A stretch of DNA of 64,000 bases from Desulfovibrio sp. Marseille-P6017 (GTDB taxonomy: Bacteria > Bacillota_A > Clostridia > Peptostreptococcales > Peptostreptococcaceae). Positions 1-64,000 of the stretch are shown here, one piece after another. Position numbers and translations under genes: made by a program. The stretch spans positions 124,001 to 188,000 of the forward strand of contig UWOR01000001.1 in NCBI GenBank assembly GCA_900604495.1, read 5' to 3'. The notes beneath the pieces are model-generated. The model did not search any database. It saw nothing but the letters and a program-made list of their open reading frames with translations, and was not told where the DNA came from. Numbering within the stretch: the stretch's first letter is position 1; every line of letters begins with the position of its first letter.

Positions 1-424
1 TAACTAATATATCTTTCTTATATGAACCTCGAGTAGCTATTGTTTTTAAATCAAATTCCAATTTATTAATTTCTCCAAATGGGGTCTTATTAGTTAATTC
101 AACCAAAACTTTATCTAAATCACTCTTAGAAATATCTTTTGACTTTAATATAAATGATCTGCAGTTATCATATTTAAAATAATTTATAAATTCATCTGAA
201 TTCTCGGTACTATCTATAGCATTTTCAACTTCTTCTAACATATTTGAGTAAATTACTTCTATAGCACTAAGTGAGTCTTCTTTAAGTTTTAAGTTTTTAA
301 TCTCTAAACTTGAAATTTTAATATTACTATATACTAAGCTAGTGCACATGAAACAAATTGTACTCACTAATGAAAATATAATTAATGTTATTATTAAAAC
401 AGATCCATTATTTTTTTGTAACAT
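1..424 (-). CDS. PilX-like prepilin (3' end outside window)
   Basis: The reading frame starts at an ATG at 424 and runs off the window edge, so the C-terminus is missing. The protein begins MLQKNNGSVLIITLIIFSLV: a short charged leader, a Gly before the hydrophobic stretch, and one N-terminal membrane helix (about residues 8-32). This resembles type IV pilin or pseudopilin N-termini of the PilX kind. The rest is hydrophilic with no motif I recognise. It overlaps the preceding prepilin gene by 17 nt, which indicates translational coupling. The likely role is a minor component of a type IV pilus or type II-like assembly at the membrane. The fold is inferred from the N-terminus only, and the Glu+5 typical of major pilins is absent. 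Confidence 0.6.
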   Translation of the reverse strand, partial: MLQKNNGSVLIITLIIFSLVSTICFMCTSLVYSNIKISSLEIKNLKLKEDSLSAIEVIYSNMLEEVENAIDSTENSDEFINYFKYDNCRSFILKSKDISKSDLDKVLVELTNKTPFGEINKLEFDLKTIATRGSYKKDILV

Positions 425-776
425 ATGTACTTACCTCTAAGTTTTTATCTTGATAAGTTACTTTAACATTAAGCTTATAGCATCTATAAATATTTTCATC
501 TTTTTTAATAGTAGACTCTATTTTATATTTTCCAATTTGATTTTGTTCTTGTAACTTATTAATTTCTTTAGCACTTTTTATTATTTCCTTTTTATCATTA
601 ATATAACTTTCCGCTATATTAACCATTTCTATGGTATTTTTATTACTCTCAGCAAACTTATAACTATTTTGCAAAGATATCGCTATAAGGTTTACTATTA
701 ACATCATAACTAATAGACTTATTATACATTCTATCAGTGCAAACCCTTTATTTTCATTTATTATTTTTTTATTAAT
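408..776 (-). CDS. PilV/GspI-like minor prepilin, probable ATT start
   Basis: The frame contains KGFALIECIISLLV, a textbook type III prepilin signal: a basic leader, Gly-Phe at the peptidase site, Glu at +5, then a hydrophobic helix. Frame analysis that accepts only ATG/GTG/TTG would begin inside that helix at 707. The frame stays open upstream to a stop at about 779-781 and offers no ATG, GTG or TTG before the signal. An ATT codon at 774-776 lies about 11 nt after AAAGGA and is the best start, giving about 122 aa. A one-base sequence error hiding a normal start is the alternative. It follows aroE by 28 nt and overlaps the next prepilin gene, so the three look cotranscribed. Confidence 0.65.
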   Translation of the reverse strand: MNKKIINENKGFALIECIISLLVMMLIVNLIAISLQNSYKFAESNKNTIEMVNIAESYINDKKEIIKSAKEINKLQEQNQIGKYKIESTIKKDENIYRCYKLNVKVTYQDKNLEVSTYVTKK

Positions 777-804
777 ATTAAATCAAATCCTTTATAATAA
801 TATT

Positions 805-1653
805 TTACTTTATACTATCTAAGTAAATTTCATTTATTTGATTTTTATCTTCTATTGTTGTGTTTATATCTGTCCATATATTAAATGCTTCTAGGCCTTG
901 ATTTATTAGCATGTCTATTCCATAAACAACATTTAGCTTATTTTTCAATGCCCATTTAATAAATGTTGTTTCATGTGGCTTATAGACTATATCACAAACT
1001 AACATTTTTTTATTAACTACAATATCTTGATTTATAGGGCATTCATCATTGCCCATTCCAATAGGTGTTGTATTTATCAATATATCAATATGTTCTAAGT
1101 TATCTTCCATTATAGTATCATTTGATAGAGTCGCTTTTGTATTAAAATTATTATTTATTATATTTATAATTTCTAATGCCTTTTCTTTACTACGATTTCT
1201 TATTTCTATAGATTCTACATCATTTGATGCTAATTCCACAGCAATACTCCTACAAGCACCTCCAGCTCCAATTATCATTATTTTTTTATTTTTTAGATCA
1301 TAGCCCTTATCTAAAATTGATTTTACAAATCCTTTTCCATCAGTATTATATCCCTTTAGTCTACCACCTTCATTTTTTATTGTATTTACCGCCCCTATTA
1401 ATTTAGCATTTATTTCTATCTCATCTAAGTACTTTATAACTTCAACTTTATGAGGTATAGTTATATTACATCCAAGTATATTTAATGCTTTAATTCCTTT
1501 AATAGCATTTTCTATTTCACTAGGAATTACATCATAGCATACATATACATTATTTATTTTGTATTTATCAAATAAATAATTATGTATATTCGGTGAAAAA
1601 CTTTGTTCTACTGGATGGCCTAGTAAGCAAAAAGTTTTAGTTTTTGAATTCAT
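805..1653 (-). CDS. aroE: shikimate dehydrogenase
   Basis: NADPH-dependent reduction of 3-dehydroshikimate to shikimate in aromatic amino acid synthesis, in the cytoplasm. The N-terminal substrate domain has LLGHPVEQSFSP and NITIPHK (the catalytic Lys region), followed by NTDGKGF. The nucleotide-binding domain has the glycine-rich loop IIGAGGACRS, then NTTPIGM. Length (282 aa) is normal. I chose the ATG at 1653 because AGGAG lies about 9 nt upstream; an earlier in-frame ATG at 1677 would place that AGGAG inside the gene. It lies between the sensor-kinase genes and the prepilin genes, all on one strand, and no terminator is evident on either side. Confidence 0.93.
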   Translation of the reverse strand: MNSKTKTFCLLGHPVEQSFSPNIHNYLFDKYKINNVYVCYDVIPSEIENAIKGIKALNILGCNITIPHKVEVIKYLDEIEINAKLIGAVNTIKNEGGRLKGYNTDGKGFVKSILDKGYDLKNKKIMIIGAGGACRSIAVELASNDVESIEIRNRSKEKALEIINIINNNFNTKATLSNDTIMEDNLEHIDILINTTPIGMGNDECPINQDIVVNKKMLVCDIVYKPHETTFIKWALKNKLNVVYGIDMLINQGLEAFNIWTDINTTIEDKNQINEIYLDSIK

Positions 1654-1719
1654 TTCATTATATCTCCTATCTATCATTTATTATCAATTTATCACTAAAT
1701 TATACAATACGTTAATATT

Positions 1720-3681
1720 TTAAAAACTGCACATTTTCTTATATTCTAAATATGCAAATCCATCTTGTTTATAATTATCTCGTGTTTTATAGGCTTTGTC
1801 TTCGTGAACTCTTTTTATATCAATAACTATTTCCATATTACGAGGACCTACTTTTATATTAAGGTTACCTCCATAAAATTCTATAATTAGTCTAGCTAAT
1901 GTAATACTCATTTCAACAATTTTATTTTCACTATTTTTAATATACTTATCATAATCATATTTATCACTATTTTTAATCATGATAGTTATAAAATCTTTTT
2001 TAGTACCTAGTTCAAATACAACGTTACTTTTTTTCATAGAATATTTAATAACAATAGATAATAATATTAATATAACTTTTTCAATATCATCTATATCTAT
2101 GTTTACTATTTTTTCTTCTTCATCTGTATCAAAAACTATATTTACATCTTCCTTATCTATAAATTCACTAAACTCATCTACAATATCTTCTGATATATCA
2201 ACTATATTATAATAGTCTTTTTTAAATTCATGAAAATTAGACTGCAATTTAGCAAGTTCTATCATATTATCTATTAATCCCATAAGTATGTTTACATGTT
2301 TTTTTACAATCTCTATTGTATTTAAGACTTCAATATTGTTATTCTCTTTCAACTCATTTTTATAAACAACCTCAATTAGCTGATTACTTGAATGTATTAA
2401 GTTTAGTGGAGTCTTTAACTCATGAGACATATTTATAAAAAATTCATTTTTAGATTTGTTTAACTTTTCTTTTTCTTCGATTTCCCTTTCTATTAACTCT
2501 GCTTTTATTTGTTCTGTAATATCTCTAACTATACCAATCATTTTTATTTTTTTATTTATATCTAAAAGCATTCCACCACATTCTATATTAATTTCGTTTC
2601 CATGTTGATCATTTAGAGTATCTCTTTTATATTTAACATTACCATTTATACTTCCTGAAGTCATAATCATATTTTTGTTTATGCTATCTATATCTACATT
2701 TGTTATCTCTTTGCTTCCTATCATATTGAAAAATGCTTTATTTGCATACTTAAGCATTTTACTATCAAAATCTAAAACATATATTCCTTCTGGAATTATA
2801 TTTACTAATGATTCATATTTCTTTTTACTTCTCTCCAATTTTTTTAATAAATTTTTATAGCTAGTTATATCTCTAATTACAAATAGTGTTCTGTACTCCT
2901 CACCTTCAATATAATTTACTTTATCTATATTTAAATAAGTATCTATACCATCGCTATACGTATAGTATAATTCTTCACTTGAGCATTGACCTAATATTAT
3001 ATTTTTTATATCTTCTTGATTAAAATCAATATATTCGCTTTTATTATTATTATATATAATCTCATCTTTATTAGCTATAAGAACAGAGTAAGGCATATTA
3101 TCTACTATCTTTTTATACTTAGTATCATTGTCTTTTATTTTCATATCTATTTGTTTTCTAGAAGTTACATCTGTCATTATACAAATAACACCCGTTGAAT
3201 TGTTATTTAGTTTAACTGGTATAGATCTACAAGTAAAAGTCCTACCATTCTTATCTTTAATTTCAGTTTCAATTTCTCTATAGCTACTTCTAGATTTTTC
3301 AATATTATATATAAGTTTATCATCATGAGCAAAACTATTTTTACAAAAAAGTTCTAAACTAATGTTATACTCGTAATTAATATATTCATTCCATATATCA
3401 TAAAAACTACTATCTTCGTTAGTTATATAACCTTCATTATCTATTAAAAACATAGTTTTTTGAGAGCCTTTTAACATTAAATTTAATATATTTTCTTTTT
3501 TTACTATCATTTCACTTGTATTTTTATTAGTAGACTTCTTAATATTTAATTTTTCATCATGAATTTTAATATTTATGTTTGATCTATTTAACTTACTAAT
3601 AATATCTACGCTTTTATCGTAATATAATTTTACATATACTTTAAAAATATACATTAAAATATAAATACTACAAGCTAACAC
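1720..3681 (-). CDS. PAS sensor kinase-like protein with a degenerate ATP-binding domain
   Basis: One membrane helix (about residues 3-20), three PAS-like segments (about 75-175, 185-285 and 288-395) and a HisKA dimerisation segment with an intact H-box, FFINMSHELKTPL. The candidate phospho-accepting His is residue 420 (codon 2422-2424). The following ATPase-like domain (about 470-640) is degenerate. The N-box reads ILILLSIVIKYS, with Ile where the conserved Asn residues should be. The DxGxG G1 box is replaced by KNSDKYD and no GxGxG G2 box is seen. It probably cannot bind ATP but could be phosphorylated. The GTG start has no visible ribosome binding site, and the preceding membrane ORF ends 11 nt upstream. 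The two may be one gene split by a frameshift. Confidence 0.75.
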   Translation of the reverse strand: MLACSIYILMYIFKVYVKLYYDKSVDIISKLNRSNINIKIHDEKLNIKKSTNKNTSEMIVKKENILNLMLKGSQKTMFLIDNEGYITNEDSSFYDIWNEYINYEYNISLELFCKNSFAHDDKLIYNIEKSRSSYREIETEIKDKNGRTFTCRSIPVKLNNNSTGVICIMTDVTSRKQIDMKIKDNDTKYKKIVDNMPYSVLIANKDEIIYNNNKSEYIDFNQEDIKNIILGQCSSEELYYTYSDGIDTYLNIDKVNYIEGEEYRTLFVIRDITSYKNLLKKLERSKKKYESLVNIIPEGIYVLDFDSKMLKYANKAFFNMIGSKEITNVDIDSINKNMIMTSGSINGNVKYKRDTLNDQHGNEINIECGGMLLDINKKIKMIGIVRDITEQIKAELIEREIEEKEKLNKSKNEFFINMSHELKTPLNLIHSSNQLIEVVYKNELKENNNIEVLNTIEIVKKHVNILMGLIDNMIELAKLQSNFHEFKKDYYNIVDISEDIVDEFSEFIDKEDVNIVFDTDEEEKIVNIDIDDIEKVILILLSIVIKYSMKKSNVVFELGTKKDFITIMIKNSDKYDYDKYIKNSENKIVEMSITLARLIIEFYGGNLNIKVGPRNMEIVIDIKRVHEDKAYKTRDNYKQDGFAYLEYKKMCSF

Positions 3682-3692
3682 TAGTATTGAAT

Positions 3693-4178
3693 TTATATTT
3701 CTATTAACATATTTTCTTTTAAAATTAATTCTAAAAATATACCTATAATATACATAAAATGAAGCATGTATTTTATATGAAATTTTTCATTAAATATATA
3801 AATAGAAAATAAATACAAGTTAGTTATTAAGACGTAAATATTTATAACCATACTATATAAATTATCATTTATATAGTATGGTAAAAATAATGATATCAAT
3901 ATCAATGAATAATTTAGAGCTAATACAATGTCCTTCGACTTATTATGTATTTTATAAAGTTCTAAATTTACTAAAAATGTCAGTACTATTAAGTTACTAA
4001 CGCTTCTATAAAATGAAATTTCATTTAAAATATTATACAACTTTAATAAAACTGTACTTAAAAGCATAACTGACTGAAAAATTATATTTTTATATTGACC
4101 TTTCACTAAATTACTGCTCAATATGTATAAACATGTAAGAAAAATTGATACATTAATTATATCTAAATATCTACACAT
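3693..4178 (-). CDS. polytopic membrane protein, probable N-terminal sensor half of a split kinase gene
   Basis: A protein of 161 aa made almost entirely of hydrophobic segments (about six or seven helices), with no soluble domain and no motif of its own. It has AAGGGG before its ATG. In position and character it matches the N-terminal membrane region (about 135 residues) of the 800-residue kinase-like protein just upstream. It stops at 3693, and the next frame opens with another membrane helix. Removing one AT unit from the short AT repeat at about 3693-3699 joins the two frames without a stop, giving MLIEINSILVLAC across the junction. I therefore read it as the membrane module of the downstream kinase, split by a 2-bp change, a sequence error or real decay. 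An independent small membrane protein is the alternative. Confidence 0.55.
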   Translation of the reverse strand: MCRYLDIINVSIFLTCLYILSSNLVKGQYKNIIFQSVMLLSTVLLKLYNILNEISFYRSVSNLIVLTFLVNLELYKIHNKSKDIVLALNYSLILISLFLPYYINDNLYSMVINIYVLITNLYLFSIYIFNEKFHIKYMLHFMYIIGIFLELILKENMLIEI

Positions 4179-4210
4179 CCTATTTCCCCTTCTAGTTTAA
4201 TTAATAATCA

Positions 4211-6601
4211 TCACGAACCCAAATCAAAGTATATATCCGAAAATTCTATATCAATATTTTCTATATCTGTACTTTTATCTATTTTGCCTTTATCTTCATT
4301 TAACTCAATAACTTTATTGTTATCTAATATGACTTCGAATTTACTACCACAACCTACCTTACTATATACATTTATCTTAGCATTGTGCGCTTTTACTAAC
4401 TGCTTAACTAATGCCAATCCTACACCAGTTCCCTCAGCACCTCTAGATAGAGTTGTATCAACTTGTTCAAAGTTCTCAAATATAGTATCGATTTTTTCAC
4501 TTGGTATTCCAACTCCAGTATCTTCTACAGAAATAATTATATTATCCTTATCGGTATTAACTGATACCATTATTTTTCCATTACTGTTTGTAAATTTTAT
4601 TGAATTAGATAATAAATTTAAAATAATTTTTTCTATTTTACTTTTATCTATTAATATTATTTTTTTCTTTATATTAGTTATAAATAATATTTCTAGATTT
4701 TTATACTTTGCGTATTCTCTAGATAGCCTAACTATATTCTCTATAAATTTAACTATATCACATCTACTATAATTCATATCTAAGGTTCCATTTTCAATCT
4801 TACTTATTTCATCTATATTATTTAGTAACCTTTTTAATCTATAAGAATTTTGTCTAACAACTCTAGAGTAATTGTCTATATATTTAAATTCTTTTCTTGA
4901 TTCATTATTTTGCAAAATCTTATTAACTTCGAATATTGTATTAATAGGTTTTTTTAAATTATTACACATTGTGTATAAGAATTCTGTTTTAAATTTATAC
5001 TTATCTTTCATTTCATTTAATTTTTCCTTCATTTGCTCTGCTCTATATTCATCATCAAGCATACTCGCAACACAAACAAGATTATTATCTTCTTTAGAAT
5101 CAGTTATAGCTATAGAAATATCTGCATTTTCATCATTGTCTAGACGAAATCTCTTAAACTTTCCATAGTCGCCATTATCAATATATTCTTTTATAATTTC
5201 ATTAAACTTGTCTGCTCCTACTGACTTTAATATTTTTATCATAGACCTATTTCTATATATGTGTAGTTTGGTCTTTTTATCTATTATTACTATACCTTCT
5301 GGAAGAGCTTGCAAAAGCAATTTATATGTTTTTTCACTTTCTTCTAATTGATTTTTAACTTCTTCTAATCCTGTAATATCTACAGCTATACTTAACATCA
5401 TATTTGTATTATTTAAAGTTATATGTGTTGTTATAAACTCAATAATTTTTCCATACTCAGTTTCTATTTTGCAAACTGATTTTTCTTCTTTCCCACACTT
5501 TACTAAGTTTATATTTTGTAAAAATTCTTTTCTATGTTTTTTAATTATATTATTTTTTATATCATCTATTAGAAGCACTTTATCCATATTTTTATTTATA
5601 TTAAATAATTCTAATGCCTTATCATTTAAATAATTAATAGTGTCTATACTATGAATTATTACACCATCATTAATTATATCCATGAGCTTCCTATATTTCG
5701 TTTCACTTTCTTTTAATTCATTTTTTATATTTATATCTTTGGTTATATCTTCTAATAAGCATATTTTTAATTCTCTATCATTTATAATGTCTAAATTACA
5801 AGTAAATTTAAAAATTTTGTTATCGTAGGTTTTAAGTTTTACTATATTATTAATCTCATGATTAGCAAAATTTATATTGTTTAACATATCATCGAAATTA
5901 ATTAACTTTTCTTTAAAGCTTATTAATACATTTTCTTTTTTTAGTTTAATATCTTCTTCTTTTAAAAACTTTTCAAATTCTTTATTTCCATATATATAGT
6001 CTAATTCACTATTCAATACAAATATAGGTATATTCAAAGCTTCAATTGTACTTTCTATTTTACAGTTTAATGTCATTACTTTTTCGTTGAGATCCTGTTT
6101 TAGATTAGATTCTGATTCTATTTCCTTGATTGACTTCGATATGTATTTTTTATTAAGCTTTAGTTTATGTTTATTTTTGCTTACACTTATCCTTAGTTTT
6201 TTTATATTGTTTATTACTCCTAAATGTATTAATAATAAATTTGATATAATACTGATTATTAAACTTAATTCATAACTAGCACTTAATGATATTATAGAAA
6301 ATAAATATCCTATAGCTATAATAAAATTTAAGTATAATTTAAAATTTATCTTCTTATAAAATAATATAATCATCAATATTTTTATTATAAAAATAGCAGC
6401 AATTATGTACAATTTACTTTTATTTATAGACTGCATGCCTATATAGATATTTACACATACTTCTACACAGTAAATTAAAGATACTATCATAAATATTATA
6501 CTTTTATTCAAAAAACATCTTCCTATAGATAGAGTGGCAATAGAAATTAATATTATAGTATTTAATAAACTTAGTACCTCTCTATATTCATATAAGTTCA
6601 T
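4211..6601 (-). CDS. PAS sensor kinase-like protein with intact ATPase but no H-box histidine
   Basis: N-terminal region of about six membrane helices (to about residue 135), a basic linker, three PAS-like segments (about 185-290, 305-415 and 425-525), a HisKA-like helical segment and a C-terminal HATPase domain. The ATPase domain is complete: N-box NLLSNSIKFT, G1 DTGVGI, F-box FENFEQVD, G2 GTGVGLAL. The H-box reads FLYTMCNNLKKPI where SHELKTP is normal, so Asn (codon 4961-4963) replaces the phosphorylated His. It cannot autophosphorylate in the usual way. I chose the ATG at 6601, about 8 nt after AAGGTGG; upstream GTG (6613) and ATG (6607) codons sit too close to that site. It follows sigK and leads a group with the membrane ORF and the complementary kinase-like gene. 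Confidence 0.8.
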   Translation of the reverse strand: MNLYEYREVLSLLNTIILISIATLSIGRCFLNKSIIFMIVSLIYCVEVCVNIYIGMQSINKSKLYIIAAIFIIKILMIILFYKKINFKLYLNFIIAIGYLFSIISLSASYELSLIISIISNLLLIHLGVINNIKKLRISVSKNKHKLKLNKKYISKSIKEIESESNLKQDLNEKVMTLNCKIESTIEALNIPIFVLNSELDYIYGNKEFEKFLKEEDIKLKKENVLISFKEKLINFDDMLNNINFANHEINNIVKLKTYDNKIFKFTCNLDIINDRELKICLLEDITKDINIKNELKESETKYRKLMDIINDGVIIHSIDTINYLNDKALELFNINKNMDKVLLIDDIKNNIIKKHRKEFLQNINLVKCGKEEKSVCKIETEYGKIIEFITTHITLNNTNMMLSIAVDITGLEEVKNQLEESEKTYKLLLQALPEGIVIIDKKTKLHIYRNRSMIKILKSVGADKFNEIIKEYIDNGDYGKFKRFRLDNDENADISIAITDSKEDNNLVCVASMLDDEYRAEQMKEKLNEMKDKYKFKTEFLYTMCNNLKKPINTIFEVNKILQNNESRKEFKYIDNYSRVVRQNSYRLKRLLNNIDEISKIENGTLDMNYSRCDIVKFIENIVRLSREYAKYKNLEILFITNIKKKIILIDKSKIEKIILNLLSNSIKFTNSNGKIMVSVNTDKDNIIISVEDTGVGIPSEKIDTIFENFEQVDTTLSRGAEGTGVGLALVKQLVKAHNAKINVYSKVGCGSKFEVILDNNKVIELNEDKGKIDKSTDIENIDIEFSDIYFDLGS

Positions 6602-6771
6602 CCTCATTCCCACCTTATAAAATTTAAGTATTATTTTTTAGTTTTATTTCATATAATAAGTAAAAAAAAATAAATATTGTTATATATTTTTTAAAACTCA
6701 ATATTTATAAATATATATGTAATATTAGCACAATGATTTCAAATAATTTGTCAATTCTTGATTTAAAGCAA

Positions 6772-6797
6772 AAAAAAGCCTTATTAAAGGCTTTTTT
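6772..6797 (-). terminator. sigK terminator
   Basis: Inverted repeat AAAAAAGCC(TT)/GGCTTTTTT. It begins inside the last codons of sigK and ends in a T run on the minus strand. It should separate sigK from the kinase-like genes downstream. Confidence 0.8.
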
Positions 6798-7431
6798 CTG
6801 TTTTAAGTTCTTTTCTAAGTTTTTTTAATGCTCTTTTTTCTATTCTAGAAACATAAGACCTAGATATTTCAAGTTTCTGAGCAATTTCTCTTTGCGTCTT
6901 ATAACCCGATGTCGTTAAACCATATCTTAACTTGATTATTTCTTTTTCTCGATCAGTTAAAATTTTTTCTAGATTTTCATAAAGTTTACTTATTTCAACC
7001 TTTAGTTCAACTTGATCTACAACATAATCGATATCTGTTCCAAGAACATCAATTAAACTAATTTCATTACCTTCTTTATCCATTCCAATTGGATCTTGAA
7101 GTGATACTTGAAACTTATTCTTCTTATTAGTTCTAATATTCATAAGAATTTCATTTTCAATACATTTAGATGCATATGTTGCTAATCTAGTGCCTTTTTC
7201 TACATTATATGTTTCTATAGCTTTTATCAGTCCTATTGTTCCTATAGAAATAAGATCATCTTGATCTTCTGTAGAGTTGTTATATTTCTTAGCTATATGA
7301 GCTACTAATCTCATGTTCCTTTCAATTAATACTTCCTTAGCTGACTCGTCATTTTCTAGCTTAAACCTAGTTAAATAGTATACTTCTTCTTCAGGGGTTA
7401 ATGGTTTTTCAAATGATTTGAGAATAGTCAA
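6784..7431 (-). CDS. sigK: RNA polymerase sigma-K factor, late mother-cell sporulation
   Basis: A sigma-70 family protein of 215 aa. Region 2 contains LIERNMRLVAHIAKKY, QDDLISIGTIGLIKAI and TRLATYASKCIENEI. Region 4 contains LTDREKEIIKLRYGL and a helix-turn-helix at REIAQKLEISRSYVSRIEKRA. SigK drives late mother-cell genes for coat and lysis. Two features match the C. difficile type. The protein starts directly at MTILKSFEKPLT with no membrane-bound pro-sequence of the Bacillus kind. The gene is continuous here, with no skin-type element inside. The start is TTG at 7431, just after GGGGGGAGG. The stop codon lies within the terminator hairpin. It sits downstream of a class B PBP gene. Confidence 0.92.
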   Translation of the reverse strand: MTILKSFEKPLTPEEEVYYLTRFKLENDESAKEVLIERNMRLVAHIAKKYNNSTEDQDDLISIGTIGLIKAIETYNVEKGTRLATYASKCIENEILMNIRTNKKNKFQVSLQDPIGMDKEGNEISLIDVLGTDIDYVVDQVELKVEISKLYENLEKILTDREKEIIKLRYGLTTSGYKTQREIAQKLEISRSYVSRIEKRALKKLRKELKTEKSL

Positions 7432-7510
7432 CTGCCTCCCCCCTTTTTAACCATATATCATTTTAAATTATATGTTTCAAGGATGAGTAAGTTTACTATT
7501 CTTTAAAATA

Positions 7511-9178
7511 TTACTTATTTATTTTATTACAAATCTCTTTAAATATAGGTATTGCTGATTTACTTTCATTCTCTGTTCCTTCTACTAAGACAGTTATTGC
7601 ATACTTAGCATTATCACTTGGATAAAATCCTGTAATCCATCCATGTGTTATAGAAACACCATTAAGACTACTTTGAGCTGTTCCTGTTTTAACTCCACAT
7701 CTACCATCTAGGTCATTAAGCTCTTTAGCTGTTCCATCTTTTGAAACAGATTTCATAATTTCTTTTATTTTTGTCATTATATATGGTGATATAATTTCTT
7801 CACTCTTAGAATTTTGGAATTTTTTTATAATATTTTTATCATTATTAATTATACTATCATACATATATAAGGGTTTATAAGTACCATTATTAGCAATTAT
7901 TTGTGTTAGTTGATTTATTTGTATAGGTGTAAATTCTATATCAGCTTGACCTATAGCCAAATTTCGTATAGAAATTTCATCAGGTATATTAGATGATACT
8001 TCCTCTTCTAATCCAATTCCTACAGATTCATCTAAATGAAGTGTTTTCACTGCCTCTATTATTTTTTCTTTACCAACTTTCATAGCTATATCTAAAAATG
8101 CCGGATTACAAGAATTTGCAAATGCATCTTCTAATGATTCTATTCCATGACCATCAGCTTTATGACAGTGCAGTATTTCTTCAGTATCACCTATAGTAGT
8201 TTTACCTGTACAATTATACGTATAACTATCATCTATAATCCCATTTGATAAAGCAGCGTATAATACAACTAATTTAAATACCGAACCTGGTGGATACGTT
8301 ACTGATATAGCTCTATTCTCCAATTCCCTATTTGTACTATTAATATAATTAGCTATATTATTTTGATTATAATTAGGTCTTGAGCATATAGATAGTATCT
8401 CTCCTGTTTCAATATCCGATATAACAACTGCTGTTGGATTAGATTCTTTATCAACTACATCTTCTACTATTTTTTGTATTTTAGAATCGATTGTAAGTTT
8501 TATATGTTTATCTGTATCATTATCTTTTACAGTTTTTATACTTCCATCTAAAATATCCAAGCCTTGACTCTTCCCAGAATCAGCTGCTTTAAATACAGAA
8601 ACATATTCTTCATTATTATCTTTTAAAATATCATCTAAATTTTTTTCTATACCACTTTGGGCACTTTGATCAGATTTTTTTAAATATCCAATTGTGTGAG
8701 TTAAAAGATTTTTATCAGAGTATCTTATAGTTTTTTCTTCTATTATTATTCCAAGTTGTTCAAGATCTTCAGTTTTATCTTTATTAATTTTATCTACTTC
8801 AATCTCTATTATGTTAGACAATAGTTGATCTTGAACAGCTTTGTATATATCTTCATCACTAAGATTAGTTGCTTCTTTTATTAAGTTTATATTATCATGA
8901 TCCCCACTTAAAATTTTATTAGGAATTAGCAAAACTGTTTCTTTTTCTGTATCAGTAAGTTTAACATTATTTCTATCATAAATTATACCTCTTCCACTAT
9001 TTAAACTTACTTTTTCAGTACTTTGGCGCTCTACTCTATTAGAGTATTCTTCACCTTTAAATATTGATATATATGAGATCCTATAAATTAAAAAGCCATA
9101 TATTATCAAACTAATTAAGAATACACTCTTTATGCGACTTCTACTTTTTATAGATAATGGACCTTTTATTCTTGACAT
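7511..9178 (-). CDS. class B penicillin-binding protein (transpeptidase)
   Basis: Peptidoglycan transpeptidase of 555 aa anchored by one N-terminal helix (about residues 20-36). An N-terminal dimerisation region is followed by the transpeptidase domain with all three motifs: SxxK in PPGSVFKLV, SxN in ANSCNPAF, and KTG in GVKTGTAQS. The serine of SVFK is the acylated nucleophile and the beta-lactam target. It lies directly upstream of sigK and downstream of udk. C. difficile has a class B PBP at the equivalent place that is linked to sporulation, so a role in spore cortex or septum wall synthesis is likely but inferred. Its ribosome binding site (AAGGGGTG) lies within a hairpin at 9185-9225. 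Confidence 0.88.
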   Translation of the reverse strand: MSRIKGPLSIKSRSRIKSVFLISLIIYGFLIYRISYISIFKGEEYSNRVERQSTEKVSLNSGRGIIYDRNNVKLTDTEKETVLLIPNKILSGDHDNINLIKEATNLSDEDIYKAVQDQLLSNIIEIEVDKINKDKTEDLEQLGIIIEEKTIRYSDKNLLTHTIGYLKKSDQSAQSGIEKNLDDILKDNNEEYVSVFKAADSGKSQGLDILDGSIKTVKDNDTDKHIKLTIDSKIQKIVEDVVDKESNPTAVVISDIETGEILSICSRPNYNQNNIANYINSTNRELENRAISVTYPPGSVFKLVVLYAALSNGIIDDSYTYNCTGKTTIGDTEEILHCHKADGHGIESLEDAFANSCNPAFLDIAMKVGKEKIIEAVKTLHLDESVGIGLEEEVSSNIPDEISIRNLAIGQADIEFTPIQINQLTQIIANNGTYKPLYMYDSIINNDKNIIKKFQNSKSEEIISPYIMTKIKEIMKSVSKDGTAKELNDLDGRCGVKTGTAQSSLNGVSITHGWITGFYPSDNAKYAITVLVEGTENESKSAIPIFKEICNKINK

Positions 9179-9184
9179 AAAATC

Positions 9185-9225
9185 ACCCCTTAGATATTTA
9201 TCATTTTTGACAAATTCTAAGGGGT
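9185..9225 (-). promoter_or_regulatory. hairpin covering the PBP ribosome binding site
   Basis: Ten-base perfect inverted repeat in the udk-PBP gap: ACCCCTTAGA pairs with TCTAAGGGGT across a 21-nt loop. In the minus-strand RNA the second arm contains the Shine-Dalgarno AAGGGGT, a few bases before the PBP ATG at 9178. RNA reading through from udk would hide the site. No T run follows, so it is not an ordinary terminator. Confidence 0.6.
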
Positions 9226-9236
9226 TAATACTTATT

Positions 9237-9875
9237 TTAGTATGTTAAATTTAATTCACTTCTTATTTTTGATATTACTATATCTATAGCAACTTGATTA
9301 TGACCACCTTCTGGCATTATTATATCCGCATATTTTTTATATGGCTCTATAAACTGATCATGCGCTGGTTTAACTGTAGTTAAATATTGTTCTATAACTG
9401 AGTCTACAGTTCTACCTCTCTCTTTTATATCTCTTTGAATTCTTCTAAGTATTCTTATGTCATCTTCTGTATCAACGTATATTTTTATATCTAATTTATC
9501 TCTTAATGCTTCATCTTCTAATATCATTATACCTTCTACTATAATTATATCTTTTGGAGCTATCGTTATAGTTTCATCTAATTTTCTTGTATGAACTTCA
9601 TAATCATACACCGGCTTCTCTATACTCTTACCTTCACATAATTCTTCTATATGTTGTATAAGAAGTTTATTATCAAAAGAAAGCGGATGATCATAGTTAG
9701 TTTTTAATCTATCTTCAAAACTTAGATGACTTTGATCTTTGTAGTAAGCATCTTGTTCTAAAACAGATATATTTTCTTCTGGTATATTTTCTATTATAGA
9801 TTTACATACTGTACTTTTTCCAGATCCTGTTCCTCCTGTTATTCCAATTATAAGTGGTCTCTTATTAGTTTTCAT
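9237..9875 (-). CDS. udk: uridine kinase
   Basis: Phosphorylates uridine and cytidine to UMP and CMP in pyrimidine salvage. P-loop [12 protein letters not shown] near the N-terminus; DAYYKDQ and NYDHP follow, and IIVEGIMIL is the Walker B region. The length of 212 aa is usual for Udk. I chose the ATG at 9875 because AAGGAGAG lies just before it; a longer frame from 9905 would swallow that site. The start overlaps the last 11 nt of the U32 protease-like gene, so the two are translationally coupled. The neighbourhood trmR-trhP-udk is conserved in Bacillus. Confidence 0.95.
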
Positions 9876-10875
9876 TTTTATTTCTCTCCTTAACATGTGA
9901 TACATAATCTATGTCTAAATTATTTTTTATACTTTTAAAATACTCTTCATCATAAATTTTAGTTTCATCTAGATAGAATCCTGTCGTATATTCTCTTTTA
10001 TTACCTTTTCTTATTTCATTCATTATCGATTCATCAAATTTATAATTTTCAGGATCTTCATAGAATGAATCTATTACTTTTCTATATGCTTTAACTACAT
10101 TTTCTATATAATCAGCATCTTTTTTTCTACCTTCTATACTAAAGCTACTTAATCCTGATTTTATAAGCTCTGGTATAAATTCTATCATACATAAGTCTCT
10201 TGAGCTAAAGAAAAATGTTCCATTTTCATCTTCATAAACAGGACAATATTCTCCAGGTCTCTTTTCTTCTACTAAGTTATATTTCTTATCTTCTGAATAA
10301 AGATTTATATCTCTTGTAGATATATAACTTGTTAATAATTTTCTTCCAGAATATGACATACACATTCCACCATGTACAAATGCTTCAACTTCCATATCAA
10401 ATGGTATATTTGCTTTTATTCCTTGTATTTCTTTAAGAGATAACTCTCTAGATACCGCTATTCGTCTTATCCCAAAGTCATACCAGAAATTTGCTGTTGC
10501 ATAATTGTTTACATTTGCTAGAGTTCCTAAATATAACTTCATATTTGGCGTTACTTTATTTATAGTTTCTAAGACTCCAGGCTCAGAAATTATTAATGCA
10601 TCTACATTAGCTTCTTCTAGTTCTAATAAGTATTTCTCTAATCCTATAAAATCTTGATTATGAGGAAGTAAGTTTATAGTTACATATACTTTTTTACCTC
10701 TCTCATGAGCAAAATTTACACCTTCTATTATATCCTCTTTTGTAAAATCTTTTGATGATGTTTTCATTCCAAAAGATTCTCCTCCAATATATACAGAATC
10801 TGCACCGGCTTCTAATGCTATTTTTAATGTTTCTAAATCCCTTGCGGGGGCTTGTAATTCAACTTTATTTATCAT
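9865..10875 (-). CDS. trhP: U32 family protein, tRNA U34 hydroxylation (TrhP-like)
   Basis: Member of the U32 peptidase family, whose TrhP/RlhA branch takes part in prephenate-dependent hydroxylation of tRNA wobble uridine. TIM-barrel-like N-terminus ([20 protein letters not shown]) and the U32 signature [15 protein letters not shown]. At 336 aa it is nearer Bacillus TrhP1 than TrhP2. In well-studied members the signature continues GRCLLS, with Cys; here it is GRKLLTS. Other Cys remain at MCMSYSG, GEYCP and RDLC. The operon position next to trmR, which methylates the hydroxyuridine, supports the call. Only one copy is present here, where Bacillus has two. Confidence 0.8.
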
Positions 10876-10892
10876 AATATTTGTTCACCTTT

Positions 10893-11540
10893 CTATTTTT
10901 CTTTATAACTAAGCGCTACACCATCTCCAATTGGTATTAAAGATGTACTTAAGTAATCGCAATTACATATATAATCAAGATAATTTCTCATTCTCTTTAC
11001 TATAGTCTTTTTTCTTTTAACTACAAAGTCATCATGTGCGACCATTCCTTTGTATAATATATTATCAGATATTAAAAGTCCTCCAACCTTTAATTTATCT
11101 ATAATCATATCATAAAATAACTTATATTGACCTTTTGCTGCATCCAAGAATATCATATCAAATTCACCTTCTACATTTGCCAATAATTCTTCTGCATCCC
11201 CTTCTAATATAGTTATATTATTTTCAAATCCAGCCCTTTTAATATTTTCTTTAGCCTTTTCTATCATAGCTTCATTTCTTTCAACAGTAGTTATTTTTAC
11301 GTCTTGTCCAACTGTTGTTGCAAAAAGTATAGAAGAATATCCTATTGCACATCCAACTTCTAATATTCTATTTGGCTTATTTACTTTTAATAATACTTTT
11401 AATAAGTCCGAAACTTCTTTATGTACAATTGGTACATTATGTTCAGCTGCATAAATTTCTAATTCTCTTAATAGACCTTCTTTATCCTTCAAAGTAGTTC
11501 TTATATATTCTTCTACTAAATCGTTTACTATATTACTCAA
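10893..11540 (-). CDS. trmR: tRNA 5-hydroxyuridine methyltransferase
   Basis: SAM-dependent O-methyltransferase of the YrrM/caffeoyl-CoA type, 215 aa. SAM-binding motif RILEVGCAIGYSSI, acidic position VERNEAM, and FDMIFLDAAKGQY, the metal-site region of this family. In Bacillus the orthologue makes 5-methoxyuridine at tRNA position 34 from the hydroxyuridine formed by TrhP. The adjacent trhP-like gene (17 nt downstream) fits this pathway. The start is TTG at 11540, after AAGGAG. Confidence 0.87.
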   Translation of the reverse strand: MSNIVNDLVEEYIRTTLKDKEGLLRELEIYAAEHNVPIVHKEVSDLLKVLLKVNKPNRILEVGCAIGYSSILFATTVGQDVKITTVERNEAMIEKAKENIKRAGFENNITILEGDAEELLANVEGEFDMIFLDAAKGQYKLFYDMIIDKLKVGGLLISDNILYKGMVAHDDFVVKRKKTIVKRMRNYLDYICNCDYLSTSLIPIGDGVALSYKEK

Positions 11541-11566
11541 TTAAATTCACTCCTTATAAATTAATA

Positions 11567-11597
11567 GGATTAGGCCTTAATATATAAGGCATAATCC
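11567..11597 (-). other. stem-loop in the mltG-trmR gap
   Basis: Thirteen-base imperfect inverted repeat (GGATTAGGCCTTA against TAAGGCATAATCC, one mismatch, 5-nt loop) lying 27 nt upstream of the trmR start. No T run follows on the minus strand, so it is not a clear terminator. It may be an mRNA stability or processing element. Confidence 0.5.
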
Positions 11598-11633
11598 ATA
11601 AACTTTGCATTAAATCAAAACTAATTGGTTACG

Positions 11634-12701
11634 TTAATTTGTACTTGTATTTTTATCATCTTCTTTTTGTAGTTTATCTCTTGCATCTTTATATTCTTGA
11701 ACATACTTTAGATGATCTTCATAATTTGTACTATAGTTATTTCCACCATCTATTTTTGCAACAAAGTATAGATAATCTGTTTTTTCAGGATATAAGGCAG
11801 CTTTTATTGACTTAATACCTGGGCTTGAAATTGGTGTAGGTGGTAATCCTCTATTTATATAAGTATTATATGGAGAATCTATCTTCAAATCTGCATAAGT
11901 TACAATCTTTTTTCTTTCATCAAATATATACTGTATAGTTGCATCTGATTGAAGAGGCATGTCTATTTTTAATCGATTATAAAATACACTTGCTATCAAT
12001 GGTCTATCTTCATCTAATACAGCTTCTTTTTCAATTATAGATGCAATATTTATAACCTCTTGTAAAGTCATATTTAGTTCTTTTTGTCTTTTTACTAACT
12101 TTTGTGTGTATTCTTTATTAAATCTTGAAAGCATAGTTGATATTACTTTTTCTTCACTATCTTCTTCTTTAAAATAATAGGTATCTGGATATAAAAAACC
12201 TTCTAATGATTTTATATCATCTTCTTTTAAGAAGTTATATTCACTATAGAATTTTGAAGGATTATTTATTAAATCCTCATACTTAGACTCTTCTCCAATA
12301 TTTTTATTTATAAGAATGTCAACTATTTCTTTAGATGTAGATCCTTCCGGTATAGTTATTTTTATGCCATCATTATAAATTTTTCCAGAAACTAAAAGTT
12401 CTAATATGTCTTTATTAGAATATGTTTGATTTACTAAGTACTTACCAGCTTTTATAGACTGGGCATCATTACTCAACTTAACAACAACTTTAAATAATAC
12501 TTTATTTTTAATTAATTTATTTTCATATAATATATCTGATATATCACTCAATGTTGAACCAGTTGGTATATCAACGACTATATTTTTCTTATTACTTTTA
12601 TTATAAGGTCCAATTTCATAAATTACAAAAGCCCCTATAATAATTACCAATATAATAGAAGTTATCCCTACTATTTTTAGTCTATTATCTTTTAAATTCA
12701 T
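11634..12701 (-). CDS. mltG: endolytic transglycosylase MltG
   Basis: Membrane-anchored lytic transglycosylase that cuts nascent glycan strands. One N-terminal helix (about residues 9-30), then a LysM-like segment (IPTGSTLSDISDILY) and the YceG domain with IASIIEKEAV, which holds the catalytic Glu, and LQSDATIQY. The end of the domain has TYINRGLPPTPISSPG. The length of about 355 aa is normal. The ATG at 12701 follows GAGGAG by about 10 nt; the upstream in-frame ATG at 12719 would include that site. It precedes trmR as in Bacillus (yrrL-yrrM). Confidence 0.92.
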   Translation of the reverse strand: MNLKDNRLKIVGITSIILVIIIGAFVIYEIGPYNKSNKKNIVVDIPTGSTLSDISDILYENKLIKNKVLFKVVVKLSNDAQSIKAGKYLVNQTYSNKDILELLVSGKIYNDGIKITIPEGSTSKEIVDILINKNIGEESKYEDLINNPSKFYSEYNFLKEDDIKSLEGFLYPDTYYFKEEDSEEKVISTMLSRFNKEYTQKLVKRQKELNMTLQEVINIASIIEKEAVLDEDRPLIASVFYNRLKIDMPLQSDATIQYIFDERKKIVTYADLKIDSPYNTYINRGLPPTPISSPGIKSIKAALYPEKTDYLYFVAKIDGGNNYSTNYEDHLKYVQEYKDARDKLQKEDDKNTSTN

Positions 12702-12811
12702 GGGTAATCTACTCCTCATATATATTTATATCCTTTATATTATAAATCTAAGCATGAAAATTTTCAATAAATTTGTCGAAGAAATATATTTTAGGTTTAT
12801 ATAATAATAAG

Positions 12812-12841
12812 AGCCTAACGTTATTTTTTACACGTTAGGCT
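12812..12841 (-). terminator. stem-loop after pdp
   Basis: AGCCTAACG pairs with CGTTAGGCT around a 12-nt loop, just beyond the pdp stop. The T tract on the minus strand is interrupted (TTATTATT), so strength is uncertain. It separates pdp from mltG. Confidence 0.6.
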
Positions 12842-12857
12842 TCTTATAATCAATTAT

Positions 12858-14183
12858 CTAGAATTTTTTTATTCCATCTTTTGTTACTACACCATAAACT
12901 AATTTTTTAGGCTCTACTTTTTCATCTACTATTGTATATGCATTTATAAATCTTTCTTTAGCTGATTCTAACTTTTCTTCTTTATTTAAATACATAGTAG
13001 CAAGTATATCACCTTTATTTACATAGTCTCCTACCTTCTTTTTAAGTATTATACCTGCTGATAAATCAAGAATATCTTCTTTAGTTTCTCTACCTGCACC
13101 TAAAATCATTGCTGATACTCCAACTTCTTCTGCTTCTATCTTACTTATATATCCATTTGTTGGAGATTTAATTTCAACCTTTATACTTGCTTGTGGGAAT
13201 AATGAATAGTCATCTACAACATTTTTATCTCCACCTTGATTTTCTATAAATACTTTTAATTTTTCAAGTGCTGCACCTGAGCTTATTGCTTCTCTTATTT
13301 TTTCTATACCTTCTTCAAATGTATCCACCGTCTTAGCTAAAACTAGCATATATGCACCTAGAGTTTCACATAAATTAACAAAATCTTTAGGTCCATTCCC
13401 TTTTAATGTTTCTATAGCTTCTATTACTTCTAATGAATTACCTACTGCAAATCCTAATGGTTCATCCATGTCAGTTATCATACCTATAGTTTCTCTATTC
13501 ATTCCATTACCTATATCAACCATTGCTTTAGCTAGATCAAATGAGTCATCTAAAGTCTTCATGAATGCTCCATCACCAGTTTTAACATCTAAAAGTATTG
13601 CATTAGCTCCTGATGCTAATTTTTTACACATTATACTTGCAGCTATAAGAGATATGTTATCTACTGTTGCAGTAACATCTCTAAGAGCATACATCTTTTT
13701 ATCAGCTACTGCTATAGTTGCAGTTTGTCCACATACAGCTATTTTATGTTTATTTACAGAATCTATGAATTTTTTAGCTTCCATTTCTATTGAGAATCCA
13801 GGTATTGATTCTAGCTTATCTAAAGTCCCTCCTGTATGCCCTAGTCCTCTTCCTGACATCTTGGCTACTGGAGCACCACATGCTGCTACTAATGGCGCTA
13901 AAGCAATTGTAGTTTTATCTCCAACTCCTCCAGTACTATGCTTATCAACTTTTATACCTTCTATTTCTGATAAATCTATTACATCTCCAGAATTCATCAT
14001 AGCTTCTGTAAGATAAACAGTTTCATCTTTGTTCATTTTATTTAAGTAAATAGCCATTAATAAAGCAGATGCTTGGTAATCTGGTATTTCGCCTTTTGAA
14101 TATTTGTCAACAAAAAACTCTATCTCTTCTTTAGTAAGTTCATGATTATCTCTTTTTTTCCTTATTATATCGTAAATTCTCAT
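12858..14183 (-). CDS. pdp: pyrimidine-nucleoside phosphorylase
   Basis: Phosphorolysis of uridine, thymidine and deoxyuridine to base plus (deoxy)ribose 1-phosphate. The family signature SGRGLGHTGGTLDKLES is intact, preceded by the phosphate-binding KHSTGGVGDKTT. C-terminal biotinyl/lipoyl-like barrel GYISKIEAEEVG. Length 441 aa matches Pdp. It acts with the upstream punA and deoB, whose product ribose 5-phosphate enters central metabolism. A long stem-loop separates it from punA. Confidence 0.94.
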   Translation of the reverse strand: MRIYDIIRKKRDNHELTKEEIEFFVDKYSKGEIPDYQASALLMAIYLNKMNKDETVYLTEAMMNSGDVIDLSEIEGIKVDKHSTGGVGDKTTIALAPLVAACGAPVAKMSGRGLGHTGGTLDKLESIPGFSIEMEAKKFIDSVNKHKIAVCGQTATIAVADKKMYALRDVTATVDNISLIAASIMCKKLASGANAILLDVKTGDGAFMKTLDDSFDLAKAMVDIGNGMNRETIGMITDMDEPLGFAVGNSLEVIEAIETLKGNGPKDFVNLCETLGAYMLVLAKTVDTFEEGIEKIREAISSGAALEKLKVFIENQGGDKNVVDDYSLFPQASIKVEIKSPTNGYISKIEAEEVGVSAMILGAGRETKEDILDLSAGIILKKKVGDYVNKGDILATMYLNKEEKLESAKERFINAYTIVDEKVEPKKLVYGVVTKDGIKKF

Positions 14184-14216
14184 ATTACTCTCCTAAAATT
14201 CTATGGTCTATTAATA

Positions 14217-14265
14217 ACTATAAGCTCTAATATTAGTATTTAAACTAATATTAGAGCTTTATAGT
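14217..14265 (-). other. long stem-loop between punA and pdp
   Basis: About 21 paired bases with one bulge and a 6-nt loop: ACTATAAGCTCTAATATTAGT against ACTAATATTAGAGC(T)TTATAGT. It starts 5 nt after the punA stop. No T run follows on the minus strand. A processing or RNA-stabilising element within the nucleoside operon is more likely than a terminator. Confidence 0.6.
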
Positions 14266-14270
14266 TTCTA

Positions 14271-15092
14271 TTATATTTTATTAACAACTTTTTTAACTAA
14301 ACTTAAAAATTCTGATTTTACTTTTTGAGTAGTTTCTATAACTTCTTCATGATCAAGAGGTTGATCAAGTATACCTGCTGCCATATTAGTTATACAAGAT
14401 ATACCAACAACTTCCATTCCCGAATGTGATGCTACTATAACTTCTGGAGCTGTAGACATACCTACTGCATCTGCACCTAAAATTTGAGCCATTCTTACCT
14501 CTGCAGGTGTTTCATAAGTTGGCCCACTGAAGAATGCATAAACACCTTCTTGAACTTCCATATTTAATTCTTTAGCACATTCCTTTACTAATTCTACATT
14601 TTTTGGTTGATATGCTGTTGACATATCAGGGAACCTTGGTCCAAATCTTTCATCATTTGGTCCAACTAATGGATTGCTACCACTTAAGTTTATATGATCT
14701 TTTATTATCATTAAATCTCCTGGTTTAAAGTCTTTATTAGCCCCACCAGCAGCATTAGTTACTACAAGTGTTTCCACTCCTAAAGCTTTCATAACTCTTA
14801 CTGGGAAAGTTATTTCTCTTTGAGAGTATCCTTCATAATAGTGGAATCTACCTTGCATAGCAACTACTTGCTTTCCTTCAAGCGTTCCTAAAACTAAACA
14901 ACCAGCATGTCCTTCTACTGTAGAAACTGGGAAGTTTGGTATTTCATTATAGTTAATTTTTACAGGATTTTCTATTTTATCTGCTAGTATTCCTAATCCA
15001 GATCCTAAAATTAATCCTATTTGTGGATTTATGCTAGTTTTTTCTTTTATAAAGTTAGCACTTTCTTGTACCTTATCAAACATGTTTTTCAT
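14271..15092 (-). CDS. punA: purine-nucleoside phosphorylase
   Basis: Phosphorolysis of guanosine and inosine to base plus ribose 1-phosphate. Trimeric PNP signatures: LGSGLG near the N-terminus, VEGHAGCLVLG, GRFHYYEGY, VVTNAAGG, and the substrate Glu and Asn regions in YETPAEVRM and GISCITNMAAG. I chose the ATG at 15092, which has GGAGG 8 nt upstream; a TTG at 15107 would place that site within the gene. It lies 18 nt after deoB, giving an operon deoB-punA-pdp. Confidence 0.95.
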   Translation of the reverse strand: MKNMFDKVQESANFIKEKTSINPQIGLILGSGLGILADKIENPVKINYNEIPNFPVSTVEGHAGCLVLGTLEGKQVVAMQGRFHYYEGYSQREITFPVRVMKALGVETLVVTNAAGGANKDFKPGDLMIIKDHINLSGSNPLVGPNDERFGPRFPDMSTAYQPKNVELVKECAKELNMEVQEGVYAFFSGPTYETPAEVRMAQILGADAVGMSTAPEVIVASHSGMEVVGISCITNMAAGILDQPLDHEEVIETTQKVKSEFLSLVKKVVNKI

Positions 15093-15110
15093 TTGTATGT
15101 CCTCCAATTT

Positions 15111-16283
15111 TTATTTCATTATGTCTTGTTTGAAACTTTTACCTACCTTAGGCATTTTAACATTTAATATATCAGTAACTGTTGCACCTATATCTGCAAA
15201 GCTATCTCTTATACCTAAATTAACATTTTTATTTATATTTTTTCCATATACAAGTAGTGGTATATATTCTCTTGTATGATCTGTACCCTTATAAGTTGGA
15301 TCATTTCCATGATCTGCATTTATTATAAGTATATCACTTTCTTTCATGGCACCAATTATTTCTGGTATTCTTCTATCAAACTCTTCTAATGCTTCTTTAT
15401 ATCCATTTACATTTCTTCTATGACCAAACTTAGAGTCAAAGTCAACTAAATTAGTAAATATTAAACCTTTATTTTCTTTTTTAATATAACCTATAGTTTC
15501 ATCCACACCATGCATATTATCATCTGTGTGTACAGCTTCAGTTATACCCTGTCCATTAAATATATCTTCTATCTTTCCTACCGCTATAACATCTAAATTT
15601 GATTCTTTTATGTTATCTAATACTGTAGGTTCAAATGGATTTAAAGAATAATCTCTTCTGTTAGAAGTTCTTGTAAATTCGCCTGCTTTTTTACCAATAA
15701 AAGGTCTAGCAATTACTCTGGCAACTGCATTATCTCCCATCATTATTTCTCTAGCTATCTCACACATTTTATATAATTCATCTAGTGGTATAACTTCTTC
15801 ATTTGCAGCTATTTGGAATACACTATCTGCTGATGTATATACTATAACATCACCTGTTTTTATTTGATGCTCACCAAACTCATCTAATATAGCTGTTCCA
15901 GAAGCAGGCTTATTTCCAACTACTTTTCTTCCAGTTCTAGCCTCAAATTCATCTATTATCTCTTTTGGAAAACCATTTTCAAATGTTTTAAAAGGAGTTT
16001 CAACTAATACTCCCGTCATTTCCCAATGTCCAGTTGTAGTATCTTTACCTTGAGATAATTCTGCACATTTTCCATAAACTCCAATTGGTTCTATTTCATC
16101 TTCTATAAAATCTGCTCCATCTATATTTCCTATACCTAACTTTCTTAAATTAGGGATACTTATATCATTACACTCTTTTACTATATTTCCTAAAGTATTT
16201 ACACCCTTATCTCCGAATTTTTCAGAGTCAGGAAGTGCTCCTATACCAACACTATCAATTACCATCCATATTACTCTATTCAT
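15111..16283 (-). CDS. deoB: phosphopentomutase
   Basis: Interconverts (deoxy)ribose 1-phosphate and 5-phosphate. Alkaline-phosphatase superfamily metal ligands: WMVIDSVGIGALPD at the N-terminus, and the C-terminal LIINADHGNDPTYKGTDHTR. KDTTTGHWE holds the phosphorylated Thr. Length 390 aa is normal. It follows the xerD-like gene and leads punA and pdp, the same order as ripX-drm-pupG in Bacillus. Confidence 0.95.
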   Translation of the reverse strand: MNRVIWMVIDSVGIGALPDSEKFGDKGVNTLGNIVKECNDISIPNLRKLGIGNIDGADFIEDEIEPIGVYGKCAELSQGKDTTTGHWEMTGVLVETPFKTFENGFPKEIIDEFEARTGRKVVGNKPASGTAILDEFGEHQIKTGDVIVYTSADSVFQIAANEEVIPLDELYKMCEIAREIMMGDNAVARVIARPFIGKKAGEFTRTSNRRDYSLNPFEPTVLDNIKESNLDVIAVGKIEDIFNGQGITEAVHTDDNMHGVDETIGYIKKENKGLIFTNLVDFDSKFGHRRNVNGYKEALEEFDRRIPEIIGAMKESDILIINADHGNDPTYKGTDHTREYIPLLVYGKNINKNVNLGIRDSFADIGATVTDILNVKMPKVGKSFKQDIMK

Positions 16284-16303
16284 TTTTAGTCCTCCTTCAT
16301 AGC

Positions 16304-17179
16304 TTATGTTCTAGGATGTTTTTCTTTCATTTCTTTTCTAATGTTTTTATTTATATGATTTATATAACTTTGTAAACTTGATAAATTTGAATTCCCTAAT
16401 ATTTTACTAACCACAGCTATATTTGCACCATTATTTAAAAGATGAATTGCAAATGAGTGTCTAAGCATGCTAGGGTTTATATTTTTATTTATATTAGCTT
16501 GTACTGCATATTTTTTTATAATCTTCCAAAGACCTTGTCTTGTAAATCTATTTCCTAAAGAGTTAACAAATAAAGCATCTTCATTTTCATTAGCTAATTT
16601 AGGCCTGCTTTCTTTTAGATATTTTTCTAAATATACTTTGGTTATATCTGGAATAGGAATAACTCTTTGATTCTTTCCAGAATTACAATATATATATTCA
16701 ATATCTAAGTCAAAGTCCACCATATTCATTTCTACTAGTTCAGATACTTTTATTCCAGTTCCATATAAAACTTCAAATATAGCTTTGTCTCTAATTTGCT
16801 TTGGAGTATCTAGCTTTGTAAAATTTAATAAAGCATCAATCTCATCTTCAGTTAAAACATCTACATTTTGTACTTTTACCTTTGGTTTTTTTATATTTCT
16901 AGCAGGGTCATTATCACTATTTCCATAAAAAAATAAATACTCATGAAAAGATTTAATCGATGATATCATTCTTGATATAGTTGATACAGATATATTACAT
17001 CTTTCTAATTCTATCAAATATGCTATGATATCATTTTCCCCTACATTTTCTAAATTTATATTTTTACTATTTAAATATTCTACATATTTTTTTATATCTG
17101 TAAAATACGATGCTACAGTATTCTCAGATAATTTTTTTTTAGTTTTTATATATTTTATGTATTCCTTTACGACGTCCAT
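16304..17179 (-). CDS. XerD-like tyrosine recombinase with substituted catalytic residues
   Basis: N-terminal SAM-like DNA-binding domain (KKLSENTVASYFTDIKKYVE) and a C-terminal phage-integrase fold; 291 aa, the normal XerD size. It sits where xerD (ripX) lies in Bacillus, before deoB. Several catalytic positions differ. GTGIKVSEL has Lys where Arg I is expected. NPSMLRHSF has Ser in place of the His of HxLRH. LGNSNLSS has Asn for the His of LGH. The second Arg (LRHSF) and a Tyr in LQSYINHI remain. It may bind DNA without strand cleavage, or be a decaying copy. It is not a mobile-element integrase by context. Confidence 0.75.
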   Translation of the reverse strand: MDVVKEYIKYIKTKKKLSENTVASYFTDIKKYVEYLNSKNINLENVGENDIIAYLIELERCNISVSTISRMISSIKSFHEYLFFYGNSDNDPARNIKKPKVKVQNVDVLTEDEIDALLNFTKLDTPKQIRDKAIFEVLYGTGIKVSELVEMNMVDFDLDIEYIYCNSGKNQRVIPIPDITKVYLEKYLKESRPKLANENEDALFVNSLGNRFTRQGLWKIIKKYAVQANINKNINPSMLRHSFAIHLLNNGANIAVVSKILGNSNLSSLQSYINHINKNIRKEMKEKHPRT

Positions 17180-17191
17180 GGTAAACTCCTT

Positions 17192-17806
17192 TTATTTGAC
17201 TAGGAATTGTAAGATATTAATAAATATCAAGTTTGATATTACTTGTAAAAATAATGTAGCTATTATTATTATTATTAAATTTAATAAATATCGTTTTAAT
17301 AAAAATATCATGCTATTTTTATTATTAGTTTTAAATGCTTTAATAAATTCTTTTGCATAATTAAATGAGATTAATAAAAGCATAATTGCACCAGGAATTA
17401 ATGCAAAATTCTTAATTAGAATTACAAATAAAACTTTTATACTTTTATATTTTAAAAATAATATACAGCTATTTATAGTATAGCCTATTGATACTCCTTT
17501 TAGCATAAAAATTAAAATTGATATTGGAAATGTTACTACCAATAAATTAAGTATACCTATTATAGACATAAATTTAAAGTCTAATTTTAAATTTGACAAT
17601 ATAACATCTTTAATAACTATGCTTTCTCTAGAGCTATAATATCTCTCAATAGATTTAACAGATTCATTAATAGAGTTTTCATACCCTGGTAACACTTTAT
17701 TTAAGCATGTCCCAATAATAACGAATACTACAAATAAAATCCCAACTAATATTATTTTCTTATTAAGTTCCTCATAATAAACTTTTCTTCCATACGTTCT
17801 TCTCAA
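17192..17806 (-). CDS. spoIIM: stage II sporulation protein M
   Basis: Mother-cell membrane protein of the SpoIID-SpoIIM-SpoIIP engulfment machine, which degrades septal peptidoglycan. The 204-aa protein has about five membrane helices and the family features FMLKGVSIGYTIN and KNFALIPGAIMLL. The start is TTG at 17806, with AGGAGG 8 nt upstream. That site lies in one arm of a 13-bp hairpin (17811-17862). Downstream of nudF and upstream of the xerD-like gene, as in Bacillus. Confidence 0.9.
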   Translation of the reverse strand: MRRTYGRKVYYEELNKKIILVGILFVVFVIIGTCLNKVLPGYENSINESVKSIERYYSSRESIVIKDVILSNLKLDFKFMSIIGILNLLVVTFPISILIFMLKGVSIGYTINSCILFLKYKSIKVLFVILIKNFALIPGAIMLLLISFNYAKEFIKAFKTNNKNSMIFLLKRYLLNLIIIIIATLFLQVISNLIFINILQFLVK

Positions 17807-17810
17807 ATTT

Positions 17811-17862
17811 ATAACCTCCTCTTGTATCCTACAAAATACTATGTAAGAGAAGAGGAGGTTAT
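17811..17862 (-). promoter_or_regulatory. hairpin covering the spoIIM ribosome binding site
   Basis: Perfect 13-base inverted repeat between nudF and spoIIM: ATAACCTCCTCTT pairs with AAGAGGAGGTTAT across a 26-nt loop. On the minus-strand RNA the second arm contains the whole Shine-Dalgarno AGAGGAGG, 8 nt before the TTG start. A transcript coming through nudF would fold and hide it; one starting inside the loop would not. Confidence 0.7.
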
Positions 17863-17867
17863 TCCTT

Positions 17868-18395
17868 TTATATTAATTCTTTTGTTATTAACACTCCAAT
17901 TGAAGTTTTTGCATCTTCAATTTCATTTCTTTCTATCATATTATATACATCATTAATATCAAATTCTTTAACTTCTATAACTTCATCTTCATCGAAATTT
18001 GTATCTCCAGGTATAAGATTCTCTGCTAAAAAAATATATATTTTTTGGTTAGAAAATCCTGCAGATGTATAAAACTTATGAATTAATCTTATGTTTTCTG
18101 CACTATACCCTGTTTCTTCTTTTAATTCTCTAATAGCACATTCTTTAGGATTTTCACCTATTTCGATTTTACCTGCGGGAATTTCCCATAATTCTTTTTC
18201 TATAGCTTTTCTAAATTGTTTTACTAATATAACTTTTTTATCATTAGTTATAGCAACTATGCCTACAGCCCCATTATGTTCAACTATTTCTCTTTTTTGG
18301 TAACCTCTGTTCGGTACTTCTACAGTATCCACTCTTAAACTAATTGTTTTCCCCGTATATACCCTGTCACTACTAATAGTCTTTTCCTCTATCAT
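17868..18395 (-). CDS. nudF: ADP-ribose pyrophosphatase (Nudix)
   Basis: Hydrolyses ADP-ribose to AMP and ribose 5-phosphate. The Nudix box is complete: GKIEIGENPKECAIRELKEE, followed by TGYS. The upstream beta-sheet region GAVGIVAITNDKKVILVKQF and the AGF motif (TSAGFSNQ) are typical of the ADP-ribose class. 175 aa, normal. The start overlaps the end of the DUF3866 gene by 23 nt, and the order nudF-spoIIM is conserved in Bacillus. Confidence 0.9.
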   Translation of the reverse strand: MIEEKTISSDRVYTGKTISLRVDTVEVPNRGYQKREIVEHNGAVGIVAITNDKKVILVKQFRKAIEKELWEIPAGKIEIGENPKECAIRELKEETGYSAENIRLIHKFYTSAGFSNQKIYIFLAENLIPGDTNFDEDEVIEVKEFDINDVYNMIERNEIEDAKTSIGVLITKELI

Positions 18396-19464
18396 AACAA
18401 ACCTCCATTAAGTAATATGCTGCTGTACTTGCAGCTTGGAAGAACTCCTTATCCTGATCATAATTTCTTCCCATACTTCTTACTTTTAGATTAAAGAACT
18501 CTAGATCCTCCTTAGTTCTATCGTTATTGATATATACTATGTTGTGCTTACTATCTAATTTATTACTCTTTATTTGCTCCTTAATTCTATCTAGGCTATC
18601 ATCACTATATTTAGTTATAGGTATATTCACCTTCACATTTACAATGTCGTCTAAAACTGTAATGCTATGATGAGATATTCCTTTGTGTCTCTCTCTTTTG
18701 TCGGCAAAACTAATTCTAGGAATTGCAATTGGATTTCCATTTAGTTTTTTAACAGCGTCCAAAATAGGACCTTGTTCTATACCAGTAAATCCGTACTTTG
18801 TTCCTGTTCCAGCTATCCCTGGTCCCATACTAACAAACACTGCATCTGCATTTAATACTTCTTTTGCAGTTATTAAAGCCGTATATATGTTTATACATTC
18901 ATAGTCACCACCAAATGCATTACCTATAGTTATTGTTGCATCAATTAATTTTTTATTTTTTAAAGACTCTACATTTTTACTTAAATATATAGGTAGTGCT
19001 GCTCCATCAGTCATTATATACACTAATTTTTTATTAGGATTATTTCTTTTAAAAGATGCTACAAATGGAGTTAACATACTATGTAAAGTTCCTACCACAA
19101 CAGGCATATTATCTAAGCTTTTAAAACCTTCTATTAAGTCATGATATTTACTTTCTTGTTCTTCTACTGAATCAACTTTTACTTGAAATGGTGTGTATCT
19201 CAATTTCATAATATGTCCACCTGGTGTAAAGCTTGATTCTATATTATTTAAGTTAGATATAACGAAGTGGTAACCACCTGTTCCTAAACTTAGTTCCACA
19301 GCAGTTGTATTTAATATAACTTCATCTCCTACATTAACTTCTCCACTCATTTTAGGATAATTATATGCTTTTTGGATATTTCCATTTATATTAACTCTTA
19401 TATCATCTATATTTTCACTTTTATCAATTATTTCTTCCACTATACCAATTCTTTTACTTATCAT
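18373..19464 (-). CDS. DUF3866 family protein
   Basis: A 363-aa cytoplasmic-looking protein of a family with no known function to my knowledge. The N-terminal beta-rich part (IGIVEEIIDKSENI, GDEVILNTTAVELSLGTGGY) is followed by an alpha/beta part with VFVSMGPGIAGTGTKYGFTG and AIPRISFADKRERHKGISHH. No membrane segment is seen. It is tightly packed between the MraY-like gene and nudF, with 4 nt on one side and an overlap on the other, so it is cotranscribed with the steA-type cluster. The family assignment comes from recognising the conserved blocks. Confidence 0.7.
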   Translation of the reverse strand: MISKRIGIVEEIIDKSENIDDIRVNINGNIQKAYNYPKMSGEVNVGDEVILNTTAVELSLGTGGYHFVISNLNNIESSFTPGGHIMKLRYTPFQVKVDSVEEQESKYHDLIEGFKSLDNMPVVVGTLHSMLTPFVASFKRNNPNKKLVYIMTDGAALPIYLSKNVESLKNKKLIDATITIGNAFGGDYECINIYTALITAKEVLNADAVFVSMGPGIAGTGTKYGFTGIEQGPILDAVKKLNGNPIAIPRISFADKRERHKGISHHSITVLDDIVNVKVNIPITKYSDDSLDRIKEQIKSNKLDSKHNIVYINNDRTKEDLEFFNLKVRSMGRNYDQDKEFFQAASTAAYYLMEVCYDRGKDY

Positions 19465-19468
19465 AAGA

Positions 19469-20293
19469 TTACCTTCCTAACTTATCTATAAAGTTTAAAA
19501 TTTTATTATTCTCTATTATTTTAGTTAATGAGTATTTTTCAGTTAATAAATGTATTAAAATTAAAAATACTAACCAGATAATCCTAATATTAAAAGAATA
19601 TCCAAATACCATTAGTATACCTATAGATATTCCAAGCACATTTGATCCTGTATCTCCCATCATAGCCTTCGCTTTTAAATCAAAATTAAAGTAAGCTAAT
19701 ACGTTAGGAAGTATAAGTAATGGTAAAACCTTTATATATCCTGTAAGTGTTACAAATATTGATATTATAATTACTAAGTATACTTTTATAGCTCTTCCTG
19801 GTCTTAAATCCAATAAATTCATTAAATTTGTTGATAAAGCTATTATTAGAGTATTTATAATTATATTTGGTATACTCTTAGAAATAGATAATGATATTAA
19901 AATACCTATAAATCCACCAAATACAGCTTTAAATCCTCCAGTTGTTAGATTTCCTTTAAAAAGACTTTTGAAATGTCCTTTTAATCCACTAACATCTCTA
20001 TTCCCTATAATGTCATCTAATATACCTGCAAAGAACATTGATATCATTCCAAATATAAATACGAATACATATAATAAATTTCTAGGATCTTTAGTAAAAT
20101 AAATTAGTATTATACTATTTATAATAATCATTGGTAAAAATACAATACCCATACTTACAGGTATCATATCTTTTTTATAATTTGGTCTAACAACATTGCT
20201 ATTTATAAGTAAGTTTTTAAATAAAGGAATAATAGCATATGTACCTATTAAACCTACTAAAAACAATACTATATAAAGTATATAATTATTCAA
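19469..20293 (-). CDS. MraY/WecA-like polyprenyl-phosphate sugar-phosphate transferase
   Basis: Integral membrane protein of 274 aa, about nine helices, of glycosyltransferase family 4. Mg-binding acidic motif GILDDIIGN, then NLMNLLDLRPGRA and the loop MMGDTGSNVLG, which mirrors GDTGS in MraY. Such enzymes move a sugar phosphate from a UDP-sugar to undecaprenyl phosphate. It is shorter than MraY (about 320 aa) and divergent, so the substrate is unknown; mraY itself is expected elsewhere. The TTG start at 20293 overlaps the region just after the GT2 gene, with GGAGG upstream. The context suggests a dedicated lipid-linked sugar pathway with the adjacent GT2. Confidence 0.72.
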   Translation of the reverse strand: MNNYILYIVLFLVGLIGTYAIIPLFKNLLINSNVVRPNYKKDMIPVSMGIVFLPMIIINSIILIYFTKDPRNLLYVFVFIFGMISMFFAGILDDIIGNRDVSGLKGHFKSLFKGNLTTGGFKAVFGGFIGILISLSISKSIPNIIINTLIIALSTNLMNLLDLRPGRAIKVYLVIIISIFVTLTGYIKVLPLLILPNVLAYFNFDLKAKAMMGDTGSNVLGISIGILMVFGYSFNIRIIWLVFLILIHLLTEKYSLTKIIENNKILNFIDKLGR

Positions 20294-20299
20294 AATTAA

Positions 20300-20992
20300 C
20301 TACCTCCATTCTTTCTTTTTCTGCTTTAGAACTTTCTTTATGTGGTAGTATTGCTTTCCTCTATGAATAAACCCTTTTAAATTTCTTCCAGTTTCATTGT
20401 GAGTCATATTAACTAATACTTCTTTTATCTTATATCCATATTTTAATATATCTATGGTCATACCAACTTCAACACCATAACCAAATGGTATCTCATTAAA
20501 TTTTTCTAAAACTTCTTTTTTAAATAACCTTTGCCCTGATAAAGTTGCGTCTAATTCTACACCTGTCATTTCAAATACAGAATCTTTTGCTAAGCCCTTT
20601 ACAAATCCTAATCCACCTTTTTTCTTTGCAGGTGGGAATTTCGCTATTACTACATCAGCTTCATCATTTAATATAGGGTCTATAAGTTTTTTTACATCAC
20701 TTGCTGAGCTACCTAAATCTGCATCTAAAAATCCTATAATATCTGCATTCTTCATGGCTATTTTAAGACCATAGTTTAATGCATATCCTTTACCTTTATT
20801 TTTATCTAATTTTAATACTACAATTTTTTCACTGTTAACTTCTGATGCTACTTTTGTAGTATTATCGCTTGATCCATCATCTACAACTACTATTTCATTT
20901 ATTTCTTTTATATTCTTTATAGCTTCTAATGTATTTTTTATTCTAGATTCTTCATTATAAGCAGGTACTATTATACTTATGTAAGGATTCAT
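20300..20992 (-). CDS. family 2 glycosyltransferase
   Basis: GT-A fold transferase of 230 aa. N-terminal IIVPAYNEESRIKNTLEAI and VVVDDGSSDNTT, then the nucleotide-sugar motif GFLDADLGSSASDV, with a DxD-like DAD. No membrane helix, so it resembles dolichyl-phosphate-mannose-synthase-type cytoplasmic enzymes. It lies 7 nt before the MraY-like gene and 16 nt after the steB-like gene. The sugar donor and acceptor are unknown; a lipid-linked product is inferred from the neighbour. Confidence 0.8.
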   Translation of the reverse strand: MNPYISIIVPAYNEESRIKNTLEAIKNIKEINEIVVVDDGSSDNTTKVASEVNSEKIVVLKLDKNKGKGYALNYGLKIAMKNADIIGFLDADLGSSASDVKKLIDPILNDEADVVIAKFPPAKKKGGLGFVKGLAKDSVFEMTGVELDATLSGQRLFKKEVLEKFNEIPFGYGVEVGMTIDILKYGYKIKEVLVNMTHNETGRNLKGFIHRGKQYYHIKKVLKQKKKEWR

Positions 20993-21007
20993 AGTTATCT
21001 CTCCTTC

Positions 21008-21880
21008 TTATTTCTTATATGGTATTAAACTTGTAGCCGTATCAGATACTCCAAAATCGCCTACAACATTTCCATCCTTTAGAACTAACACTAATGCTAG
21101 TTGACCACTACCTTGATTTATATTATCTATTGTAGTAACTTTATTATCTGAATATAATTTTATATTAGATGTTTTAGTATCTAAACTTTCTACTGCAACT
21201 AAATTTTTCTTTTCTTCTCTTAATTTTTCTATTAATAATTTGTCTATTGATTCAAATTGAGCTTCATTATCTTTGGCATTTCCATCAGAACTTAATACTA
21301 CTGATGTATATGCACTATAATTATCTTCTAGTTTATTTAAATCTAAAACTTTTAATTCTTGTAAATATTCTAATGTTTCTTTTGAATTATCATCTTTTAA
21401 GCAATCAGAAATATAAGCTATTAATTCTTCTGTACTATTAATTTCTGTACCAAGCTTAGTTGATATTTCTTTTAAAGTCGTTTTATCTGTTATATTACTA
21501 TTTAAATTTATATTAAATACTATATTTCCATTTGCTTTACCTATACAATTTTCTATATATTCGTTATTTATATTATTATTTATAGATATTATACCTATAT
21601 TTTGATCCGTTAGTTCTTCTGATATTAGTTTGTCTGAATTATTATTAATATAATTTACTAATTCATCATATTCTGCATTTGTATCTTTTAATAGTGCCTC
21701 TAATTCATTATTATTTTTTCTTAAATCTTCAAATTTAGCATCTAAATCATCTATTATTTGAGCTTGTTGTTTACTTAATTCTTGATCATAATTTAAATTA
21801 AAACCTACTAATATACCTATTCCTAGTGATATGAATATAGCACCTATTGTTACTATATAATACTTCATATTTATATGCAT
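21008..21880 (-). CDS. SteB-like (MctB / 'copper transporter' family) membrane-anchored coiled-coil protein
   Basis: 290 aa. One N-terminal helix (IVTIGAIFISLGIGILVGF) is followed by a coiled coil (about residues 33-75) and an alpha/beta extracellular domain ending LVLVLKDGNVVGDFGV. This matches the family annotated in databases as copper transporter (MctB), whose corynebacterial member SteB works with SteA in cell-wall remodelling at division. The adjacent steA-like gene supports that reading over metal transport; no metal-binding Cys or Met cluster is seen. Start ATG at 21880, with AGGAGG 6 nt before it. Confidence 0.72.
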   Translation of the reverse strand: MHINMKYYIVTIGAIFISLGIGILVGFNLNYDQELSKQQAQIIDDLDAKFEDLRKNNNELEALLKDTNAEYDELVNYINNNSDKLISEELTDQNIGIISINNNINNEYIENCIGKANGNIVFNINLNSNITDKTTLKEISTKLGTEINSTEELIAYISDCLKDDNSKETLEYLQELKVLDLNKLEDNYSAYTSVVLSSDGNAKDNEAQFESIDKLLIEKLREEKKNLVAVESLDTKTSNIKLYSDNKVTTIDNINQGSGQLALVLVLKDGNVVGDFGVSDTATSLIPYKK

Positions 21881-21896
21881 CTTAATCCTCCTAAAC

Positions 21897-23018
21897 CTAC
21901 ATTTGTAGTAATAACCTAAACTTTAGCTGCATTAAATGTACAAATTGTTTCACACTCGGTGAAAAAGATGCAACTATTAATATTGGAAATAAAGCTGTTA
22001 ATATTAATGCAAATATATACTTTAGCTTTAATCTGCTTCTATACAATAAGTTAACACCCTTTGCATCAATAAGTTTTGATCCTATTTTTAATCTTACTAA
22101 AAAAGTACTAGCCATACCTTTTCTACCTTTTTCAAGGAAGTCTATCATATTTGAATGAGTTCCTACAGCTACTATAAGTTCTGCCTTATATTCATATGCT
22201 GTAAGCATAGCTATATCTTCACTTGTACCTGGAGCTGGGAAAACTATAGCATCTAATCCTAAGTCCTGAACTCTTTTTAGTCCTGGTGCTCTACCATCAG
22301 TATATGCATGTACAACTATTTCTTTTGCTTTTTTTAAGGCTTCATCTGTTACACTATCCATGTCTCCAACAATAACATCTGGAGTGTATCCAAATTCAAG
22401 TAAAGCATCAGCTCCACCATCTACTCCTACAAGTATTGGTTTCATTTCTTCTATATAAGATATTATTGCACTTAAATCTTCTTTATAGTCTTGACCTCTT
22501 ACAACAATAAGGACATGTTTATTTTTGTAGTCAGTCTTTACTTTCGGAATTTCTACTTCTCCTAAAATAAATCCTTTTTCTTTTTTTGCATAATCGATTG
22601 TATTATCTATAAACTTATCTAATTCAACTCCTAAGTTTTCATATGCTAATTTTATTTTTTGTGAAACAGCTTTTTTATCTAAAAGTTCACCACTTCCTAC
22701 AAGTTTTCCATCCTTATAAATTTGCCCATCTATAACTTCTATAACCTGACCTTCTTCTAGTTCATTAAATAACTCTTCACCTATATTATCAACTATCAGT
22801 ATGTTTTTTTCAGTTAATATTCCTGGCCCTTTATTAGGGTACCTACCACTTATAGATGGTGCTGCATTTATAACTAGCTTAATTTTTCCTTCTACTAAAG
22901 AGTTGGCAGCAACTTCATCGATATCCATGTGATTTATTACTGCAATTTCTCCTCCGGTAAGTCTTTTCGCAAGCCTTTTAGTCTTTCTATCTACCTTAAT
23001 AGGGGCTTCGACTCTCAT
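21897..23018 (-). CDS. SteA-like putative cytokinetic ring protein
   Basis: 373 aa. The central domain resembles thiamine pyrophosphokinase: GVDGGADALLEFGYTPDVI then VGDMDSV, comparable to the ThiN gene at 61804. A C-terminal membrane helix lies at about residues 335-358 (FALILTALFPILIVA) with a short tail. In Actinobacteria SteA and SteB form a membrane complex affecting peptidoglycan hydrolysis at the septum. Clostridial members are uncharacterised as far as I know. It leads the cluster steA-steB-GT2-MraY-like-DUF3866-nudF, with an extended -10 promoter upstream. Confidence 0.75.
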   Translation of the reverse strand: MRVEAPIKVDRKTKRLAKRLTGGEIAVINHMDIDEVAANSLVEGKIKLVINAAPSISGRYPNKGPGILTEKNILIVDNIGEELFNELEEGQVIEVIDGQIYKDGKLVGSGELLDKKAVSQKIKLAYENLGVELDKFIDNTIDYAKKEKGFILGEVEIPKVKTDYKNKHVLIVVRGQDYKEDLSAIISYIEEMKPILVGVDGGADALLEFGYTPDVIVGDMDSVTDEALKKAKEIVVHAYTDGRAPGLKRVQDLGLDAIVFPAPGTSEDIAMLTAYEYKAELIVAVGTHSNMIDFLEKGRKGMASTFLVRLKIGSKLIDAKGVNLLYRSRLKLKYIFALILTALFPILIVASFSPSVKQFVHLMQLKFRLLLQM

Positions 23019-23053
23019 ATTTTAACCTCCGATATCTTTTAAAATCAAATTAC

Positions 23054-23062
23054 ATTATAGCA
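23054..23062 (-). promoter_or_regulatory. extended -10 promoter for the steA-like operon
   Basis: TGCTATAAT on the minus strand, 36 nt before the steA-like ATG. The TG extension plus a perfect TATAAT supports SigA-type recognition. No good -35 hexamer is visible 17 nt upstream. Confidence 0.5.
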
Positions 23063-23195
23063 TTATTTATCAATAAAAGAAATATTTTAACATTTTTTTA
23101 TACACTAGCTAAAATTCGTACATTTTTATATACTCATTTATTAAATTTTACATTTATCATTTTTATATTCAATACCTTAATATTTCATATACAGA

Positions 23196-23448
23196 TTAAA
23201 CTAAATTTATAAGAATTTCTTTTTCATTTAATTTTGGATTTGACATAACTTTAGATAATAATATATTTAATTTCTCACCTATTTCTTTGCCTCTATATCC
23301 AATATTTTCTAAATCCCTTCCGTTAATATTTAAATCTTTTAACTTATAACACTCTTTATTTTGTTCTATTTTTATAACTCTATTTATAATATTATCTAAT
23401 ATAAAATTTTTTTCTTTTATATTAGAATTGCTCTTAGTATTATATAAG
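23196..23448 (-). pseudogene. out-of-frame C-terminal end of cca
   Basis: Directly after the cca stop, another minus-strand frame reads NNLYNTKSNSNIKEKNFILD and later GRDLENIGYRGKEIGEKLN, ending at 23196. This GRDL..GY.G..IG..L block is the conserved C-terminal element of CCA-adding enzymes. Adding one A to the AAAA run at about 23450-23456 restores one frame from 24447 to 23196. I read it as the lost 3' end of cca, about 83 codons. Confidence 0.75.
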
Positions 23449-24447
23449 TTATTTTATAAAATACCTTTTTAATTCTAAAGCTTTAAGTAAAAGCTTTGGA
23501 CCAACTTTATTTAAAATTAATTTTATATTTACAGAATCTATGTTATCATATTCCATTAACATATAATTAACCATATTTCCACATTCATCTTTAAATTTGT
23601 TAGAATAAATTAATGTATTAATTATGCTTCTTGAAGGAACTTTATTTTGCTTAATTATATATTCTAACATTGCCATTCTTTCTACTAAATTATTTGGACA
23701 AAACTTTAATAAATTTAAGCTAGATTCAAACTCTTTATATCCATTTTCACTAATGTATGAATAAATTCCTATTGATTTAAATATACCAGTTTTATATAAA
23801 AGAATTATATTTTGAGGATTATCACTTAAAACCATCTTAGAAAATTCCTCTGTAATTCTTTCCTTACTTATCTTTTTTATAATATCAGCATTTTTATATA
23901 TGCTCTTTAATGTTTTTTCTTCTATTGTAAAGTTTAATTTGCTACTAAATCTTATAGCTCTTATTAATCTTAATCCATCCTCATTAAATCTTTCATCTGG
24001 ATTTCCCACTGTTTGTACTACTTTTCTTCTTAAGTCTTTTATTCCATCAAATTTATCTATTATTCCTACTTTATCATTATATGCTATTGCATTTATAGTA
24101 AAATCTCTTCTTTTTAAATCCTCATAAATATTTGTAGTAAATTCTACATCTTTAGGCTTTCTATTATTTTCATACTCACCTTCAATTCTATAAGTAGTTA
24201 TTTCATATATTTCCTTATCTATTATAACTCCTACAGTACCATGCTTTATACCATTATCTATAATTTTAAAATCTTTAAAGATATTGATTATATCTTTTGG
24301 CTGGGCATTGGTAGTTATATCATAATCATTAGGCTTTATTCCAAGTATACTATCTCTTACACATCCCCCTACTATAAATGCTTCATATCCATTTTCATAC
24401 ATCTTATCTATTATAAATTTAACTTTTTGGGGTAAATAAATTTCCAT
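23449..24447 (-). CDS. cca: CCA-adding tRNA nucleotidyltransferase, frameshifted before its C-terminus
   Basis: Adds or repairs the 3' CCA of tRNA. Nucleotidyltransferase head with FIVGGCVRDSILG and the metal site NDYDITTNA, the RRDFTINAIAYND motif, then NEDGLRLIRAIRFSSKL and the neck. The reading frame stops after 332 aa at KRYFIK, but the conserved tail follows in another frame. This indicates a one-base loss in an A run (sequencing error, or a real mutation that truncates the tail domain). The catalytic domains are intact. The protein is normally around 400 aa or more. It lies upstream of the steA cluster and downstream of spo0A. Confidence 0.85.
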   Translation of the reverse strand: MEIYLPQKVKFIIDKMYENGYEAFIVGGCVRDSILGIKPNDYDITTNAQPKDIINIFKDFKIIDNGIKHGTVGVIIDKEIYEITTYRIEGEYENNRKPKDVEFTTNIYEDLKRRDFTINAIAYNDKVGIIDKFDGIKDLRRKVVQTVGNPDERFNEDGLRLIRAIRFSSKLNFTIEEKTLKSIYKNADIIKKISKERITEEFSKMVLSDNPQNIILLYKTGIFKSIGIYSYISENGYKEFESSLNLLKFCPNNLVERMAMLEYIIKQNKVPSRSIINTLIYSNKFKDECGNMVNYMLMEYDNIDSVNIKLILNKVGPKLLLKALELKRYFIK

Positions 24448-24542
24448 TTTATATCTCCTTGATTTTCATTTAATGTTATTAATTATATGGAATATTTAAA
24501 TATTTTACTAACACTTCTACACTTATTTTATGCTTTATACTA

Positions 24543-24575
24543 AAAAATAAGCCTTCTTTTATGAGAAGGCTTATT
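24543..24575 (-). terminator. spo0A terminator
   Basis: AAATAAGCCTTC pairs with GAAGGCTTATTT, with a T-rich tail on the minus strand just after the spo0A stop. Confidence 0.85.
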
Positions 24576-24593
24576 TAGTCTAAATATATAAAA

Positions 24594-25406
24594 TTATTTT
24601 ACCATACTATGTTCTAATCTTAATTTATCAGCAATCATAGCTATAAATTCTGAGTTTGTTGGTTTTCCTTTTGTATTATGTACAGTATAACCAAATAATT
24701 GATTTATTGTGTCTACCTTACCTCTGCTCCATGCAACTTCTATTGCATGTCTTATAGCTCTTTCTACTCTACTTGGTGTAGTATTAAACTTCTTAGCTAT
24801 ACTTGGGTATAATTCTTTTGTTACTGCTCCTAAAAGTTCAACATTGTCTATTACCATTTTTATAGCTTCTCTTAAATATAAATATCCTTTTATATGAGCT
24901 GGTACACCTATTTCATGTATTATATTAGTTATCTCTGTTTCTATGTTCCCAGAATTTTTAACAAAATCACTTCTAGTCATTTGTATATCGCTATTAACTC
25001 TAGATTTAGGCTCTATATGAGCAGTCTTATTAGATACTAACTCTCTTATTCTATTTATAAATATTACAAAGTCAAAAGGTTTTACTATATAGTAATCAGC
25101 ACCTAAATTTATAGCACTTTGAGTTATCTTATCTTGACCAACTGCAGATAGAACTATTATTTTTGGCATTTTTGGTATGTCCATTGCATTTAATTTTTCT
25201 ATAACTCCTAATCCATCTAAATGTGGCATTATTACATCTAGTACTAATAAATCTGGTTGTGTTCTCTTAACTAAGTCTAATGCTTCAATTCCATCCTTAG
25301 CAATCCCTAAGATTTCTATATCATCTTCATTTGATAGATATTCCTTTAAAACTTGACAAAAGTCTTTATTATCATCAGCTAAAACTATTTTTATTTTTTC
25401 GTTCAC
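24594..25406 (-). CDS. spo0A: sporulation master response regulator Spo0A
   Basis: Receiver domain (about residues 1-125): acidic pair VLADDNK, phosphorylated Asp in [13 protein letters not shown], signalling residues [10 protein letters not shown], and Lys in YIVKPFD. A linker leads to the Spo0A-specific DNA-binding domain, whose recognition helix is in [18 protein letters not shown]. Controls entry into sporulation by binding 0A boxes. I chose the GTG at 25406, with GGGGGG 7 nt upstream; the upstream ATG at 25421 is fused to that site. It has its own SigH-type promoter and terminator, and lies downstream of spoIVB, as is common in sporeformers. Confidence 0.96.
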
Positions 25407-25472
25407 TAAAATTCCCCCCATTAATAAAACATTCTCTTTTACCTACAGAAAATCTATTTTTATTCTAAAATA

Positions 25473-25502
25473 TAATTCGACATAGTAAAATTATAATCCT
25501 TC
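25473..25502 (-). promoter_or_regulatory. SigH-type promoter of spo0A
   Basis: On the minus strand GAAGGATTA, a match to the SigH -35 RNAGGAWWW, lies 12 nt before GTCGAATTA, a full match to the SigH -10 RNNGAATWW. It sits about 67 nt before the spo0A GTG. Confidence 0.8.
25476..25482 (-). promoter_or_regulatory. 0A box overlapping the spo0A -10 element
   Basis: TGTCGAA on the minus strand equals the 0A-box consensus and shares bases with the SigH -10. Bound Spo0A would compete with polymerase, suggesting autorepression. The overlap of motifs means it could be coincidence. Confidence 0.5.
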
Positions 25503-25531
25503 ATAATAATTTAAATTTTCTCTTCTATTTT

Positions 25532-26563
25532 TCATTGTATCATTTCACTTATAAAAATGCCATATCCTTTTTTCGGATTATTCTTAAAAACATGAGTTAT
25601 ACTGCCTATAAGTTTATTATTTTGTATTATTGGAACTCCACTCATACCTTGAACTATACCACCTGTATAATTAATCAAGTCTTTATCAGTAACCTTTATC
25701 ACCATATCTCTATCTAAGCTATTATTAGATATTATTTTTTCTATTACTATATCATATGTTCTTATATTTCTATTTTCATCTTCGAAAAGAATTACAGCAT
25801 CTCCAATTTTTACATCTTCTTCTTTTCCTAGTTCTATTATATTACTATTCACCTTTGCCTTTCCTAATAAATTTCCATAAATTCCAAAATTAGAGTTATT
25901 ATTAAATTCACCAATTGCTTGACTTAAATCAAATTCTGCATTTATTTTACCAACTGTCTGTAAATTTCCCTTTATAATATCTAAATTATTCGCATTATAC
26001 AAATATCCTTCTTTTATTTTTAAAAGTTTATTCGTATCTACATCTGTAATAGCATGACCTATTGCAAAAAAAGTATCACTACTTGGATCATAAAAGGTCA
26101 TAGTACCTATGCCTGAAACCTTATCTCTAACCCATAATCCTAATCTATATGTATTATCTTCATATTTAACTTTAATATTTTCTTCCTTATATTCATTATT
26201 TCTTATAAATCCTACTTTTATTTCATCAGCCTTTAAATTATTAAGTATATTAGATACATCGCGACTATTATCAATATTTTCACCATTTATTTTATTTATA
26301 ATATCTCCAATCTTAAGCCCTCCTATATACTCAATATCATCTTCTTCGTATCCTATAACTAAAACTCCATCTGTACTTGCTCTAATACCAACAACATTAC
26401 CTAATGGATATACGTATTTTTTATCAATATCACTGTTTAGAGCATTTATAGTTTCTATACTTAAATTCTCACTATTCGTACTAAAATACATTAAGATGCC
26501 TATAATAAAAAACATAAATAGAGTACGACATATAAACTTAATATTTTTTTTCACATCTAACAT
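25532..26563 (-). CDS. spoIVB: SpoIVB serine peptidase
   Basis: Forespore-secreted S55-family peptidase that signals from forespore to mother cell across the intermembrane space. N-terminal signal/anchor helix (about residues 7-27), a PDZ domain (GLKIGDIINKINGENI) and the peptidase domain. The catalytic His lies in FAIGHAITDVDT and the Ser in GIVQGMSGVPI. Length about 343 aa. In Bacillus it triggers pro-SigK cleavage; here SigK has no pro-sequence, so its target must differ, for instance SpoIIQ. ATG at 26563 follows AGGAG; a longer frame from 26626 would include that site. Confidence 0.93.
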   Translation of the reverse strand: MLDVKKNIKFICRTLFMFFIIGILMYFSTNSENLSIETINALNSDIDKKYVYPLGNVVGIRASTDGVLVIGYEEDDIEYIGGLKIGDIINKINGENIDNSRDVSNILNNLKADEIKVGFIRNNEYKEENIKVKYEDNTYRLGLWVRDKVSGIGTMTFYDPSSDTFFAIGHAITDVDTNKLLKIKEGYLYNANNLDIIKGNLQTVGKINAEFDLSQAIGEFNNNSNFGIYGNLLGKAKVNSNIIELGKEEDVKIGDAVILFEDENRNIRTYDIVIEKIISNNSLDRDMVIKVTDKDLINYTGGIVQGMSGVPIIQNNKLIGSITHVFKNNPKKGYGIFISEMIQ

Positions 26564-26654
26564 TTGTATTCTCCTAAATTTTCTATTTATGTTTTTATAG
26601 TTCCTTAATTGTAAATTTTTATGCAAATACTGATTATTTTATAACTTAAATTAT

Positions 26655-26689
26655 AAAAAATAAGGAGTATCTAATACTCCTTATTTTTT
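26655..26689 (-). terminator. recN terminator
   Basis: AAAAAATAAGGAGTA pairs with TACTCCTTATTTTTT, a strong stem with a T run, overlapping the last codons of recN. It isolates spoIVB from recN readthrough. Confidence 0.9.
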
Positions 26690-28357
26690 TGCCAATTCTA
26701 TAATCTCACTGGCATGTTCTATTGTTTTTTCAGTTATATTGCTACCTGCAATAAGTCTAGCTATTTCATCACGTTTTTGGATATGATCTAGTTTTCTTAT
26801 ACTTGTAAATGTTCTTTCATTCGATGTATTTTTTTCTATACAATAATGAGTATCTGCATTTGCTGCTATTTGAGGTAAGTGAGTTATACAAATTATCTGT
26901 TTTTTCCTAGCTATTTGTGATAACTTTTCACCTACTATTTGCGCTGCTATACCACTTATACCCGTATCTATCTCGTCAAATACTAATGTATCTATTTGAT
27001 CTATATCTGATAATATAGTTTTAAATGCCAACATAAATCTAGACATTTCTCCTCCAGATGCAACTTTGTATATTGGCTTAATATCTTCTCCAAGGTTAAA
27101 TGATATCATAAATTCCACATCATCTTTACCTTCTGAAGTAAAGTTACAATCCTCAAAGTTAACTTTAAATACTACATTTTTCATATTTAAACTTTTTAAC
27201 TCTACTAGAAGTACTTCTTCTAAATTTGACGCAACTTTTTTTCTAGCTATACTTAAATTTTCAGCTTTATTTTTAAGTATTTTTTCAAGTTTAAGTATTT
27301 CTTTCTTTAGTTGATCCACTTTTTCATCTCTATTTAAAATTTCATTTAATCTATCTTTAGTTTTTTCATAAAAATCAAATATTTCTTCTATCGAGTTTCC
27401 ATATTTTCTTTTTAAATTATTAATTTCATCTATTCTTATTTCTATTTGCTCTAATTCATATGGTTCAAAATCTATGCTATCTTTATAATTTCTTATTTCT
27501 CTAGATATATCCTGTAGTTCGTACATTATTCTTTCAACATTTTCATTATATTCACTTAATACTTTATCATATTCCGAAATAGAACTTAATTCTTTAGATG
27601 CATTACCTATTAAATCTACAGCATTTACACTACCTTCATATAAATGTTGATAGCTTAAGTTTAAATTACTATATATTTTTTCACTATTTCTAAATACATC
27701 CCTTTGCTTAAGCAAATCTTCATACTCATCTTTGCTTAAATTAGCTGACTCAATTTCATTTATCTGAAACTTTAATAAGTCTATTTCTCTTTGTATTTGC
27801 ATATCATCCTTATTTTCAGTTAAAGTGTTAAGAGCTTGTCTAACTTTAGTGTATTCTTGATACATATCCTTATACTCATTTTTCAAATCTATTAATTCAT
27901 TTTCACCAAATAAATCTAAAAATTGTAAATGAGTTTCTTTATTAAATAAAGCTTGATTTTGATGTTGACCATGAATATCTATTAGAGTAGTTGCAATTTC
28001 TTTTAAAACTGATAGCTTTAAAGTTCTACCGTTAACTCTAGCTACACTTTTTCCATCGCTATATATTACTCTAGTTATAACTAGTAAATTATCTTCATCT
28101 AGCTCTATATCATATTTATCAAGAACACCCTTTAAGTGAACACTCTCTGAAGAAAATATAGCTTCAACGATTCCTTTTTCTGTACCCTTTCTCAAAAACG
28201 ATCTATCATATTTTTCGCCTAAGCATAAACCTAGAGCATCTATTATTATGGATTTACCTGAACCAGTTTCTCCCGTTAATATATTTAAATTTTCATCAAT
28301 TGTTAACCTTAATTCTTCTACTAAGGCACAATTTTTCATATACAATTCAAGGATCAC
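26681..28357 (-). CDS. recN: DNA repair protein RecN
   Basis: SMC-like ATPase of double-strand break repair, 558 aa. Walker A TGETGSGKSIIIDALGL, the signature region VASGGEMSRFMLAFK, and Walker B DTLVFDEIDTGISG. Long coiled-coil arms occupy about residues 150-370. The start is GTG at 28357, with GGGGG upstream. It follows tlyA by 31 nt. In many relatives argR/ahrC lies between tlyA and recN; it is absent here. Confidence 0.95.
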   Translation of the reverse strand: MILELYMKNCALVEELRLTIDENLNILTGETGSGKSIIIDALGLCLGEKYDRSFLRKGTEKGIVEAIFSSESVHLKGVLDKYDIELDEDNLLVITRVIYSDGKSVARVNGRTLKLSVLKEIATTLIDIHGQHQNQALFNKETHLQFLDLFGENELIDLKNEYKDMYQEYTKVRQALNTLTENKDDMQIQREIDLLKFQINEIESANLSKDEYEDLLKQRDVFRNSEKIYSNLNLSYQHLYEGSVNAVDLIGNASKELSSISEYDKVLSEYNENVERIMYELQDISREIRNYKDSIDFEPYELEQIEIRIDEINNLKRKYGNSIEEIFDFYEKTKDRLNEILNRDEKVDQLKKEILKLEKILKNKAENLSIARKKVASNLEEVLLVELKSLNMKNVVFKVNFEDCNFTSEGKDDVEFMISFNLGEDIKPIYKVASGGEMSRFMLAFKTILSDIDQIDTLVFDEIDTGISGIAAQIVGEKLSQIARKKQIICITHLPQIAANADTHYCIEKNTSNERTFTSIRKLDHIQKRDEIARLIAGSNITEKTIEHASEIIELAKK

Positions 28358-28388
28358 TTTAAAATCCCCCTTTATTTAAGTATAATTT

Positions 28389-29201
28389 TTATTTATTTAA
28401 ATTATGAGAATCTTCAACTACTTTTAATACTTTTTTATCATAATCTTCTTTATTAAACTCATATCCATCATTTGAATTTTGTAAGTATATTAAGTACTCA
28501 ATATTACCTTCTGGACCTTTTATAGGTGAGTAATCTAAATCTAATATAGAGAATCCTATTCCCACTGCAAACTCAGATATCATCTCTATTACCTCTATAT
28601 GTGTAGACTTTTCTCTTACAACACCTTTTTTCCCGACCTTTTCTCTTCCAGCTTCAAATTGTGGTTTTATTAAAGCAACTACATGACCTCCTGGTCTAAC
28701 TAATTCTTTAGCTTTAGGTAAAACTAATTTTAAAGATATAAAAGAAACATCTATAGATGCAAAATCTGCAAATTCCTTTGTATCTTCTATAGTAACATGT
28801 CTTATGTTTGTTCTCTCCATACAAACAACTCTTTCATCTTGTCTTAATTTCCAAGCAAGCTGACCATATCCAACATCTATAGAGAATACTTTTGTCGCAC
28901 CATTTTGAAGCATGCAATCTGTAAATCCTCCTGTTGATGCACCTATATCCATACAAACCTTTCCATCTAGTGTTAGTCCAAAGTTTTTCATTGCTTTTTC
29001 AAGCTTTAATCCACCTCTACTAACATAAGGTATAGGATTGCCTTTTACTTCTATTTTGGCGTCTTCTTTTACATCTACACCAGCTTTATCACATCTTTGA
29101 TTATCTACAAAAACAAGACCTGCCATTATAGCTTTCTTTGCTCTTTCTCTACTTTCAAAAAATCCTTGCTCTACTAATAATACGTCTATTCTTTTTTTCA
29201 T
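28389..29201 (-). CDS. tlyA: TlyA family rRNA 2'-O-methyltransferase
   Basis: S4 RNA-binding domain at the N-terminus (RIDVLLVEQGFFESRERAKK) followed by an FtsJ-type methyltransferase domain: CMDIGASTGGFTDCML binds SAM, VYSIDVGYG-type motif VFSIDVGYGQLAWKL and SIDVSFISLKLVLP. Methylates ribosomal RNA; sometimes annotated as haemolysin. I chose ATG at 29201 with GGAAGG upstream over the GTG at 29216. It follows dxs by 16 nt and precedes recN. Confidence 0.9.
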   Translation of the reverse strand: MKKRIDVLLVEQGFFESRERAKKAIMAGLVFVDNQRCDKAGVDVKEDAKIEVKGNPIPYVSRGGLKLEKAMKNFGLTLDGKVCMDIGASTGGFTDCMLQNGATKVFSIDVGYGQLAWKLRQDERVVCMERTNIRHVTIEDTKEFADFASIDVSFISLKLVLPKAKELVRPGGHVVALIKPQFEAGREKVGKKGVVREKSTHIEVIEMISEFAVGIGFSILDLDYSPIKGPEGNIEYLIYLQNSNDGYEFNKEDYDKKVLKVVEDSHNLNK

Positions 29202-29217
29202 AAAACTACCTTCCACA

Positions 29218-31074
29218 CTATAATTTTTTTATTCTAGAAGCAATACATTTTGGTGATAAACCTACTGCTTCATACAGCTTATCTGAATTACCTTGATCTA
29301 CAAAGGTATCATTAATTCCTATATTTTCAACTTTAACATCATAATTATTATTTATAATAAAGTTATTTATTCTACTTCCAAAACCACCGGATAATGTATT
29401 ATCTTCAATTGTTATTATTTTTTTATGTTCTTTACATACTTTATGAAGTAATTCTTCATCCATAGGCTTTAAAAATCTAGCATTAATTATAGTAGGATTT
29501 ATATTTTCATTTATAAGCAACTCTTTTGCTTCTAATGCATGCTTTACCATATTTCCAATTGCTAATACAGCTATATCCTCACCTTCATCTATAACTTCAT
29601 ACTTTCCGACTTTTAAATTATTATATTCTCCTTTATTTAGGTAATAAGCATTTCCTCTTGGGTATCTTATTGCAACAGGTCCATTAACTTCTAAAGATAA
29701 ATCCATCATTAGTTCTAATTCTTTACTATCTTTAGGAGCCATTACAGTTATATTAGGAACAATATTTAAGTAACTTAAATCAAACATTCCATGATGAGTT
29801 TCACCATCATTTCCTACTAAACCAGCTCTATCAATTAAGAAAGTAACATTTTTTTTAGTTATACATACATCATGTACTAATTGATCAAATCCCCTTTGTA
29901 AAAATGTTGAATACACTGCAAAATAAGGTTTCATTCCTTCTTTTGCTAGTCCTGAGGCAAATGTAACGGCATGTTGTTCTGCAATGCCTACATCATAGTA
30001 TCTATTTGGAAATTCTTTCTCAAATAAATCTAACCCTGTACCTGATGGCATTGCAGCAGTTATAGCTACAATTTTATTATCTTTTTTTGCCATATTAATT
30101 AACTTCTCACCAACAGCTTGAGATATAGACTTGGTCGATGATGGTTTTACACCTTCTTTTATATCGAACTTTGAAACACCATGATATTTATCCGGCTGTT
30201 CTTCTGCATATTTATAGCCCTTACCTTTTTTAGTTATTACATGAAGCAAAACAGGACCTTGCTTATTTTTAGCTTTATTTAATATTTCAGTAAGTTCTTT
30301 AATATTATGTCCATCTATAGGTCCATAGTATTTTATTCCCATAGCCTCAAATAATTCACATTGTTGTGGTGTAAATTGACTTACAATACTATCTTTTACT
30401 TTGCTTGCTGTTTTATATATTAAATTACCTGCAGATGTAACCGTAAATATTTTTTCTACTTCATCTTTTACCTTATTCATAGTTGAATTTCTTATTATAC
30501 TTGATAGGTATCTAGACATAGCTCCTACATTTTTATCTATTGACATCTCATTATCATTAAGTATTACTATCATGTTTGTATTTAAATAACCTAAGTTGTT
30601 TAAAGCCTCAAGAGCCATACCTCCAGTTATTGAACCATCTCCTATAACTGAAATCACATTAAAATCTTCCTTTTTTATATCTCTTGCACATGCGATTCCT
30701 AAACCTACCGAAATAGATGTACTACTATGACCTGTATCAAATATATCGTGAGGGCTTTCTACTTCCTTCGGAAAACCACTTAAGCCTTCAAATTGTCTTA
30801 ATGTATCAAAACTATCCTTTCTTCCTGTAAGGATTTTATGTACATAAGACTGATGTCCTACATCCCAGATAATTTTATCTGTTGGACTTTCAAAAACCTT
30901 ATGAAGAGCCAGTGTTAATTCCACTACACCTAAATTAGATGCTAAATGTCCTCCAGTTTTAGAAACTGACTTAACTAAAAATTTTCTTATATCTTTAGCA
31001 AGTATATCTAGTTCTTCATTTGTCATGCTTTTTATGTCTTTAGGACAGTTTACTTTATCTAAATATTTATACAT
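29218..31074 (-). CDS. dxs: 1-deoxy-D-xylulose-5-phosphate synthase
   Basis: First enzyme of the MEP isoprenoid pathway: pyruvate plus glyceraldehyde 3-phosphate gives DXP, using thiamine diphosphate. ThDP-binding motif [18 protein letters not shown], with the conserved N in NDNEMSI. The transketolase pyrimidine domain has [17 protein letters not shown] and the C-terminal domain has [12 protein letters not shown]. Length 618 aa is usual. It is the likely source of precursors for the ispA product upstream. Confidence 0.96.
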
Positions 31075-31166
31075 TTACCTTCACCTTTTATTTGATTTAT
31101 TTTATAAAACCGATTATTTATAACTAATAAATACTTTATACTATTTTTTATAATTCCCTTATATAT

Positions 31167-31188
31167 AAAAAAGTCTTCCATAGAAGAC
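31167..31188 (-). terminator. second terminator between yuiD and dxs
   Basis: GTCTTC pairs with GAAGAC around a 4-nt loop, followed on the minus strand by TTTTTT. It lies just downstream of the larger hairpin at 31220-31263, so the two act in tandem. Confidence 0.75.
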
Positions 31189-31219
31189 CAAATAACACAT
31201 ATAGTTTCTATGTAGTTAG

Positions 31220-31263
31220 AAAAATGAATATATCTTATTATTGCCTAAGATATATTCATTTTA
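31220..31263 (-). terminator. terminator of the nusB-yuiD operon
   Basis: AAAATGAATATATCTTA pairs with TAAGATATATTCATTTT across an 8-nt loop, with T residues following on the minus strand, about 55 nt after the yuiD stop. Confidence 0.8.
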
Positions 31264-31318
31264 TAACTTATTTATAAAACATTAGAAATTATATCATATA
31301 AACTTATTTTTTTCAATT

Positions 31319-31756
31319 TTATGCCATCACTAGAGCTACTAATACTCCTAATATAGCCCCCATCCATACTTCTACAGGAGTATGTCCTATCAACTCCTTT
31401 AGCTTTTCTTGCTCAATATGTTTTCCATGATGTACATCATCTACTATTTGATTTAATATTGTTGCTTGCTTTCCTACTGCTCTTCTAACTCCAGATGCAT
31501 CATACATTATAATTAAAGCAAATACTACAACTATTGCAAAGTCTGTAGAGTTAAATCCTCTTTCTAACCCAACTAATGTTGCCAAGCTTGTTACAAAAGA
31601 ACTATGAGAGCTCGGCATCCCTCCAGATGTAAGTATTCTAGCTAGATCTATACGTTTTGATTTTCCTGTAAATATTTTTATGAATTGAGCTAAAAAACAA
31701 GCGAATATACTTATGCCTAAAACTTTGTTGCTAAAAATTTCTGAAAAAAAGTTCAT
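31319..31756 (-). CDS. YuiD family (DUF212) membrane protein, PAP2-like
   Basis: 145 aa with about four membrane helices. The motif TSGGMPSSHSSFVTSLATLVG resembles the PSSH phosphatase motif of PAP2 acid phosphatases, and IMYDASGVRRAVGKQA and DVHHGKHI carry further His and Arg residues. YuiD-type proteins may act on lipid or prenyl pyrophosphates, but the function is not established. Its place directly after ispA, the farnesyl diphosphate synthase, fits a role with isoprenoid diphosphates (inference). Last gene of the operon. Confidence 0.8.
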   Translation of the reverse strand: MNFFSEIFSNKVLGISIFACFLAQFIKIFTGKSKRIDLARILTSGGMPSSHSSFVTSLATLVGLERGFNSTDFAIVVVFALIIMYDASGVRRAVGKQATILNQIVDDVHHGKHIEQEKLKELIGHTPVEVWMGAILGVLVALVMA

Positions 31757-31765
31757 TTTTCCTCC

Positions 31766-32653
31766 TTAATACTCTCTATCTATGATATAATCGGCCAAAC
31801 CATCTAAAAATCCACTGTCTTCTTTTAAACCTTTAATATTTTCTTTAGCTTCATCAATAAGTTGTTTCGCAACTAATTTTGATTCATCTAACCCTAGTAT
31901 TGATGGGTATGTTGACTTATGATTTTCTATATCACTACCTACATGTTTACCAAGCTTAGACTCATCGCCAATTATATCTAATATATCATCAACTATTTGG
32001 AATGATAATCCTATATTCCTTCCATATCTAGTTATTTTTTCCAATTCTTCTGCATTAGCATTACCTATTATTGCACCCGCCCTCATACATCCAATAATAA
32101 TCGCAGCAGTTTTATTTAAATGGATAAAATCCAATTTATCTTTAGATATTGTCTTATTTTCACTTTCAACATCTACAACTTGTCCACCTATCATACCGTG
32201 TATACCCGAACTTTTTGCAATTTCGTTAATTGCTCTTAAGTATTTTTGTGGATTTTCTTTATTTATTGAATTAGATAACATTACTTCAAAAGCGTAATTT
32301 AAAAGTGCATCTCCAGCAAGAACTGCCATTGCGTCTCCAAAAACCTTATGATTAGTAGGTTTTCCTCTTCTTAAATCATCATTATCTAAGGCTGGAAGGT
32401 CATCATGTATTAGTGAGTAAGTATGTATCATTTCTATAGCTACAGCAAATGGTAGTACATCTTCTTCATTTCCTCCTACTATTTTACAAGCCTCTAAAGT
32501 TAAAATTGGTCTTAATCTTTTTCCACCAGCTTTTAAACTATAGTTCATAGCTTTCATTATAGTTGCTTGATATCCTTCTTCTTTTGGCATATATTCATTT
32601 AATAAAGATTCTATATATTTAGATTTTTCTTTTAGAGACTCTTTGAATTCCAT
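31766..32653 (-). CDS. ispA: farnesyl diphosphate synthase
   Basis: Trans-prenyltransferase making geranyl and farnesyl diphosphate. First Asp-rich motif IHDDLPALDNDDLRRG and second motif FQIVDDILDIIGD, plus GGKRLRP for diphosphate binding. 295 aa, normal. It follows xseB by 2 nt, the order xseA-xseB-ispA found in Bacillus. Confidence 0.95.
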   Translation of the reverse strand: MEFKESLKEKSKYIESLLNEYMPKEEGYQATIMKAMNYSLKAGGKRLRPILTLEACKIVGGNEEDVLPFAVAIEMIHTYSLIHDDLPALDNDDLRRGKPTNHKVFGDAMAVLAGDALLNYAFEVMLSNSINKENPQKYLRAINEIAKSSGIHGMIGGQVVDVESENKTISKDKLDFIHLNKTAAIIIGCMRAGAIIGNANAEELEKITRYGRNIGLSFQIVDDILDIIGDESKLGKHVGSDIENHKSTYPSILGLDESKLVAKQLIDEAKENIKGLKEDSGFLDGLADYIIDREY

Positions 32654-32655
32654 AC

Positions 32656-32871
32656 TTATTCCTCCCTCATATCTAAGTCTTCTTCTACTCCTAGGGCATT
32701 AAATTTACTTATTTTTAATTGAGCATCTTCCAGTAATTTATTACAATATTTATAAAGACTTATTCCTTCTTCATATAAACTTAATGATTCATCTAAGCTT
32801 GCACCCTTAGACTCTAGCTTTTCTAAAATTCCTTCTAATTTTGTATAAGCTTGTTCATATGTTAAATCCAT
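32656..32871 (-). CDS. xseB: exodeoxyribonuclease VII small subunit
   Basis: 71 aa helical protein with the family pattern [16 protein letters not shown] and [19 protein letters not shown]. Forms exonuclease VII with XseA. Spaced by 2 nt from both neighbours. Confidence 0.93.
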
Positions 32872-32873
32872 AT

Positions 32874-34082
32874 CTATACCTCTTTTTTACTTATTATTTT
32901 TTCTATAATACATTCTACATTTCCATCTTTTAATATTATATCTATATCATCTTTAAATTTTACTTCTTTAATGCTATTTATAACTTTACCTTCTTTTTGA
33001 ACTATACTATATCCTCTATCTATTGTAGATAGCGGACTCAAGTTATGAAGTATAGCTCCAGTATTAGCTAATCTTTGCTTCTCAAACTTAAGATTATTTT
33101 CGACTTCAAAATTTATTTTATCATATATTTTGTCTAATTGTATAATATTATCTTTTATTATGTATGATTCTAGGTAATTATTTATCTTTTCAAAGGCTGA
33201 ATTTAACCTATGTTTATCTATTTGAACCTGGCTATTTAAAGATTTATTCATTCTATTTTTTATATTATTTAATTTAAACTCTAAATCATTTAAAGATGGG
33301 GTTGCTATTTCTGCTGCTGCTGAAGGAGTCGGAGCTCTCATATCAGATACAAAGTCACATATTGTAAAATCTGTTTCATGTCCTACTGCTGATATTATTG
33401 GTATTTGAGAATTAAACACTTCTCTAGCAACGATTTCTTCATTAAAAGACCAAAGTTCTTCTATTGATCCTCCACCTCTACCTACAATTATAGTATCTAC
33501 ATTTTTCATATTGTTAAAAAATTTAATTCCTTCACAAATATCATTTGCAGAATTGGCTCCTTGTACATTTACTGGATATAGCTTTATATCAATTTTAGGA
33601 TACCTTCTTTTTATAACATTTATTATATCCCTTATTACTGCGCCTGTAGGAGAAGTAACTACACCTATTGCTTTTGGTATTTTAGGTATGGCTTTTTTAT
33701 ATCTATGATCAAATAAACCTTCTTTACTTAATTTTTCTTTTAATTTATTAAATTCTATATAAAGATTTCCTACTCCCTCTATTTCAATTGAGTTTATATA
33801 TAATTGGTAAGATCCATCTCTTTCATAAACAGATATGTATCCACTAGCAATTATTTTAATACCATCATGTAAATCCATACTTTTATCATAATTATTTTTA
33901 AATATAACACAGTTTAACTTAGAGTTTTGATCTTTTAACGAAAGATACACATTTCCACTGCTATGTATTTTTAAGTTTGATATTTCGCCTTTTACTTTAA
34001 GGTTATATAATATTGGGTCATTTATTAGAATTCTTTTTATATATGAATTTGCTTCACTTATATCTAAGGCTCTTAATTTCAT
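32874..34082 (-). CDS. xseA: exodeoxyribonuclease VII large subunit
   Basis: Degrades single-stranded DNA in both directions as a complex with XseB. N-terminal OB fold ([20 protein letters not shown]) and the catalytic core: [29 protein letters not shown], and [12 protein letters not shown] with the conserved His. Long C-terminal helices follow. About 402 aa. ATG at 34082 follows AGGAG; the frame is open further upstream to 34127 but overlaps the previous gene. Confidence 0.95.
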
Positions 34083-34084
34083 AT

Positions 34085-35053
34085 CTACTCTCCTAAGTAA
34101 AAGTTTTTTAAACCTATTATTGCACATCCTACTGCATTATCAGTTGAATATTCACTTTTAGTAAAATATGATTCTATTTTATTCTTCCTTAATTCATTTT
34201 TAACCTTATTAGATACATATTTACTTGCAGATACTCCACCTGCAAACACAACTTCATCTACATTGCACTTTTGGCTTATATATAATATAGATTTTATTAT
34301 ATTTCTAGATATAGTATCTAATAATAATTTACTTATATATTCTTGGTTATAATCATTTATAATTTTATTTATCTGATTCTCTATACCAGATAAATTCATA
34401 TATCCTTCTTTTACAGATGTCTTTAGTCCATATTCTATTCTTTCATTACAATTCATAGCATTTTCATCTAAATATTTTCCTGCTGGAAACTTATATCCCA
34501 TTTTAACTCCGATTCGGTCTATAAGCTGTCCAAAACTTACATCCTTAGTTCCACCAACTATTTCTATATCATAATTTAAACCGTTATTATTTATTAAAAG
34601 AATTTCAGTTGTTCCTCCAGACATATGTACAGATAAAAACTTATTTTTATTTTTAATCATATTAGTTAAAAGGCTTGCCTCAATATGATTCTCTTGATGA
34701 GTAGTTTCATAAAAAGGACAATTATTTAAGGTACTAAATAATCTTCCAAAATTACTACCAACAGTAAAAACAGGCATATATGATTTTTCTACTGGTCTTG
34801 GTTTTGTTGATGCACATATACCACATACATTATATTTTTCAATTATAGAACTTATTTCACTGCTTATTTCACCTAAATTGTTAATATGCTGAAAAACAGC
34901 TTCACTTTGCCTTAATCCATTTGAATTATCTTTAACTTTAAGCATTATTTTTTTATTAAATATTACTTCTTTATCTAAAGATATAGCTGCTATAGAAGTT
35001 GTATAGCAGCTAGTATCAATTCCGATTATTATATTATTTTGCTTCAAGTTCAC
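34085..35053 (-). CDS. TsaD/Kae1-like paralogue of unknown role
   Basis: 322 aa ASKHA-fold protein related to Tsa[18 protein letters not shown], a metal-site-like HQENH (HxxxH), [30 protein letters not shown] and [12 protein letters not shown]. It is shorter and clearly divergent from the TsaD that makes t6A in tRNA, so a true tsaD probably lies elsewhere. Its position between nusB and xseA is where Bacillus has folD. The start is GTG at 35053, with AGGAAG upstream, overlapping the nusB end by 20 nt. The function is not known to me. Confidence 0.7.
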
Positions 35054-35549
35054 TTATAACGCTTCCTAATATACCATTTATAAATTTAGGAGATTTATCA
35101 TCACAGTATATTTTTGCAAGTTCTATCGCTTCATTTACAGAAACCTTTTGTGGTACATCATCTATTGCAATTATTTCAGCTATAGCTAATTTTAATATAG
35201 CTAAGTCTACTTTTGCTATTCTATTTACCGTCCAGTTTTTTGCATTAGAGTTAATTAAAGCATCTATCATTTCATTTTTTTCTTCTAATGTTACACATAT
35301 TTTCTTTATGTATTCTTTATCTATTGCTTCGTCTATATTTATACCATCTAAACATAACTCTGGATTGTTTGAGTGTTGTAGTCTTAACTCCTCATATCTA
35401 TTTAAGATGTATTCTTCATTATTTTCTATGAATTGATCAACTAACATGTCTAAATCCTCTACGTCCTCTTTTGTTATGCTAGTTTGGTAGATTAATTTCA
35501 TTGTATATTCTCTACTAGTTACTTTTCTTGATATATTTTCTTTTTTCAT
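35034..35549 (-). CDS. nusB: transcription antitermination factor NusB
   Basis: RNA-binding factor of the rRNA antitermination complex. All-helical; features [12 protein letters not shown] at the start and [20 protein letters not shown] and [27 protein letters not shown] at the end, which are the hallmark NusB blocks. 171 aa, slightly longer than Bacillus NusB (131) owing to an expanded central region. First gene of nusB-tsaD-like-xseA-xseB-ispA-yuiD. Confidence 0.93.
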
Positions 35550-35592
35550 CAGTCAAATCCTCCTTCAGTCTTTATTATATACGTTTTGCAAT

Positions 35593-35619
35593 AAAAAACC
35601 CTCTGATTTTTCAGAGGGT
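35593..35619 (-). terminator. terminator of the Asp23 gene
   Basis: ACCCTCTGA pairs with TCAGAGGGT, with a run of six T on the minus strand. It isolates the Asp23 gene from nusB. Confidence 0.9.
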
Positions 35620-35624
35620 CCATA

Positions 35625-36029
35625 TTAATTTTTCTTAGATTCTTCTTTCTTAGCTTCTTTTTTTGCAATCTTTGCTTCTTTCCTTGCTTCTTCTAGCTCA
35701 GTTTTTTCTTTCTTGAAGCTAATTCCTTGAATATGTATATTTACTTGAGAAACTTTTAATCCTGTCATTGTTTCAACAGTATTTTTTACATTTTCTTGTA
35801 TCTTTAAAGCTATATCTGGTATTGATATTCCGTAATCTATTAATACCATTATATCTAAGTTAACGTCCTCGTCTTCTATTTGTATCTTTACACCATTATT
35901 GTTTTTTAATAGTTTGTCCGTAAAAGTTGTGATAGTCTCTACGCCTTCAACTTCTAGTGCAGCAAGGCCTGCTATAGTAGCTATTACATCATTAGATATT
36001 TTAACTTGTCCAAAATTATTATTTTCCAT
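35625..36029 (-). CDS. Asp23/Gls24 family protein (YqhY-like)
   Basis: 134 aa. The Asp23 domain has ISNDVIATIAGLAALEVEGV, VKIQIEDEDVNLDIMVLIDYG and VSQVNIHIQGI, followed by a Lys/Glu-rich tail (about residues 108-134). YqhY in Bacillus has been linked to control of acetyl-CoA carboxylase and sits beside accBC; here accBC is absent. It has its own promoter and terminator. A second, shorter family member lies at 60395. Confidence 0.85.
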   Translation of the reverse strand: MENNNFGQVKISNDVIATIAGLAALEVEGVETITTFTDKLLKNNNGVKIQIEDEDVNLDIMVLIDYGISIPDIALKIQENVKNTVETMTGLKVSQVNIHIQGISFKKEKTELEEARKEAKIAKKEAKKEESKKN

Positions 36030-36070
36030 GATAAATACTTACCCCCTATTTAAGGAACTATTTTATATTT

Positions 36071-36099
36071 ATAATACCAAATACTATTAAACTTTGCAA
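36071..36099 (-). promoter_or_regulatory. SigA-type promoter of the Asp23 gene
   Basis: TTGCAA (-35) and TATTAT (-10) separated by 17 nt on the minus strand, about 42 nt before the ATG. Confidence 0.6.
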
Positions 36100-36101
36100 G
36101 A

Positions 36102-36133
36102 AAATAAACCTCAGTAAATTCTGAGGATTATTT
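36102..36133 (-). terminator. terminator of the spoIIIA operon
   Basis: CCTCAG pairs with CTGAGG around a 6-nt loop, extended by A/T pairs, then TTTATTTT on the minus strand, about 70 nt after spoIIIAH. Confidence 0.75.
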
Positions 36134-36202
36134 TCAACTATAATATATTTATATATTAACCACTTTATTATTTTTCTAATCAATATGATTTTTTACATAA
36201 TA

Positions 36203-36874
36203 TTATTCACTTTTATTATTCATTACTTTTATATTTTCATATTTTACACCAGATTGTTCTGCTACTAAGTCAAATATTTTAGCTGCATCTTCTTTTTCTA
36301 ATTCATTTTCATTTACGACTACATTTACTACATCATCATTTATGTATACTAAAGCATTTTCAAATCCTTTTGTGCTTAACAAGTTTTCTATTTTTAATTC
36401 AGTTTCTTGATCTTTAACTAATTTTAATTTCATCTCAGAAGCTTCTTTTCTTGTTTCTTCTGATGTTGATGGATTGTTTATCATTTCATTTAAGTCTTCT
36501 GCTAAATCATTTCTTTGTTTTTCTCTAGTCATTTTCATGTCTAATATGTATGAAGATTTTTGCATATTTGCTTCTGATGTTAATTGTTCTTCTATCTCTT
36601 TACTTGTTTCAGTTACCTTCTCTTCAACTTGGCTAGTATTAGTATCCGTAGTATCAGCACTTTCTTTAATTGAATTACTATCTACTATACCAACTTCTGT
36701 ACTATCACTCTTATCTGAGTTTTTATCTAGTTGTGCTTGTTCATAAGCTTTAAATTCTTCTGAAACACCTAACGCTGACTTCTTGCTAAGTTGATAATTT
36801 GCCACCCCAACAACAACTAACATAGCTGATAATGTTATTACTACAAATCCTCTGTTTTTATAATTAAATTTCAT
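36203..36874 (-). CDS. spoIIIAH: stage III sporulation protein AH
   Basis: Mother-cell membrane protein whose extracellular domain pairs with forespore SpoIIQ to form the feeding channel. One N-terminal helix (about residues 9-24), a variable Ser/Thr/Glu-rich linker to about residue 100, then the YscJ/FliF-like ring-forming domain (REKQRNDLAEDLNEMINNPS to VKYENIKVMN). 223 aa. Last gene of the operon. Confidence 0.92.
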   Translation of the reverse strand: MKFNYKNRGFVVITLSAMLVVVGVANYQLSKKSALGVSEEFKAYEQAQLDKNSDKSDSTEVGIVDSNSIKESADTTDTNTSQVEEKVTETSKEIEEQLTSEANMQKSSYILDMKMTREKQRNDLAEDLNEMINNPSTSEETRKEASEMKLKLVKDQETELKIENLLSTKGFENALVYINDDVVNVVVNENELEKEDAAKIFDLVAEQSGVKYENIKVMNNKSE

Positions 36875-36904
36875 TTTTATCCCCCCGGTTATATATATAT
36901 TTAT

Positions 36905-37459
36905 TTATTTTGAGTAAATCTCAACTTGATGCCCTTGTATTTGTAATGCTGTTTGGACTGCACTATAAAGCGTTTCTTTTACTTTAGAATCCGTTGCTCC
37001 GCTTGAAACAACTATTACACCCTTAACTTTAGCTTCGTTAGTCTTTAATATAATTGGAGTATTTGAACTTGAAGTTATCATTGTTTTATTTTCACTTTCA
37101 GTTGTAACTGTTCTTTCACCACCTTGAGAGTCTTTTTCTTGAGTTGTCTCAGTTGTAGTATTGCTATTATATGCTGGTTCTTGTTCTTCACTTGATTCAA
37201 ATGTGATCATTACATCTACGTCTCCAGCTCCACTAATTTTAGATAATATTTTTTGCAATTTTTTTTCTAAATCTTCTTCTTCACTAGATTTTACTTCTTG
37301 TGTATTTGGCTCTTGTGCTTGTGATGTATCATTATTGTCGCTTATATTTTTATTATCAGGAATACAAGATATTATTATTAAAGCTAGTACACAAATAATT
37401 CCCAAAGATAATAGAGAGTATATCTTTTTTTTATCTTTTTCATTTAAGTTTTTAAACAT
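36905..37459 (-). CDS. spoIIIAG: stage III sporulation protein AG
   Basis: Single-pass membrane protein (helix about residues 13-30) forming large rings in the SpoIIIA-SpoIIQ apparatus. The C-terminal ring-building domain includes LSKISGAGDVDVMITFESSE and VIVVSSGATDSKVKETLYSA. 184 aa. The insert at about residues 95-135 is Thr/Glu-rich, as in other family members. Confidence 0.92.
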   Translation of the reverse strand: MFKNLNEKDKKKIYSLLSLGIICVLALIIISCIPDNKNISDNNDTSQAQEPNTQEVKSSEEEDLEKKLQKILSKISGAGDVDVMITFESSEEQEPAYNSNTTTETTQEKDSQGGERTVTTESENKTMITSSSNTPIILKTNEAKVKGVIVVSSGATDSKVKETLYSAVQTALQIQGHQVEIYSK

Positions 37460-37473
37460 TTACTCAACCCCTA

Positions 37474-38055
37474 TTAATCAATTTCTATAGTTTCAATTGA
37501 AACATCAAGTATTTTGACTAAGTCTTCTTTAAGTTCATCTTCTTTTAGATTTCCTTCTAATTCTTTTTTATCACCTTCATCTTCGTTAAATACTTGTTCA
37601 GTTTTTTCTTTTTCATTAGATTGTATGTCCTCTTTTTCACTTTTATTACTAATATTTTTTTCTTTTAGTTTTATATTACTAATATCCGATCCGTCAAACT
37701 CTATATCTTCTAGATCATATCCATATTCGTCTAGCTTTAACTTTAACACTTCTTTTAATCCATCTTCATATCCATTAACTAAACTATTAGTTCCGCTTTT
37801 ACTTGCAAGATTATTGCTACTTTCTAAATATTCTTTATTATAGTCGCTCATTACCTTTAAGATTTTATCTTCTAAAGAAGTGTTTCCTGAGAAAAAATTA
37901 ATTATGGGAGTTATAACTATAAATACAAATATAAAATTTACTACAACACTTATATATGGTTTCATTTTAGATTTTGGTAATATCATATCGACTATACCTA
38001 CTATAAATGCACCTATCAAAATTGTTATAATCCACGACTTCAAACCTTCCATCAT
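37474..38055 (-). CDS. spoIIIAF: stage III sporulation protein AF
   Basis: Two N-terminal membrane helices (about residues 5-24 and 32-52) and a C-terminal ring-like domain (VNGYEDGLKEVLKLKLDEYG onwards) with an acidic Lys/Glu-rich insert. Part of the SpoIIIA complex. The ATG at 38055 has GGGGGG 6 nt upstream; the frame is open to 38142, but that part would overlap the end of spoIIIAE. Confidence 0.9.
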   Translation of the reverse strand: MMEGLKSWIITILIGAFIVGIVDMILPKSKMKPYISVVVNFIFVFIVITPIINFFSGNTSLEDKILKVMSDYNKEYLESSNNLASKSGTNSLVNGYEDGLKEVLKLKLDEYGYDLEDIEFDGSDISNIKLKEKNISNKSEKEDIQSNEKEKTEQVFNEDEGDKKELEGNLKEDELKEDLVKILDVSIETIEID

Positions 38056-38066
38056 AAAGTTCCCCC

Positions 38067-39251
38067 CTATTGAGTTACTGCACTTATTGATGTTAGTATT
38101 GCAACAGTAACAAAAAACATAATCATAATAGCAATTACACAAGCAAGCATTATAATCATTAAGTTTGATACATCATTCAAAAAACTAGACATTCCATCTT
38201 CACCTACAGGCTCTACTACAATTGCAGCTGCCTTATATACAACTATTACTGATAATACTTTTATAATTGGTATTAAACAAATACCAACTAATAAAACTAG
38301 TCCTATTCCTCCGAAAACATTTTTTATAAGTTGAGATGAAGATAGTAATATATCTACTGAATCTGATACAAATCCTCCAACTACAGGAATAAAATTTCCA
38401 ATTGCAAATTTAGCTGTTTTTACACTAAACTTATCAAAGCTGGTTACATATATTCCTTGAATAGATACTAATCCTAAATACACAGTAAACATAGCTCCTA
38501 TAGTAACTATATTTATATTTTTTATGAAAGATGCTAGTTTATTTAACTTTATACTTTTTGATAAATTATTTATTATTAGAACTGAAAATGCTATTGTTAT
38601 AGATGCAAACATAAACTTTTTAAAAATAATATTTATTAAAGTTACTCCACCTAAAAATATTGGGTTTAAAGCTGTTGATGTTATTGAAAATCCCATTAAA
38701 GTTAGAAATGTTATTAATATTGGCATTAATACTTGCATTAGTTCGATTGTGTTATCTATAGTTTTATAGCAAATACTTAAGACATCCTTAAATCCAATCA
38801 AAGTAAGAGATACCATAGTAATAAATATAATATAAGTTGTTATTTTGCTTATATCTCCTGATGAAAATGAGTTTTCTAAGCTTTTTAATATAGAAGATAA
38901 TAAAGCTAGTACTAAAATTATAGTTGCTACTCTTAAACTCGTTTTAAACTCACTAAATATTGTAGATACGATTTTATCTTTATCAAATAAATCTAATATA
39001 TTATTTTCTCCACTAATTAGGCCTTTTACAAATTGTTTTAAATCTATATTTTGAACCGCAACATCTTCTCTTATATATTTTTCTATTTCACTTATATTTA
39101 TATTACTAAGTTGATTATCTATATAAGAATCAATACTGCTTTGGGCTCCTTTGTAATCCTCACTATTTTCATTATCTTGTGCAAAACACATTGTAAATGT
39201 ATTAAATACAATAAATAAGATAATAAAAATAACTAATTTATTTTTTTTCAT
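38067..39251 (-). CDS. spoIIIAE: stage III sporulation protein AE
   Basis: Polytopic membrane protein, 394 aa, with an N-terminal signal sequence (about residues 5-24), a short extracellular region and about eight membrane helices. Conserved SpoIIIAE stretches include FIPVVGGFVSDSVDILL and VVEPVGEDGMSSFLNDVSN. It is considered a permease-like core of the feeding channel. Confidence 0.93.
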   Translation of the reverse strand: MKKNKLVIFIILFIVFNTFTMCFAQDNENSEDYKGAQSSIDSYIDNQLSNINISEIEKYIREDVAVQNIDLKQFVKGLISGENNILDLFDKDKIVSTIFSEFKTSLRVATIILVLALLSSILKSLENSFSSGDISKITTYIIFITMVSLTLIGFKDVLSICYKTIDNTIELMQVLMPILITFLTLMGFSITSTALNPIFLGGVTLINIIFKKFMFASITIAFSVLIINNLSKSIKLNKLASFIKNINIVTIGAMFTVYLGLVSIQGIYVTSFDKFSVKTAKFAIGNFIPVVGGFVSDSVDILLSSSQLIKNVFGGIGLVLLVGICLIPIIKVLSVIVVYKAAAIVVEPVGEDGMSSFLNDVSNLMIIMLACVIAIMIMFFVTVAILTSISAVTQ

Positions 39252-39265
39252 AAGTAATCATTCTC

Positions 39266-39652
39266 CTATGGTATTATATTTAATATCATTTCTACTATTG
39301 ATAAAAGTATAGGGAATGACATAGTCATAACTATCACTTTTCCTCCAAACTCTAACTTTGATGCTATATTTTTTTCTCCACAATCATTACAAAGTTGAAT
39401 AGCAAACTCCATAATATATGCAATACCAATTAATTTTATTATTAAAGTTATATACATATTGGGTATATTCGCTTTATTAGCTAAATCTTGTATTCCCTCT
39501 ATGATAAAGTTTAATTTAAATATTACAGATAGTAATATAATTACACCTGTAATTATAGCTATAAAATTTGCGATTTCTGGTCTATCTTTTTTTATTACTA
39601 AACAGAGGGTTGTAGAAATTATAGCAATACCTACTAACTGCATTACTTCCAA
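39266..39652 (-). CDS. spoIIIAD: stage III sporulation protein AD
   Basis: Membrane protein of 128 aa with about four helices; typical LVIKKDRPEIANFIAIITG and IIKLIGIAYIMEFAIQLCND. The TTG at 39652 has GAGGAGG 8 nt upstream and is taken as the start; an ATG three codons later (39643) is possible. Confidence 0.92.
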   Translation of the reverse strand: MEVMQLVGIAIISTTLCLVIKKDRPEIANFIAIITGVIILLSVIFKLNFIIEGIQDLANKANIPNMYITLIIKLIGIAYIMEFAIQLCNDCGEKNIASKLEFGGKVIVMTMSFPILLSIVEMILNIIP

Positions 39653-39667
39653 GATAATCCCTCCTCT

Positions 39668-39865
39668 TTAGTAAAGCTGAAACATTGTTCTAACAGTATT
39701 AAATAAATCACTTATTTCAGTTAATACTATTCCTAAAACTATAATTACACCTGCTAAGTTAGTAAAAGTTGCCCAGTCTTTCCTATCTGCCTTCTCTAAA
39801 ACCATGTTAAGCACCGATATTAATATTCCTACACCTGCAACTTTTAATATTAAAGTTATATCCAT
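39668..39865 (-). CDS. spoIIIAC: stage III sporulation protein AC
   Basis: 65 aa, two membrane helices. VLEKADRKDWATFTNLAGVI is the family hallmark. Short and highly conserved component of the SpoIIIA complex. AGGAGG precedes the ATG. Confidence 0.93.
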   Translation of the reverse strand: MDITLILKVAGVGILISVLNMVLEKADRKDWATFTNLAGVIIVLGIVLTEISDLFNTVRTMFQLY

Positions 39866-39875
39866 GATTATCCTC

Positions 39876-40397
39876 CTATATTAAAATTATTCCTATCCCT
39901 ATTCCTAAAAACATAATAAGTTGCTTGTACAAATTTCCTTTTTTGCTTATATCTTCTTTACTATCTGTAGTTAAATTCTTTAAATTTTCTACACTAAGGT
40001 TTATCATTCTTTCTTGAGATGTAACATCACTTTTACCTAAAATAAGTATCAGCGTTTTTAACTCGTCCACCTCCTTGTTTTGTAAATATGTTTCATTAGT
40101 TAAAATAAATAAATTATCCTCTACTATTTCATCTAAAACTTTCTCCTTATTACTATTTAAATCATTTGCTAAAGCTTTAAAGAACTTGTAAAAACAATAT
40201 TCTTTTTTCTCTCCTATTCGACTAAATATTTCTTCTAATGTATATAACCCAAAGGATAAATCTATCCTTATTATCTCTAATATTCTTATGAGATCATTAA
40301 TCTCTTTATGCCTCTTTATATAAGACTTATGTATAAAATCACCTATTAGATAGCTACAACCTACTAGAATTCCTATAATAATAACTTTAATTTGCAA
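39876..40397 (-). CDS. spoIIIAB: stage III sporulation protein AB
   Basis: 173 aa, one helix at each end (about residues 3-20 and 156-172) with a helical domain between; GLYTLEEIFSRIGEK matches the family. Its fold resembles the GspF-type platform proteins. Starts with TTG at 40397, overlapping the spoIIIAA end by 11 nt, which implies coupling. Confidence 0.9.
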   Translation of the reverse strand: MQIKVIIIGILVGCSYLIGDFIHKSYIKRHKEINDLIRILEIIRIDLSFGLYTLEEIFSRIGEKKEYCFYKFFKALANDLNSNKEKVLDEIVEDNLFILTNETYLQNKEVDELKTLILILGKSDVTSQERMINLSVENLKNLTTDSKEDISKKGNLYKQLIMFLGIGIGIILI

Positions 40398-41355
40398 AAT
40401 ACCATCTCTTTTCTTCTAAATCATAAATTTTTTCTACCGTTCCTGGGCCTTTTCGTGCAGATAAAATTATAACCTTCTTAAATAGTTCTTTGTCTAATAA
40501 GCGACTTAATTCCTTTCTTCCTTGTATATCATCAATAGAATTACCATGTACCGTAGTAATTAGGCTTACACCGCCATTTAAAGCTGTATATAATGCCTTT
40601 ATTTCTTTTTCATTACCTATTTCATCAGTTACTATTATATTAGGTGACATAGACCTTAAAAGCATCATTATTCCTATATCCTTAGGGCAGGTTTCTATAA
40701 TATCTGTTCTTATACCTACATCCATCTGTGGAACACCTAAATATGCTCCTCCAATTTCATTACGTTCATCGATTAATGCAACCTTCATTCCTTTAAATCC
40801 ATACTTTTTATTACCATTACTTAAATTTCTTACTATATCTCTAAGCAATGTTGTCTTTCCACACTGAGGTGGTGATATAATCAAAGTATTATTTACTTGA
40901 TTTTCTCCTTTGACAATATGTTCTAACACTTTATCAGAACACCCTATTATTTCTCTTGAAATCCTTATATTTAAAGATGATATATGCTTAATATTTTTTA
41001 CTTGTCCATTTTCAAGTATTACCTTACCAACTATTCCAACTCTATGCCCACCTCTTAATGTTATAAATCCTTTTGTTATATCGTCCATAAATGTATGAAT
41101 AGAATATTTACATATTATTTGAAAGGTTTGTTCTATATCTTCTCTTGTAACTATATATGGCGTATTCATATTTAGGTCTAATTCATTTTCTTTTTCATTA
41201 TAAAAATAATCTTTATTATTAGAATTTAAAATAAGTGGTTTTCCTGACCTTAATCTAATTTCTTCTATATTAAGATTACTTTTAGGTAGTTTTTTTATTT
41301 TTTCTCTTAAGTTTAACGAAAGAGAGTTTATAATTTCATCAGATATAATTTTCAT
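40387..41355 (-). CDS. spoIIIAA: stage III sporulation protein AA (secretion-type ATPase)
   Basis: Cytoplasmic ATPase of the channel, related to type II/IV secretion ATPases. Walker A SPPQCGKTTLLRDI, Walker B-like VALIDERNEIGG, and SPNIIVTDEIGNEKE. 322 aa. First gene of the eight-gene operon, preceded by AGGAGG and, upstream, by the plsX terminator. A SigE-like CATATATA lies about 25 nt before the gene but no convincing -35 accompanies it. Confidence 0.94.
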   Translation of the reverse strand: MKIISDEIINSLSLNLREKIKKLPKSNLNIEEIRLRSGKPLILNSNNKDYFYNEKENELDLNMNTPYIVTREDIEQTFQIICKYSIHTFMDDITKGFITLRGGHRVGIVGKVILENGQVKNIKHISSLNIRISREIIGCSDKVLEHIVKGENQVNNTLIISPPQCGKTTLLRDIVRNLSNGNKKYGFKGMKVALIDERNEIGGAYLGVPQMDVGIRTDIIETCPKDIGIMMLLRSMSPNIIVTDEIGNEKEIKALYTALNGGVSLITTVHGNSIDDIQGRKELSRLLDKELFKKVIILSARKGPGTVEKIYDLEEKRWYFAN

Positions 41356-41425
41356 ATCTTGTCCTCCTTTCTCGTTTATATATGTATATTTACTTGTCCT
41401 ATAAATTATTACAAGTCTTAAAAAT

Positions 41426-41465
41426 AAAAAATAAAGCTACCTAATATTAGGTAGCTTTATTTTTT
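41426..41465 (-). terminator. plsX terminator
   Basis: ATAAAGCTACCTA pairs with TAGGTAGCTTTAT with flanking A and T runs, overlapping the plsX stop codon. Confidence 0.92.
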
Positions 41466-42498
41466 ATTTCTCTTCATTTTTTATTTTTTTAGCTTCTTCT
41501 TTCTCTTTAGATTCTTGTACAAAATTCTCTATGTCTTTTAAAACATTACCTTTAGCAAATTTTATACCTTGGTTTATAGCATTTTTTATAGCTTTAGAAT
41601 TTGAACTTCCATGAGCTTTTATAACGCCTCCATTTACCCCTAATAACGGAGCTCCTCCATATTCAGAGTAATCCATAAAATCTTTTAATTCTTTTAAATC
41701 ATTTTTTAATAACATTGCACCTAGCTTTCCTTTTGTACTAGATAAAAATGTTTCTTTTAAAAGTTTCATAACTGACATTGCTACACCTTCTGCTGATTTT
41801 AATAGTATATTACCTGTAAATCCATCACATACTATTACATCTGCTTTAGCATTTATAACATCTCTAGCTTCTAAATTACCTATAAAGTTTAAATCCATAC
41901 CTTTAATTTCTTCATAAGACTGCTTTACTAGCTCATTTCCTTTACCTTCTTCTGATCCTATGTTTGCTAATGATATTTTTGGATTTTCTATACCTAAAAC
42001 TTTTTTCGAATATATATTTGTCATAGCTGCAAATTCTACTAAATTTCTAACCTTGCAATCAGCGTTAGCTCCACCATCTGCAATTAAAGTCATTCCTCTT
42101 TTTACGTTTGGTATTGCTGGACAAAGACAAGGTCTATCTATTCCCTTTATTCTACCTACTACAAATAACCCTCCTGCAAGTAAAGCTCCTGTGCTTCCTG
42201 CAGATACTATGGCATCAGCCTTACCTTCTTTTACTAATTGTAAAGCAACTACCATAGATGAGTCTTTTTTACATCTTATTGCTTTAACAGGCTTATCTTC
42301 ATTTTCAATTATCTCTGTCGTATGTATTATCTCTAGTTTACTTTTATCAAACTCATAATTAGAAAATTCCTTTTCTAATATATCTTTATCTCCAGTTATT
42401 ATTATATCTACATTATATTCTTTAATTGCACTTACAACGCCTTCTACGTTGGATTTAGGTGCATTATCGCCACCCATTCCATCCACTACAATCTTCAT
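41464..42498 (-). CDS. plsX: phosphate acyltransferase PlsX
   Basis: Converts acyl-ACP to acyl-phosphate for phospholipid synthesis, a reaction that also runs in reverse when exogenous fatty acids are used. [10 protein letters not shown] at the N-terminus, [22 protein letters not shown] and [17 protein letters not shown] are diagnostic. 344 aa. A common neighbourhood is fapR-plsX-fabD/fabH; here plsX is followed directly by the spoIIIA operon and no fab genes are seen. Confidence 0.95.
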
Positions 42499-42611
42499 AA
42501 TAATCTTCCCTCCTAAATTTGTATTATAAAATCACTTACCTTATATTATAAATCAAATTTATAAATTTAACTCTAAATGAGCACTAATATATTATTAAAT
42601 ACAAGTAAAAA

Positions 42612-42639
42612 AAAACATGTAGAGTAATCTACATGTTTT
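42612..42639 (-). terminator. terminator of yceD-rpmF
   Basis: AAAACATGTAGA pairs with TCTACATGTTTT around a 4-nt loop, followed by nine T residues on the minus strand. Confidence 0.93.
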
Positions 42640-42649
42640 CTAGAAGTTA

Positions 42650-42826
42650 TTATTTAGAAACAACTTCTTTACCTTTATAATATCCGCAATCAGGACACAC
42701 TCTATGTGGTAATTTTGGCTCATGACATTGAGGACAACTTACAAATCCAGTTGCAGTCATTTGTGAGTTAGCCGCTCTTCTCATTTTAGTTTTTGATTTA
42801 GACGTTTTACGCTTTGGTACTGCCAT
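42650..42826 (-). CDS. rpmF: ribosomal protein L32
   Basis: 58 aa, read from the sequence: [20 protein letters not shown] at the start, then a four-Cys zinc motif CPQC...CPDC and the ending KGKEVVSK. Part of the large ribosomal subunit. It lies 13 nt after yceD, the usual yceD-rpmF pair. Confidence 0.96.
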
Positions 42827-42839
42827 TTACGCCACCTCC

Positions 42840-43367
42840 TTAGTCATTTTTAAACAAATCTTTTAATTTAGCAAAACGGGGATCTATAATCTCCTCGTCG
42901 TTCGCAGTTTCATCACAAGAACATTCTTCTTTATTTAAGTTAGCTCCGCACCCTGGGCAAAGACCTTGACAATCTTCATCACAAAGTACTTGTGAAGTTA
43001 AATTAAAATCTATAGTCTGTTCTATTATATCAAGAAGATTTACTTCTTGTCCATCATATATGAAAGCATCATCATCCTCAAAACTATCTTCATCAAAGTC
43101 TTCTTTTACTAAGAATCCTTGTATGTCATAGTTAACAGGTACTTCCACTTCATCTAAGCATCTTGAACAGTTGTCCATAAGTGTAAAATTAACATTAACA
43201 TCGATATATAAACCTTTGTTAGTGTTTGATATTTTACCCTCTACATTAATAGGTGAAGTTAGCTTATATGTGCTATCACAATAATTAATAGTATCAATTT
43301 TTTGAGAAAAATTCAAGTCTAATTTATCAGTTTCTCTTCTGTTTAATTTATCTAGACTAATAATCAT
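42840..43367 (-). CDS. YceD family protein (DUF177)
   Basis: 175 aa. The family is linked to 23S rRNA and ribosome assembly and normally precedes rpmF, as here. CSRCLDEVEVPV and LCDEDCQGLCPGCGANLN contain Cys pairs typical of the group, followed by IDPRFAKLKDLF. A consensus promoter lies 30 nt upstream. Confidence 0.88.
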   Translation of the reverse strand: MIISLDKLNRRETDKLDLNFSQKIDTINYCDSTYKLTSPINVEGKISNTNKGLYIDVNVNFTLMDNCSRCLDEVEVPVNYDIQGFLVKEDFDEDSFEDDDAFIYDGQEVNLLDIIEQTIDFNLTSQVLCDEDCQGLCPGCGANLNKEECSCDETANDEEIIDPRFAKLKDLFKND

Positions 43368-43396
43368 CTTTTCACCTCAATAATATTGCCAAATTT

Positions 43397-43425
43397 ATTA
43401 TACAAATCTCCTCATTGTTTGTCAA
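43397..43425 (-). promoter_or_regulatory. consensus SigA promoter of yceD-rpmF
   Basis: TTGACA and TATAAT, both perfect, 17 nt apart on the minus strand, about 30 nt before the yceD ATG. A strong constitutive promoter is expected for a ribosomal operon. Confidence 0.92.
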
Positions 43426-43469
43426 GTATTTTTACTTGATAGATAAATTTGTAAATAATATGAAAATAA

Positions 43470-43498
43470 GTTAAGGTAGGTGATTAACCTACCTTAAC
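43470..43498 (-). terminator. ackA terminator
   Basis: GTTAAGGTAGGT pairs with ACCTACCTTAAC around a 5-nt loop, then a T-rich tail on the minus strand, 30 nt after the ackA stop. Confidence 0.85.
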
Positions 43499-43527
43499 TT
43501 TATTATATCCAATTAAAGTATTTTTAA

Positions 43528-44724
43528 TTATTTAACTAAAGCTACAGTATCTCTAGCTATCATTAATTCTTCGTTAGTTGGTATTAATAATATTTTAACT
43601 GCAGAATCTTCTGTAGATATTACTCTTTCTTTACCTCTAACTTTGTTAGCTTCTTTATCTAACTTCATTCCTAAGAATTCCATATTTGAAGCTATAGCTT
43701 CTCTCATGTCTATTCCATTTTCACCTACACCAGCAGTAAATACAACAGCATCAACACCGTTCATTTCAGCAGCATAAGATCCTATATATTTCTTAACTCT
43801 TTGAGCATAAGCATCTAAAGCAACTTGAGCTTTTTCATCACCTTTAGAAGCAGCATCTTCTATATCTCTGAAGTCACTTGATATACCAGTCATACCGTAT
43901 ACTCCAGATTGCTTGTTCATTACGTTATCTATTCCATCTGCATCTAAGTTTTCTTTTCTCATTAAGAATGGTATTATAGCTGGATCTATATCTCCACATC
44001 TAGTTCCCATTATTAATCCTTCTAATGGAGTGAATCCCATAGAAGTATCTACACATTTTCCACCATCAACAGCAGCTATAGAAGCTCCATTTCCTAAGTG
44101 GCAAGTTATTATTTTAACATCTTCTATGTTTTTACCTAGCATAGCAGCAGCTCTTTGAGATACATACTTGTGAGAAGTTCCGTGGAATCCGTATCTTCTT
44201 ACACCGTACTTAGAGTATAACTCATGAGGTAAACCATATAAGTAAGATTTTTTAGGCATTGTTTGATGGAAAGCAGTATCAAATACAGCTACCATTGGTA
44301 CTCCTGGAAGTATAGCTTTACAAGCATCTATTCCCATTATGTTTGCTGGGTTGTGAAGTGGAGCTAAATCTATACATTCTTTTATTGTATTTTCAACTTC
44401 TTCAGTTATTACTACTGATGAAGCGAACTTTTCACCACCGTGTACAACTCTGTGTCCAACAGCTTCTATTTCGCTCATTTCTTTTACTCCACCGTAAGTT
44501 GGATCAAGAACAGCGTCTAATACTAATTTTATAGCATCTTCATGGTTTTTCATTGGTTGTTCAACTATGTACTTACCTTCTACACCATCTTTTTCTTGCT
44601 TAAGTATAGAACCTTCTATACCTATTCTTTCAACTAAACCTACACATAAAACAGCTTCATTTGACATATCTATTAATTGATATTTTAATGAAGAACTACC
44701 ACAGTTTAATACTAATACTTTCAT
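43528..44724 (-). CDS. ackA: acetate kinase
   Basis: Interconverts acetyl phosphate plus ADP and acetate plus [51 protein letters not shown] and [11 protein letters not shown] are the acetokinase motifs; His, Arg and Glu active-site residues lie within them. 398 aa, normal. Monocistronic by its own terminator; AAGGAGG precedes the ATG. Codon choice is more regular than in neighbours, which fits high expression. Confidence 0.96.
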
Positions 44725-45112
44725 TAGTATACCTCCTTAAATTTTATCAATATCTTTTAACAAGTCTATTAAGACTTTAAATTTAACAATTTTTGTACGA
44801 TTTCTAAATGAAATTTTGTATACAGTAAACATTTATCATAATTAATATATCACTTTTTATATTAAAAGTACATAGTATTTACAGAATATTTAATGTATAT
44901 TTCAAAATACTTTTCCTAGGTATTATTTTTCTATTTAACCTAATATTATTATATGAATATTAATTATTTTAAACTTATTTAACTTATACATTACTGATAA
45001 GTTTCTAGATTAGATCTTACATACCTCTATTTTTTATATTTATTTTAATTTGAAAATTATATATAATTTTTATTTGTAACATACTTTAATGATTAAACAA
45101 AGGAGAAATTTT
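44725..45112. other. divergent intergenic region ackA / tmcAL
   Basis: 388 bases between opposing starts. AT-rich with no ORF I can support. TTGAAA followed 18 nt later by TAAATA (minus strand) is a weak candidate for the ackA promoter. TATAAT at about 45062 (plus strand) could be the tmcAL -10, without a clear -35. A small hairpin AAGTCTATTAGACTT-like occurs near 44762-44777. Confidence 0.35.
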
Positions 45113-46381
45113 ATGAATATACTTGGACTAGTTGTAGAATATAATCCATTTCATAATGGGCACTTATATCATCTAACAAAATCTAAAGAAATAACTAAGG
45201 CTACACACACAGTTGCTATTATGAGTGGTAATTTTCTTCAAAGAGGAGAACCTGCTTTATTTGATAAATATACTAGAGCCAAGGCAGCTGTAGAAAATGG
45301 CGTTGATTTAGTTATTGAATTACCTACTTTATTTGCTTGCCAAAGTGCAGAAATTTTTTCTCATGGTGCAATAACTACATTAAATTCTTTAAATTGTATA
45401 AATTCTATTTGTTTTGGTAGTGAGGTTGGTGAAATAGATATACTTTATGCAATTTCAAAAATATTAGTTGATGAACCTGATTCATTTAAGTTATATTTAA
45501 GAAAATATTTAGATGATGGCATACTTTTCCCTACAGCAAGAAGTAATGCTTTATTTGATTATATAAATGAAAATAATTTAGTTACTATATCTAAAGATGA
45601 ACTTTTGGATATACTTAATTCATCTAATAATATTTTAGGTATAGAGTATATAAAGAGTATACTAAAATTAAAAAGTACTATAACACCTTTTACTATTACA
45701 AGGATGAGTTCTGAATATAACTCAGAAGAAATAAGTAGTTCTATTTGCTCTGCCACAGCAATAAGGGCAGCATTAAAAGAATCTGATGATATTTCATTTG
45801 CATCAAATGTAGTTCCTGTACCAACTTTTAATATAATAAAAGATAAAATATCTAATAATTTTAATCCTATCTTTGATGAAATGTTTTTTGATATTCTATC
45901 ATCAATAATACTTAGAGATAGTAATAATCTAGATTCTTATTTTGATGTTAATGAAGGAATAGAAAATAAAATTTACCAAAGTATATTTAATTCTAAATCC
46001 TTAAATGATTTACATTCCTTAGTAAAATCGAAAAGATATACTTTAACTAAAATTAAACGTATACTTAACAACATCTTACTTGGTATAACTAAAGATGATA
46101 TCAATCTTGTTAAAGATATGAACTATATACCTTATATAAGAGTTTTAGCTTTTAATGATAAGGGTCGAGAAATTTTAAAAACTATAAAAATAAATTCTGA
46201 TGTTAATATTATAAATAAATTTTCAAAAATTACTTTTGCTTTAGATGATATTAAATTTAAAACTTTAATCGACTATGATATAAAAGCAAGTAATATGTAT
46301 AATATGATTTATTATAAAAATAATATGAATTTACTAAAAGGACCTATGGACTTCTATCAATCACCAATCTATGTTAAATAA
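45113..46381 (+). CDS. tmcAL: tRNA(Met) cytidine acetate ligase
   Basis: Acetylates the wobble cytidine of elongator tRNA-Met using acetate and ATP. Nucleotidyltransferase fold with [17 protein letters not shown] (HIGH-like) and [36 protein letters not shown] and ICFGSE follow. About 422 aa. ATG at 45113 has AAAGGAG upstream; a longer frame from 45089 includes that site. It stands alone on the plus strand next to acetate kinase. Confidence 0.92.
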
Positions 46382-46395
46382 AAAATTAAAATTAC

Positions 46396-46430
46396 AAGCT
46401 ACCACCAATTTTAAATTTTGGTGGTAGCTT
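46396..46430. terminator. bidirectional terminator tmcAL / lactate operon
   Basis: AAGCTACCACCAA pairs with TTGGTGGTAGCTT, flanked by A-rich and T-rich runs on both sides, between two convergent genes. Confidence 0.92.
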
Positions 46431-46439
46431 TATTTTTAT

Positions 46440-47831
46440 TTAATATATTTTTCCTGGATTCAATAAATTTTTAGGATCAAAAGCAGATTTTATATTTTTT
46501 ATTATATCCATATACACTTCACTTTGAGATTCGTGTAAGTATTCTTTTTTAGCATATCCTATACCATGTTCGCCTGAAACTTGACCTCTTAATACCCTAG
46601 CCTTGCCATACATATGATTAAAAGTTTCACTTAATTTTGCATTCCACTCGTCTTCACTCATATCATCTCTAAGTACATATACATGTAAATTTCCATCACC
46701 TGCATGACCAAAACTTTTTATTCTAACATTTAACTCTTCTTGTAAGTCATGAGTATATTTTATAAATTCAGCAACTTTATCTCTAGGAACTACAACATCA
46801 CATTCATCCATCTCAGTTGTAGATGCTTTTATAGCTTCTAAAAATGCGCCTCTAGCAGACCAGATAGAATCATTTCTTTCTTGTGTATCAGATATAAATA
46901 CATCATATGCCCCACACTCTAAACAAAGTTTAGCAACTTTTTCATATTCTTTTTCAATTTCTTCTTTTGTATTTCCATCAAATGTTAATAATAAGTATGC
47001 ATCAGATGTATTATCTGGGAATTTTTTACCTAGAAAATCTTCTGCTGCAAGAATAACATCTCTTTCCATAAATTCTACAGCTGTTGGGATTGACTTTGAT
47101 TTTATTATTTTAGGCACAGTATTTATTGCCATCTCTAAATTTGGAAATGGTATCAATAAACTTATAGCTTTTTTAGGAAGTGGTAATAACTTTAATGTAG
47201 CCTTAGTTACTATGCCTAAAGTACCTTCAGAACCAACAATTAAATCTTTTATTGCATATCCCGAACTATTTTTAACTACCTTCCCTCCTACATTTATTAC
47301 TTCACCATTAGGAAGCACAACTTCAAGTCCTCTTACATAGTCTCTAGTTACACCGTATTTAACAGCTCTCATTCCACCTGCATTAGTATTTATATTTCCT
47401 GCTATAGTAGCACTTTTTTCTCCTGGGTCTGGTGGGTAAAATAAATCTTTTTCTTGTACATATTGACCTATAGTCATAAGAAGAACTCCTGGTTCAACTG
47501 TTAATGTTAAATTTTCCTCATCTAATTCTAATATTTTATCCATTTTGCTTAAGTTAATCATTATACCACCATGTATTGCTACTGATGCTCCTACAAGACC
47601 TGTTCCTTGCCCTCTTGGTGTTACAGGTATATTATTTTCATAAGCATATTTCATTATTTTAGATACCTGTTCTGTACTACGCGCAGTTATAAGAACTTCT
47701 GGATATTTCTCAACTCCACCTAATTCATCATGAGAAAAATCTTCACTTATTTCATCACCAACAATTACATCCTCCTTATCACAAATACTAAGTAAAAAAT
47801 CTATATCATTTTTATCAATAGTCTTATACAT
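46440..47831 (-). CDS. FAD-linked D-lactate dehydrogenase (LctD-like)
   Basis: FAD-binding oxidase of the GlcD/LDH family, 463 aa. PCMH FAD domain: [47 protein letters not shown]-terminal domain: [17 protein letters not shown] and [15 protein letters not shown]. With the adjacent EtfB and ferredoxin-type EtfA it matches the Acetobacterium woodii LctBCD complex, which couples lactate oxidation and NAD reduction to ferredoxin oxidation by flavin confurcation. Last gene of the operon. Confidence 0.88.
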
Positions 47832-47846
47832 AATAATCCCCCCTTA

Positions 47847-49058
47847 CTATTCTTCAGCTGTTGCAGCTATTTGTAAACTTTTTTCATCTATTTTTTCTAT
47901 TAATTTAGGTATTATTTCATAAATATCACCTATTAAAGCCATATTTGCTACATCAAATATAGGTGCTTTTTCATCTTTATTTATAGCGATTATATAATCA
48001 GATCCGCTCATACCTGCTACAAATTGAACAGCTCCAGAAACTCCACAAGTTATTATTAACTTAGGTTTTACAGTTCTACCACTAAGACCTATTTGCTTTC
48101 TAGGATCTAACCATCCAGCTTCTACCATAGGTCTAGTTCCACCTACTTGTGCTCCTAGTTTATCTGCTAACTTATATATCATTTGCATATCTTCCTCTTT
48201 TTTTATTGCTCTACTTGCAACTACTATAACTTCTGCATCTTCAAGCCCAACTTCTTTGGTTTTAGGTTTAACATCTAAAACATTTATTTTAGATATTAAT
48301 TTTTCTTTATTTATACTACATAATGTTACCTTTCCTGTTGGTGATTCTATTTTCTCTGGCGCTGAGAATATTTTATATCTTACTGTTGCAAATTGTGGTC
48401 TATGATTAGGAGTGTGAATATGAGCCATTATATTACCACCAAAGGCTGGTCTTATTTGATCTAAATCAGTATTTTCTTGTATATCAAGTATCGTACAATC
48501 AGCTGTAAGACCTGTTTTAAATCTAGCAGCAAGTCTTGGAGCTAAAGATCTACCTAATGTAGTTCCACCAACTAACATTATTGTAGGCTTAATATTATGA
48601 ATATAATCTTCTACTGCAGCTGTGTATGGTTCTATTCTAAACTCTTTAAATTCTTCATCATCATATACAAATACTTCATCTACACCATACGCTAGTAAAT
48701 CATCACATTTATCTTTTATATTCTGACCTACAAATACACAGTATACTGGATGATTTATTTTTGTAGCCATTTCACGAGCTTTACCTATAAGTTCATATGT
48801 TACTGGATGTATTTCTCCTTCATGATGATCTACATATACTGTTATTCCTCTCCATTCATCTTTATTTATGCTTTCTCTTTTTTCTTCTATAAATTCAAAA
48901 GCTCCCTTTGGTCCATTTTTTACGCATAACTTACACATTTTACACCCTGCACCAATTTCTATTTGACCATTTTTCTCCTCCATTGCGCCAAAAGGACATA
49001 CTTCTAAAACACTTTTTATATCTTGAATTTTTTCCATATTTACAACTATTCTTGCCAT
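47847..49058 (-). CDS. etfA: electron transfer flavoprotein alpha subunit with N-terminal ferredoxin domain
   Basis: 403 aa. The N-terminal extension (about residues 1-60) has CPFGAM and a CKMCKLC motif, enough for one 4Fe-4S cluster. The Cys expected in the second CP position is Gly (NGPKGA). The ETF domains follow, and the FAD site is in the C-terminal part (GARPMVEAGWLDPRKQIGLS-like sequence and GVSGAVQFVAGMSGSDYIIA). LctC in A. woodii has the same extension. Forms a complex with EtfB and the lactate dehydrogenase on either side. Confidence 0.9.
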   Translation of the reverse strand: MARIVVNMEKIQDIKSVLEVCPFGAMEEKNGQIEIGAGCKMCKLCVKNGPKGAFEFIEEKRESINKDEWRGITVYVDHHEGEIHPVTYELIGKAREMATKINHPVYCVFVGQNIKDKCDDLLAYGVDEVFVYDDEEFKEFRIEPYTAAVEDYIHNIKPTIMLVGGTTLGRSLAPRLAARFKTGLTADCTILDIQENTDLDQIRPAFGGNIMAHIHTPNHRPQFATVRYKIFSAPEKIESPTGKVTLCSINKEKLISKINVLDVKPKTKEVGLEDAEVIVVASRAIKKEEDMQMIYKLADKLGAQVGGTRPMVEAGWLDPRKQIGLSGRTVKPKLIITCGVSGAVQFVAGMSGSDYIIAINKDEKAPIFDVANMALIGDIYEIIPKLIEKIDEKSLQIAATAEE

Positions 49059-49070
49059 TTTAAATCCCCC

Positions 49071-49859
49071 TTAAATTAATTTTAAATCCTTTAATTTATT
49101 TGATAGTGCTTCACTTAGATCATCAGCACTTCCTCTTAATATATCCTTATCTGTATTTGGTGTTGGAGGGAATATTTTTAAAACTTGAGTTGGAGATCCA
49201 TTCAAACCATAATTCATTTCATTTTTATCTTCAAAGTCATTTAATGAGTATATCGGTATTTCTCTGTTTTTTGTTTCTATTTTTAATTTAAATGAAGGAA
49301 GTCTTGGTTGGAATATATCTTTTTCTACTGTCATCAAACATGGATATTTTATTTCACATACTTCTAATGTATTTGGCATATCAATTTCAACTATTATGCT
49401 ATCTTCTTTTACTTCTATTATTTTAGTTACATTTGTAACATGAGGTATATTTAAAAATTCAGCTACTTCAGGACCTACTTGAGCAGTATCACCATCTGTA
49501 GTTTGCTTACCACAAATTATAATATCTGGATTACCCATTTTCTTTATACCTTGAGATATTGTATAAGATGTTGCTAAAACATCTGCTCCTGCAAACTTCC
49601 TATCACTTATTATAGCTCCTTCATCTGCCCCCATCATAAAGCTTTCTTCTATGATTTGTTTAGCTTGAGGTGGCCCCATTGTTATTACCTTTAATGTTGC
49701 ATTATGTTCTTTTTTTATTCTAAGTGCAGTTTCAAGTGCAAATAAGTCATAAGGGTTCATTTTTGAATCTACACCATCCCTTTTTAAAACACCTGTAGCT
49801 TCGTCAACTTCCAACTCTGTTGTACCTGGAACTTGTTTTATACATGTTAAAATCTCCAT
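49071..49859 (-). CDS. etfB: electron transfer flavoprotein beta subunit
   Basis: 262 aa, normal. LTCIKQVPGTTELEVD at the start, DLFALETALRIKKEHN, VITMGPPQAKQIIEE and CGKQTTDGDTAQVGPEVAEFL, the typical nucleotide-binding blocks. Would hold the bifurcating FAD and bind NAD in an LctB-like role (inferred from context). 11-nt gap to etfA and 19-nt gap to larA. Confidence 0.92.
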   Translation of the reverse strand: MEILTCIKQVPGTTELEVDEATGVLKRDGVDSKMNPYDLFALETALRIKKEHNATLKVITMGPPQAKQIIEESFMMGADEGAIISDRKFAGADVLATSYTISQGIKKMGNPDIIICGKQTTDGDTAQVGPEVAEFLNIPHVTNVTKIIEVKEDSIIVEIDMPNTLEVCEIKYPCLMTVEKDIFQPRLPSFKLKIETKNREIPIYSLNDFEDKNEMNYGLNGSPTQVLKIFPPTPNTDKDILRGSADDLSEALSNKLKDLKLI

Positions 49860-49878
49860 TATTACTCCTCCAATACTT

Positions 49879-51207
49879 TTATTTAATTGATACAGTTTCC
49901 TCTTTATTAGAATCTACATTAATATTTTCCTTTGACTTTACTATTACAGATACGCCATCTGGAATAACTGCTACTTTTGCATCATTTCCTTTTATTTCAA
50001 ATGCCATCTCTAAAGCTTCTTTAAATGTATATGCATGTTTCATATGCATACTTTTTATCATATTAGGGCTACACTTATCTGTCACCATTATTACAGTATA
50101 TTTTTCTAGTATTCTAGCTAATATTTGAAATTCCCATTGATCCGGTACTGTATCACTCTTTTTAACTTTTCTTACATTTTCTAATATTTCACTTGGTGAT
50201 TTTGCATTTGCTATGTTATCATAAAAAGATTGCCCTCCATGACCATCATTACAAGCTGATACCATAATTATGACTCCACCTTCTATACATGTTGCCTCAG
50301 CTGCAGTCATACCTTTTACAGATTGATATATATTCTGATCTAATGGGTATCCTCCATTTGTACTTACTACTATATCTGCCATTTGAGCATCTATTTTAGA
50401 TAAATTAGTTACAAATTCACATCCTGCCTTATGAGCTTTATCTACATCACCTGCAAATGATGCTATTACTTTTTTATCTTTATCTATAACTACATTGACT
50501 ATAAATGCTAGCTTAGCAGTTTTTGCCGCATAAACCATATCTTTATGAATAGGATTATTTTTAAGTATCCCTGTTCTTGCATTCTTACTATCTATAAATT
50601 CACTACAGTGGTTATACATAATAGTTTTAGCTGATGCAATTCCTGGAAGTATACTTTTTCTTCCTCCTGAAAATCCAGCAAAGAAATGTGGTTCTATAAA
50701 TCCTTCTGCTATTAATAAATCTGCTTCAAAAGCTACCTTATTTAAATAGAAGTCTCCTCCAGATGGAAGTACTCCAGCTTTAACCATTGCACTATCATCT
50801 GTAGACACATGCATTATAATCTCTTCATTATTTACTATTTCTTCACCCATCTTGTAAATTAATTCTTCTTTAGTGCTTGGTCTATGAAATCCAGTTGCAA
50901 CTATTATCTTTATATTTATATCTGGATTACCGTCTCTTAATCTTCTTAAAATTATAGGCATAGTAACTTTACTGGGAACAGGTCTAGTATGGTCACTAGT
51001 TATTATTACTACACTCTTTTTACCTTTAGCTAATTCTTCTAATCTCACTGAACCTATTGGATTATTCATAGATTCTTCCACTATCTCTTCTTGAGTTTTA
51101 TCAACTACATAGTTGTGAGCCTTTGATTTTAATACCGCTAATAAGTTTTCATCTGGAATATTTAACTCCATTCCCACCTTTGAATAAGGTACTCTTAAAA
51201 TCGACAT
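49879..51207 (-). CDS. larA: lactate racemase (nickel-pincer family LarA)
   Basis: Interconverts L- and D-lactate, so imported L-lactate can feed a D-specific dehydrogenase. ITSDHTRPVPSK and GFHRPSTKEEL carry conserved residues. EPHFFAGFSGGRKSILPG contains the cofactor-binding Lys and His. 442 aa. Activity needs the LarB/C/E cofactor enzymes, which are not in this window. Corresponds to lctE of A. woodii. Confidence 0.88.
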   Translation of the reverse strand: MSILRVPYSKVGMELNIPDENLLAVLKSKAHNYVVDKTQEEIVEESMNNPIGSVRLEELAKGKKSVVIITSDHTRPVPSKVTMPIILRRLRDGNPDINIKIIVATGFHRPSTKEELIYKMGEEIVNNEEIIMHVSTDDSAMVKAGVLPSGGDFYLNKVAFEADLLIAEGFIEPHFFAGFSGGRKSILPGIASAKTIMYNHCSEFIDSKNARTGILKNNPIHKDMVYAAKTAKLAFIVNVVIDKDKKVIASFAGDVDKAHKAGCEFVTNLSKIDAQMADIVVSTNGGYPLDQNIYQSVKGMTAAEATCIEGGVIIMVSACNDGHGGQSFYDNIANAKSPSEILENVRKVKKSDTVPDQWEFQILARILEKYTVIMVTDKCSPNMIKSMHMKHAYTFKEALEMAFEIKGNDAKVAVIPDGVSVIVKSKENINVDSNKEETVSIK

Positions 51208-51234
51208 ACATTCCTCCTTATAATAATTTTTATC

Positions 51235-52797
51235 TTATATAAATGGTAAAAAACTTCCTATATAAACTAAAATACCAAGTATCAATACATATCCTAAACA
51301 AAATTTTAGTGTTGAACCAAATATCTTCCCTTCACTACCTATTAATCCAGTTGCTGAAGTTGCAATTGCTATACTCTGAGGTGATATCATCTTACCAGCA
51401 GTAGCACCTGCTGTATTCGCTGCTGCTATCCAGTATGGATCTATAGATAAAGATTTAGCAGCTTCTACCTGAAGTCCACCGAATAATATATTTGCTGATG
51501 TATCACTTCCTGTTACAAATGTTCCTATAGCTCCTAGTAATGGTGATATTAATGGATACATATTTCCAGTTATTGCACATAGACCAAATGATATTGAGCT
51601 AGTCATTCCACTGTGAGACATAACTTTTGAAATTGCAACTATTGACATAATAGTTACAAATGATTTAGAAAGTTGCTTTACAGTTCTTATAAAAACATCT
51701 ATCATTTTCCCTATTTTTACTTTTTGTATTAATCCTGCAATGAATGTTGAAATTATTATTATCATACCTGGTGTATTTATCCATACAAATGATGTAGGTG
51801 ATGCTCCTTCTCCACTATAAATTTGTATTGTACTGCTAAATCTAGCCAATAGTGTATTTATTCCTTTACACAATGGGCTGGCAATTAATATTAATATACA
51901 TAAAAGTATGTATGGCAACCATGCAAGTATCCCTTCTCTAGTAGATACTACTGATACATATTTAGAAATTGTAGATCCATTTTTGTCTTGTGAGTTTATA
52001 TTTTTATTAGATTTTTTATTCATAGCCTTAGCCATAAGTATGGTACATAACATACTGCATAAGCTTCCTATTAGTGCAGGTAATTCTGCTCCTAAGTATT
52101 TCGCTACGAAAACCTGAGGTATAGCAAACGTTATCCCAGATATTAAAGTTATAAAAAATACCCCTTTAATGGCCTTAAAACTTTTTTGAGTTAAGATAAC
52201 TAATGCAAAAGGAATTAATACAATAAATCCTGATAATTGAAGTGAAGTTACATAACTTAATTGAAGAACATCTAATCCTGTGACTGATGCTAGTGTTGAT
52301 ACTGGTATTCCTATAGCTCCGAATGCTGTTGGAACAGTGTTTGCGATAAGACATATTATTGCTGCAAATATGGGATTAAAACCTAGAGATGCTAATATAC
52401 TAGCTGGTATTGCTACTGCTGTTCCATATCCTGCAACAGCTTCTAAAAATCCACCAAATCCCCATGCTAGTATAAGAACTTGTATTCTCTTATCTGTGGT
52501 AATACTAGATAACATATTTTTCATAGTGTCCATAGTTTTAGTTTCAACAGCTAAGTTATAAGTAAATAGTGCTGCAACTATAACTAATAAAATTGGCCAT
52601 AAAGCTACTGCCATTCCCTCTAATGTGGCTGTGGCTACATTTAATACTGGCATTTTCCAAAATACAAGTGCTATGACTATTGTAAGAATAACTGTGAAAA
52701 AACATGTTTTGTGTGCTGGTAATTTCATTACTCCTAAAGATACTATAAGCCAAATAATAGGAATTATAGCTAGAATAAATAAAATATACTCATTCAT
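51235..52797 (-). CDS. lctP: L-lactate permease
   Basis: Lactate/proton symporter of the LctP family, 520 aa, about 13 membrane helices. LILAWGFGGFLEAVAGYGTA, AIIGIPVSTLASVTGL-like sequence, and LLGAIGTFVTGSDTSANILFGGLQ are family signatures; the last is the typical LGTFVTGS motif. ATG at 52797 follows GGGGG; a TTG one codon earlier is less likely. First gene of the catabolic operon, with promoter and operator upstream. Confidence 0.94.
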   Translation of the reverse strand: MNEYILFILAIIPIIWLIVSLGVMKLPAHKTCFFTVILTIVIALVFWKMPVLNVATATLEGMAVALWPILLVIVAALFTYNLAVETKTMDTMKNMLSSITTDKRIQVLILAWGFGGFLEAVAGYGTAVAIPASILASLGFNPIFAAIICLIANTVPTAFGAIGIPVSTLASVTGLDVLQLSYVTSLQLSGFIVLIPFALVILTQKSFKAIKGVFFITLISGITFAIPQVFVAKYLGAELPALIGSLCSMLCTILMAKAMNKKSNKNINSQDKNGSTISKYVSVVSTREGILAWLPYILLCILILIASPLCKGINTLLARFSSTIQIYSGEGASPTSFVWINTPGMIIIISTFIAGLIQKVKIGKMIDVFIRTVKQLSKSFVTIMSIVAISKVMSHSGMTSSISFGLCAITGNMYPLISPLLGAIGTFVTGSDTSANILFGGLQVEAAKSLSIDPYWIAAANTAGATAGKMISPQSIAIATSATGLIGSEGKIFGSTLKFCLGYVLILGILVYIGSFLPFI

Positions 52798-52849
52798 CAA
52801 GGATCCCCCTTAAAATTTTATTAATTTGTCAGATACTTGAATGATGGTC

Positions 52850-52864
52850 AGTGGTATTACCACT
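52850..52864 (-). promoter_or_regulatory. FadR/LldR-type operator
   Basis: Perfect palindrome AGTGGTATTACCACT. TGGT-N3-ACCA is the usual site for FadR-subfamily GntR regulators such as LldR and PdhR. It sits just downstream of the -10, at about the transcription start, which suits repression by the adjacent regulator. Confidence 0.75.
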
Positions 52865-52874
52865 TCACACTTAA

Positions 52875-52902
52875 ATAGTATTACCTTTATTTATAATATC
52901 AA
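52875..52902 (-). promoter_or_regulatory. promoter of the lactate operon
   Basis: TTGATA (-35) and TACTAT (-10) with 16-nt spacing on the minus strand, immediately upstream of the palindromic operator. Confidence 0.55.
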
Positions 52903-52928
52903 TATTTATCTTTATATTAACAATCTTA

Positions 52929-53633
52929 TTATTTTATATAATTTTCTTTTATAAGTCTCATATGCTCTTCCATCTTTTTATATGCTAAGTTGGGATCTTT
53001 ATTTACTATAGCATTATATATGTCTATATGTTGATTTAATAGTATTCTTTCATCTGAATATCTATTAATGATCTTCTCTCTTGCATCTTTTATGAAAGCT
53101 TCAAATAATTTTGATGATGTTAAAAAAAGACATTCAATTAAATAATTTTTACTTATAGAAGATATTTTATTGTGAAATTTTTGATCTAATATTACTAATA
53201 CTTCATTTCTATTTTTTCCATCTATTTCTTCTTTCATTTCTTTAATTATATTTTCTAGTTCCATAGCCTCACGATTTGTTATTCTTTCACTAGCAAACTT
53301 AACTGCTTCTAATTCTAGTGCTTGCCTTAGTTCTATTACTTCATGCCAACTTCCATTGTTAAGCTTAAATAAAAGTGATAATGGTTCAATTAATGATTTA
53401 TTTATATTTGAACATATAAAGTTACCCTCACCTTGTTTACTTTCTATTATACCCATAGTCTCCATTACTCTAATTGCTTCTCTTATAGATGTTCTGCTTA
53501 CTCCCATTTGTTCAGATAACTCTCTTTCTGACGGAAGTTTATCACCTTTTTTAAATTCTCCCCTAAATATACTCTCTTGAATTTGTTCTATAACTTTCTC
53601 ATATACTTTTTTATTAACTATATTATTGAACAT
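52929..53633 (-). CDS. GntR/FadR-family regulator of lactate genes (LctA-like)
   Basis: N-terminal winged helix (KKGDKLPSERELSEQMGVSR, TSIREAIRVMETMGII) and C-terminal FCD ligand domain (WHEVIELRQALELEAVKFA) with likely metal/effector residues in ILDQKFHNKI and EEHMRLI. 234 aa. It lies just upstream of lctP in the same direction; a TGGT-N3-ACCA palindrome lies between them. It probably represses the operon and is released by lactate (inferred from LldR and LctA). Confidence 0.87.
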   Translation of the reverse strand: MFNNIVNKKVYEKVIEQIQESIFRGEFKKGDKLPSERELSEQMGVSRTSIREAIRVMETMGIIESKQGEGNFICSNINKSLIEPLSLLFKLNNGSWHEVIELRQALELEAVKFASERITNREAMELENIIKEMKEEIDGKNRNEVLVILDQKFHNKISSISKNYLIECLFLTSSKLFEAFIKDAREKIINRYSDERILLNQHIDIYNAIVNKDPNLAYKKMEEHMRLIKENYIK

Positions 53634-53779
53634 ATTTCCCCCTACAAACCAATTGCGTTTAAATAAATTTTTAATTATATTATACTCTATTGTTAAAAAA
53701 ATGTGGAAGTGGTTTTATATTCATACAAGCCTCATTAATTTAATATAATAAAATATATTATTTACTCAAGGTGGTGTTT

Positions 53780-54967
53780 ATGAAAAAAAATAAAACAATA
53801 TCTTTCTTTTTACCAATTATCATAGTACTATTCTTAATATTTGGAATTATTATATTCCCTCAAGAAGCTATAAAGTCTGCAAAAGATGGATTTAATATAT
53901 GGGCAAATGTATTAATTCCATCATTACTTCCATTTATAATAGGAGCTAATTTAGTTGTAGATTTAAAAATAGTTGACTTAATAGGTATAATTATAAACCC
54001 TATAACTAAATTTATTTTTAATGTTTCTGGCAAAAGTGCCTTAGTATTTGCTATTTCAACAGTTTCTGGATATCCTGTTGGAGCTAAACTTGCATATGAT
54101 CTTAGAGATACAAATCAAATATCATCTTCTGAAGCACAACGACTAGTATCATTTTGCTCTACATCTGGTCCACTATTTATAATTGGTGCAGTTGCTGTGG
54201 GAATGTTTAATAATTCTTCTTTAGGATATTTAATGATACTATGTCATTATCTAGGGTCTATAACTGTAGGCATATTATTTAGATCTTATGGCAAAGAGAA
54301 ATTACCTAAACCTAACTATAATGTAAAGGCAAATATAAAAAATGTTATTAACACTAGATACTCAAGTAATATTGGATTTTTTGTAATGTTTGGAAATGCA
54401 GTTGTAAATGGAGTAAATACTTTACTTGCAGTAGGTGGCTTTGTTATAGTATTTTCAGTAGTATTTAAAATACTTTCTTTATTCAATATAATATCACTTT
54501 TATCCAATATACTTTATATTCCACTTTCAGTTTTGGGTGTTACTAAAGACTTATGTTATGCTTTTATAAGTGGTTTATTTGAAATAACAATCGGTTGCAA
54601 TAATATTGCTAAAGTAACATCAGCCCCTTTAATATTAAAAGCTACACTATCTAGCTTTTTAATTGGATTTAGCGGACTGTCTATATTAGCTCAATGTTGC
54701 AACTTCTTAGCTAAAACTGATATTAATACTAATTTATACATTTTTAATAAGTTTTTACATGGATTATTTGCCGCAACATTTACATTGTTGCTTTATCCAC
54801 TGTCTGAATCTACTGCACTCGCATCTAATTTTACACCTACATATAATACTTTATTTAATAATCAATTATGGATTTATTATTTGAATAATACAAATTTAGT
54901 ACTAGCTTTTATATTGCTTATTTATTTAGTATTTAAATTTGTAATGCCTGATAATGATAGTATTTAA
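53780..54967 (+). CDS. ylbJ: sporulation integral membrane protein YlbJ
   Basis: 395 aa, about eight or nine membrane helices, with nucleoside-recognition (GATE) type repeats: ANVLIPSLLPFIIGANLVVD and STVSGYPVGAKLAYDLRD. Family member made in the mother cell and required for heat-resistant spores in Bacillus. ATG at 53780 follows AAGGTGG; the GTG at 53771 lies within that site. In Bacillus it is near coaD and rsmD, as here, but on the opposite strand in this window. Confidence 0.88.
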   Translation: MKKNKTISFFLPIIIVLFLIFGIIIFPQEAIKSAKDGFNIWANVLIPSLLPFIIGANLVVDLKIVDLIGIIINPITKFIFNVSGKSALVFAISTVSGYPVGAKLAYDLRDTNQISSSEAQRLVSFCSTSGPLFIIGAVAVGMFNNSSLGYLMILCHYLGSITVGILFRSYGKEKLPKPNYNVKANIKNVINTRYSSNIGFFVMFGNAVVNGVNTLLAVGGFVIVFSVVFKILSLFNIISLLSNILYIPLSVLGVTKDLCYAFISGLFEITIGCNNIAKVTSAPLILKATLSSFLIGFSGLSILAQCCNFLAKTDINTNLYIFNKFLHGLFAATFTLLLYPLSESTALASNFTPTYNTLFNNQLWIYYLNNTNLVLAFILLIYLVFKFVMPDNDSI

Positions 54968-54972
54968 AATGA

Positions 54973-55003
54973 AAATGAGTATGGATTAATCCATACTCAT
55001 TTC
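54973..55003. terminator. bidirectional terminator ylbJ / coiled-coil gene
   Basis: Near-perfect palindrome AATGAGTATGGATT/AATCCATACTCATT with flanking A and T residues, between convergent genes. Confidence 0.88.
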
Positions 55004-55518
55004 TATCTTAATTCAGCTTTATCTCTAACTATTTCTTCTAGTATTGATTTTAAGTTATGCTCTACTGCAGAAAGTACATCAGTAGCATAATCAATAGACC
55101 CTTGTCTTATTTCTCTAGCTATATTTTCTGCTCTTTCTGATATTTCTTTTGCTCTTTGCTCAGCTTGTCCAACTATATCACTTGATTCTATATAATCTTG
55201 TAAAGTCTCTTCTGAATTTTTCTTTAATTCTTCTAAAGTTCTTTCATACTCTTCTTTTATTTTTTCTGCATCTCTTTCAGCTTGAGCCTTTAACTCATTT
55301 GCATCTCTTTTAGCTTCATTTAGTATTCTATTTCTTTCTTTGTTTATCCACACAGCTTGAGTAACTTCATCTGGCATTAAAGCTCTGATTTCTTTTATCA
55401 TACTTAAAAGCTCTTCTTTGTCTATAACTGATTTTTGTGAAAAACGAGCAGTCTGTGCATTTCTTATTTTATCTTCTAATTGATCAAACAGCTCAATCAT
55501 CTCTAAATCTATTTTCAT
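55003..55518 (-). CDS. coiled-coil protein of unknown function
   Basis: 171 aa, hydrophilic and almost entirely helical. The central region (about residues 55-135) is rich in Ala, Glu, Lys and Arg with heptad spacing (AKRDANELKAQAERDAEKIK) and resembles ATP synthase b/E stalk or DivIVA-like proteins. There is no membrane helix and no ATP synthase neighbours, so I do not call it a synthase subunit. It follows coaD by 3 nt. Similar proteins next to coaD occur in Clostridia, with no known role that I can state. Confidence 0.7.
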   Translation of the reverse strand: MKIDLEMIELFDQLEDKIRNAQTARFSQKSVIDKEELLSMIKEIRALMPDEVTQAVWINKERNRILNEAKRDANELKAQAERDAEKIKEEYERTLEELKKNSEETLQDYIESSDIVGQAEQRAKEISERAENIAREIRQGSIDYATDVLSAVEHNLKSILEEIVRDKAELR

Positions 55519-55521
55519 TGC

Positions 55522-56019
55522 TTACTTCCCCCTATTAGTCTTTCTCTTTAGCTCTTCTAAAACTACTTTTGGCACTAAATTTTTTACATCTGCATCAAAA
55601 GTTAAAACTTCTTTTATTAATGATGAACTTATAAAAGAATATTTTGTTGTTGTCGGTAGTATGATTGTTTCTATATTAGGGTTCAACTCTCTATTCATAT
55701 GGGCCATTTGTAACTCATATTCTACATCTGATCCACTTCTTACACCTCTAACTAGTGTATCAATTCCATTTTCTTCACAATAATTAACTAACAAGCCATC
55801 AAAACTTACAATTTTAACATTTTCTAAATGCCCAGTGCATGACTTAATTAAGTCAACTCTTTCTTCAAAAGTAAATAAACCTTTTTTATTTGGATTAAAA
55901 AGTACACCTATTTGTAATTCATCAAATAGTTTAGACGCTCTACAAATTATATCTAAATGTCCATTAGTAATTGGATCAAAACTACCAGCAAACATTGCTT
56001 TCCTAATCTTCTTGCTCAT
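55522..56019 (-). CDS. coaD: phosphopantetheine adenylyltransferase
   Basis: Penultimate step of coenzyme A synthesis. AMFAGSFDPITNGHLDII holds the TxGH motif; VRGVRSGSDVEYELQMAHMN and TTKYSFISSSLIKEV (ISSS-type) are typical. 165 aa, normal. Overlaps the end of rsmD by 17 nt. Confidence 0.95.
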   Translation of the reverse strand: MSKKIRKAMFAGSFDPITNGHLDIICRASKLFDELQIGVLFNPNKKGLFTFEERVDLIKSCTGHLENVKIVSFDGLLVNYCEENGIDTLVRGVRSGSDVEYELQMAHMNRELNPNIETIILPTTTKYSFISSSLIKEVLTFDADVKNLVPKVVLEELKRKTNRGK

Positions 56020-56575
56020 TTTGTTCCTCCCACTTATAAAATGTCATTGTTGTATTTCCATACTTCTTATCTCTAGTCTTAATTAATCTTCCTATTCTTT
56101 CTTCAAATACATCTTTTGTATCGTGTTCTACAACTATTATTCCATCCTCATGTAGTAGATTTAATTCGTCTATACTTTTTAAACAATCTATAAACATGTT
56201 TTCATAATATGGTGGATCCATAAATATAACATCAAATTTTTGATTTTGAGTTGATAATCTTTTTACTGCATCTTTAAAATCAATATTTAAAATAGTACTT
56301 TCATTTTCAACTCTAGCTTTTTTTACGTTTGACTTTACTATATTTATACTATCTCTACTCTTATCTACAAAAACACAATTCTTTGCGCCTCTTGATAAAC
56401 ACTCTATACCTAAAGAACCTGTTCCTGCAAATAAGTCTAAAACATTACTCTCTCTTATGTATGGATTTATCATATTAAACAATGATTCTTTAACCCTATC
56501 AGTTGTAGGCCTTACATCTTGATTTTTAGGAGTGTCTAATTTTAATCCTCTTACTTTTCCTGATATAACTCTCAA
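56003..56575 (-). CDS. rsmD: 16S rRNA (guanine966-N2)-methyltransferase
   Basis: Methylates G966 of 16S rRNA. MRVISGKVRGLKLDTP start, SAM site VLDLFAGTGSLGIECLSRGA, catalytic IFMDPPYYEN. GAGGAG lies only 2 nt before the ATG at 56581 but 8 nt before the TTG at 56575, and the TTG gives the family's usual N-terminus MRVISG, so I take TTG. The gene is paired with coaD as in Bacillus. Confidence 0.92.
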   Translation of the reverse strand: MRVISGKVRGLKLDTPKNQDVRPTTDRVKESLFNMINPYIRESNVLDLFAGTGSLGIECLSRGAKNCVFVDKSRDSINIVKSNVKKARVENESTILNIDFKDAVKRLSTQNQKFDVIFMDPPYYENMFIDCLKSIDELNLLHEDGIIVVEHDTKDVFEERIGRLIKTRDKKYGNTTMTFYKWEEQNEQED

Positions 56576-56615
56576 TGTCATATCTCCTCTCAATATATTT
56601 TAACATAAATTTTAT

Positions 56616-58676
56616 TTAATTTAGCGAAATTTCTCTTGCTAAATGCTCAAATTTATCAATTATCTCATTTTTCAGCAATTTATTTTCATTTTTTTGTAAT
56701 TTCATGTCTTCCCCTATTATATAACGAGCTTCTTGTTGAGCTATTTTTAATATCTTCATATGTTTAAATATATTAGCTATTTTTAACTCTGGAAGTCCAT
56801 GCTGTCTTGTACCAAAAAATTCTCCTGGCCCTCTTATTTCTAAATCTTTTTCAGATATTTTAAATCCATCGTTAGTCTCTTCCATTATCGACATTCTTTG
56901 CTTACAAACGTCTGATTTAGATGCATATATTAGTATACAATAAGATTTATGTTTTCCTCTCCCTACACGTCCTCTCAGCTGATGCAATTGTGCAAGGCCA
57001 AATCTTTCTGCATTCTCAATTATCATTAACGTTGAATTTGGAACATTAACTCCAACTTCTATAACAGTGGTTGATACTAGTATGTCTAAATCTTTATTTT
57101 TAAAACTTTTCATAATACTTTCTTTTTCACTAGCTTTCATTTTACCATGTAAAAGCCCTACTCTTAAATCCGAAAAATACTCTTGCTTTAATTCTTCTAC
57201 CAATTCTACAGCTGCTTTAGCTTCTATAGATTCACTTTCTTCAACTAAAGGGCAAACAATATATACTTGTCTACCTTTTTCTACCTCATCTCTTACTAAA
57301 TTATTATAAGCTCTATCTCTTTTGTCTTTACTTACAGCAATAGTATCTATTGGTTGCCTTCCTGGAGGTAGTTCATCAATAATAGATATATCCAAATCTC
57401 CATATAATATAAGTGCTAAAGTTCTTGGTATAGGTGTTGCTGTCATAACTAATACATCTGGGTTATTACCTTTATCAGAAAGTTTTCCTCTTTGTCTAAC
57501 ACCAAATCTATGTTGCTCATCTGTTATTACTATACCTAAGTTATTAAACTCTACTTTATCTTCAATTAAAGCATGTGTTCCTATTAATATATCTATTTCT
57601 TTATTTTTTACTCTTTCAAGTACCTTTTCTTTTTGTTTTTTAGTAAGGCTTCCAACTAAAAGTTCTACATTCATTCCAAATTCTTTGAGAGTTTCACTTA
57701 AGGATATATAATGTTGCTCTGCTAATATTTCTGTAGGAGCCATTAGTGCACCTTGATATCCATTTAAAACACAGTTTGCTAATGCTAATAATGCAACTAC
57801 CGTTTTTCCAGATCCAACATCTCCTTGTACTAATCTATTCATTACTTTAGTAGATTCCATATCCTCAATAATTTCATTTAAAGCTCTACTTTGTGCATTA
57901 GTTAGCTTAAATGGTAATGAGTTTATTATATCTTTTAAATTTTCATTTTTCTCAAATTTTATTCCTTCAATTTCAGTTACTCCATTTTTAAACATAAATA
58001 AACCTAATTGAAGTATTAAAAACTCTTCAAAAATTATCCTATATAGTGCAATTTTAAAACTTTCTTTGTTACTTGGTGAATGAATATTTCTAATTGCATA
58101 ATCTATACTACATAATTTGTATTTATCTATTATATTTTTAGGTAAATATTCTTTTATAACTAATTCTTTATTTGATAATACAGATTTAATTATACTAATG
58201 ATCTCCTTATTTGTAACACCAAATGTAAGAGGATATATAGGCATAATTTTACATGTATTTTTAGGAGCATTACTAAGATGCTCAATCTCACAAGAACTTA
58301 ACTCTATACTTTTAAATTCTTTTTTTACTTTTCCAAAAACTAAAATAGTATCTCCACTTCTAAATGTATTGCTTACATATGGTTGGTTAAAAAAAACTAA
58401 TTTTGCATATCCAGTTTCATCTTTTACATCAACCTTAGTTAAAGTCATTCCTTTTCGTGGAGTACTAGTAGTAATTCCTACAATAACTGCTTTTATAGTA
58501 GCTTTATCTTCATTTTTTAACTGAGATATCTTCTTTAAATTATTTCTATCTTCATATTGTCTAGGAAAGTAATATAATAAATCCTTCAAAGTAAAAATTC
58601 CTAATTTATTTAGCTTATATGCTTTTTTAGGACCTATTCCTTTTACATATTGTATATCTTTTTTTAAATCACTCAT
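56616..58676 (-). CDS. recG: ATP-dependent DNA helicase RecG
   Basis: Remodels stalled forks and Holliday junctions. N-terminal wedge domain with YVKGIGPKKAYKLNKLGI, then helicase motifs: RLVQGDVGSGKTVVALLAL (Walker A), ITDEQHRFGVRQR (DEQH), VMTATPIPRTLALILYGD, and STTVIEVGVNVPNSTLMII with QLHQLRGRVGRG. About 686 aa. ATG at 58676 follows AGGTGATAACT; the GTG at 58685 is part of that site. Confidence 0.96.
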   Translation of the reverse strand: MSDLKKDIQYVKGIGPKKAYKLNKLGIFTLKDLLYYFPRQYEDRNNLKKISQLKNEDKATIKAVIVGITTSTPRKGMTLTKVDVKDETGYAKLVFFNQPYVSNTFRSGDTILVFGKVKKEFKSIELSSCEIEHLSNAPKNTCKIMPIYPLTFGVTNKEIISIIKSVLSNKELVIKEYLPKNIIDKYKLCSIDYAIRNIHSPSNKESFKIALYRIIFEEFLILQLGLFMFKNGVTEIEGIKFEKNENLKDIINSLPFKLTNAQSRALNEIIEDMESTKVMNRLVQGDVGSGKTVVALLALANCVLNGYQGALMAPTEILAEQHYISLSETLKEFGMNVELLVGSLTKKQKEKVLERVKNKEIDILIGTHALIEDKVEFNNLGIVITDEQHRFGVRQRGKLSDKGNNPDVLVMTATPIPRTLALILYGDLDISIIDELPPGRQPIDTIAVSKDKRDRAYNNLVRDEVEKGRQVYIVCPLVEESESIEAKAAVELVEELKQEYFSDLRVGLLHGKMKASEKESIMKSFKNKDLDILVSTTVIEVGVNVPNSTLMIIENAERFGLAQLHQLRGRVGRGKHKSYCILIYASKSDVCKQRMSIMEETNDGFKISEKDLEIRGPGEFFGTRQHGLPELKIANIFKHMKILKIAQQEARYIIGEDMKLQKNENKLLKNEIIDKFEHLAREISLN

Positions 58677-58696
58677 AGTTATCACCTATTACGCAA

Positions 58697-58743
58697 AAGT
58701 CCTGTATAACCAACTAAACGGTAGTAAGATTATACAGGACTTT
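58697..58743 (-). terminator. stem-loop after fakA
   Basis: AAGTCCTGTATAA pairs with TTATACAGGACTT (13 bp) with a 20-nt loop, in the gap between fakA and recG. Only four T follow on the minus strand, so it may be partial. Confidence 0.6.
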
Positions 58744-58750
58744 AAAATCA

Positions 58751-60379
58751 TTATTCAACTGAAATTAAGTAATAATAAAGAGGTTGTCCTCCATAGTATA
58801 ACTCTACATCTATATCTTCAAACTTCTCTTCTAATTCGTCACGAAGATTGTTAGCTTGTTCTTCACTTACATCTTCTCCATAGAATAAAGTTATTATTGC
58901 GCTATCTTCATCAACTAAGTTTTCTACAAGTTTTGTAGTTATTTCATCTACACCTTCACCTGCAGCTTGTAATTTTCCTTCTGCTATAGCAATTATATTT
59001 CCTTCTTTAACTTCAACATCATTCATAACTGTATCCCTAACAGCATAAGTTACTTGACCAGATTTAACTAATCCTAAAGCATCCATCATTGCAGCTTCAT
59101 TCTCTTCAACGCTAGCTTCTCCATTAAAGCTTACTAAAGCTGTAAATCCTTGCGGAGTATTTTTAGTAGGTATAACTACTATATTTTTATCACTTAGTTC
59201 TTTTGCTTGGTTTGCAGCCATTATTATGTTTGAGTTATTTGGGAATATAAATATATTTTTTGCATTTATTGTATCTATTGCATTCATAAAATCTTCTGTA
59301 CTTGGGTTCATAGTTTGACCACCCTCAATTATATGATCAACACCAAAATCTTTAAATATTTTAGCTAAACCATCTCCCATAGAAGTTGCTATAAATCCAA
59401 ACTCTTTTTCTTCTTCAACTGTAGACGCACTTTCATAGTTTGACTCTATTAAAGTATTCTCATGTTGAAGCTTCATATTTTCTATTTTGATAGTTAATAA
59501 TTGTCCATATGCTAATGCTTCTTGTAAAGCAAGTCCTGGATCATTAGTATGAACATGAACTTTAATTACACCTTCATCTCCAACTACAGCTAAGCTATCT
59601 CCATATTTAAGCATTATATCTCTTATTTGAGTATCATCTACTTTATCACTTTCTAATATAAACTCTGTACAGTATTGGAATTTTATATCTTCTGTAGATA
59701 TATTTCCTTGTGCTGATTTAACTTCTTTTATTTCTGTTGAACCTGCATCTTGTATATCTATATGATTTCCGTTTAATTCACTTAGCATACCTTCATATAC
59801 AAGAACTAATCCTTTACCACCTGAGTCTACAACGCCAGCTTCTTTTAAAGCTTTTAATAATTCTGGTGTTCTATTTAATGAGTTATTAGCTTCTACTATA
59901 ACTAATTCTAGGAACTTAACAAAGTCATCTTCACTCTTAGCTATTTTTATTGCAGCTTCACTACTTTCTCTCACTACTGTTAGTATAGTTCCTTCTATAG
60001 GCTTTATTACCGCTTTATAGGCAGTATCTGACCCTGATTTTAGAGCATTTGCAAAATCCATTGTAGTTAATTCTTCTTTTCCTTCTATAGACTTTGCTAT
60101 ACCTCTTATTATTTGAGATAATATAACTCCTGAGTTACCTCTTGCTCCCATAAGAGAACCTTTAGATAAAGCCTTACCTATATTAGTTATTTCATTATTG
60201 TCTACTTTAGATAATTCTTTCATTGCATAAGAAATAGTTAATGACATGTTTGTTCCTGTATCACCATCTGGAACTGGGAATACATTCAACTTATCAACTA
60301 ATTCTTTATGATTTTGAAGATTGTTTGCACCTGATACAAACATATCTCTTAATTTTTTTCCGTCTATATTTTGGATCAT
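58751..60379 (-). CDS. fakA: fatty acid kinase catalytic subunit FakA-like (DhaL domain)
   Basis: 542 aa. The N-terminal DhaL kinase domain has VFPVPDGDTGTNMSLT and GARGNSGVILSQI; a middle domain and a C-terminal DegV-adaptor-type region follow (DVELYYGGQPLYYYLISVE at the end). Works with a FakB fatty-acid-binding protein to make acyl-phosphate, which PlsX/PlsY then use. Downstream of the Asp23 gene yloU, the conserved yloU-yloV pair. Confidence 0.88.
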   Translation of the reverse strand: MIQNIDGKKLRDMFVSGANNLQNHKELVDKLNVFPVPDGDTGTNMSLTISYAMKELSKVDNNEITNIGKALSKGSLMGARGNSGVILSQIIRGIAKSIEGKEELTTMDFANALKSGSDTAYKAVIKPIEGTILTVVRESSEAAIKIAKSEDDFVKFLELVIVEANNSLNRTPELLKALKEAGVVDSGGKGLVLVYEGMLSELNGNHIDIQDAGSTEIKEVKSAQGNISTEDIKFQYCTEFILESDKVDDTQIRDIMLKYGDSLAVVGDEGVIKVHVHTNDPGLALQEALAYGQLLTIKIENMKLQHENTLIESNYESASTVEEEKEFGFIATSMGDGLAKIFKDFGVDHIIEGGQTMNPSTEDFMNAIDTINAKNIFIFPNNSNIIMAANQAKELSDKNIVVIPTKNTPQGFTALVSFNGEASVEENEAAMMDALGLVKSGQVTYAVRDTVMNDVEVKEGNIIAIAEGKLQAAGEGVDEITTKLVENLVDEDSAIITLFYGEDVSEEQANNLRDELEEKFEDIDVELYYGGQPLYYYLISVE

Positions 60380-60394
60380 TTTTTTCCTCCTAAA

Positions 60395-60745
60395 TTACTT
60401 AACTCGAATTCCTTGAACATTAATGTCTATCTTACTTACTTTTAAAGCCGTCATCTTTTCAACTGTATATTTTACTCTATCTATTATGTTGTTTGCAACT
60501 GTAGATATATTTGTTCCGTACTGTATTATAACATAAAGTTCTATCGCTATGGTATTGTCTTCTAACTCTTCTACCTTAACACCTTTAGTAGCATTTTCAC
60601 CTTTTAATAATTCTACTATACCCTTAGATTTATATCCTAAACCTACTAAACCGTAACTTTCCATTGCAGCTCTATATACTATTTGAGCTATTACTTGCTT
60701 ATCTATTTCTACGTATCCATATTCATTAGTTAATCTTGCACTCAT
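60395..60745 (-). CDS. Asp23/Gls24 family protein YloU
   Basis: 116 aa with NEYGYVEIDKQVIAQIVYRA, DNTIAIELYVIIQYGTNIS and KVSKIDINVQGIRVK, the Asp23 domain. No charged tail, unlike the copy at 35625. Role unknown; nearly always next to fakA (yloV). Confidence 0.88.
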   Translation of the reverse strand: MSARLTNEYGYVEIDKQVIAQIVYRAAMESYGLVGLGYKSKGIVELLKGENATKGVKVEELEDNTIAIELYVIIQYGTNISTVANNIIDRVKYTVEKMTALKVSKIDINVQGIRVK

Positions 60746-61112
60746 GGCTTGACCCCCTTAAATTAATTTTTATTTTTATTTTGCACAAAAATCATTTAAA
60801 AATATCGCTTTAGGTAATATTAATTCTAATTACTATAATACTATAAATATAGTATATTTTAAACCTACTTAGTTCTTTTTAATATTAAAAATTAATTAAA
60901 TAGGCACATAGCAATATATTCTAGCTTAGTTTTTTATTTTTTGTATTTACTTTATAATGAATTATATATATAATTTTATATTATAGTTGCAAATTGTTCA
61001 ATAATAATATATAAGACAAATATATATTTCTATTGCAGAAATTAAATATTTGTGTTAATATAAATATGTTTTTAGTCTTTAAATAGTTATCATTTTAAGG
61101 AGGTGTACGATA
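60746..61112. other. divergent intergenic region yloU / rpmB
   Basis: 367 AT-rich bases with no supported ORF. The right part holds the rpmB promoter. An 18-base AT-rich palindrome lies at 60838-60855. The yloU promoter is not clear; TATTAT-like sequences near 60835-60850 (minus strand) are candidates only. Confidence 0.35.
61033..61061 (+). promoter_or_regulatory. probable rpmB promoter
   Basis: TTGCAG (-35) and TAATAT (-10) with 17-nt spacing, about 50 nt before the rpmB ATG. Both hexamers match 4 of 6. Confidence 0.45.
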
Positions 61113-61301
61113 ATGGCGAAAGTATGTAGCGTATGTGGTAAAGGGAAGGTTTCTGGAAACCAAGTATCACACTCAAATAGACACAGCAGAAGAACTTGGT
61201 CTGCTAACTTAAGAAGCGTTAGAGCTGTAATAGATGGAACTCCTAAGAGAGTTAAAGTTTGTACTAGATGTTTACGTTCTGGTAAAGTTGAAAGAGCTTA
61301 A
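61113..61301 (+). CDS. rpmB: ribosomal protein L28
   Basis: 62 aa, starting MAKVCSVCGKGKVSGNQVSH and containing HSRRTWSANLR and CTRCLRSGKV, which are L28 blocks with two Cys pairs. AAGGAGG before the ATG. Transcribed alone, divergent from yloU and convergent with spoVM. Confidence 0.96.
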   Translation: MAKVCSVCGKGKVSGNQVSHSNRHSRRTWSANLRSVRAVIDGTPKRVKVCTRCLRSGKVERA

Positions 61302-61316
61302 TAATTTATTATTAAA

Positions 61317-61344
61317 AAAAGCCTACTGATATAAGTAGGCTTTT
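61317..61344. terminator. bidirectional terminator rpmB / spoVM
   Basis: AAAAGCCTACT pairs with AGTAGGCTTTT around a 6-nt loop, T run on the plus side and A-rich run on the other. Confidence 0.9.
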
Positions 61345-61363
61345 ATTTTTTTATTCTATATGC

Positions 61364-61441
61364 TTATTTTTTCTCTTTTCTCATAAATTTTAATACTATA
61401 TTAGATAGCCACTTCGGTAATTTTATTGTTACCATTTTCAT
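61364..61441 (-). CDS. spoVM: stage V sporulation protein M
   Basis: 25 aa: MKMVTIKLPKWLSNIVLKF then MRKEKK. The TIKLPK(F/W)L core and the amphipathic basic helix match SpoVM of Bacillus (MKFYTIKLPKFLGG...). SpoVM recognises the convex forespore membrane and anchors SpoIVA. GGAGGG lies 7 nt before the ATG. The locus, between rpmB and the thiN-rpe-rsgA genes, is the same as in Bacillus. Confidence 0.9.
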   Translation of the reverse strand: MKMVTIKLPKWLSNIVLKFMRKEKK

Positions 61442-61529
61442 ATTCTATCCCTCCATTTTATAAACTATTATATAATTTCTATATATTATATTTATTCACA
61501 TAATACTAAATATATATTTAATATTTTAC

Positions 61530-61679
61530 TTAATATAAAAATAATAAGACTCCACAAACTATAAGAACAACTGCTGTAAGTATGGTGAAAATCCAATTAG
61601 GTAATATCATGGATATTATTACTGCTGCACCCGTTGCCATACATATTATACCTAATAATCCTTTGGATTGATTTTTCAT
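61530..61679 (-). CDS. small two-helix membrane protein
   Basis: 49 aa, read from the sequence: MKNQSKGLLGIICMATGAAV, a Pro-Asn-Trp turn, and a second helix ending VCGVLLFLY. It has a strong AAGGAGG 7 nt before its ATG, which argues that it is real. No family recognised. It lies between spoVM and thiN on the same strand, so it may be cotranscribed with spoVM; a role in sporulation is only a guess. Confidence 0.7.
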   Translation of the reverse strand: MKNQSKGLLGIICMATGAAVIISMILPNWIFTILTAVVLIVCGVLLFLY

Positions 61680-61770
61680 AACACACCTCCTTACTCATTA
61701 CCATTCTTATTTATAATTTAATTTATGCAACTTAAAATATATTTAGACCTGCCCTTATTTTTATAACATA

Positions 61771-61800
61771 AAAAAAGCATACTATTAGGCATGCTTTTTT
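61771..61800 (-). terminator. thiN terminator
   Basis: AAAAAAGCAT pairs with ATGCTTTTTT around a 10-nt loop, adjoining the thiN stop codon, with a T run on both strands. Confidence 0.85.
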
Positions 61801-61803
61801 TAT

Positions 61804-62451
61804 TTATTTTTTTATATTCTTTATTATAAGTAATGTACCTTGATTTACACTTACCTTACAATTATTATCTAACATAACATTTGAAATTCCTAATGGCACT
61901 GAATACTTCATATTATGATTTACTAACGGATATTCTAAATTTTCAAGAGTAACTCCATTAGCATCTCCATTAATTGGTATTACAGATATTAAATCCCCTT
62001 TATTTCCATTAATAATTACCTGCTCATTAATAAGTATATTTATCTCTTCATCTTCTGATAGTATTCTAGGCTTAATACCTTTTTCTTTAACATAGTAAAG
62101 TAAGTTAATATTAGCTATTGTATGATCTATTCTTCCACCTAAAGCTCCTATAAAGTCAATTTCTTTTGCATTAAGATTTTGAGCTAAAAATATACAAATC
62201 TCAGAGTCAGTCTCATCTTTTTTTGCTGGAAATTTTTTAAAAGAAACGTTCTTTTTCCTATAATAATCTACAATATCTGATTTTGCAGAATCTAAATCAC
62301 CAATGATATAATCAGGTATAACCCCCATATTATATAAATGATTTGCTCCTCCATCTGCACAAATAATAAAATCATATTTCTCATTTTCTATTATAAATTT
62401 AGTTTTATTATAATCTTTAATTTCTCCATTAAGAACGATACATACTTTCAT
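61804..62451 (-). CDS. thiN: thiamine pyrophosphokinase
   Basis: Transfers diphosphate from ATP to thiamine. FIICADGGANHLYNMGVIPD and YIIGDLDSAKSD, KKDETDSEICIFLA and FIGALGGRIDHTIANI are the TPK motifs; the C-terminal domain has NQGTLLIIKN. 215 aa. Order rsgA-rpe-thiN as in Bacillus. Confidence 0.94.
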   Translation of the reverse strand: MKVCIVLNGEIKDYNKTKFIIENEKYDFIICADGGANHLYNMGVIPDYIIGDLDSAKSDIVDYYRKKNVSFKKFPAKKDETDSEICIFLAQNLNAKEIDFIGALGGRIDHTIANINLLYYVKEKGIKPRILSEDEEINILINEQVIINGNKGDLISVIPINGDANGVTLENLEYPLVNHNMKYSVPLGISNVMLDNNCKVSVNQGTLLIIKNIKK

Positions 62452-62459
62452 TTTGCCAC

Positions 62460-63116
62460 CTATATAGATGCATTTTTTCTAAATAATTTTACAGTTTCTT
62501 CTATATTATCACTATTAAATATAGCCGATCCTGCTACTATAACATTAGCACCTGCATCTACTACTTTATGAACATTTTCTGGCTTTATTCCACCATCGAC
62601 TTGAATATCTACACTTAAGTTTCTAGAGTCTATAATTTCTTTTAATTCTTTTATTTTAGGTATCATACCTTCTATAAAAGATTGACCTCCAAATCCAGGA
62701 TTAACAGTCATTATTAAAACCATATCAACATCGTCTAATACATGCTTAATACTTTCTATTGGAGTAGCTGGATTTAAAGCAACTCCTGCTTTTATATTAT
62801 AAGATTTTATATTTTGTATAGTTCTATGAAGATGTTTACACGCTTCTTGGTGTACAACTATCATATCACATCCAGCATTTACAAACTCTTTTATGTAGTT
62901 ATCTGGATTTTCTATCATAAGATGTGCATCAAATACCATTTTAACATCTTTTCTCAAAGACTTTACAATCCCAGGACCTAAAGTTATATTAGGAACAAAG
63001 TGACCGTCCATTACATCTATGTGTAAGTATTCACAACCTGCATTTTCTACTTTCTTTACATCTTCTAATAATCTTGCAAAATCTGCTGATAGTATCGATG
63101 GTGCTAATTTGATCAT
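62460..63116 (-). CDS. rpe: ribulose-phosphate 3-epimerase
   Basis: Pentose phosphate pathway, ribulose 5-phosphate to xylulose 5-phosphate. MIKLAPSILSADFARLLED start, YLHIDVMDGHFVPNITLGP, VLIMTVNPGFGGQSFI and VDGGIKPENV are diagnostic of the TIM-barrel family. ATG at 63116 has AAGGAG upstream; an open frame to 63158 overlaps the end of rsgA. 218 aa. Confidence 0.95.
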   Translation of the reverse strand: MIKLAPSILSADFARLLEDVKKVENAGCEYLHIDVMDGHFVPNITLGPGIVKSLRKDVKMVFDAHLMIENPDNYIKEFVNAGCDMIVVHQEACKHLHRTIQNIKSYNIKAGVALNPATPIESIKHVLDDVDMVLIMTVNPGFGGQSFIEGMIPKIKELKEIIDSRNLSVDIQVDGGIKPENVHKVVDAGANVIVAGSAIFNSDNIEETVKLFRKNASI

Positions 63117-63117
63117 T

Positions 63118-64000
63118 TTAATATCTCCTTTTTCCTTGTTTACTTTGTCTAATTTCATTTAAAAGCTGTATATAGCTATCATATCTTTCTTTAGATATTT
63201 CTTCATTTTCTACAGCTTCTTTAACCCCACATCCAGGTTCATTTTCATGAATACACCTAGATCCAAATTTACAATCATCAAAGTTATCAAATTCTATAAA
63301 ATAATCTTTAAGTTCATTTTCTTCTATATCATCTAAAGTTAATGAACTAAACCCTGGAGTGTCTGCAACCATACCTCCACAATCTAATTTTAATAACTCT
63401 GCATGTCTTGTAGTATGTTTACCTCTTTTTATTTTATCACTTACTTCTCCTGTTTGTAACATAAAATTACTATCTATTTCATTTAGTAAGCTTGATTTTC
63501 CAACTCCAGATGGACCAGCAAATACAACAACATTTCCACTTAGTTCATCTTTTATTTTATCAATATTTAATTTAGTTTTATTACTTACAGGTATTACTTT
63601 ATATCCACTTAGTTCATATATATTAGTTATCTTTTCCAAAGTATTATCATCATCTAAGTCAGCTTTAGTAAGTACTATTACTATTTCTAAACCTTCCTTT
63701 TCAGCTAAAACTATAAATCTATCTAATAAAGATAAATGTGGTTTTGGATTTTTTACTGCAAATACTATTAATGCTTTATCTACATTAGCAATTGGTGGTC
63801 TAATTAATTCCGTATCCCTTTTATCTATTTCTTCTACTACACCTTTTTTAGTTTCTTCATCTACTATACTTATTTCTACTCTATCCCCTACTAGAGGAGT
63901 TACTTTTTGCTTTCTAAAAATTCCCCTAGCTCTACATTCATAAATTCCCTTTTCTGTATCTACGTAATAAAATCCCCCTATTCCTTTTATAATCTTTCCT
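63118..64000 (-). CDS. rsgA: ribosome-assembly GTPase RsgA (start outside window)
   Basis: Circularly permuted GTPase acting in late 30S maturation. The frame is open to the window edge: N-terminal OB fold GKIIKGIGGFYYVDTEKGI, VGDRVEIS, and IRPPIANVDKALIVFAV. The G4 motif TKAD precedes G1 GPSGVGKSSLLNEI and G3 DTPGFSS, the permuted order. C-terminal zinc region CKFGSRCIHENEPGC. Only a few N-terminal residues appear to be missing. It is followed by rpe and thiN. Confidence 0.94.
   Translation of the reverse strand, partial: GKIIKGIGGFYYVDTEKGIYECRARGIFRKQKVTPLVGDRVEISIVDEETKKGVVEEIDKRDTELIRPPIANVDKALIVFAVKNPKPHLSLLDRFIVLAEKEGLEIVIVLTKADLDDDNTLEKITNIYELSGYKVIPVSNKTKLNIDKIKDELSGNVVVFAGPSGVGKSSLLNEIDSNFMLQTGEVSDKIKRGKHTTRHAELLKLDCGGMVADTPGFSSLTLDDIEENELKDYFIEFDNFDDCKFGSRCIHENEPGCGVKEAVENEEISKERYDSYIQLLNEIRQSKQGKRRY

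Follow-up and report, generated by a model that had tools for sequence, protein, structure and literature searches.

The window, by which we mean the whole 64,000-nucleotide stretch of DNA that was analyzed, comes from a spore-former and carries two adjacent sensor histidine kinase genes on the minus strand, K2 (4211..6601) and K1 (1720..4178), with sigK as the upstream neighbor of the pair (6784..7431, minus strand; TIGR02846, 316 bits) and aroE as the downstream neighbor (805..1677, minus strand; TIGR00507). No response regulator gene is found beside K1 or K2, and the candidate target of the pair, spo0A, lies elsewhere in the window (24594..25421, minus strand; TIGR02875, 415.6 bits). The gap between sigK and the pair holds a terminator-like hairpin (6772..6797), called on the plus strand and with a near-symmetric stem-loop, as well as a promoter-like element of the pair, TTGACAAA ... 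TGCTAATAT (6722..6754, minus strand). Both kinases combine a membrane region with three PAS-like modules, a DHp domain, and a CA domain; the three PAS-like segments that had been proposed for each protein reappear in the AlphaFold models as three units ahead of the DHp helices, and Pfam backs part of them.

We observe that K2 combines a DHp domain without the acceptor His with an intact HATPase_c domain. Its open reading frame (4211-6613) begins with GTG, and the likely start is an ATG at 6601, which gives 796 amino acids, as in the homologue P0001. HATPase_c scores 93 bits against a gathering score of 26.4 (Pfam PF02518), and the CA domain (4322..4768, minus strand) retains the N, G1, F, and G2 boxes; the AlphaFold model of K2 is of low confidence across the PAS3-DHp region. 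HisKA reaches 19.3 bits, under the cut-off of 26.9 (Pfam PF00512), and motif reading places an Asn codon at the phospho-acceptor position (4961..4963, minus strand), which bears out the original prediction of a gene with all four boxes and Asn in place of the acceptor. The protein ends in a C-terminal tail, EFSDIYF (4226..4246, minus strand), that is also found in ordinary clostridial kinases. Judged by these motifs, K2 is most likely the ATP-binding and catalytic subunit of the pair.

K1 shows the reverse pattern, with an acceptor His in its DHp domain and a degenerate CA domain. In the window, it is spread over two frames on the minus strand, a 161-amino-acid ORF (3693-4178) and a 653-amino-acid ORF (1720-3681), and it measures 2459 bases from start to stop, which is not a multiple of three. 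Since a single protein of 819 amino acids, P0121, opens with 160 of the 161 residues of the former and closes with the complete 653 of the latter, the 161-amino-acid ORF is the N terminus of the K1 gene, as had been supposed for this membrane ORF. P0121 and P0122 are unbroken copies, and relatives such as Romboutsia lituseburensis and R. maritimum have both genes in frame. K1 is also out of frame in 3 of the 30 genomes checked (G004, G009, and G023); these breaks may reflect loss under way in some lineages or sequencing errors. HisKA is matched in the longer ORF with 36 bits (cut-off, 26.9; Pfam PF00512), and the phospho-acceptor His codon (2422..2424, minus strand), in FFINMSHELKTPLN, is part of an HExxT motif. 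No HATPase_c match is listed for this ORF at E ≤ 10, most matches above about 0.1 being filtered, and in the pseudo-CA (1813..2217, minus strand) none of the N, G1, F, and G2 boxes survives and there is a gap at the beginning of the ATP lid. The gene had thus been read correctly as one with an H-box and without N, G1, and G2, the F box being lost too. Despite the loss of the boxes, the CA fold persists in the predicted structure. The motifs are still missing from the unbroken P0121, and in-frame orthologues have the same absences, which excludes an assembly artifact as their cause.

With respect to conservation, the complementary loss, which the original prediction had proposed to look for in orthologues, recurs in all those examined for their motifs, and no orthologue with both motif sets was found among the 31 K1 and 29 K2 genomes read (the K1 CA of G004 being unread). 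The phospho-acceptor His is found in 121/121 rows for K1 (the best 120 of 366 matches plus the window), with Ser replacing Thr at +4 in 1/121, and in 0/121 rows for K2 (the best 120 of 428 matches plus the window). The window sequence is itself among the listed homologues, as P0001 and P0121, and many rows are near-copies, so that an 85% identity threshold leaves 31 rows for K2 and 49 for K1. Among Peptostreptococcaceae genomes, the acceptor His is present in K1 of 31/31 and in K2 of 0/29, while the N, G1, and G2 boxes are retained in K2 of 29/29 genomes. HisKA is matched by 31/31 members of K1 set A2 (E ≤ 1) and HATPase_c by 20/20 members of K2 set A1, with weak HATPase_c matches in 14 of the 31 members of set A2 (best E, 0.0011). 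In 42 paired rows, the H, E, and T(+4) of the K1 motif, which reads HELKT or HELLT, each have a fraction of 1.00. By sequence motifs, the acceptor and the ATP-binding residues therefore lie on two proteins, as in a split kinase, and the acceptor protein, K1, has the HE/DxxN/T phosphatase motif of a split bifunctional kinase.

Furthermore, dN/dS ranges from 0.0 to 0.33 across 52 domain values from nine genome pairs, not all of them independent of one another (of 54 values, 2 were uncomputable owing to N bases). Both K1 and K2 are under purifying selection, "dead" halves included, and random decay of the motifs is rejected on these values. The two genes adjoin, flanked in most loci by sigK and aroE, and where absent they are absent jointly. 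A family search took in 71 genomes, with at most 14 candidates scored per genome, and an order search took in 393 genomes, with two candidates scored in each; the 44 order-search genomes matched by the K1 profile at E ≤ 1e-75 all fall within the family search, and several of these matches are PtpB-like paralogues and not K1. Neither protein is assigned to NCBIfam NF047874 (MASE3_PAS_HK), since the scores of 212 bits (K1 653-amino-acid ORF) and 350.8 bits (K2) lie under its cut-off of 560.

The promoter-like element has the consensus GACAAA-N16-TGnTAnnAT and ends 121 bases ahead of the K2 ATG. A strict version of the pattern is found in 19/30 pair loci and is absent from 11/30. A generic promoter scan gave 67 sites compared with 67.1 in shuffles, with no excess, and the promoter claim therefore rests on conservation across genomes. 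The layout resembles that of the spoIIE promoter in the same genomes, which suggests that Spo0A~P may feed back on the pair. The link to sporulation proposed earlier gains support from the sigK synteny, from this spoIIE-like layout, from the presence of spo0A in the window, and from DHp (alpha1) residues of K1 that are common to PtpA-, PtpB-, and PtpC-like kinases. These Asn/Ser/Ser residues are not specific to them, being present also in 1/7 of the other clostridial kinases compared, and the divergent K1 proteins of G023 and G026 have Leu/Lys at +11/+12.

In trees based on PAS3-DHp-CA and on all residues before the CA, K1, K2, PtpA-like, and PtpB-like kinases each form one clade. Several deeper groupings are not rejected (K1+K2, p-AU = 0.16; K1+PtpB-like, 0.124; K2+PtpB-like, 0.0588), and a K1+PtpA-like grouping has a support of 34. 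The pair may be a copy of the tandem PtpB/PtpA-like pair. Coevolution was evaluated in 42 pairs, of which 27 come from genomes and 15 from the database; of the latter, 14 were matched through an equal length of the longest contig and one through its identity with the window sequence. G004 was left out, its K1 CA being in a different frame. In these pairs (effective number, about 30), 21 of 200 slid registers gave K1-K2 DHp mutual information as high as that observed, and the top-scoring DHp covariation pairs mix intra- and intermolecular ones. Linker lengths are constant across all 42 pairs.

The reciprocal halves and the same split across the family indicate that K1 and K2 probably act jointly as one enzyme that helps to decide on spore formation. 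We consider it probable, on the strength of these sequence patterns, that they make up one split HisKA kinase, with K2 as the subunit that phosphorylates K1 and with Spo0A as the likeliest target. The two proteins would pair through their parallel PAS, coiled-coil, and DHp regions; K2, without an acceptor His, would bind ATP and serve as the catalytic subunit, and K1, without the ATP-binding residues, would bring the acceptor His and the phosphatase-type HExxT motif. If the K2 CA domain phosphorylates the His of K1, both membrane-PAS inputs would have to agree for the signal to flow. Phosphate would then pass from K1~P most likely to Spo0A, K1 may act as a phosphatase on Spo0A~P when no active K2 engages it, and Spo0A~P could feed back on the pair promoter. 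More tentatively, and with somewhat less than even confidence, we propose that the pair is a natural obligate HisKA heterodimer, reciprocally split, that gives Peptostreptococcaceae a sporulation switch with two inputs, autoregulation through Spo0A, and possibly bistability.

A different, and in our view unlikely, reading of the same motifs is that the pair mainly strips phosphate from Spo0A, with K1 providing the HExxT face and K2 acting as an ATP- or ADP-sensing regulator. The invariant +4 Thr of K1 in 42/42 paired rows fits such a phosphatase complex, and so does the resemblance to PtpA and PtpB of Clostridioides difficile, for which it has been suggested that hetero-oligomers alone repress sporulation and which act in one pathway, where the His of PtpB is dispensable and that of PtpA is required (PMC11210211). 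PtpA/PtpB-like kinases have a similar architecture, and some genomes have them as well as the pair (G001, G006, and G058). However, the boxes that K2 retains in 29/29 genomes seem beyond what a pure regulator needs, and the invariant His plus Glu of K1 is not explained by a phosphatase face alone.

It is less likely still that K1 and K2 work as separate homodimers, with K1 phosphorylated either by a K2 homodimer, K1 then being a homodimer too, or by another kinase, for example a PtpB-like one. The coevolution data, in which no K1-K2 interface emerges from the 42 pairs, are compatible with this, and PtpB-like kinases are present in 10/19 genomes searched; yet 9/19 are without one at E ≤ 1e-90, and 8 of these 9 have the pair, so a PtpB-like kinase is not required. 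The equal linker lengths also fit a parallel heterodimer, although they are no proof of it. Most improbable is that K1 and K2 are duplicates drifting to loss and complementary by chance, an explanation that the broken K1 frames of the window and of three genomes would favor. It is disfavored by the finding that all orthologues read across the family share one and the same complementary loss, by the low dN/dS of all 52 domain values, and by the conserved promoter.

Split kinases are already known, namely, CheA and, in part, FasB/FasC, and searches of the open-licence PMC literature brought up no pair of HisKA type that reciprocal loss had divided. Up to 1.7% of histidine kinases have been estimated to be possibly split and bifunctional, with ultrasensitive or bistable signaling as the predicted outcome, and the test case is a CheA (PMC3591291). 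K1/K2 is a conserved HisKA pair whose partners are known and adjacent and whose surroundings tie it to an all-or-none decision; if the split reading is true, the pair would exemplify, in a membrane sensor, the split bifunctional kinases that theory predicts, and neither K1 nor K2 should autophosphorylate alone.

The CheA3/CheA4 proteins of Rhodobacter sphaeroides, cited as a precedent in the original prediction, likewise divide ATP binding and phospho-acceptor between two proteins, and the acceptor subunit is described as also being a phosphatase (PMC3591291). Hik36/Hik43 of Synechocystis, which has been termed a split histidine kinase, is a CheA homologue divided into HPt and CA proteins with distant genes (PMC7656254). 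The precedent holds as a functional analogy and fails as an architectural one, since CheA3/CheA4 has the CheA domain plan with whole domains missing, a chemotaxis cluster, and no membrane-PAS input, whereas K1 and K2 show a HisKA/PAS/HATPase_c architecture and not the CheA P1/P3/P4/P5 plan.

FasB and FasC of group A Streptococcus belong to another kinase class than K1 and K2. Like K1/K2, they are two kinase-like proteins from a single locus, and they are reported to form a heterodimer and no homodimer in two-hybrid assays, with the CA of FasC dispensable and its His required (PMC12675982). They differ in having six predicted transmembrane domains, with no PAS domain named, a response regulator, FasA, in the locus, and candidate His residues still present in the FasB DHp (PMC12675982), whereas K1/K2 have PAS-like modules and have lost acceptor and ATP site reciprocally. 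RetS of Pseudomonas aeruginosa inhibits GacS, and both also homodimerize (PMC12675982), without a complementary split. In Corynebacterium glutamicum, ChrS lost its CA function by a frameshift during laboratory evolution, and the resulting pseudokinase heterodimerizes in two-hybrid assays with the paralogous kinase HrrS (PMC9491836); that partner has all functions, unlike the conserved natural pair described here.

In C. difficile, where the main source of phosphate for Spo0A has been termed unsolved, PtpA and PtpB are orphan kinases that affect sporulation, and a hetero-oligomer in which one His is dispensable has been suggested (PMC11210211). They are alike to K1/K2 in relatedness and in their membrane-PAS-HisKA-HATPase layout, and PtpB-like kinases have the EFSDIY tail seen in K2 and the alpha1 residues seen in K1. 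The PtpA- and PtpB-like proteins of Clostridioides-like genomes are 912 to 916 amino acids long and encoded in separate places, whereas K1/K2 lie beside sigK, and the PtpA-/PtpB-like proteins compared retain the boxes that K1 has lost (with Asn for the G1 Asp in the L143 protein). Unlike PtpA/PtpB, K1/K2 are split by sequence, and they would thus represent a PtpA/PtpB-type arrangement whose division of labor is fixed in the sequence and therefore directly testable.

The gene K2 (4211-6601, minus strand) gives a strong HATPase_c match, has Asn as its acceptor residue and reaches only a HisKA score under the Pfam cut-off; its neighbor K1 (minus strand; two ORFs in the window, 3693-4178 and 1720-3681) gives a good HisKA match and no HATPase_c match. 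Full-length relatives of both proteins came from searches of a 5.8-billion-protein database, and motifs were tallied in the window protein and its 120 listed relatives (121 rows each). All 121 K1 rows have His as the acceptor residue; 0/121 K2 rows do, and in these we observe Tyr (54), Asn (38), Glu (13), Lys (11), Arg (2), and Thr, Ala and Ile (1 each). Among these listed relatives, K2 keeps the N, G1, F and G2 boxes of the ATP-binding (CA) domain; in K1 all four are gone, with a 13-column alignment gap where G1 and the first part of the ATP lid would be. The original prediction, of one kinase with ATP boxes and no acceptor His beside another with an H-box and no usable ATP boxes, also holds in the family genomes: the K1 His is found in 31/31 and the K1 ATP boxes are absent in all 30 with a readable CA domain, and K2 has no His in any of 29 genomes, all 29 of which keep its N, G1 and G2 boxes. 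The complementary pattern sought in orthologues is present in every family orthologue whose motifs were read, and the split extends to lineages whose K2 is only ~31-32% identical to that of the window (L104-L107).

With respect to gene structure, the proposed joining of the 161-aa membrane ORF to K1 is borne out by a database homologue, P0121 (819 aa), whose start corresponds to 160 of the 161 residues of this ORF and whose end corresponds to all 653 residues of the second K1 ORF. The 161-aa ORF is accordingly the K1 N-terminus, and intact K1 copies exist, since P0121 joins both window ORFs in one protein. K1 is in frame as a rule, being broken in G004, G009 and G023 among 30 genomes checked. 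The breaks lie at different places in the window (3681-3693), G004 (L053), G009 (L009) and G023 (L078), near the membrane/PAS border in the window, G009 and G023, and may reflect sequence error, loss, or something regulated. The "dead" halves of K1 and K2 are under maintenance; across nine close genome pairs (52 of 54 domain values computed), dN/dS is <=0.33 in all 52 values, with 0.03-0.23 for the K1 pseudo-CA and 0.0-0.27 for the dimerization/His helices (DHp) of K2.

In the family set of 71 genomes, K2 (threshold E<=1e-130) is found in 29, every one of which also has K1. The two genes adjoin in 28 of these; in G025, K1 is a fragment at the extreme end of another contig. Two further genomes (G034, G069) lack K2; their K1 stands at a contig end, and their sigK is near one too. 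On one side of the pair, sigK (6784-7431) lies directly ahead of K2 at 28/29 K2 loci; on the other, aroE (805-1677) follows K1 at 26/30 K1 loci, the exceptions being L052 and L077, which reach contig ends, and L076 (G026) and L078 (G023), with no aroE within 1500 bases. Genomes without the pair show sigK then aroE directly (L115, L116), the two side by side in opposed orientation (L113, L119), or other neighbors (L110-L112, L114, L120, L121). Because of this comparison of pair-bearing and pair-less loci, K1 and K2 seem to come and go together. An order-wide search of 393 genomes returned 44 with a K1-profile match (E<=1e-75), all already in the family set. Past aroE, two small membrane-anchored ORFs (2-707) are prepilin-type in appearance, with relatives of one or both at 9/14 loci listed. 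The sigK matches end at about codon 125-137 in L120, L121, G016, G018, G019 and G021; a nearby 510-512-aa ORF in L120 and L121, on the strand opposite to the sigK match, looks like a serine recombinase, in an arrangement resembling the skin element.

Comparing the DHp across 42 pairs of K1 and K2 (about 30 in effective number), we observe no variation in K1 alpha1 at H, E(+1), L(+2), T(+4), P(+5), N(+7) and Q(+14), counted from the acceptor, whereas K2 varies at most of these positions. Invariant in K2 are P(+5) and N(+13), together with N(+38), R(+41) and N(+48) in alpha2, where the motif QN.YRL or a near variant is found in K2, PtpA/PtpB-like proteins and other clostridial kinases and is absent from K1. 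Positions +7, +11 and +12 are among the usual specificity positions of kinase alpha1. In K1 they are Asn, Ser and Ser; the same three residues occur in the PtpA-, PtpB- and PtpC-like proteins encoded by G015, a Clostridioides-like genome, and in 1/7 other clostridial kinases compared. The divergent K1 of G023 and G026 has different residues at +11 and +12. The PtpA/B/C-like names come from lengths of 915-916, 912 and 618 aa and from chromosome position. These lengths agree within one residue with the 915, 912 and 618 aa stated for C. difficile in PMC11210211. The C-terminal tail EFSDIY (4226-4246; L012-L031) is common to K2 and many ordinary clostridial kinases, and K1 carries a conserved, Cys-containing tail in its place.

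A conserved element upstream of K2 reads YGACAAA, then GCTA; the strict pattern occurs at 19/30 pair loci and 0/4 no-pair loci, and at each of the 19 a constant 16 bases separate GACAAA from [TG]GCTA. The looser GACAAA-N15-17-TGnTAnnAT occurs once in the 64-kb window (0.11 expected) and 43 times in five genomes, versus 7 for the reversed control, and lies upstream of both K2 and a spoIIE gene in 5/5 (spoIIE being checked in two by NCBIfam, at 308-311 bits over partial sequence against a full-length cut-off of 490.8, and judged in the other three by sequence likeness). The 21-base TTGACA-to-TAATAT spacing exceeds what an ordinary -35 allows and is typical of Spo0A-activated promoters. The C. 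difficile Spo0A DNA-binding domain is described as having low in vitro affinity for the region upstream of spoIIE, with TGTCGAA as the Spo0A core box (PMC3485338). A perfect TGTCGAA at 25476-25482, just upstream of spo0A (24594-25421), would fit autoregulation; taken by itself the box is a weak sign, as the window holds two of them where 1.26 are expected. From the likeness to spoIIE, the in vitro binding there and the 21-base spacing, we infer that K2-K1 transcription is driven by Spo0A.

The simplest reading of these sequences is that K1 and K2 would form a split kinase, in which the K2 CA domain would phosphorylate the K1 His within a putative heterodimer and the phosphate would go from K1 to Spo0A; K1 without active K2 may serve as a phosphatase. 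Counting against this reading, covariation between the K1 and K2 DHp regions in the 42 pairs did not clearly exceed that of slid registers, 21 of 200 of which scored as high. Modelling in PMC3591291 indicates that a split bifunctional kinase of such a kind can yield ultrasensitivity or bistability, and the same source counts 711 HisKA proteins in SMART without HATPase yet with HE/DxxN/T, the kind to which K1 belongs, its partner adjoining.

A tandem pair of 900-940-aa kinases is found as well in G001, G006, G014 and G058 (L124-L126, L130-L133, L135-L137, L143), the first being PtpB-like with the tail EFSDIYY and the second having another tail; such a pair is a possible ancestor of the split pair. 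Trees place K1, K2, the PtpA-like and the PtpB-like kinases in one clade each and are compatible with several origins of the pair, the groupings K1+K2, K1+PtpB-like and K2+PtpB-like not being rejected (p-AU 0.16, 0.124 and 0.0588). In the PtpB-like kinase of L143 (G058), the G1 box reads NTGIGI, with Asn replacing Asp, which may be an early step toward a similar division of labor. A heterodimer is one of several options suggested in PMC11481889 for a hybrid kinase of Caulobacter that lacks the conserved His. Split CheA proteins are represented by CheA3/CheA4 and Hik36/Hik43, and FasB/FasC is the closest heterodimer tested. Among the relatives found, PtpA/PtpB of C. difficile are the nearest in sequence and may be so in logic too, but they retain their boxes.
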